From a virus, in IMG/VR virus record IMGVR_UViG_3300028893_000008, positions 1 through 26,039 of that record: a DNA stretch of 26,039 bases, one strand, 5' to 3'. Made by a program: the position numbers and the translations under genes. The first letter of the stretch is position 1; each line of letters opens with the position of its first letter. Positions 1 to 26,039 of this stretch are shown here, piece after piece. The notes beneath the pieces were generated by a model. It saw nothing but the letters and a program-made list of their open reading frames with translations, did not search any database and was not told the origin of the DNA.

Positions 1-49
1 ACGAGATAGGAGTCCGTCTCGTGGGCTCGGAGATGTGTATAAGAGACAG
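1..49 (+). other. Illumina Nextera i7 adapter contamination
   Basis: Bases 16-49 match the Nextera read-2 transposase adapter, ending in the mosaic end AGATGTGTATAAGAGACAG. Bases 1-7 (ACGAGAT) match the 3' end of the P7 primer. Bases 8-15 (AGGAGTCC) match the 8-base i7 index known as N705. This is library construct left on the contig end, not phage DNA. The 63-codon plus-strand frame that starts inside it is an artefact. Biological sequence begins at base 50. Confidence 0.97.
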
Positions 50-1261
50 GGGCCTAAAAATTTTGTTGAGGACAACACTCTCGACTCTTTTTCTGAAAGC
101 AAGATACCTCATCATAATAAGGCGAGTACTAACGGTAGCGGACGCGTACGGTGAAACAGATCCTTTTAAAAATTCGTCGCTGGCCATTAAACCAACTAAA
201 ATTCGTTTGTAAACAAATTCAAGTAAATTTATCGGGTTTTCAAATTTGCCGACGGGTGTCGGGAAGTCAATGTTTACAAACGGGTGCGTAACTATCGTAA
301 AGGACGGGTCACTCATGGCTTGCATTAACAACGTCCTTATTTCCTCGATTTGTCTTTTGCTCGGAATTATACCTTTCCCAGCATCTCCGACTTTCACCAG
401 TTTTATTGGAAATGTACTCGTGTCTATATATGTAAACAACAAAAGCAGTAACTTCTCCTCAAGCAATAAATACTTAAGAACCCTTGTAACCAGAGAACTC
501 CCTCTAGGAATGTATGCGGCTGGTTTCCTCGATAAAACTATCAAATTGTTGTTGTTTAAAATATAAGGTTTTCCTTTGAGAATTGATTCTTTGAGATCAT
601 CGGGAATTAATCGAGCTATGGCACGATCTGTTGCTTTCGATGAAGACAAAACTCTTCGTAATTCTTCATCGGGTTTTAAGGCGTAAACAATGCCAGGCCC
701 AACATACGTTTTGAATACTTCAATATTTTCAGGAGGATACTGAACAAAACTTTTCCAAGTTAAATCGGTATCGTCCCAATCACCATAGCTGTACGCCTCA
801 CCAACCAAAAAATAGTCCCGACCTAATTGCATCAAAAGCTCATGCAAAGAAGTACGTTCTTTAAGATCGTTATATTCCTTCTCAATTGAAGGATCTGAAC
901 AGCTTAGTTCAAAATCACATAAACTGAACTCGACATGGGTATCAATAACAGTACCAACAACAGGATGATAGTTGTAATAATGACGAAGACGACGGTTTAG
1001 TTCACGAATGTTTTCTTTCGGGAACAGGACGAGTACCGGATCAGATAATGGATCAATGTAGGTAAGAGGTAGCCGCATTGTGTCAGACCCAGTACCCCAG
1101 ATTCCACCACTGTATGCTTGTTTTTCGAAAGCGGCCTTCTTCGTGAAAGCGGCTTCCTTTATGGACTCGCCATCTGGTGCGTAGTTTATCCGTACTCCGG
1201 CTGATGGCGGTAGCTTTTTCTTTCCCTCAGGCTGGTTTTCAGATATATTTTTCTCGGTCAT
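50..1261 (-). CDS. phage portal protein (3' end missing at contig edge)
   Basis: Translating the minus strand from the ATG at 1261 gives 404 codons with no stop, running in phase into the adapter at base 49, so the C-terminus is missing. The protein begins MTEKNISENQPEGKKKLPPS. A typical portal head follows: TYIDPLSDPVLVLFPKENIR, then RRLRHYYNYHPVVGTVIDTH, then an acidic DYFLVGEAYSYGDWDD stretch. Near the break is a portal-like SPYASATVSTRLIMMRYLAF helix ending in KIFRP. Portals form the dodecameric vertex ring through which terminase packages DNA and to which the tail joins. An AAGGAG ribosome binding site lies about 7 bp upstream of the start. The position three genes after terminase agrees with this call. 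The assignment is from remembered family motifs. Confidence 0.88.
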
Positions 1262-1277
1262 GTTCGTCTCCTTAAAA

Positions 1278-2387
1278 TTATACGTTGAAATACTGATTCA
1301 AACCTTCTGCATTTAAACCGTACAACTTGCCATCTTCCCCTTTAAAAGTGCCTCTGGTTTCTAATGTATTATCTTTAGGATTATGCACAAATATTGTTAA
1401 TCCTTTTTTGGAAATGCCGTCTTTAGTGAAAAGCAATACCGCCGCGAAATAAGCAGGGACTTCAAAAGTGGTTTTGGCAATTTCGACACCTTCAACGGAT
1501 GGTTGTGTCTCAAAAATTTCGCCTTCCTGAGACCTGTACATTAAATCTTTTACTTGGATGGTATACCCGGGAATATTTAAAGATTCGACGTAGTCAAAAA
1601 TGGTTCTGACTGCATCTACAACATCTGGAGAAACTGCCTCAGTAGTTTCCTCAAAAAATTCTGACGGCGTCTTTTCGTCAACAAATTCTTCTTTTTCGGT
1701 TAGTTCGGTAACAACGTCTTTAGCAGGTTGTTTCTCGTCCTGGGCCGTCTTGATACCCATCGGCATATCTTCCGGCGAATGAATGTTCTTGCGGGATACC
1801 AGGTCTTTTTCTGTTAAAACCCGGTCAAATGTGTACAATTTCTTGACCTTACCTTCGAGCTCTTTCAGAGCGGACTCCACCGTATAATGTTCACTAACAA
1901 TCTCACGATCAATGCCTTTTTGACCAAAAATACAATATTTATCGGTCCATGGCATCACGAAGTAATATTCGTATTTACTATCCTTGGATTCGCCCCACCC
2001 ATAATTTATACCGGGAATTGTTGGAGGTGTGTCCAAATAAGGTTGCACATCTAAATAAACGTCCGGGTCAACTCCGGTTAGCTTCCTGAAAACTCTACGA
2101 ATCTTGTTTAAATTGTACCCGAGACTGATCAAGAAATTCTCGATGTATTTATAATTATACTTACCTTCACTTATAAGGTCGCGCATATTTTGCTCCAACT
2201 CCAACATTTCCTGTTGAGTAGAAGAACCACTATAGGGCACCTTTTGAAGAATACGGGAAATGTCCCAGGTAAAACCGCCTTCTTTCTTCATATGCGGCCT
2301 TAAGACAGGATCGCTTTCGTAGTCAAAGTAAACATCGTCACCATCTTCTCCTAAATCGGTCCATTTTAATAGTTTGGCTGCTGTCAT
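1278..2387 (-). CDS. hypothetical protein between terminase and portal
   Basis: This 369-residue protein is not recognised. Residues 1-130 look mostly helical with a charged N-terminus (LLKWTDLGEDGDDVYFDY). A Tyr/Trp-rich patch (YEYYFVMPWTDKYCIFGQKG) lies around residues 140-160. Residues 205-250 are Glu/Lys/Thr-rich and probably disordered. A separate C-terminal domain (about 255-369) begins with an amphipathic helix and continues as beta-rich sequence ending in LYGLNAEGLNQYFNV. There is no signal peptide or membrane segment. A GGGGGTAG ribosome binding site precedes the ATG, and the portal start follows the stop by 16 bp. By position it is probably a packaging or head-assembly accessory protein, but nothing in the sequence proves that. 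Confidence 0.75.
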   Translation of the reverse strand: MTAAKLLKWTDLGEDGDDVYFDYESDPVLRPHMKKEGGFTWDISRILQKVPYSGSSTQQEMLELEQNMRDLISEGKYNYKYIENFLISLGYNLNKIRRVFRKLTGVDPDVYLDVQPYLDTPPTIPGINYGWGESKDSKYEYYFVMPWTDKYCIFGQKGIDREIVSEHYTVESALKELEGKVKKLYTFDRVLTEKDLVSRKNIHSPEDMPMGIKTAQDEKQPAKDVVTELTEKEEFVDEKTPSEFFEETTEAVSPDVVDAVRTIFDYVESLNIPGYTIQVKDLMYRSQEGEIFETQPSVEGVEIAKTTFEVPAYFAAVLLFTKDGISKKGLTIFVHNPKDNTLETRGTFKGEDGKLYGLNAEGLNQYFNV

Positions 2388-2418
2388 TTTTATCTACCCC
2401 CGTTAAAATTAAACTGTG

Positions 2419-2691
2419 TTACTCCTCCAGTACAAACAAAGTTTCTTCGGGTACAACAAATTTGTTACCATCAAGTTCAATTTCGTACATACCATCTTCC
2501 ATAACTTTTGCTACTTTAACTTTACAAATATTCATTCCGCCGTCGTAACAAACAACATCTCCTTCGTCGTATTTAGAATAAAAACCTTGTTTTTGAACTT
2601 TTTCAATAATCCTTTTCAATTTTCTGCTCTTTTTGTCTAATTGCCAGGATGAGCCTGCTTTATCGAATTGAGATGGGTCTACAAATCTCAT
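2419..2691 (-). CDS. small hypothetical protein with SH3-like C-terminal half
   Basis: This is a 90-residue protein. The N-terminal half is basic and helical (SRKLKRIIEKVQKQGFYSKY). The C-terminal half alternates hydrophobic and charged residues, with GDVVCYDGG, VAKVMEDGMYEIELDG and FVVPEETLFVLEE, which resembles a small SH3-like beta-barrel. An excellent AGGAGG ribosome binding site lies upstream of the ATG. It sits in the terminase-to-portal run, so a DNA-binding or head-assembly role is possible but unproven. Confidence 0.7.
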   Translation of the reverse strand: MRFVDPSQFDKAGSSWQLDKKSRKLKRIIEKVQKQGFYSKYDEGDVVCYDGGMNICKVKVAKVMEDGMYEIELDGNKFVVPEETLFVLEE

Positions 2692-2706
2692 CTCAAGTAC
2701 CTCCTG

Positions 2707-3111
2707 TTAAAATTCTTCGCGGGCAATCGAAGGTTTACTTTCAATAATTCCTCTTCCTAAATATGGTTCTAAGTCAGTTATATGTGACGAAACTCCAGGA
2801 CCTGTCCCTTGGGTATGTTCCTGAGTCACAAATTCTTCGTCGAGTACCCCGGGACTTGCTGGTAAACTAATACCTGGTTCACGGTGCCAGGTCATCGAAC
2901 CCCAAGGGAATCTTCTAGGATCAAATCGCCAATATTGTTTTGGTATACGAAATCTTATTGGAAAATAAGGATATTGATTCGGGTCTCTTAAACGAAGGCG
3001 TAAACCCTGGCCGAGACCAATAGTTCTGCCTAGACCGCGACCTCCAGTTAAACTTTGACCCAATCCAGGACCAACATACAAATTTTTTACTGATTGACTT
3101 TTTTTCTTCAT
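2707..3111 (-). CDS. hypothetical Gly/Arg-rich protein after terminase
   Basis: This 134-residue protein has unusual composition. Residues about 12-42 are a short-period Gly/Leu/Arg repeat with units such as GPGLGQ, GRGLGR and GLGQGL. Next comes an aromatic and arginine-rich segment (PYFPIRFRIPKQYWRFDPRR), then a Pro/Gly/Thr-rich tail. No globular domain is evident. The ATG overlaps the terminase stop as ATGA; an AAGGAGG lies 15 bp upstream, too far to be ideal, so translation is probably coupled to terminase. A competing minus-strand frame at 2921-3211 has no such coupling and runs into TerL, so I treat it as a shadow. Function is unknown. Confidence 0.65.
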   Translation of the reverse strand: MKKKSQSVKNLYVGPGLGQSLTGGRGLGRTIGLGQGLRLRLRDPNQYPYFPIRFRIPKQYWRFDPRRFPWGSMTWHREPGISLPASPGVLDEEFVTQEHTQGTGPGVSSHITDLEPYLGRGIIESKPSIAREEF

Positions 3112-4718
3112 TTTTGAACGATAAAACCTCCTTGTTCGACCGGGATAAAATCAGGCGAACCGTCGATAGACATCCAACCAGATTCGGTTTTGGACACCAA
3201 TTTCTGATCACGGAACAATCTAAGGGCGCAGCACAAAGAATCGACCCGGTCCTTAGAATATTGTGGTAAATGATCGACTTTGCTCCCTTTAAGAACGACT
3301 AATCTCTTAAGTTCTTCTAAAAACAAAGAATCTGGGACTAACTCTATCCTTTTTTGGTAAATCTGTTCCTTCAAAAAAGCAAAATCTTGGAACGTCAGAT
3401 TTATATCATAAGAAGGTATACCTCTGGATGTTAGTTCCTCTATTATCATGACCGAGTTCCACCGATCAAAAACAACTGCTAAAATTTTGATCTTTTTGGA
3501 CAGTTCTAATATTACCTCGGCAACGTTCTTAAATGAAACGATCTCACCTTTAGCATAATCCGGGGTCCATGATAATAATAGGTCGTGTACATAGTGAGGT
3601 TGTCCATCCCGAAGCTCACAATGGACCACGGATAGACAAGCTGAATCAGATCGCCAGCCAAGATCGACCCCAACTATATGCGGGTGCGGGCATTCTCTAA
3701 CTTGACTTATAATTTTCTTTTTAACATGGAGACCATCGGCCGTGTCCTCGCACAAAACGAGAGGAACAGATGTTGCACATTCATCAATCTTAGCTGGTAT
3801 CTCGATAAATGGGCTCTCGACTTCAGTGGGCTGGCACATATAACACGTCATCGAACCAAACGGGTCACGATCAAAGTCTTCTTTAAACTCTATCGGAATT
3901 AGATGGTCTTTAAATCTGAAAAACTTACCAGAAAAACAGGTCGTCGGTTTTACTTCCCAAGTAGCCGCCTTATCCGTATAAACGTTTAAATCGTCGAGAT
4001 GTTTTTTGAAGAGCCGTATAGAAAAAGAATCCTTTGACCGAGGATATGTTATCACGAAACCCTTGAACCGGGTACCGAATCGAGAAACGGAAGAAGTTCT
4101 TAGAAGACGATACAATTCATCTGCAACGTCACCATTTTCGGTTTTCATCCCATCAGCCTCATCTAAGACCCAAACTAAAACGTTACGTCCCTCTAAACTA
4201 GCTAAATTAGTATGACCACTAAAGAGCCGGACTCCTTTTGGGAAAACGACCAAATTTTTTTGGATACTAACAGTATCACTTTTGCTCATCGGAGGAGTAA
4301 CAGAAGATATAGCTACTTTGTACCGATTACATAACCACGGCCAGTGCATAATCCTTTTCTTGAGCATTTCAAAGAACACTTGGGTGGCTTGTTCACGGCT
4401 GGCCGCAACATTTACTATGTCAATCGTATCGCTCTGGTGCAAACCAAAGGCCGCAGTCGGTGATTCTAGACAAAGTAACCAATACACAAAATAACAAAAA
4501 AGCATAGAAATGACGGTATCTTTGCCACTCCCTTTTCCCCAGCAAACAACGGCAAAATTTCGACCATTATCAAAAACTTTTGTAACGTCGTTTCCGCACA
4601 TATATTCCATCAAACGGAGCTGTCTATCAGATAAGGTCCGGAAGTCCATGTGCGAAGGAGAAAAAACAAAGTCCTTTATAGTTAAGGGAACTTCTTCGAA
4701 CTGACCCAAAGAAACCAT
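3108..4718 (-). CDS. terL: terminase large subunit (packaging ATPase and nuclease)
   Basis: This 536-residue protein matches phage large terminase from end to end. The ATPase half has a Walker A loop CWGKGSGKD (residues 59-67) and a Walker B VLVWVLDEAD (180-189). The C-terminal RNase-H-fold nuclease has candidate acidic residues D352 (HIVGVDLGWRSDSA), D418 (LAVVFDRWNS) and D493 (KDRVDSL). The enzyme translocates DNA into the prohead through the portal and cuts concatemers. A GAGG ribosome binding site precedes the ATG at 4718, 2 bp after the upstream gene's stop. Length and architecture are normal. No small terminase is obvious, although the HTH gene two positions upstream is a candidate. Confidence 0.95.
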   Translation of the reverse strand: MVSLGQFEEVPLTIKDFVFSPSHMDFRTLSDRQLRLMEYMCGNDVTKVFDNGRNFAVVCWGKGSGKDTVISMLFCYFVYWLLCLESPTAAFGLHQSDTIDIVNVAASREQATQVFFEMLKKRIMHWPWLCNRYKVAISSVTPPMSKSDTVSIQKNLVVFPKGVRLFSGHTNLASLEGRNVLVWVLDEADGMKTENGDVADELYRLLRTSSVSRFGTRFKGFVITYPRSKDSFSIRLFKKHLDDLNVYTDKAATWEVKPTTCFSGKFFRFKDHLIPIEFKEDFDRDPFGSMTCYMCQPTEVESPFIEIPAKIDECATSVPLVLCEDTADGLHVKKKIISQVRECPHPHIVGVDLGWRSDSACLSVVHCELRDGQPHYVHDLLLSWTPDYAKGEIVSFKNVAEVILELSKKIKILAVVFDRWNSVMIIEELTSRGIPSYDINLTFQDFAFLKEQIYQKRIELVPDSLFLEELKRLVVLKGSKVDHLPQYSKDRVDSLCCALRLFRDQKLVSKTESGWMSIDGSPDFIPVEQGGFIVQK

Positions 4719-4720
4719 GG

Positions 4721-5725
4721 TTATTCCTCGGTATTGTTCGCTACAAACTTTTGTAACAATGACACGAATAAGTTCCGATACAAGATATCATCAACTGACG
4801 AGTTCCTCTGCAACAATTCTTTTAACTGGACATTAAAAACGGCTTCGTCTGAACTATCTAATTTCCTAATTTTCTCAATATATCGGTCTGCGTACTTCCA
4901 AAACGCATAATTTCTATAACTGGTCCTTACAAAGGACCGAAAAGAATCAAGACTAGCTCTGGTCCTAAATATTTGAGCAATTGACGACGTACGGGCCGAC
5001 CATACCTCAGCTAACTCGCCGACCAGTCGCGCAATTTCTGCCTGATTAAAAAGACTGGACAGAACCGCCACGTTAACATCAAAATCGTTGTACAAAGGCA
5101 ATGTTTCGTCATATTCACGTGCGGTAGGTAGCGGGAACGCAGTCTTATAAACGCGTGACAGAACATCGTCTTTATCAACAAAGTCTTTGTAACGATATAA
5201 TACAAGAGCGGCCTCGTACCCAGCTGGACCTTTCGATTTCACGGCTATATCTGCACCCGATCCTTTCCCAGCTTCCAGTAAGGACCTGGCTTGACCAATA
5301 AGGTCCTTGAAGGTATCTGATATCTTTTTTCGGTGGTTTTTAATGGACGCAACCTCAGCACCATGAAACTGAAGCGGCGTTCCAGATATGTCCGTACGAA
5401 CAACCCCTGTAGCTAACATTCTAAGAAAAGTCTCTATATCTTTAATATACTCTTCAAATGCCGTTCTAAACTCAATCAATTTTTTATCCCATCCCAGTTC
5501 GGGAGCCTGTTCCTGGTAGGTCGCAATAGAATCGGTAAGCGGTTCGGTAGCTATTTGGATCAGCTTTTCAAACTTTCTGGGTAATGTACCATCAGAAACC
5601 AGGCTTGCAAGTCGAAAAGGACCGATATCTAGGGTCCCATATTCAGGATTATCCTTGTCTGGGGCTTGATACTTGTAGATATCTTCACCAACAGGAAATA
5701 CTTTGCCGGGACGTCCTCCGGTCAT
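4721..5725 (-). CDS. hypothetical helical protein upstream of terminase
   Basis: This is a 334-residue protein of unknown function. It is predominantly helical by eye, with many Leu/Ile/Lys/Glu-rich amphipathic stretches, for example FRTAFEEYIKDIETFLRML and ADRYIEKIRKLDSSDEAVFN. There is no nucleotide-binding loop, signal peptide or membrane segment. The start ATG has a GGAGGT ribosome binding site and overlaps, as ATGA, the stop of the frame that appears to be the shifted tail of the upstream HTH gene. The stop lies 2 bp before terL. Position suggests a packaging-associated role, possibly part of the small terminase function. Confidence 0.75.
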   Translation of the reverse strand: MTGGRPGKVFPVGEDIYKYQAPDKDNPEYGTLDIGPFRLASLVSDGTLPRKFEKLIQIATEPLTDSIATYQEQAPELGWDKKLIEFRTAFEEYIKDIETFLRMLATGVVRTDISGTPLQFHGAEVASIKNHRKKISDTFKDLIGQARSLLEAGKGSGADIAVKSKGPAGYEAALVLYRYKDFVDKDDVLSRVYKTAFPLPTAREYDETLPLYNDFDVNVAVLSSLFNQAEIARLVGELAEVWSARTSSIAQIFRTRASLDSFRSFVRTSYRNYAFWKYADRYIEKIRKLDSSDEAVFNVQLKELLQRNSSVDDILYRNLFVSLLQKFVANNTEE

Positions 5726-5883
5726 GAGTCATTACCTCCCATGGTCTGGCCCATTATCGGACCTTGTTCCTGAGATAAAGATGGGTCTTGATCCAGATAC
5801 GTTCTTCTAAATAACGAAACTATACCTGGGAAGGTAAACCTGACCGGATCGTGCCGATCATACTCAGCAAAGTAAAAACCCAA
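5722..5883 (-). other. out-of-frame C-terminal extension of the HTH gene
   Basis: In the -1 frame relative to the HTH gene, 53 sense codons run from 5883 to a TGA at 5722. They encode FYFAEYDRHDPVRFTFPGIV, then SLFRRTYLDQDPSLSQEQGP, then a short MGQTMGGNDS end. An in-frame TAA at 5884-5886 blocks any longer start, and the first ATG would leave only ten codons, so it is unlikely to be a separate gene. Its TGA overlaps the next gene's ATG as ATGA, the junction style used throughout the window. The frames join at a GGGTTTTT run (5874-5881). One extra T there would give a continuous 203-residue protein. Sequence error, mutation or -1 ribosomal slippage are all possible. Confidence 0.65.
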
Positions 5884-6332
5884 TTAAAAGTGGCGGGATG
5901 TGTCTTCTTGAGCTTTCTAAGAGCTCCGCTACAAATAAGTGATATGTTAAAACCTGTACATTTCCATTCTCTCGCAATCTCCACAAATTTAACACCAGCT
6001 AAAGCTCTTATCAAGACCGCGTACATCTTTTGGGAACACTCCTTCTTTATAATATCAAGATGTTCTGGGGCCGTTCGCATCAGCTCACTAACGATCCTTA
6101 TCTTGGTACGACATCGTTTCATTATATAACTAACAGCGGGTTGGGCCATATTCAGAAGATAACCAATCTTGGCCTGGGTACGACCTTGCAAGTACAATGG
6201 GTAATAGTCAAACACTTTCCTCTCGCGTCGTGTAAAATAACACTGCCGACATGCCTCAATAATACTGTGCTCCGAATAGTTGAAAAGATTGAGAAACTCA
6301 ATTACCTCTATAATTGTTCTAAATCTTGGCAT
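5820..6332 (-). CDS. tandem helix-turn-helix protein (sigma region 4-like), probably frameshifted
   Basis: This frame gives 170 residues. Residues about 36-80 (RRERKVFDYYPLYLQGRTQA onward to VSYIMKRCRTKIRI) look like sigma-70 region 4 or a related HTH. A second HTH-like unit (VLIRALAGVKFVEIAREWK onward to ALRKLKK) follows at about 107-147. It may be a phage transcription factor for late genes or a small terminase DNA-recognition subunit; its place just before the packaging genes fits both. The C-terminus after about residue 150 is doubtful, because an overlapping -1 frame continues in more convincing coding sequence to a stop at 5722 (see the separate entry). The ATG lies inside the end of the upstream gene with no clear ribosome binding site. 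Confidence 0.75.
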   Translation of the reverse strand: MPRFRTIIEVIEFLNLFNYSEHSIIEACRQCYFTRRERKVFDYYPLYLQGRTQAKIGYLLNMAQPAVSYIMKRCRTKIRIVSELMRTAPEHLDIIKKECSQKMYAVLIRALAGVKFVEIAREWKCTGFNISLICSGALRKLKKTHPATFNWVFTLLSMIGTIRSGLPSQV

Positions 6333-6643
6333 AATTTTTTAGGAACGACGATCTCATACTCTTTATATCGGAATCGGTACGTGTTTTTCGTTTGAGATAC
6401 TAGTCGAATTCCGGGGAAACTAAATATCGTGAAAGAATCTTCGTACCTTTTACCAACATCTAATTGCCGAACAAAGACAGGTACATCTTTCGGATTAACA
6501 CGGTCGAGGGTTATGAATCGGATCCGTTGGTCCGTTAAATATTGTAGTATTGTGGAACTTACAACGTAATAGTTATCGTAAACAGTCTTAACAGCGTACG
6601 AAGACAAATCATAGTCCGAATATATTAACCAGTAGTCTTCCAT
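6308..6643 (-). CDS. small hypothetical protein
   Basis: This is a 111-residue protein beginning MEDYWLIYSDYDLSSYAVKT. A longer in-frame start at 6793 lies inside the primase gene. I chose 6643 because an AGGAGG sits 9 bp upstream and the primase stop is directly before it. The protein is rich in Tyr, Asp and Val with alternating beta-type pattern (DNYYVVSSTILQYL, TFTIFSFPGIRLVSQ-like stretches, YKEYEIVVPKKL). No catalytic motif is recognised. The first two dozen bases of the HTH gene overlap its 3' end. Being directly after the primase core may hint at a replication role, but this is only context. Confidence 0.7.
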   Translation of the reverse strand: MEDYWLIYSDYDLSSYAVKTVYDNYYVVSSTILQYLTDQRIRFITLDRVNPKDVPVFVRQLDVGKRYEDSFTIFSFPGIRLVSQTKNTYRFRYKEYEIVVPKKLCQDLEQL

Positions 6644-6644
6644 T

Positions 6645-7244
6645 TTAGATGCCTCCTGGTAATGTCCCGTATTGGGCAACATATGTATCAGGATCATATC
6701 CTGATGGTAATCGAATAATTTCAGCTTCAAACCCGTACTGAATAAGTTTGTTATAAATTTCTGCACTTTTTGTGCGGCCAATAGGGTCGCCATCCAACAT
6801 AACGAAGCATTTGTCTGTGAACCGCCTAAGCAACGAGATCTGATAAACGTTAATGTTTGTACCTAACAAAGCACAAACATTATAAACGCCGCGTGTAATG
6901 AGAGCGAAAACGTCAAATGGTCCTTCTACTAAAATAGCGCCTTTCTTGTAGACGAACGGGAACGTCTTATCGAGACCAAATAGAACATTCTTACTGAAAG
7001 GCAACGAATCATACTTCGGACCCGACTTGGTCAACCGTCTCAAATAAACAGATACGGTACGACCGTATAAATCTTTCACGGGGAAAAGAAGACCGATGTC
7101 GTTCAAAAATTTAGGGGGAGGATTGTCTGGGAAATAACCAATAACACGATCCTTTACAAGAAGACCTATCCCAAATATCCTGGCAACTTTATCAGATATT
7201 GCCTTCTTGGTCAAAACTTCGGAAAATAGTTCCTCTGGAGTCAT
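6645..7244 (-). CDS. DnaG-type primase catalytic core (TOPRIM), lacking zinc finger
   Basis: This 199-residue protein corresponds to the RNA polymerase core of DnaG. GLLFPVKDLYGRTVSVYLRR (about 51-70) resembles the DnaG basic subdomain. ILVEGPFDVFALITRG (104-119) is the TOPRIM motif with E107 and D111. VMLDGDPIGRTKSA (148-161) holds the metal-binding D151 and D153. SGYDPDTYV follows as in DnaG. The enzyme would synthesise RNA primers for lagging-strand replication. The CHC2 zinc-binding domain normally fused at the N-terminus is absent and is encoded alone at 20283-20735. The C-terminal helicase-binding domain is also absent. The start overlaps the upstream transglycosylase stop as ATGA. Confidence 0.88.
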   Translation of the reverse strand: MTPEELFSEVLTKKAISDKVARIFGIGLLVKDRVIGYFPDNPPPKFLNDIGLLFPVKDLYGRTVSVYLRRLTKSGPKYDSLPFSKNVLFGLDKTFPFVYKKGAILVEGPFDVFALITRGVYNVCALLGTNINVYQISLLRRFTDKCFVMLDGDPIGRTKSAEIYNKLIQYGFEAEIIRLPSGYDPDTYVAQYGTLPGGI

Positions 7245-7978
7245 GCTATTGCCCGTTTGAAACTATCAATGTTTTTCTTTGCAAGATTAAGCTGTTCTTT
7301 GTTCAGCCGAAGATCAAAAAACGAAGCAGGTCTCTTCTCTTTCACTGATTTGTCTGTAAACTCTTTCCCATAAATGGCCAGGACAACCGGCATGGACGTA
7401 TCAATAGATTCGATACTAAGATATTTCTTGTATTCATACAAGAAACTTGATCGATACAAACCAAGTAAATGTATCCTCTTATTAAGTTCGACGTTCACAA
7501 CAGATTGTACTTTTTTGAGCCTAAGATCCTCGGATTCGAATAACGGACCGGGTATGTAAAAGGAAATGCCTATCATGTCGTACGGAAACTCTCTCATCTT
7601 GTAGTAACACATCAAATACTCGGAATAAGTAGCCCCTTGCGGAACGATCATGGTCTTAACATTCTTCAGACCGAGCCTCTTTGTAAATTCTTTATAAAAT
7701 TCTTCTGTCATCTTCAAGGTCTCGTCGACATTCCCTAAAACATCCGGGACAACTATTACATCCGCTTTAATCTCCTCGGCGGTATCACATAATCGACTAA
7801 CTGGTATGGATCTTTTTAGTTCGTATGCCGAATTGTCCAAAATCTTGAACTTGTTGCTAGACATGACATAGCTCTTGTACGCCGGATTCTCGCACAAGTG
7901 ACTAAGTACAAAGAGGTAATCTTGGTATTCATCAAAATCATAAAGGTGGGCTATCGGTACTTCGAACGAAGCTTTCAT
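7241..7978 (-). CDS. dpdA: DpdA-like 7-deazaguanine DNA transglycosylase (TGT superfamily)
   Basis: This 245-residue protein has a compact tRNA-guanine transglycosylase fold signature. LDNSAYELKR (47-56) gives D48, matching the base-binding Asp motif. VIVVPDVLGN (75-83) gives D79. MIVPQG (110-115) is the glycine loop. RIHLLGLYRS (168-177) is followed by SIESIDTSMP, where D193 is the candidate nucleophile. Known phage DpdA enzymes swap guanine in DNA for a 7-deazaguanine, protecting against restriction. QueC lies directly upstream with a 16 bp gap and the same window holds FolE2 and QueE, which favours DNA modification over tRNA queuosine. The zinc-binding Cys cluster of bacterial tRNA TGT is not seen, and the protein is shorter than tRNA TGT. 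An experimental DpdA would be needed to exclude another TGT-like role. Confidence 0.8.
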   Translation of the reverse strand: MKASFEVPIAHLYDFDEYQDYLFVLSHLCENPAYKSYVMSSNKFKILDNSAYELKRSIPVSRLCDTAEEIKADVIVVPDVLGNVDETLKMTEEFYKEFTKRLGLKNVKTMIVPQGATYSEYLMCYYKMREFPYDMIGISFYIPGPLFESEDLRLKKVQSVVNVELNKRIHLLGLYRSSFLYEYKKYLSIESIDTSMPVVLAIYGKEFTDKSVKEKRPASFFDLRLNKEQLNLAKKNIDSFKRAIA

Positions 7979-7994
7979 TTACAGTGTCCCTCCT

Positions 7995-8825
7995 TCAAAA
8001 TTGGAATGTTAACTGGTCATTGACCAGATCTCTCAGTTCGAGCATAATTTTACTAAAAACCTCTGTATAGGTAATATTAAGATTGTGTGTTTTAATAAGC
8101 TCGGACCAGTTTATTTCGGTATTGTACTTAATCGGATCAACTAACCCGGCTTGCGCAAAAGCTAAAATACGTTCCTGACTAGTTGGGTTAGAACTGTCCG
8201 CGATCAGGTTTTGCTCATCAACGACAGCGTACGATGACCATGTTTTAGAATAATTAACGTCTAGACCGGTTCCAAGTACAACAATTTCACATTTTTTGAG
8301 GTTAACAAACGGGGCAATAACTTTTATCTTATTCCTGCGGTTAAGTTTTGTAACAGCGTTAATCGCTTCAACATATTCTGGGGTACAATCCCAATAACCA
8401 TAAACGTCTCGCTGTTGTGCACCATAATACACAACGTGACATCCATTAGCTTCGGCGTAAGACAAACAAATGCCTAGTAAAATAGTGTTTCTGAAAGGTA
8501 CATATGTAACAGGCTGGTCTTCGTTACCTCTGATCTCCTCCAAAGTGGGGACTTTTACAGCGTCGCTAACTAAAGCTGTGCTCTTGCCGAGCAAGTCTTT
8601 CATAAAAGAAATGTCGACTATCTTGTGATCATGTACTTCAACTCCGATTGCTTTGCCAATTTCCTTAAGTTCGTTTACTTGATACCTGGCCATTTCCAGC
8701 TCTATTTTGTGCTTCTGACCATAGTAGAACGATATGGGATATATTTCGTTCCGCAATTCTTTAACAACGAAATGCGTCAAAGTTGTTGAATCTAAGCCAC
8801 CTGATATTGAAACTACTGCTTTCAT
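7995..8825 (-). CDS. queC: QueC-like 7-cyano-7-deazaguanine synthase lacking zinc cysteines
   Basis: This is a 276-residue member of the ATP-pyrophosphatase family, somewhat longer than typical QueC. The PP-loop is SGGLDST (8-14). The QueC-specific VTYVPFRNTILL (106-117) and YYGAQQRD (133-140) segments are present. QueC converts 7-carboxy-7-deazaguanine through an amide to preQ0 using ATP and ammonia. The C-terminal zinc site is degenerate: the usual TWSCY is TWSSY (S198), and the CGxCxxC before ER..AF is DSSNPTS, giving D210, N213 and S216. The remaining KTWS, ERILAFAQAGLVDPIKY context is well kept, so alignment is firm. It has an AAAGGAGG ribosome binding site and is the first gene after the repeated promoter-like element. 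No amidotransferase (Gat) fusion is seen. Confidence 0.88.
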   Translation of the reverse strand: MKAVVSISGGLDSTTLTHFVVKELRNEIYPISFYYGQKHKIELEMARYQVNELKEIGKAIGVEVHDHKIVDISFMKDLLGKSTALVSDAVKVPTLEEIRGNEDQPVTYVPFRNTILLGICLSYAEANGCHVVYYGAQQRDVYGYWDCTPEYVEAINAVTKLNRRNKIKVIAPFVNLKKCEIVVLGTGLDVNYSKTWSSYAVVDEQNLIADSSNPTSQERILAFAQAGLVDPIKYNTEINWSELIKTHNLNITYTEVFSKIMLELRDLVNDQLTFQF

Positions 8826-8850
8826 ATTATTTTACCTCCTTTTCATTTAA

Positions 8851-8894
8851 CCTTGACATCCATTTGTAATTATACAGAACATATACTGGCTAGG
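8851..8894 (-). promoter_or_regulatory. promoter-like repeat, copy 1 (upstream of queC)
   Basis: Reading the minus strand, this element runs CCTAGCCAGTATATGTTCTG, then TATAATTACAAATGG, then ATGTCAAGG. It matches the element at 25853-25904 almost base for base apart from an 8 bp gap. It contains a perfect TATAAT (8869-8874) about 45 bp upstream of the queC ATG. No TTGACA lies at the usual -35 distance on this strand; instead the upstream CTAGCCARTATATGTTCTG block is conserved. Its outer end covers the TAG stop of the upstream gene. It is probably a phage promoter, perhaps needing a phage or host activator. Confidence 0.6.
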
Positions 8895-9546
8895 ACCGGA
8901 CCGCGGGAATTGACCAATCTACAATCTCGAGACCGCCTATAGAAAAAAGGCTGTTACCAAAGAATATCCTTACCTGGTTCAGACTCGAATCGTTAAGAGC
9001 CTCTTCAAAAGTAACATACTCCTTCTCGGAAAGAATGATACATGGTATCTTCCCAGATTTCATATCATTCTTTGAATAAGGTGAATTCGCATGTCCGTAA
9101 CATGGTTCATAAATGTTCAACTTATAAGGAACCAAAATGGTAACGGTTCCTTCGACAAACTCGCTATAAACCGGGCTTGCATTATGTTCGTACGGAGCGC
9201 CGTCCCAATCATCGCCAGACTGTGAACCATTTTTACCTAAATAAAATGTAATATAACTCAGTTTGACTTCAAAATCAATTATTTCTTTGTCTTTCAGTAC
9301 TTCTGGAATTCGCGGTTCGTACAAGATAAGGGCTTCTTTCAAGTAATATTTCTTGAACTTATCCGAGGACTCGTAGTAAACGCTAGTACTATAAACAATA
9401 TCAATGACATTTATACCCGGGTTCAGTCTTAACCAATTGTTGACCACTTCGTCGAGGACCAGACCGCTTCTTTGTAAACTGTCTTCTTTGACAAGAAAAG
9501 ACTTAACAGTACAATTTTTCACAATTTGATTGTTTACAAAGCTCAC
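8890..9546 (-). CDS. hypothetical protein with SGDDWDGAPYEHNA motif
   Basis: This 218-residue protein starts with GTG (9546), preceded by an AAGGAG and overlapping the upstream stop as GTGA. It is not recognised with confidence. The most striking segment is FYLGKNGSQSGDDWDGAPYE followed by HNA, around residues 102-124, rich in polar and acidic residues as in a metal or ligand site. A second His/Tyr/Cys-rich patch is YEPCYGHANSPYSKND. No nucleotide-binding loop or membrane segment is present. It does not carry the His triad of QueD, so it is not an obvious 6-carboxytetrahydropterin synthase. It lies between folE2 and queC, so a part in base modification is possible. The promoter element for queC overlaps its stop. 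Confidence 0.7.
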   Translation of the reverse strand: MSFVNNQIVKNCTVKSFLVKEDSLQRSGLVLDEVVNNWLRLNPGINVIDIVYSTSVYYESSDKFKKYYLKEALILYEPRIPEVLKDKEIIDFEVKLSYITFYLGKNGSQSGDDWDGAPYEHNASPVYSEFVEGTVTILVPYKLNIYEPCYGHANSPYSKNDMKSGKIPCIILSEKEYVTFEEALNDSSLNQVRIFFGNSLFSIGGLEIVDWSIPAVRS

Positions 9547-9848
9547 TTATGTCTTCTCCTTTTGAGTTCATCTTCTATTTTTTTCTTTAGAAATTGTAAA
9601 AACTCAGTTCGTTGGTTCTTAAAGAATTCATCAAAAAATATGAGATCGTTCCTGGCAATCTTTTGGCCGACAACTTCTTTCATACGAACGGCTTGCATCA
9701 GAACCCAACCCACAAGATCAACTAGCTCTTCTTCCCATTCCCGAGACATGTCGTTTAACAAATATGCATCTTTATACTTTTCACTGCTCCTTTCAACTTT
9801 CTTAACTATTTTGCGAAGCAAATCTTTGAAAATTGTCCGATTATACAT
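9543..9848 (-). CDS. small helical hypothetical protein
   Basis: This is a 101-residue, highly charged helical protein. The central stretch MSREWEEELVDLVGWVLMQA faintly recalls the EExxE...ExxD helices of MazG-like all-alpha nucleotide pyrophosphohydrolases, but the full four-acid metal site is not evident. The C-terminus is strongly basic (KKKIEDELKRRRHK). AGGAGG lies just upstream of the ATG at 9848. It sits between folE2 and the 218-residue unknown, so it may be linked to nucleotide metabolism. I would leave the function open. Confidence 0.65.
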   Translation of the reverse strand: MYNRTIFKDLLRKIVKKVERSSEKYKDAYLLNDMSREWEEELVDLVGWVLMQAVRMKEVVGQKIARNDLIFFDEFFKNQRTEFLQFLKKKIEDELKRRRHK

Positions 9849-9863
9849 AGATCCTCCTATAGT

Positions 9864-10718
9864 TTATACAAAACTACGATTGCTCTTGTACCATTTGTTC
9901 CCTTTTTTGATACGACTAATGTACGCGATCGCGTTATGTTTATGAATCGATTCGAAACTTTCTACTTTAATGCGGAACCATTTAATGTTCTTGAGTTCCG
10001 ATAGCTTATCGGCAACTCTTCTTGCGAGCCCTTCTACAAAAACAGGATTATCGTAAGCATGTTCTGTGACGTGCTTCTCGTCTGGTCTTTTAAGGATAAC
10101 ATAAACAGGCGAGCTCGCTGACTGCTCTACAATGTCAATTAGCGTTTCAAAATAAACCCCGGGAACTTTGGTAACTTCGACTTGTACTGTTACTTCAGCA
10201 CGTTGGTTATGCGCTCCTTTTCCAATTTGCTTTTCATGATCGGTCAGACACATTGCTCGTGAACACGGACAAACTGTTTGCACCGGAACTGTTACTTGGA
10301 CAAAATGTCGGTACGGAGGATAAATCACGGATATCGCAGAATCGTAAACGAGAACGGCTCTTTTTTTAGTTACTGGCGCTATAGAAGGTTTCGCGAACCC
10401 AAAAGAAAACTTCAGGTATATATCTTCTAGCCCGAGACGATCTCGTAATCGTTTCGCTATCTCTTTAAAAGATCGCGGCGACAGGAACTTTCCCGAATGC
10501 TCAAACAAAACTTCTGGTAGTCGAGACATGTCTACGCCCTTTCGGGTTCGCGGCAGTCGCGCATAAGCATCGACCCGAGCAAGGACGTGCCGAACTACAA
10601 GGTCTCGGGATGAGCTACGAATCAATGATAACGGAACTTCTACGTTTGACACACCTGCCTTATCAACGACCATTCTTATTGGGTCTGGTTTACGTTGCTC
10701 GTCAACAAGCTCTTTCAT
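9864..10718 (-). CDS. folE2: GTP cyclohydrolase IB (FolE2)
   Basis: This 284-residue protein matches the type IB GTP cyclohydrolase family, at normal length. Diagnostic segments are GVDMSRLPEVL (61-71), the metal-binding cysteine motif VCPCSRAM (149-156), HNQRAEV (170-176) and the C-terminal SFESIHKHNAIAYI (254-267). The enzyme hydrolyses GTP to dihydroneopterin triphosphate and formate, the first step to 7-deazaguanine. The folate pathway also uses this product, but with QueE, QueC and a DpdA-like enzyme in the window the modification pathway is the likely destination. It begins with a GGGAGGT ribosome binding site and overlaps the DNA polymerase stop by 17 bp. Known 7-deazaguanine phages more often carry type IA FolE. 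Confidence 0.92.
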   Translation of the reverse strand: MKELVDEQRKPDPIRMVVDKAGVSNVEVPLSLIRSSSRDLVVRHVLARVDAYARLPRTRKGVDMSRLPEVLFEHSGKFLSPRSFKEIAKRLRDRLGLEDIYLKFSFGFAKPSIAPVTKKRAVLVYDSAISVIYPPYRHFVQVTVPVQTVCPCSRAMCLTDHEKQIGKGAHNQRAEVTVQVEVTKVPGVYFETLIDIVEQSASSPVYVILKRPDEKHVTEHAYDNPVFVEGLARRVADKLSELKNIKWFRIKVESFESIHKHNAIAYISRIKKGNKWYKSNRSFV

Positions 10719-13092
10719 GACTGACCTCCCTTAGCTTGTTCTTAAATTCTGATAAGTTATCAAGTTCAGCGGTCGATCCTAGACGATATCCTATTTCACA
10801 ATCAAATGGAATGTCTACGAAAAATCCTTTAATGCGCTTTCCCAAAATGCCAAACATTATGGCTAATGCTTCTTCGCCCTTGTCTTCCGGAATCTCGTAG
10901 GTAAGGGAATCGTGAACAGTTAGTACTAAGTAGCACCCTAAATGTTTGATCTTCTCATAGACCAAAGCTCCTTTGAACATAGTATAATCAGCTACGGTAC
11001 TCTGGGGCAAAAAGTTAAGAGCTTGACGTTCTTCAGAAGCCCTGACTTCGAAATCTGGTGAGTTTATACCTGGAAATCGGCGAATTCGTCCGAAAAAGTT
11101 TCGGAGGTACCCTTGTTGTTTTGCGATAGCAACTACTTCTTTGCAGAACTGGTACGTCTTCGGAAAGGATCTAAAGAACGAATCAATAATATTCTGGGCT
11201 TCCTCAATGGACATATTATGTTCTTCGGCTATAGATTTTGCGCGTCGACCGTACATAATTCCGTACACTACAAATTTTGCAAGTCTTCGACGCTCATCGT
11301 CGACTTCTTCGATCGGAATATGAAACACTAAGGAGGCAATGACTTTGAGAGGATCATATCCGCTCTCGAACGCTTCCTTCAATTTATCGTCTTTCGCATA
11401 ATGACAAAGAGCTCGGAGTTCGGCTTGCTTGAAATCAATGTTCGCTAGAAAATATCCCTTTTCTGAGATAAAAATGTCTTTAACTTCTTTATCCCTCGGA
11501 ATGTTCTGGAGATTCGGTTCACGGCTGGCAAGACGACCGGTCGTAGTACCGACTAGCGTATAATTTGTATGTAACCGATTGTTACTGTCACATAATTTGA
11601 GGAAGTTCTTAAAGTACGTACTCGACAATTTTTTCTTCTTACGATAATCCAATAACAAATCTATTACTGGGTGGTAGTTGCGCAGATTCTCGAGAGTAAA
11701 CGTATCGGTTGACGGATTTCCCGACGCTGTTTTATAAAGTACGGGTAGCTTTAGTTTCTCGTAAAGAACTCTCGATAGGTCCCGGACTGAGTTAATATTA
11801 ATTTTCTCGCCGATCAAATCGAAAATGCGCTGTTCGATCACAACAAGATCTTGCTCATATTGCGCGGACAACCGTTTAACATAGTCAACGTCTATCTTAA
11901 CACCACGTATTCGAGTATCAACAAGCATTTGTATAGTCGGGATGCTCAGCTTGAGATGAAGTTTTGCGAGGGAATCCGGCAACAATTTTACCATTTCCTG
12001 GTATAAAAGAAACGTTGCGTGAGCGTCTGCACAATTATATTTGAGAACAATAGATGTATCAACGCCCCCGGGCCTATCTTCGTCAGCAAGAGCAACGTAA
12101 TCACTTTCGTACCCGCCTTTTCCAAGATACTTCCAAACAATGTTTTTGAGTCCGTACCTCTGAGCCGTCTCGTCTAATAAATGCGCGATGACCATAGTAT
12201 CACCGTGGAGGTTCTTACATTCTATACCAAATTCCTTTTTGAGAAACATTAAATCGAACATCGCATTGTGAAATATTTTCTTAGATTCGTTGCTAAATAA
12301 TCGTTTAAGATGGTCTATAATCTGACAAAGGTCAGAATCGGACCAATACAGCGAACCATCTGGTCTTCTAACAGGGAACCCGAATGTAAGGTCGCCGGAT
12401 GAAAATGCCATCGTAAAAATTACAGATTCATACAAAATATCCGACGTTTCGATATCACAACTCCACATCGGCTTCTGTTCTAGTAATTTTATGTACCGAA
12501 TAACTTCATTCTTGTCAAGAAGTATCTTGTAGTTTTCGAAGGACCAGGCATGTGGATCCGCTTTGAGCCACTCAACAACTCGCCTGAGCGTTTGTTCGAC
12601 AGCCTTTGTCTTGGACGGGTCACGTAAAAGAGCAGCTGGGTGGTAAGTCGGTACAAAAATAGTACCGTTTTGTCTAAAAGGGATCCCTTCCGAATTCTGT
12701 AAATTGCGCCTGTTCCCGAGAAAACGTTTAACAGCAACGTTCCCGAGCAACAAAACAATTTTTGGTCTGGCCTTGGACAATTCCTGATCTAGCCGGATAC
12801 TGCACATTTTTATTGCATCGGTAGGAGGAGCGGTATTGTTACCGTTTGCATCGGTGGGTCGGCAAGCGACGACGTTCGTAATAAAACATTTAGATCGATC
12901 TATTCCGGTCTTTTGCAGCAACGATGTGAGAAGTTGACCAGACCGACCAACGAAAGGAGAACCGTATTTCTCTTCTTCAGCACCAGGCGCCTCTCCAATA
13001 ATTACTAGTTCGGCATTTGTCGGTCCAATACCGAAAACAGGTTTCTTTCCGTACAAAGGACAACCTCTACAGGTTAGCGCGTTTTCTTCCAT
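10702..13092 (-). CDS. family-4 uracil-DNA glycosylase fused to DNA polymerase I
   Basis: This 796-residue protein has three parts. Residues 1-180 are a family-4 UDG with Fe-S ligands C8, C11, C77 and C97, GEAPG (33-37), PFVGRSGQLL (46-55) and YHPAALLR (150-157). Residues about 205-370 are a 3'-5' exonuclease with D213/E215, N276/D280 and Y352/D356, all intact. Residues about 375-775 are a family A polymerase with motif A DFKQAELR (D553, E558), motif B RRLAKFVVYGIMYG (K606, Y610) and motif C VHDS (H727, D728). It would replicate the phage genome and could detect or remove uracil. A UDG-related domain on family A polymerase is known in SPO1-type phages. There is no 5' nuclease domain. The second carboxylate of motif C is Ser, and Tyr replaces Phe in the O-helix, as in T7 polymerase. 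Confidence 0.95.
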   Translation of the reverse strand: MEENALTCRGCPLYGKKPVFGIGPTNAELVIIGEAPGAEEEKYGSPFVGRSGQLLTSLLQKTGIDRSKCFITNVVACRPTDANGNNTAPPTDAIKMCSIRLDQELSKARPKIVLLLGNVAVKRFLGNRRNLQNSEGIPFRQNGTIFVPTYHPAALLRDPSKTKAVEQTLRRVVEWLKADPHAWSFENYKILLDKNEVIRYIKLLEQKPMWSCDIETSDILYESVIFTMAFSSGDLTFGFPVRRPDGSLYWSDSDLCQIIDHLKRLFSNESKKIFHNAMFDLMFLKKEFGIECKNLHGDTMVIAHLLDETAQRYGLKNIVWKYLGKGGYESDYVALADEDRPGGVDTSIVLKYNCADAHATFLLYQEMVKLLPDSLAKLHLKLSIPTIQMLVDTRIRGVKIDVDYVKRLSAQYEQDLVVIEQRIFDLIGEKININSVRDLSRVLYEKLKLPVLYKTASGNPSTDTFTLENLRNYHPVIDLLLDYRKKKKLSSTYFKNFLKLCDSNNRLHTNYTLVGTTTGRLASREPNLQNIPRDKEVKDIFISEKGYFLANIDFKQAELRALCHYAKDDKLKEAFESGYDPLKVIASLVFHIPIEEVDDERRRLAKFVVYGIMYGRRAKSIAEEHNMSIEEAQNIIDSFFRSFPKTYQFCKEVVAIAKQQGYLRNFFGRIRRFPGINSPDFEVRASEERQALNFLPQSTVADYTMFKGALVYEKIKHLGCYLVLTVHDSLTYEIPEDKGEEALAIMFGILGKRIKGFFVDIPFDCEIGYRLGSTAELDNLSEFKNKLREVSHERAC

Positions 13093-13289
13093 CTTTGAAC
13101 TATCTCCTTTACCTCTCCGATGAACCCTCTGCGCTTGTACAAAAAGGCGACGCCGTCTAATTTCTTGTTTTTGAACACAATGTACCAGATTCGGAAATCT
13201 TTAGACTTTGACAAGTACCTAATAAGCTCGCGATCGTTCGTATAAAGGCCAGGAAACTTCTTATATTTAACATACACATTAAGTCGCAT
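13074..13289 (-). CDS. small basic hypothetical protein
   Basis: This is a 71-residue, strongly basic protein with aromatic and hydrophobic content (VYVKYKKFPGLYTND, DFRIWYIVFKNKKLDGVAFL) and a basic C-terminal helix (GEVKEIVQRWKKTR). It starts inside the end of the resolvase-like gene with GAGAGG upstream, and its end overlaps the start of the polymerase gene by 19 bp. The position between resolvase and polymerase and the basic charge suggest a nucleic-acid-associated role, but no family is recognised. Confidence 0.6.
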   Translation of the reverse strand: MRLNVYVKYKKFPGLYTNDRELIRYLSKSKDFRIWYIVFKNKKLDGVAFLYKRRGFIGEVKEIVQRWKKTR

Positions 13290-13806
13290 TTATGAACCTC
13301 TCGAGTTTTTTAATCAAAGTACTAAATTTTATAACGAGAAACCTGTCACATAAAGAATACTCTCGTAGCTGGCGATGGTAAAAAATAAAACTTTTTCTGG
13401 ACTTCTTGATTGTACCCGAAACTTCGACCTTCTCGCCAAAAATTGACTCATAATCGTTTTTCCGAACACAACACCAGATCCGGTCCGCTTTCACGCCTTT
13501 AAACGAAAACACGAGTAACGGAATCTTGTTTATTTCGGTAGCTTCTTTCTCAAGTTTCGGGAGCCATTCAGAATCGAGCCTAAAAACGGGCCCTTTCTTT
13601 GACCTTGCTCGTCGGGATTTGCATTCTATCAAGAATTGGGAGGGTAAAAAAGGAATGTTCGTAACAATATCCCCTTTAAGGCCACGGATACTTCCGGACT
13701 GTGGTACTCGAAATGTTCTTTCGGACATCGGAACCTCTCGATTTTGTTTAGCAAGACGTAAAAGGATTTCCTCGACCTCGTGCTCTAATGCATACCCTTT
13801 GTTCAT
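13279..13806 (-). CDS. Holliday-junction-resolvase-like PD-(D/E)XK nuclease
   Basis: This 175-residue protein has the layout of Hjc-type resolvases. GYALEHEVEEIL (4-15) supplies the first Glu, as in archaeal Hjc. RVPQSGSIRGLKGDIV (33-48) carries the conserved Ser and D46. FLIECKSRR (58-66) carries E61 and K63 of the (D/E)xK site. Such enzymes cut four-way junctions and debranch phage DNA before packaging. The gene overlaps the Rad50 C-half stop as ATGA and leads into DNA polymerase, so a recombination or repair role fits. Another restriction-like endonuclease is possible. The C-terminal third (about 115-175) is basic and less recognisable. Confidence 0.75.
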   Translation of the reverse strand: MNKGYALEHEVEEILLRLAKQNREVPMSERTFRVPQSGSIRGLKGDIVTNIPFLPSQFLIECKSRRARSKKGPVFRLDSEWLPKLEKEATEINKIPLLVFSFKGVKADRIWCCVRKNDYESIFGEKVEVSGTIKKSRKSFIFYHRQLREYSLCDRFLVIKFSTLIKKLERFINAT

Positions 13807-14381
13807 GATACTACTGACTTTGACCCGTCAAAGTTAACTCGTATTATCCTATCTGAGTGTTCGGCAACTCGTTCCTGGTGCGTAATAAGAATTATCTGTG
13901 TATCAAACTTATGCGAAAAAGTTCTAAGTAATAACCCAAATTGTGGTTGGTATTCTTTGCTAATGTTGCTACCTACTTCGTCAAGAATAAAAGGAAACTT
14001 GTTTGGTAAATAATTTGAAAGAATGAACCGCAACACAGTAGATACTGTGTTGCGAATGCCACCGCCGAAACATAATAAACTTCTAAAATGATCCTCTTTA
14101 CCAATTTTAAAAACATAGCCTGGACGACCTGCACTCGAAACATCTTCAACTTTAAAAGACAATCCTTCCTGATAAATAGATGATAAACTTTCGGTCACGA
14201 GCTGTTCGATTGTCGTTTTTATATTTTCGTTACCGACAACAACGGACTGGGAAAGCACGTTCTTAACCTTATGTAAAAGATCGAGATAGCTGCGGCGTTG
14301 TACAATTCGCTCAGATAATTCTTTGTATTTCTTTTCAAGGAGTTCCTTTTTTAACTTTAGTTGTGAAATAATATTTTTCAT
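13803..14381 (-). CDS. Rad50/SbcC C-terminal half (ABC ATPase signature and Walker B)
   Basis: This 192-residue protein begins with a short coiled coil and continues as the C-terminal ATPase lobe of an SbcC/Rad50-like protein. The signature motif is FGGGIRNTVSTVLRF (105-119), a GGG variant of LSGGE. Walker B is FPFILDEVGSN (129-139, D134/E135) and the switch His is in ILITHQE (H168). It cannot bind ATP alone, because the Walker A lobe is encoded separately at 15514-16491. The start follows the coiled-coil gene stop by 2 bp and lacks a ribosome binding site, so translation is probably coupled. With the N-half and the Mre11-like nuclease it would process DNA ends. Confidence 0.85.
   Translation of the reverse strand: MKNIISQLKLKKELLEKKYKELSERIVQRRSYLDLLHKVKNVLSQSVVVGNENIKTTIEQLVTESLSSIYQEGLSFKVEDVSSAGRPGYVFKIGKEDHFRSLLCFGGGIRNTVSTVLRFILSNYLPNKFPFILDEVGSNISKEYQPQFGLLLRTFSHKFDTQIILITHQERVAEHSDRIIRVNFDGSKSVVS
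14029..14054. repeat. 26 bp near-perfect palindrome inside the Rad50 C-half gene
   Basis: Twelve bases (CGCAACACAGTA) are followed by a 2 bp spacer and their exact reverse complement. The site lies within codons for the ATPase signature region (R-N-T-V-S-T-V-L-R). It could fold as a hairpin in mRNA or bind a dimeric protein, or it may reflect codon constraint only. Twelve perfect base pairs is more than expected by chance in a window this size. Confidence 0.7.
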
Positions 14382-14383
14382 GG

Positions 14384-14647
14384 TTAGATATTGAGGGATC
14401 CTAAATACTTTTCGAAAATTTGTTTTATCTCTGCAACTTTAGCTGAAATTTTTTCGATCTTTTTTCGGTTCTGTTCAATAACCTGGTCAATCTGATCAAA
14501 AGGGACGCCTCTTTTTTCGAGTTCGCTAATATATCTTTCTCTTTCCTTTTCGAGAACCGACAAGGTCGTTTGTAAAGAAATTTTCTTTTCTCTCAGTTTA
14601 ACAATTTCGTTTCTTAAACCAATGATTTCTCCGTATTCCTTATCCAT
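14384..14647 (-). CDS. small coiled-coil protein between Mre11 and Rad50 C-half
   Basis: This 87-residue protein is nearly all coiled coil: heptad-like Leu/Ile with Lys/Glu (IVKLREKKISLQTTLSVLEK, then a second helix after a GVPFDQ turn). It resembles a short helical hairpin. An excellent AAGGAGG ribosome binding site supports the ATG at 14647, which lies 34 bp inside the end of the Mre11-like gene. It is immediately followed by the Rad50 C-half. It could be a detached piece of the Rad50 coiled coil that brings the halves together, or an independent subunit. No zinc-hook CxxC is present. Confidence 0.75.
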   Translation of the reverse strand: MDKEYGEIIGLRNEIVKLREKKISLQTTLSVLEKERERYISELEKRGVPFDQIDQVIEQNRKKIEKISAKVAEIKQIFEKYLGSLNI

Positions 14648-15504
14648 GTAAAAGTCTCCTCCTTGACCTTACTATCATTGGGATACAATCGGTTCGAAAT
14701 CTCTTCAACGATATCATCTATTTTGTAAAAAGAACGGGTTTCTTGTTTACCAAATTTAGATACCAAACTAACAGTTTCTTGTTCAAACGTTCTAACAGTA
14801 AAAGGTACATCTGGAAAAACATTTTTCTTAAACTTGAACGAAAATGTCATTGGGTCAAAGATAATCTCCAAAAACCCGGATTCGTTGTACTCAGACGAAT
14901 CAATTCTCATTAAAGGGCCCGGGTTGAAAAAAGCACAGTTTTCGTACACTTCATAAAATGAGAAATGAAGATCGCCACATAAGAATATACACTGATCTAT
15001 CTTGTCTACCAAATCAGAAATCAAGGTCACTTTGTAGGGGAGCGGTCTTGGTGAAATAAGGTTATGAGTTACAACTAAATAATTCTTGAGGCCCTTGTAT
15101 AAATCGGAGGTATGATCTTTTGTAGGATAAACAACATAAAAAGGAACGTTATCAATAACGTTAAGGCCTGGGTTAAGAATTTTAACCAGGCCGGCGCTCG
15201 CTAAAGTTCCAATAGAGGTCCAACGAATACTTTTCGGCTCATACCCAACTAGATCGTGATTTCCTGGAACTATGTAAATCCTTTTTCCAAATTGTCTAAA
15301 TAAATCTATTACCTGATTTAGAAAACTAACATCGTCACAAACATACGTGTCGAAAAGGTCACCTCCGTGCAAAATGAAATCGACTTTACTGGATAAAATC
15401 GTTGAAATGCGATCCGTTATAACATTTCCAAAATTGTTAATTTCAATGGATTGCGAAGGCAAACTTTTAAGGTGCCAGTCAGTTGTGTAAATAAATGAGA
15501 CCAT
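14614..15504 (-). CDS. Mre11/SbcD-like DNA exonuclease
   Basis: This 296-residue protein is a calcineurin-like phosphoesterase of the SbcD/Mre11 type (T4 gp47 role). Motifs in order are TTDWHL (D9, H11), LHGGDLFD (D49), VPGNHDL (N82, H83), VVTHN (H147) and LCGDLH (177-180). The last motif is normally GHxH; here the first His is Asp (D178). NPGPLMRID (194-202) follows, as in the family. The C-terminal 80 residues would be the capping and Rad50-binding part. The nuclease trims double-strand ends with Rad50 ATP control. It lies between the two Rad50 halves. AAGGAGG precedes the ATG. Confidence 0.88.
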   Translation of the reverse strand: MVSFIYTTDWHLKSLPSQSIEINNFGNVITDRISTILSSKVDFILHGGDLFDTYVCDDVSFLNQVIDLFRQFGKRIYIVPGNHDLVGYEPKSIRWTSIGTLASAGLVKILNPGLNVIDNVPFYVVYPTKDHTSDLYKGLKNYLVVTHNLISPRPLPYKVTLISDLVDKIDQCIFLCGDLHFSFYEVYENCAFFNPGPLMRIDSSEYNESGFLEIIFDPMTFSFKFKKNVFPDVPFTVRTFEQETVSLVSKFGKQETRSFYKIDDIVEEISNRLYPNDSKVKEETFTWIRNTEKSLV

Positions 15505-15513
15505 GAACCCTCC

Positions 15514-16491
15514 TTAAATAAGATCTCGAAATATATAATCTATGGAGGAACTGTCTAAAGAAGAACCGCACAACGGACAAATTCCTTTCTCCTTAAGTAA
15601 AGCTATCAAACTTGTTATCCTATCGTCAATCTCTGAAATAGTGTTTCTCAAAAGAGACTGGTTCTTTTCGATACTGGCACTGACTCTCTGAACGTCCCCG
15701 CAGGTATTAAGAAGATCAAGAAAATCCTCACAAGTTCGGTAATAACTATCAAGGTCTACGGAACCAAACTTATCAAGAACATCTCGAACTTTAACAATTT
15801 GGTCATTCAGGCTCTCGATCGCTTCTTTGTAAAACGAAAGAACTTTATTTTGCTCCTGAAGATCGACCATTTTCTTTTCAAGTTTTTCAAGTTTATCGGC
15901 GAGTGCCTCTAGTTTATCAAGAACCCGGAGTCTCTTAAGATTCTGTTCAACACTCTTCTTTTCGCGCTCGACCTGTTCAATTTCTTCATTAACTTTCTTA
16001 ATCTCGAGAGATACGTTCTTAATTGTTTCATTAAGAAGATTTAGACCGGTAACCTTTCCGATATAAGAACTGCGAACCGTAGATGGTTCATGAATTAGAA
16101 AAGAATTGTTATCTTGAAATCCTACAAAAGCTAGATAATCATCAAGATCGGATATATTTAACAAATTCTTTATTTCGTCAGGATAACTTTTACCAAAATT
16201 GTCAAATCTATATTCCTGACCATCTTTCCTGACAATAGCAGAATTAATGGTCTCGCCACGAACTCGCTCTATCGTAAAAGAATCAGTTTCCACAACAACT
16301 CTACAAAGATCCGTACCTTTTCGAATAAAGCCGGGGTCCCATTCGTTAAACAAAGCAAACAGAATCGCGTTAAAGATAGCTGTCTTGCCCGCGTTAGTAG
16401 GGCCGACAATGCAGTTGAAATTTGGATTGAATTCTATAACTGTGTCCTCATGAGATTCAAAGTTTTCCAGTTGAATTTTTAGGATCTTCAT
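15514..16491 (-). CDS. Rad50/SbcC N-terminal half ending at the zinc hook
   Basis: This 325-residue protein begins LKIQLENFESHEDTVIEFNP, typical of Rad50/SbcC. Walker A is GPTNAGKT (30-37) and the Q-loop segment is AFVGFQDNN. From about residue 155 to 295 it is coiled coil. It ends with a zinc-hook CPLCG (C305, C308) only 17 residues before the stop. In ordinary SbcC the chain folds back through a second coiled coil to the C-terminal ATPase lobe; here that lobe is a separate gene at 13803-14381. The start overlaps the upstream zinc-ribbon gene as ATGA-like spacing, with AAAAGGAAA upstream. It would act with the Mre11-like gene downstream. Confidence 0.9.
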   Translation of the reverse strand: MKILKIQLENFESHEDTVIEFNPNFNCIVGPTNAGKTAIFNAILFALFNEWDPGFIRKGTDLCRVVVETDSFTIERVRGETINSAIVRKDGQEYRFDNFGKSYPDEIKNLLNISDLDDYLAFVGFQDNNSFLIHEPSTVRSSYIGKVTGLNLLNETIKNVSLEIKKVNEEIEQVEREKKSVEQNLKRLRVLDKLEALADKLEKLEKKMVDLQEQNKVLSFYKEAIESLNDQIVKVRDVLDKFGSVDLDSYYRTCEDFLDLLNTCGDVQRVSASIEKNQSLLRNTISEIDDRITSLIALLKEKGICPLCGSSLDSSSIDYIFRDLI

Positions 16492-16736
16492 TTCTTTACT
16501 TTCCTTTTAGGCGGTAGTTCTGAAGTTGTTGAAGTACCAGAACTGGAAATCCACCACACCTGTCGTGACAGAAATGGTTCCGACAACACATACGGGTAAC
16601 GGTAAGGATACACTGTCACGTTCCCGCTCGCGCTCTTGTATTCACCCAAACATTTTGGACAAACATAACAAAGCAACTCGCAGGAATAATAATCTGTTGG
16701 TCGCCCACAAAAAGCGCATTTATTTTTTTGTTTCAT
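16488..16736 (-). CDS. small zinc-ribbon-like protein
   Basis: This is an 82-residue protein with two CxxC knuckles, CAFCG (7-11) and CYVCPKC (23-29), which probably bind zinc. A Tyr/Pro-rich segment (VTVYPYRYPYVLSEPF) follows, with a Ser/Thr-rich then basic tail (ELPPKRKVKK). AGGAGG precedes the ATG at 16736, and both ends overlap neighbours (RecA upstream, Rad50 N-half downstream). It may be a DNA- or RNA-binding accessory of recombination; no family is recognised. Confidence 0.7.
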   Translation of the reverse strand: MKQKNKCAFCGRPTDYYSCELLCYVCPKCLGEYKSASGNVTVYPYRYPYVLSEPFLSRQVWWISSSGTSTTSELPPKRKVKK

Positions 16737-17665
16737 CTCAAAGATTCCTCCTGTTTTAAAAACCTAGTTAAATCTTCTATTTGTACAGAATTATACATTT
16801 CGTCGTAACTCGACCAAGATTGATCCCCGAGAACATACTTGCGACCAGATTGCGCAATTACGCCTTTCTCCAACAAGTAGTCAAGAATAGACTGTTTCTC
16901 ATCTATTCCTTTACCGTAGTAGAAACTGAATCGTGCCTCACGGTACGGAATACCAACTTTGTTTTTCACAACTTTTACAACGATTTGATGACCGATCCTG
17001 TTCTTGTTCTCATCTTTAATAGCTGTGCCTTTTTCGACACGAACCCTTACGGACGCGTAAAATTTAAGGGCGCGGCCGCCTGGAGAGTCAGCTGGATCGC
17101 CGAAGAACATGATCGGACCTCGCTCTATCCTCTCCCGAAGCTGATTAATAAAGATGACGGTACATCTATTTCTAGCGAGAACGGGCGTTATCATTCGTAA
17201 TGCTTTAGAAAGCATTCTGGCCTGAATACCCATTGTCTGGTCTTCTATATCGCCCTCGAATTCACTTTTTGGCAGCAAAGCAGCGGTCGAGTCAACCACG
17301 ATCAGACTAAACCCGTTCTCTGCCAACGTTTTTATCCCTTCGAAAACTTGCTCACCATAGTCAGCTTGTAATACTAATAAGTCCTTGCTAACACCTACTT
17401 GGGCGGCCCAACTTGGATCGTAACTGTTTTCTATGTCGAATAACGCGCCTTTCTTGCCCGAACGTTGGACAGAAGCAAGAGCAAGTAAACTAATATAGGA
17501 TTTGCCACTGCCTTCGCTACCGAACAATTCTACGATTCGTCCTTCAGGATATCCTTTACCAAGAAGAAAGTCTAACAACGCAAGACCTGAGCTAAAGAAT
17601 CCGATATCTTCCTCAACTACCGGGAGAAGGCCTAGTTTTTTAAGCTCTTTTAGGATATCATCCAT
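16733..17665 (-). CDS. recA: RecA-like recombinase
   Basis: This is a 310-residue RecA core. Walker A is GSEGSGKS (49-56). Walker B is FSLIVVDSTAAL. The polymerisation and ATP-sensing FINQLRER motif is followed by the L2 region with PGGRALKFYASVRVRVEKG. It would catalyse strand exchange for recombination-dependent replication, the role of UvsX in T4. It is shorter than bacterial RecA and lacks most of the bacterial C-terminal domain, as is common in phages. It lies after SSB and a small protein and before the Rad50-Mre11 genes. The whole run reads as one recombination cluster. Confidence 0.95.
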   Translation of the reverse strand: MDDILKELKKLGLLPVVEEDIGFFSSGLALLDFLLGKGYPEGRIVELFGSEGSGKSYISLLALASVQRSGKKGALFDIENSYDPSWAAQVGVSKDLLVLQADYGEQVFEGIKTLAENGFSLIVVDSTAALLPKSEFEGDIEDQTMGIQARMLSKALRMITPVLARNRCTVIFINQLRERIERGPIMFFGDPADSPGGRALKFYASVRVRVEKGTAIKDENKNRIGHQIVVKVVKNKVGIPYREARFSFYYGKGIDEKQSILDYLLEKGVIAQSGRKYVLGDQSWSSYDEMYNSVQIEDLTRFLKQEESLR

Positions 17666-17666
17666 A

Positions 17667-17885
17667 TCAAATTACCTCCGGTCGTTTCCTCCTGACAAAA
17701 GGAACACCGTTGTGCGGATTAACGACTACCTCAAAATTTTCTGGTAATGGGATCGCGTCCGCCGGGTCCGTCGTAAAGTAATATATATAATGTGTCTTTG
17801 CGCCGTCAAGTTTCCGGTGCAAGAAATAAAATTTCTTCTGTTTTTCGCTGTAATAAACACAAATTTCGTTAGAATTCGAGTTCAT
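17667..17885 (-). CDS. small hypothetical protein between SSB and RecA
   Basis: This is a 72-residue protein with beta-like alternation (EICVYYSEKQKKFYFLHRKL, THYIYYFTTDPADAIPLPEN) and a basic end (GVPFVRRKRPEVI). The ATG lies within the last codons of the SSB gene, overlapping it by 17 bp, and the stop is 2 bp from recA. The GGAG upstream is 13 bp away, so translational coupling is probable. Function is unknown. Confidence 0.6.
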   Translation of the reverse strand: MNSNSNEICVYYSEKQKKFYFLHRKLDGAKTHYIYYFTTDPADAIPLPENFEVVVNPHNGVPFVRRKRPEVI

Positions 17886-18480
17886 CTAAGTTACTAATCT
17901 CCTCTATGAAAGGATTTTTCTTCCCTTGTAGATTTAAACTCGGGTTCGGATTTGGATGTGGCGCTGACTGTTGTTGTACTGTTTGAACAGGGTTTGGAAC
18001 CGGGTTAGGTTGAGGTGAAACGGGACGCTGAACCGGATTAGGTTGTTGAGCTGGATTGGGTTGTGGATTGAAGTGGACTGGGTTGCTAGTAGACGTCAAT
18101 TCTGGATTTATATTAGGTACTCGTCTCATCTTAGCAGGCTTAACATCAATAACGTTTACGTACTCTTCTCCAGACGGGGTCGTAACTACAGACACAACAA
18201 TAATTGCGGGTGCTCCCTTTAATGTTGTAACGTCGAAAGTATCTGCTTGTGACAAATCAGCACCAAGAGCAACTAACCATCTGAGCAGCTTTGATTTAGG
18301 TGTTGCAATCTTAGAACAAAGACCAGAAACGGTCGTTTCGTACCCGGACTCAACAATATCGAACCAGAACTTTAACACAGTGCCGTACTTACCTTGCAGT
18401 TCCTGGACGTCCCGGAGGACAGCATAGTACTCCCCTTCATCTATAGGTTTTTGCCTCTGTATCTCGACTATTACGGCCAT
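17869..18480 (-). CDS. ssb: single-stranded DNA-binding protein (OB-fold with QPNP linker)
   Basis: This 203-residue protein has an N-terminal OB-like region (GEYYAVLRDVQELQGKYGTV, then LKFWFDIVESGYETTVSGLC) followed by PKSKLLRWLVALG, as in phage SSB-like proteins. Residues about 133-185 are a disordered linker of repeated QPNP/NPVQ units. The C-terminus is acidic and ends in Phe (EEISNLDELEF), like the SSB tail that recruits replication partners. It would coat ssDNA and recruit RecA, primase or polymerase. It sits between a possible UvsY-like gene and RecA. The fold call is by pattern, so a related OB-fold replication protein is possible. Confidence 0.78.
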   Translation of the reverse strand: MAVIVEIQRQKPIDEGEYYAVLRDVQELQGKYGTVLKFWFDIVESGYETTVSGLCSKIATPKSKLLRWLVALGADLSQADTFDVTTLKGAPAIIVVSVVTTPSGEEYVNVIDVKPAKMRRVPNINPELTSTSNPVHFNPQPNPAQQPNPVQRPVSPQPNPVPNPVQTVQQQSAPHPNPNPSLNLQGKKNPFIEEISNLDELEF

Positions 18481-18484
18481 TGTT

Positions 18485-19006
18485 TTATACCTCCTTTTTA
18501 TTTAGGTTTTTCATCTCTGTGCGGATAACCGCGTCTTTTAACGTTGGTTCTATGTTCAGCATCGCTCGGACTGTTAAAAACTGTTGAATTAAATTGTCGT
18601 TTTTCGCCTTAAGTTCTTCATAAATAACCGTAACTGTCTTATAGTACGAATCGGCAACGACTACCTCCTGTTCCTTCCTTTTTATACTATCAACTAACGG
18701 TCTGAGTTCGTTATTGGCCACGGCTAACCGCAATTCATTCGACTTAAGAGGTTTAACATCGTCACGGACCAAAACCTGAGATAGTTTAGCCTCGTACTCA
18801 TTTTGTAAAGTAGCCAGCTCTGAATTAAGCGTAGTTCGGTTCCAGATGGCCTCTATCAAAAGAGACAAGACACGGTCCCGACAACTTTGAATCTCGTAAA
18901 ACTTTTCATTAAAATAGGTTAGGCCTGCTGAAAGGGGATCTCTCGCAAGAGTGGTGCTTTCCCGTATAGTATCTAGTTCCTTAAGTCTGGCATTATAGTC
19001 AATCAT
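18485..19006 (-). CDS. coiled-coil protein, possibly a UvsY-like recombination mediator
   Basis: This 173-residue protein is almost all alpha-helical. Residues about 55-160 form long charged helices (LNSELATLQNEYEAKLSQVL, then ANNELRPLVDSIKRKEQEVV). The C-terminal stretch NDNLIQQFLTVRAMLNIEP resembles the spacing of T4 UvsY (helices ending in an IQxxRxF segment). UvsY loads UvsX on SSB-coated ssDNA, and this gene lies immediately before SSB and close to RecA, so the call is plausible. No firm family motif is present. AGGAGG lies upstream, and the start overlaps the previous stop as ATGA. Confidence 0.5.
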   Translation of the reverse strand: MIDYNARLKELDTIRESTTLARDPLSAGLTYFNEKFYEIQSCRDRVLSLLIEAIWNRTTLNSELATLQNEYEAKLSQVLVRDDVKPLKSNELRLAVANNELRPLVDSIKRKEQEVVVADSYYKTVTVIYEELKAKNDNLIQQFLTVRAMLNIEPTLKDAVIRTEMKNLNKKEV

Positions 19007-19221
19007 GATTGTTCCTCCTTAGGTAAATACTTTTCCGCGACCTTTTTCATGTCTTCCATAACGCACCGAACTGCTTTCTTGAAAAGGTCAGAAGATGCTT
19101 TCTCAAGATCCTCGTCTGACTCAACATCTACATCTGCGGTCAGTTCTGTACTGAACTCCCACGACTTATAGTCGTAACTTATTTTTCTGGTGTATCTTTT
19201 CGTTATTCGAACTATTTTCAT
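19003..19221 (-). CDS. small conserved-type phage protein next to queE
   Basis: This is a 72-residue protein starting MKIVRITKRYTRKISYDYKS. I chose the ATG at 19221, which has AGAGGTG 9 bp upstream and directly follows the QueE stop, over an earlier start inside QueE. The first half is beta-like (KSWEFSTELTADVDVES) and the second a helix (EDLEKASSDLFKKAVRCVMEDM). Small proteins of this shape occur beside SSB genes in phages, but I cannot name a family or role. Confidence 0.7.
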   Translation of the reverse strand: MKIVRITKRYTRKISYDYKSWEFSTELTADVDVESDEDLEKASSDLFKKAVRCVMEDMKKVAEKYLPKEEQS

Positions 19222-19222
19222 G

Positions 19223-19945
19223 TTAAACACCTCTTTTTTTGTCAAAAGTATCTATATGAAGGCGCGGTGACAAATTAAAACCATGAGATAAGGCGAACTT
19301 CCAAGCCGGGGCTAAATGTTTGTGATAAACTGCTCTGGTTTCTCCTCTTGGCATTATCCATACCCTTCCCGGATCTATCCCGTATCTCTCAACAGTCTTT
19401 AATATAAATACACCGCTTTGTTCATCGTTGTACACAAACTTGACGGCATAATTTGAATGATGATAATGTTTACGGAACCATTCTAAAAGGTACGGAGTAG
19501 TATCGACTTTCCGTCTCTGAGTGGCTGGATCTTTGGGAGAAATGGTCCACCAAGAAACGTATTTTAGTAAAGATCGGATCAGTGATGGAACAACAGTGCC
19601 GTTAGTCTCAACTTCGATATAAGAGTTGTAGTCAGGTTGGATCATATCAATAATGGCCATCATCCATTCTGGTCCGTTCGAAAACAAAGGTTCATTTCCA
19701 GTGAACACGATCCACGGATGAGATTTTATTAACTGAATGTCCTCTTCTGACAATGACCTTGATAACGATCTTGCATAAGTAGAATCGCAGAAACTACACA
19801 TAAGAGGGCAACCTGTTGCTAGTCTAACAAATACTCTAGGATGCCCTGCGTTAGCACCTTCTCCCTGAAAGGACAAAAACACTTCAGATACCCTTACTTC
19901 TTTCTCTTGAGAATTTCTTCGATTGTTTTTAAAGTATCTGTCCAT
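19223..19945 (-). CDS. queE: 7-carboxy-7-deazaguanine synthase (QueE, radical SAM)
   Basis: This 240-residue protein has the QueE layout: EVFLSFQGEG (21-30), GHPRVFVRLATGC, and the Fe-S motif CPLMCSFC (C46, C50, C53). VETNGTVVPS, WTISPKD and a C-terminal PRLHIDTFD follow. QueE turns 6-carboxytetrahydropterin into 7-carboxy-7-deazaguanine using SAM and an iron-sulphur cluster. The usual TGGEP SAM-binding motif is TGNEP (82-86). It lies about 8.5 kb from folE2 and 10 kb from queC but on the same strand. GAGAGGT precedes the ATG at 19945, which overlaps the upstream metallopeptidase-like gene by 52 bp. The assignment is secure; activity is not proved. Confidence 0.92.
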   Translation of the reverse strand: MDRYFKNNRRNSQEKEVRVSEVFLSFQGEGANAGHPRVFVRLATGCPLMCSFCDSTYARSLSRSLSEEDIQLIKSHPWIVFTGNEPLFSNGPEWMMAIIDMIQPDYNSYIEVETNGTVVPSLIRSLLKYVSWWTISPKDPATQRRKVDTTPYLLEWFRKHYHHSNYAVKFVYNDEQSGVFILKTVERYGIDPGRVWIMPRGETRAVYHKHLAPAWKFALSHGFNLSPRLHIDTFDKKRGV

Positions 19946-20286
19946 GGTCCGTACCTCTCTATTACTTTTACGAATTCCTCGACATCATGTTTTGCAAGAG
20001 AAACTTTATCACCTACAACCTTAATATGACAAAGTTCGTGGAATACAAGGGCTTCTTTACCGTCTTGAGGCAACGAATCCCATACATCTTTGTTGATAAG
20101 AACTACTAGATCATTTCCAGTCAAAAACTTTAACAGCGGAGATGTTTTTAACACGCGACCGGCGTAACTAATACGGCCGGAAATGAGTAGGAACTTGATT
20201 TTGAGCGGCGCGTCTCTTAACAACTCTGCTACCAACTTGTTACCAATCCGGTCTAGATCCTGCGATTCATGGAACGATACTTTCAT
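19894..20286 (-). CDS. HExxH metallopeptidase-like protein
   Basis: This 130-residue protein has a zincin-type motif, ALVFHELCHIKV (79-90), with H83, E84 and H87 and a possible third ligand at H100-D101 (SLAKHDVEEF). This matches small phage and prophage proteins described as putative metallopeptidases. It probably binds zinc; the substrate is unknown. AGGAGGT precedes the ATG at 20286, which overlaps the primase zinc-finger stop. The 52 bp overlap with queE is long but both frames look genuine. Confidence 0.75.
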   Translation of the reverse strand: MKVSFHESQDLDRIGNKLVAELLRDAPLKIKFLLISGRISYAGRVLKTSPLLKFLTGNDLVVLINKDVWDSLPQDGKEALVFHELCHIKVVGDKVSLAKHDVEEFVKVIERYGPWTDTLKTIEEILKRKK

Positions 20287-20735
20287 TTATGACCACCTCC
20301 TGTCATTTTTAGTTTTTTAAGGGCGCGCGTCATTTCCTCAAAAGAGACTATCTCTTTGGACGAGATGAACGTGTCGAACTTCTCCATTACTTTGAACACA
20401 TAGCTTACCGGGTATTTTTTGAACATCTCTCTAAAAATTGGCGCGCTAGAAATCAGAAGATATTCTTTATAGTTACGCTTTTCTATTTGACTGATAAAAT
20501 CTTGTAAAACTGATAAATCTAACGAAAATTGGTCTCGATAATGCGGATCAATTAACTCTAAGAACTGACGCCAATCACCTGTTATACCACATCCGAAACA
20601 ATGGAATGTGTTTGTGTTGGGGTAAACTGTAAAACTCGGATTGGTTTCTTCATGAAACGGACATAAACCTTGGTATACACGACCAACTTTTCTTAGTTCG
20701 ATACCATATGATCTAACTATATCTACAATGTTCAT
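20283..20735 (-). CDS. primase zinc-binding domain (CHC2), stand-alone
   Basis: This 150-residue protein is the N-terminal zinc-binding domain of DnaG without the rest. GLCPFHEETNPSFTV (23-37) and FHCFGCGITGDWRQFL (44-59) give ligands C25, H28, C46 and C49. The domain recognises template initiation sites. The catalytic TOPRIM part is encoded alone at 6645-7244, about 13 kb away. The start overlaps the DnaB stop as ATGA, so it is made with the helicase, and the two may bind each other. The C-terminal half (80-150) is helical and could be the contact surface. Confidence 0.9.
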   Translation of the reverse strand: MNIVDIVRSYGIELRKVGRVYQGLCPFHEETNPSFTVYPNTNTFHCFGCGITGDWRQFLELIDPHYRDQFSLDLSVLQDFISQIEKRNYKEYLLISSAPIFREMFKKYPVSYVFKVMEKFDTFISSKEIVSFEEMTRALKKLKMTGGGHK

Positions 20736-22000
20736 GTTTCAATACTTGGTTCCGTGACCTTAAACGTGCTAAAATCGGCTCGCAATAGAAAGGACGGTCT
20801 AGCACCGTCCCTATCTTTTAAAAATTTACACTTCAACAAGCAAATTGGTGCTGCTGCTAAAACATCTGGATCATCAATTCGCATCGAAAATACGATATCA
20901 GAATGTTGAATTATCGAAAACGCAAGGGCGATATCTTGTGCTTCGTAAAAATCACGGTCTCGTTCAATCGCGTCACGACGGACCTGAGCTGCCGTGACAA
21001 GGACCGATCCGTACCTTCGAGCAATATTTCGAACCTGTACTGTTATTGTGTTCAGCGATTCCCACAAAGATTTGTACGAAACCTCGCTTCGGATAAGAGA
21101 TAAGTAGTCAATAATAATAAGATCCGGTTTAAACCCGAGGGCGGCTAGCTTCGAATCAATGAACGACGGGGTACAATCAGGGCAATCCACAACGTAAAAA
21201 TGGTTCGGTTTCTTCTCAATCGCGGAGACAAGGTCCATAATATCTTTTTTGCGAGCGGTATCAATATTACTAGATTTAAGAAACGCGTATGGAATACCAG
21301 TACATAACGAATCGAATCGACGAACGACTTGAGTGTACGGCATTTCTAAGGTGAAATAAACGACATTTTTACCGGCCATAAAGACGTTATGCGCGATGTT
21401 AAGTAAGAGGGTACTTTTCCCTTCCGCGAATCCAGAAACGACTACTAACATTTCGCCAGGACGAAGACCGTTTGTCGCGTTGTCGATTGACGGGTACCCT
21501 ATTTTGAACCCTTCCTTGTTCGTGAGCGCTTCCTCGTGAACATTCCGATCTTTAATATCATACGAAGTCCTTCTCCCGGACACTTCTTGGAAATAATATA
21601 CTGTTTTCTGGAAGATATCAACTACCTTGATCGAGTCACCCTTCTTCAGAAGAGACGCGGCTTTTTTAAGGGACTTCGTAACCAGTTTCGATAAAAATCT
21701 TTCTTTTGCTAGTCTAAGGGTAACGTCAAACGAATGGGCTGGTGCCAAGGCCGCAACTTCTTCTACTAGCAATAAAAATTTAGTTCTTTCCGTGTCGTCG
21801 GGGATATAAATGTCAGCAAAATGGGACATTACACTAACCGGATCAGATATCTCCCCATCTTGGGAAGATTCATACAAAGCAGATAAAAACTTTACAAACC
21901 ATCTTTCCTCCGCCGTATCAAACCATTGAGATATAAGACCTTCTTCCTTTGCCTTGTAGTAAAACGCACGGTGTAGTAAGAATTTTAAAAGTTCTTTCAC
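20732..22000 (-). CDS. DnaB-type replicative helicase
   Basis: This 422-residue helicase has a reduced N-terminal helical domain (1-140), a linker, and a RecA-like motor. The IGYPSIDNATNGLRPGEM segment precedes Walker A VSGFAEGKST (188-197), in which the first Gly of the loop is Ser. FTLEMP, PDLIIIDYLSLI (Walker B) and the late LLKCKFLKDRDGARPSF motif, with the arginine-finger region, follow. It would unwind the fork as a hexamer. It starts with GTG (22000), overlapping the DnaC-like stop as GTGA, with GGAGGAG upstream. Loader, helicase and primase zinc finger are consecutive. Confidence 0.92.
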   Translation of the reverse strand: MKELLKFLLHRAFYYKAKEEGLISQWFDTAEERWFVKFLSALYESSQDGEISDPVSVMSHFADIYIPDDTERTKFLLLVEEVAALAPAHSFDVTLRLAKERFLSKLVTKSLKKAASLLKKGDSIKVVDIFQKTVYYFQEVSGRRTSYDIKDRNVHEEALTNKEGFKIGYPSIDNATNGLRPGEMLVVVSGFAEGKSTLLLNIAHNVFMAGKNVVYFTLEMPYTQVVRRFDSLCTGIPYAFLKSSNIDTARKKDIMDLVSAIEKKPNHFYVVDCPDCTPSFIDSKLAALGFKPDLIIIDYLSLIRSEVSYKSLWESLNTITVQVRNIARRYGSVLVTAAQVRRDAIERDRDFYEAQDIALAFSIIQHSDIVFSMRIDDPDVLAAAPICLLKCKFLKDRDGARPSFLLRADFSTFKVTEPSIET

Positions 22001-22617
22001 TTCTTCTTTCTCCTCCAGTCATCTACTTTTCTATGGTCAATAAAATAAAAACATTCAAAAAGCAATGAGTAAAAACCTTTCCCGAACACTTCACCAAGAC
22101 TAGCTGGTTCAAGATACGATGTTATTATAGTAGGGTTCCCTTTGCTGTACCGCAACTTGATAAGGTGCTCGAATTCGTTCGTAAGAATCGATGGTACTGA
22201 ATAACCGCCAAAATCATCTATGATAAGAAAGTTCGGTTTTATAAACTCGTAGAACCGGTCTCTGAAGCTGTTCGCCATTTCAAGAAACGGAATATAGTAA
22301 ACACTGTACGGGGTACGACGGCGTATCTCTTTTGCAAAGACACACACAAGAACTGTTTTCGCTGAACCATGAGACCCGTATATGTAAAACCCTTTCCCAC
22401 GTATCTTCGGACTGTACAACCCTCTGGTCACGAGCTCGTCTAAGTAGTTCGTCAGTCTTTTCTTGGACTGCTCGATCTGGGGATTTGTTAGATCACTGAA
22501 CTCGAAACTGCGGTACTGCAACGGAATATTTGCGTTTACTAAATCGACGTATATAAAATACTCTTTCTTGTTAGTGCTATAGATGTGCTTAAGATATTCA
22601 ATGTCCTCTTGTCTCAT
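21997..22617 (-). CDS. DnaC-like AAA+ helicase loader
   Basis: This 206-residue ATPase is adjacent to DnaB. The nucleotide site is YGSHGSAKT (80-88), where the invariant Gly before Lys is Ala; Walker B is FLIIDDFGG (130-138). PTIITSYLEPASLGE recalls the sensor-1 region of DnaC/DnaI loaders. It would load the helicase on ssDNA. I chose the ATG at 22617, with AAGGAG just upstream, over an ATG at 22662 that lies inside the upstream gene. The odd P-loop may weaken ATP turnover, but helicase loaders can be tolerant. Confidence 0.83.
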   Translation of the reverse strand: MRQEDIEYLKHIYSTNKKEYFIYVDLVNANIPLQYRSFEFSDLTNPQIEQSKKRLTNYLDELVTRGLYSPKIRGKGFYIYGSHGSAKTVLVCVFAKEIRRRTPYSVYYIPFLEMANSFRDRFYEFIKPNFLIIDDFGGYSVPSILTNEFEHLIKLRYSKGNPTIITSYLEPASLGEVFGKGFYSLLFECFYFIDHRKVDDWRRKKK

Positions 22618-22645
22618 TACAATCTCCTTCCGAGTTAACGGAAAG

Positions 22646-22849
22646 TTACTTCCCGAGGACATCTGTACCAGAATACAGTTTCTTTACAACAGCGTACAAA
22701 TGTTTCTCGATCCGACCTAGTATACAATTAGTGCATATGGACATATCAAGTTTAGCTTGATTGGTCTGTCTGAGACACACTTTCAGATCTGTAAAAGGGC
22801 ATTCCATCGACTTTGTAACCTGTACAGTTTGATCAGTTTTACTTTTCAT
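22646..22849 (-). CDS. small four-Cys hypothetical protein
   Basis: This is a 67-residue protein with four cysteines in two pairs, ECPFTDLKVC and ICTNC, that could bind a metal ion. The remainder is charged helix (LGRIEKHLYAVVKKL). GGGAGG lies upstream of the ATG at 22849, and it ends just before the loader gene's ribosome binding site. Function is unknown. It may act with the replication proteins encoded next to it. Confidence 0.7.
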   Translation of the reverse strand: MKSKTDQTVQVTKSMECPFTDLKVCLRQTNQAKLDMSICTNCILGRIEKHLYAVVKKLYSGTDVLGK

Positions 22850-22871
22850 CAGCCTCCCTCCTTCTCTCTCG

Positions 22872-23828
22872 CTAAAAGACTTCTGGTGTCCGAACGACCG
22901 CGTCTAATCTCTTACCATCGTAACCTCTTACGATAACCCATCCTATAACAGACTGGATCCCTTTTTGTAATAAGTAAGAATTCTCTCGTTGTAAAGTGCC
23001 GGCCATAATTGTATAATTGTTTGGCGGAAAGGACCATATACCGAGCATGTGTAAATGACCGGCGATCAGAAAAGTAGGTCTTTCGACCAAATTTCGTAAT
23101 ATCTTCTGGATCATATAAGACCACGCATAGGAAGGTGCACCAGCTCCGTGCACCATTAAGATTGACCATTTACCTACCATCAATTTGGCCATATGTCCAA
23201 AATACTCACAATTTTCAACATTACTCGCGATATATTTAATCGGGTCGTGTCCTACTTTCCAGGAACCTTTGAGCTTTTCTTCGTGATTCCCGATAATTAA
23301 AACTTTATGAACACTTTTCGGGATCTTGTTAAGAAGTTTGATAGCTAGTTCCTCTTGCGCGTCAATTGATGGTTCTGTGACATCCATTGCCTCAACAGAA
23401 TAAACACCCAGGCCTTGGATCAAATCACCAGCGTGAAGCACTGTCTTGACCTTGAAAGTAGTACAATCTTCGACCAATTTGTTGAAAGCAATTACAGAAA
23501 ACCCGCGGCTACAAATGTGCCAGTCACTAGTAATCAGTATAGGGAACTCGATCGTACCAAGAACTTTATAATACCTATCCTTGTCGAAAGTACCGTACCT
23601 AACAAGACCTACTTTTCTATCACGCCCGGAATATATGTATTTTAAGTCGTACCCTTCCGCCTCAATGTCTTTCAAAACATGTTCAATATTAGATACAACG
23701 ATTCCTTTACTTCTGAGCCTGTTTTCCAGTTCCTTAATCGATACTGGAAATGTACTCTCAATAAGAATACGTAAAACGGCGTTCTTCGCTTCCTCTCTTG
23801 ATCGTGATAACAATTTCTTTACGTCCAT
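22872..23828 (-). CDS. winged-helix calcineurin-like metallophosphoesterase
   Basis: This is a 318-residue protein. Residues 1-90 look like a winged-helix or HTH-like domain (NAVLRILIESTFPVSIKELE). Residues 91-318 are a complete two-metal phosphoesterase: SDWH (D102, H104), HAGDLIQG (D135), IIGNHEE (N181, H182), MVHGAG and AGHLHM. All motifs are intact, unlike the Mre11-like gene at 14614. The enzyme could hydrolyse DNA, cyclic nucleotides or other phosphodiesters. A winged helix with a phosphoesterase suggests a nucleic-acid target, as in archaeal PolD small subunits. It overlaps the upstream gene by 71 bp, with CGGAG before the ATG. Confidence 0.82.
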   Translation of the reverse strand: MDVKKLLSRSREEAKNAVLRILIESTFPVSIKELENRLRSKGIVVSNIEHVLKDIEAEGYDLKYIYSGRDRKVGLVRYGTFDKDRYYKVLGTIEFPILITSDWHICSRGFSVIAFNKLVEDCTTFKVKTVLHAGDLIQGLGVYSVEAMDVTEPSIDAQEELAIKLLNKIPKSVHKVLIIGNHEEKLKGSWKVGHDPIKYIASNVENCEYFGHMAKLMVGKWSILMVHGAGAPSYAWSYMIQKILRNLVERPTFLIAGHLHMLGIWSFPPNNYTIMAGTLQRENSYLLQKGIQSVIGWVIVRGYDGKRLDAVVRTPEVF

Positions 23829-24291
23829 TTTTGACGCTCCGGAAAGGAATCTTATTCTTGGTCAGGTACTGTTCTAGTTTCGTAAGACCTCTCTCGTGTC
23901 CGTAAAAATGACTCTTGGCCGACAAAATTACTTTACGATTAAAATATACGGAGAGGATTGTCTTAATCATTAGTTTGGACACGTCTCTAAATACTCGGGA
24001 AAGTTCGTTCGCGGTGAAAACTTCGTCTTTGTGATGATCAAAATAAAGAGCGAACCGGACTATTGCGGGTAATGAAGAAACACTGTACCACTTAGATAAA
24101 GGAGGAAGATTGCCTCGGTAAAGGTAAGTATACGTTCGACTGAGTTGACCATTTCCCCTACCAAAAGATATAGTTATCACGTGACAATCCGGATACCAAT
24201 CAAGAAACCGAACTTTTTCGCACGGAACCTTTACAAATTCGTTGTCCTTAATAACAATCGGCGCCTCTATTTTCAAATCTTGTATCTTCAC
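23758..24291 (-). CDS. hypothetical protein
   Basis: This 177-residue protein starts with GTG (24291), preceded by GGAGATTG and overlapping the patatin stop as GTGA. It is mixed beta and helical, rich in Lys/Arg/Tyr (VRFLDWYPDCHVITISFGRG, IKTILSVYFNRKVILSAKSH), with a C-terminal hairpin-like segment (IVITIKRGSEERRFTYSY). No catalytic motif is recognised. It may bind nucleic acid given its charge and the downstream phosphoesterase, but this is inference. Confidence 0.65.
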   Translation of the reverse strand: MKIQDLKIEAPIVIKDNEFVKVPCEKVRFLDWYPDCHVITISFGRGNGQLSRTYTYLYRGNLPPLSKWYSVSSLPAIVRFALYFDHHKDEVFTANELSRVFRDVSKLMIKTILSVYFNRKVILSAKSHFYGHERGLTKLEQYLTKNKIPFRSVKNGRKEIVITIKRGSEERRFTYSY

Positions 24292-25133
24292 CGTACAATC
24301 TCCTCTGCCTTACGATACCCGTGCTGTATACCTCTTCTTATTTTGACAGGATCAAAGTCAAGCGAGTCAGAAATGTCGAAATCAGGTTCGATTACTTTTA
24401 TATCAATCTTTCTATAGTTGTTAACCGGTCCGAATTTGTCTATCATCTCATTGATCCGGGTAGCTGTCTCGATATCGTTTACGTAAATTTCGTTTAACAG
24501 GATGTCAAGAACTCGTTCCAAAACTTCAACTACGTTCTTATATCTTTTATACACAACATTTGCACGTTTTGGTGAACACAACAGTACAAAAATTGTATCT
24601 GCGCCTAGATCAATTGCTTTTTTCAGCGGAACAATATCCCGTACACCGCCATCAACCCATTGTAAATTAGAACGGTTTACTGTTGGAAAAAAGACTGGAA
24701 TAGTACAAGAGGATAAAACATCATCTGCTGTCATGTCTTTCTTATTTACATATACAATACTTGTCTCTTGCAAAGACACCTTCCCCGCATAAAAATCGAT
24801 CGGGGATTGCATTAGTTTACTTTTGTTAAAAAACTGGTTCAGTATCCTTCTAAGTCCGTCAAACTCATAGACCCCGTTTCTAATACCTAACAAACACTTC
24901 CCATAATTTAGTATACTCTTAGTGTAGATATCCGAATCTCTTTTTATGTTCAACCATACTTGTTCGAGAATGGCAAGATCTTGCTGTGCAACGGCCAAAC
25001 CTTGTAACGATCCTGTCGAAATACCAATAACAATATCTGGTACAATCCTTTTTCTCTCGCACAAATATTTTAGTGCGCCTACTTGAAACGACCCCTTAGC
25101 ACCACCACCTGACAACACAAAAGCTGTTTTCAT
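24288..25133 (-). CDS. patatin-like phospholipase
   Basis: This is a 281-residue patatin family lipase. LSGGGAKGSFQVGAL (7-21) is the oxyanion-hole loop, GISTGSLQG (37-45) holds the nucleophile S39 in GxSxG, and VDGGVRDIVPL (160-170) gives the dyad Asp D161. Patatins release fatty acids from phospholipids. I use ATG 25133, with AGGAGGAG upstream and an ATGA overlap with the Cas4-like stop, over an earlier start at 25166. No signal peptide or membrane segment is seen, so it would act in the cytoplasm. A phage use may be membrane remodelling, lysis or interference with host defence; the sequence does not tell which. Confidence 0.88.
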   Translation of the reverse strand: MKTAFVLSGGGAKGSFQVGALKYLCERKRIVPDIVIGISTGSLQGLAVAQQDLAILEQVWLNIKRDSDIYTKSILNYGKCLLGIRNGVYEFDGLRRILNQFFNKSKLMQSPIDFYAGKVSLQETSIVYVNKKDMTADDVLSSCTIPVFFPTVNRSNLQWVDGGVRDIVPLKKAIDLGADTIFVLLCSPKRANVVYKRYKNVVEVLERVLDILLNEIYVNDIETATRINEMIDKFGPVNNYRKIDIKVIEPDFDISDSLDFDPVKIRRGIQHGYRKAEEIVR

Positions 25134-25834
25134 TGCTCTCCTCCTACTACGATTTTTGGTGAACAAAATTCTTTAACCTCGCAATAATTACATAGTTCGG
25201 ACGGTTCCGGTTCTGGTAAGGTTCCTTTTTCAAGAGATGTACTAAGAATTTCTAACCTTTCATCTATGTTAATGGGTTCTTCGTCAACATAAACAGTTTT
25301 GAACGTTTTACCAACAAAAACGATAGCTAGTTTTTCTACCGGTAAACCTAACATTTGTTTGTAAATACTCAATTGTTTTTTGTACCAAGGTCTAACCGAT
25401 GAACTTGTTTTAAAGTCGTAAATCGTTCTTGTTTTGTAACTGTAAAGATCGAGAGTGCCCGTTAATATAGTTGTTCCGTATTTCTTCTCCATTTTATATT
25501 CGGACAAATATCCCTGTTTTGTTTTAAAATAGTCTGACAAACTTTTATGGACAAGAATACCATTAACCGCCGCGACCACGCCGGTAATGTTCAAAAAATA
25601 ATCTGTTGTTAGTTGTAAAACGACTCTGCGTAAACAATTTATTATTTGGGAAACCGAAAACTGGACGTGTTCTTTAAGATAATTGGCTTGGTTTGTAACA
25701 AAGATGTCGATGACAAACGGTGGTACACATCGGACGGAACATTTCAAACAATCCTTAAACAACACTTTTCCTTTTAAACAGTTAATCCCTTTGATCATTT
25801 GTTCCCTTTTATTTAGATTCTTGAACGCGGTCAC
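25130..25834 (-). CDS. Cas4/RecB-like PD-(D/E)XK nuclease with cysteine clusters
   Basis: This is a 234-residue nuclease. The active site is TGTLDLYSYKTRTIYDFKTS (D129; D140 and K142), with motif QLSIYKQMLG after it and H96 before. C67 with C215, C218 and C224 (CNYCEVKEFC) matches the [4Fe-4S] ligands of Cas4-type exonucleases. An extra N-terminal cluster C19, C29, C32, C36 is unusual. Likely roles are end resection or phage DNA processing; no CRISPR array or other cas gene is present. The GTG start at 25834 has AAAGGA upstream; ATG 25798 with AAGGGA is a credible alternative. It is first after promoter-like copy 2. Confidence 0.83.
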   Translation of the reverse strand: MTAFKNLNKREQMIKGINCLKGKVLFKDCLKCSVRCVPPFVIDIFVTNQANYLKEHVQFSVSQIINCLRRVVLQLTTDYFLNITGVVAAVNGILVHKSLSDYFKTKQGYLSEYKMEKKYGTTILTGTLDLYSYKTRTIYDFKTSSSVRPWYKKQLSIYKQMLGLPVEKLAIVFVGKTFKTVYVDEEPINIDERLEILSTSLEKGTLPEPEPSELCNYCEVKEFCSPKIVVGGEQ

Positions 25835-25852
25835 TCGATTTCCTTTCTTTTA

Positions 25853-25904
25853 CCTTGACATCCAGGGTACCATTTGTAACTATACAGAACATATATTGGC
25901 TAGG
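25853..25904 (-). promoter_or_regulatory. promoter-like repeat, copy 2 (upstream of Cas4-like gene)
   Basis: Minus-strand sequence CTAGCCAATATATGTTCTG is followed by TATAGTTACAAATGG and then, after an 8 bp insertion, ATGTCAAGG. It matches copy 1 at 8851-8894. The -10-like hexamer is TATAGT (25879-25884). The distance to the GTG of the Cas4-like gene is about 45 bp. An inverted repeat GGCTAG-3 bp-CTAGCC (25898-25912) straddles the upstream boundary; copy 1 lacks it. It is likely a promoter for the replication gene run. Confidence 0.6.
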
Positions 25905-25912
25905 GTCTAGCC

Positions 25913-26039
25913 TTATCTCAGGTTATTTTTCCTGAGAAAGTTCATTATTTGGACCGGATCACAACCATTTAGATCTAACTGATAAACTACCTTGTTTTTC
26001 AAATTCACCTTTGTATTCGTGCCATTTCTTGGCTGATTC
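25913..26039 (-). CDS. 3' end of an unknown gene (truncated by window edge)
   Basis: The minus strand is open from the window edge to a TAA at 25913. It gives about 41 residues including LKNKVVYQLDLNGCDPVQIM and a final NFLRKNNLR. The composition is like the neighbouring genes, and another frame ends much earlier. The start lies outside the window. No family can be named. Confidence 0.6.
   Translation of the reverse strand, partial: NQPRNGTNTKVNLKNKVVYQLDLNGCDPVQIMNFLRKNNLR
25917..25938. repeat. 7 bp stem hairpin at the end of the edge gene
   Basis: TCTCAGG and CCTGAGA pair exactly around an 8 bp AT-rich loop. The stem lies at the 3' end of the truncated gene and just before promoter-like copy 2. 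No U-run follows on the minus strand, so it is a weak candidate terminator or a protein site. Confidence 0.35.

Follow-up and report, generated by a model that had tools for sequence, protein, structure and literature searches.

Rad50 is regarded as a single chain with two arms that meet at the hook, and the roles of hook and coil are still argued. Genes in pieces are also familiar from phages, as in the split nrdA of Aeh1, where separately encoded halves give a functional enzyme. In the Mre11-Rad50/SbcCD systems (T4 gp47/gp46, E. coli SbcDC and archaeal Mre11-Rad50), a phosphoesterase is combined with an SMC-type ATPase that carries a coil and a CxxC zinc hook. The gene set that we describe here has all of these elements and likewise adjoins recA and other recombination genes, but it divides Rad50 into two or three polypeptides with the hook at the C-terminus of the first, adds a conserved small subunit, and has GGG in place of SGGE. 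Some variants have been reported. Yoshida et al., 2011 (PMC3175470) described fusions of Mre11 to parts of Rad50, with one P-loop NTPase segment not observed in Anaerostipes and Bacillus phage 0305phi8-36; the available portion of that paper reports neither a separate gene for the C-terminal half nor an extra small subunit. The archaea-specific SMC-related proteins (ASRPs; ClsN, Sph; PMC9389158) are short zinc-hook SMC relatives of ~590 aa that, unlike the split set, are single chains, and no Mre11 partner is described for them in the accessible part of the source. A literature search that left out preprints and most subscription papers found no published description of a split Rad50/SbcC.

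The window, a 26,039-nucleotide stretch of viral DNA, carries four intact frames on the minus strand in the order N-D-S-C. N (15514..16491, 325 aa) is the N-terminal half of Rad50/SbcC, with the ATPase N-lobe, including Walker A GPTNAGKT (residues 30-37; 16381..16404), a coil, and a zinc hook at the end of the chain. The hook CPLC (residues 305-308; 15568..15579) is the only CxxC of N and lies 17 residues ahead of the stop. D (14614..15504, 296 aa) is an Mre11/SbcD-like metallophosphoesterase (PF00149, E=4e-11; phrog_100 SbcD), and S (14384..14647, 87 aa) is a small helical protein with two helices and a G-V-P turn. C (13803..14381, 192 aa) is the C-terminal half of Rad50/SbcC; it starts with a short helix, followed by the signature, here GGG (residues 106-108; 14058..14066), the Walker B Asp-Glu (residues 134-135; 13977..13982), a D-loop and an H-loop. 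The neighbors are on the same strand: upstream, a RecA/UvsX-like recombinase (16733..17665; PF00154, E=1e-72), with an 82-aa, zinc-ribbon-like protein with CxxC pairs but no family match (16488..16736) between it and N, and downstream a PDDEXK/Holliday-junction-resolvase-like gene (13279..13806; PF24608, phrog_244, phrog_2002).

The initial annotation had called these four genes and proposed that Rad50 is cut at the zinc hook, each part having its own gene and the Mre11-like and 87-aa proteins lying between them. We found every frame to be intact, and the cut does fall at the hook. That annotation also gave three of the four genes good ribosome binding sites; the Shine-Dalgarno-like sequences of D (aaggaggg) and S (aaggagga) are strong, that of N (aaaggaaa) is only moderate, and C has none. 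D and S overlap by 34 nt, and because the ATG of C comes 2 nt after the S stop without a Shine-Dalgarno sequence, translation of C is likely coupled to that of S. A single continuous rad50 frame, which would have refuted the split, is impossible given that D sits between the halves; for the same reason, and with the order repeated in independent assemblies, a frameshift or assembly error can be ruled out. A full-length SbcC elsewhere would also have counted against the split; the virus records searched, among them those of Bacillus phage vB_BboS-125 and Microcystis phage Mvi-JY20, which were deposited as complete, contained none, and N is the sole PF13476 match in the window record, as its counterpart is in the records of the relatives (up to 56 kb). 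For the window itself, a 26-kb fragment, this is limited evidence.

Both halves are recognized by profiles (N by PF13476 at 1e-19 and phrog_16465 at 6e-31, C by phrog_15167 at 2e-28), so these resemblances are not due to chance; the ASRP profile NF045487 also matches N at 3e-17. All split-set proteins tested score far below the NCBIfam cut-offs for SbcC, SbcD, Rad50 and Mre11. In PHROGs, the relevant families are separate and not linked as one Rad50: 16465 (exonuclease) matches N, 15167 (ATPase) matches C, and 18563 (unknown) matches 15 of 46 S members, the window S not being matched. The aligned N-halves share only 17-28% identity with the window N, and still Walker A residues G30, G35 and K36, Q-loop residue Q126, and hook residues C305 and C308 are invariant (45-46 sequences). 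Among 70 aligned C-halves, D134 and E135 are invariant and H168 is kept in more than 90%. The set thus meets the expectations for an Mre11-Rad50/SbcCD enzyme as regards the N-lobe motifs (Walker A and Q-loop), the C-lobe motifs (Walker B, D-loop and H-loop) and a linked Mre11 phosphoesterase. It does not meet that for the ABC signature LSGGE, which is replaced by GGG in the window and in at least 119 of the 136 loci compared. The window D retains the metal motifs DxH, GDxxD and GNHD, with GDLH as the last motif where GHxH is usual; going by these motifs alone, the two substitutions may signify altered chemistry or activity.

The position of the cut is conserved as well. Exactly one CxxC is present in 129 of the 136 N-halves, and nearly all of these proteins stop shortly after the last CxxC (2-21 residues in viruses, 8-44 in chromosomes), such that the hook is present but, with the chain ending 2-44 residues on, not between two arms of one chain. 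The two ATPase lobes are encoded by separate genes in all loci except one fusion considered below. The closest solved relatives of N and C are archaeal Rad50s, several of which were crystallized as two chains (e.g., 1f2t A/B, 1ii8 A/B and 3qkr A/B), giving a two-chain head a precedent.

Three other viral assemblies have the same four genes at the same lengths and, as the initial annotation suggested checking, in the same N-D-S-C order, one 98-99% and two 85-90% identical to the window. Relatives are carried by ~100 viral contigs; two scans, one using C-halves and the other N-halves, yielded 145 loci (with some contigs matched twice), in none of which N and C share a frame. Among 50,697 phage records, C-half matches came from only five distinct phages. 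In vB_BboS-125, N is gp32 (ending in CPLC plus 9 residues), S is gp34, C is gp35, and the Mre11 gene is unannotated (L005:7424-8404); N and S are separated by an AP2-domain gene. Mvi-JY20 has N-D-S-C with every gene annotated as hypothetical. Operon linkage is not universal, given that Tunturiibacter phage Tunturi_5 has N, S and D together and C ~100 kb away. Microbacterium phage Magritte has C, D and S, with N not identified.

The system is widespread, and in Bacillota it is largely chromosomal. When species genomes were scanned with Bacilli-type C-halves, 285 loci matched, and 80 of these were retained; the query alignment biases this sample to Bacillota, and other phyla were not surveyed. 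Most of the chromosomal loci are D-N-S-C operons, and 57 of the 80 have the order recA-D-N-S-C-rny, a core-gene setting. Carriers include Halalkalibacter, Alkalihalophilus, Thermoactinomyces, Peptoniphilus, Tissierella, Tepidanaerobacter and Thermosediminibacter, among others. Seven chromosomal loci, possibly prophages, show the phage order N-S-C-D. Among 249 evenly drawn Bacillota genomes, N (phrog_16465) and C (phrog_15167) occurred in the identical 42, or about one in six. Canonical SbcC (TIGR00618 at E<=1e-20) was found in 98 of the 249 genomes, but in only one of the 42 with the split set, against 97 of the 207 others (Fisher p=4e-9, with lineages not independent), and the single exception has the phage-type order. 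These counts support, without proving, displacement of canonical SbcC by the split set; the lineages are related, and a single profile could miss divergent SbcC.

The four genes are also inherited jointly. They lie on one strand in all 136 loci, with S next to C in 111. The N, S, C and D distance matrices correlate strongly over these loci at r 0.71-0.90 (permuted maximum 0.23), and at r 0.68-0.90 (permuted maximum 0.25) with viruses and chromosomes taken separately, although some of this correlation would follow from shared descent alone. Six viral loci (L013, L032, L037, L056, L071 and L072) have a D-N fusion; with S and C as separate genes, such fusions would explain the missing-segment cases of Yoshida et al. 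(PMC3175470), to the extent that these are set out in the available text. In one Bacillota genome, Mre11, N-lobe and C-lobe form one 700-aa chain without coil or CxxC, and no S is nearby. This fusion ties D, N and C together physically and ties S to the coil, albeit in a single case. On a tree of C-halves, virus and chromosome labels require seven changes, indicating that the module moved between viruses and chromosomes several times; the clade of the window, which includes four other viral loci, sits at the end of a very long branch, and its placement, like the root, is uncertain.

Four intact and strongly conserved genes are thus inherited together with their catalytic and hook motifs kept. 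Since the split is sited at the hook, each part has its own gene, and both bacterial chromosomes and highly divergent viruses carry the set, it is almost certain that the halves act together. We suggest, with a probability of roughly 80%, that N and C form a functional Rad50 ATPase that works with Mre11 D, and that S acts in trans to complete or cap the coil; no complex was modeled, and the assembly, the ATPase and nuclease activities and the role of S are all inferred. According to this model, four genes would yield one Mre11-Rad50 (SbcCD) machine with Rad50 made of three polypeptides. N would provide the lobe with Walker A and Q-loop together with a coiled arm tipped by the CxxC zinc hook, C would provide the lobe with signature, Walker B and H-loop plus, at its N-terminus, a short helix, and the two would join into an ATPase head as separately expressed archaeal Rad50 halves do in crystals. 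ATP would cause the head to dimerize, and D would presumably dock there and process DNA ends for recombination by the phage RecA/UvsX. S would pair with the arm, probably near the hook, and so stand in for the return strand that is missing.

The part played by S is the least secure element. The earlier idea that the halves pair through coiled coils, perhaps with S as the bridge, remains plausible and unproven. S is coiled-coil in character, and AlphaFold2 predicts helices at residues 2-45 and 50-84 with a short turn between them (pLDDT 94.8, pTM 0.58); a structure search with this model gave no significant match. For N, the prediction (pLDDT 84, pTM 0.44) has a head and long helices at 150-241 and 247-302 that end at the hook, and this output does not show whether either protein folds back. 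In the window, S plus the first helix of C is about as long as the N arm (~155 residues). The arm varies from ~145 to ~310 residues or more, and S (75-128 aa overall) does not follow it; in chromosomal types, S is ~82 aa beside an arm of ~310 residues and cannot be the whole return strand, which leaves a plain return strand unsupported for the long-arm types. The role that we prefer for S, pairing with the arm close to the hook, is accordingly inferred. Its main rival is that S is a separate regulator or an assembly chaperone that binds C or D and is no structural part of the arm. Its length independence would fit such a role, as would the S-D and S-C distances correlating better than S-N, and S being its own gene wherever found though usually adjoining C. 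Set against these points are its coiled-coil character and the lack of S beside the only fusion without coil and hook, and we consider a regulator or chaperone a real possibility, if the less probable one.

We think it quite improbable that the module serves anti-phage or anti-plasmid defense in the manner of Lamassu, rather than housekeeping or replication repair. It is found on plasmids as well, and the PADLOC profiles LmuB and mad3 weakly match N and C, but such matches are what any SMC-type ATPase gives. A Lamassu system would require an LmuA effector beside LmuB, and no nearby effector gene was seen, the neighbors tested being RecA, a PDDEXK resolvase, PolA and replication genes. In chromosomes the module is also flanked by recA and rny, in the window it lies beside recA, and canonical SbcC is nearly always missing where it is present. 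Slightly harder still to sustain is the notion that N and C belong to separate complexes with different partners, for which the distant C of Tunturi_5 could be cited; an SMC-type active site needs the Walker A and Walker B of one head and the signature of another, N and C occurrence is identical (42/42), and a natural D-N-C fusion exists. Finally, the idea that N and C are non-functional remnants of a decayed Rad50 gene interrupted by an insertion, which the frequent splitting of phage genes by homing endonucleases and the AP2-domain gene of vB_BboS-125 could favor, is already refuted by motifs that stay invariant at 20-30% identity, by starts and boundaries that more than 130 loci preserve, by a core chromosomal operon, and by the lack of another Rad50 in the virus records searched. 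In the window, the halves have no endonuclease gene between them, and the recA-rny operons carry D, N, S and C without interruption. The likeness to phage genes in pieces lies in the split enzyme and in the AP2-domain gene between the halves in one phage; the Rad50 split differs in being common to chromosomes and many viruses, in falling at one structural point, and in having an extra subunit.

Beyond the favored assembly of N, C, D and S, we propose with moderate confidence that about one in six Bacillota species have a three-chain Rad50 (N, S and C) as mostly their sole SbcCD, shared with many phages and having displaced the canonical enzyme, and that the ring or tether of Rad50 can work without a continuous coil, with S as a hitherto unrecognized subunit through which arm or hook assembles in trans. 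With a natural Rad50 that is cut right at the hook and comes with a small separate partner, and with one example that dispenses with partner, hook and coil, the arm, the hook and S can be removed or swapped gene by gene. The split set is also a likely SbcCD for bacteria that seem to lack a canonical one, and it would give a function to genes that now carry other labels. On a Bacillus velezensis plasmid, for example, the NCBI labels are "AAA family ATPase" for N, "hypothetical protein" for S, "ParA" for C and "metallophosphoesterase" for D.

The last metal motif of the window's Mre11-like protein (14614-15504, minus strand) is GDLH, not GHxH, as it likewise is in the Mre11-like protein of L003, a viral assembly with the same four-gene block, and nuclease activity may differ from the usual. 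In Bacillus phage vB_BboS-125 we also found an Mre11/SbcD gene that lacks annotation (L005:7424-8404, plus strand; NC_048735.1 22423-23403).

Mre11 and the N- and C-lobes of Rad50 are naturally fused in one Bacillota genome (L247:4152-6254, minus strand), with the coil, hook and small helical protein all absent; this fusion is a minimal Mre11-Rad50 in a single chain. In the chromosomal drafts L183, L204, L212 and L232, the N-terminal half reads in two frames, whether through sequencing error or real breakage. A Clostridia locus (L199) has the C-terminal half and rny, and the N-terminal half, Mre11/SbcD and the small protein were not recognisable there.

Elsewhere in the window, all on the minus strand, FolE2 (9864-10718), QueC (7995-8825) and a QueE-like radical SAM protein (19223-19945) constitute a 7-deazaguanine pathway, perhaps serving DNA base modification. 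In the 796-aa DNA polymerase A (10702-13092), the exonuclease and polymerase domains are preceded by a fused N-terminal domain of the uracil-DNA-glycosylase superfamily. A protein with sigma-70 region 4 (5820-6332) is possibly a phage sigma factor.
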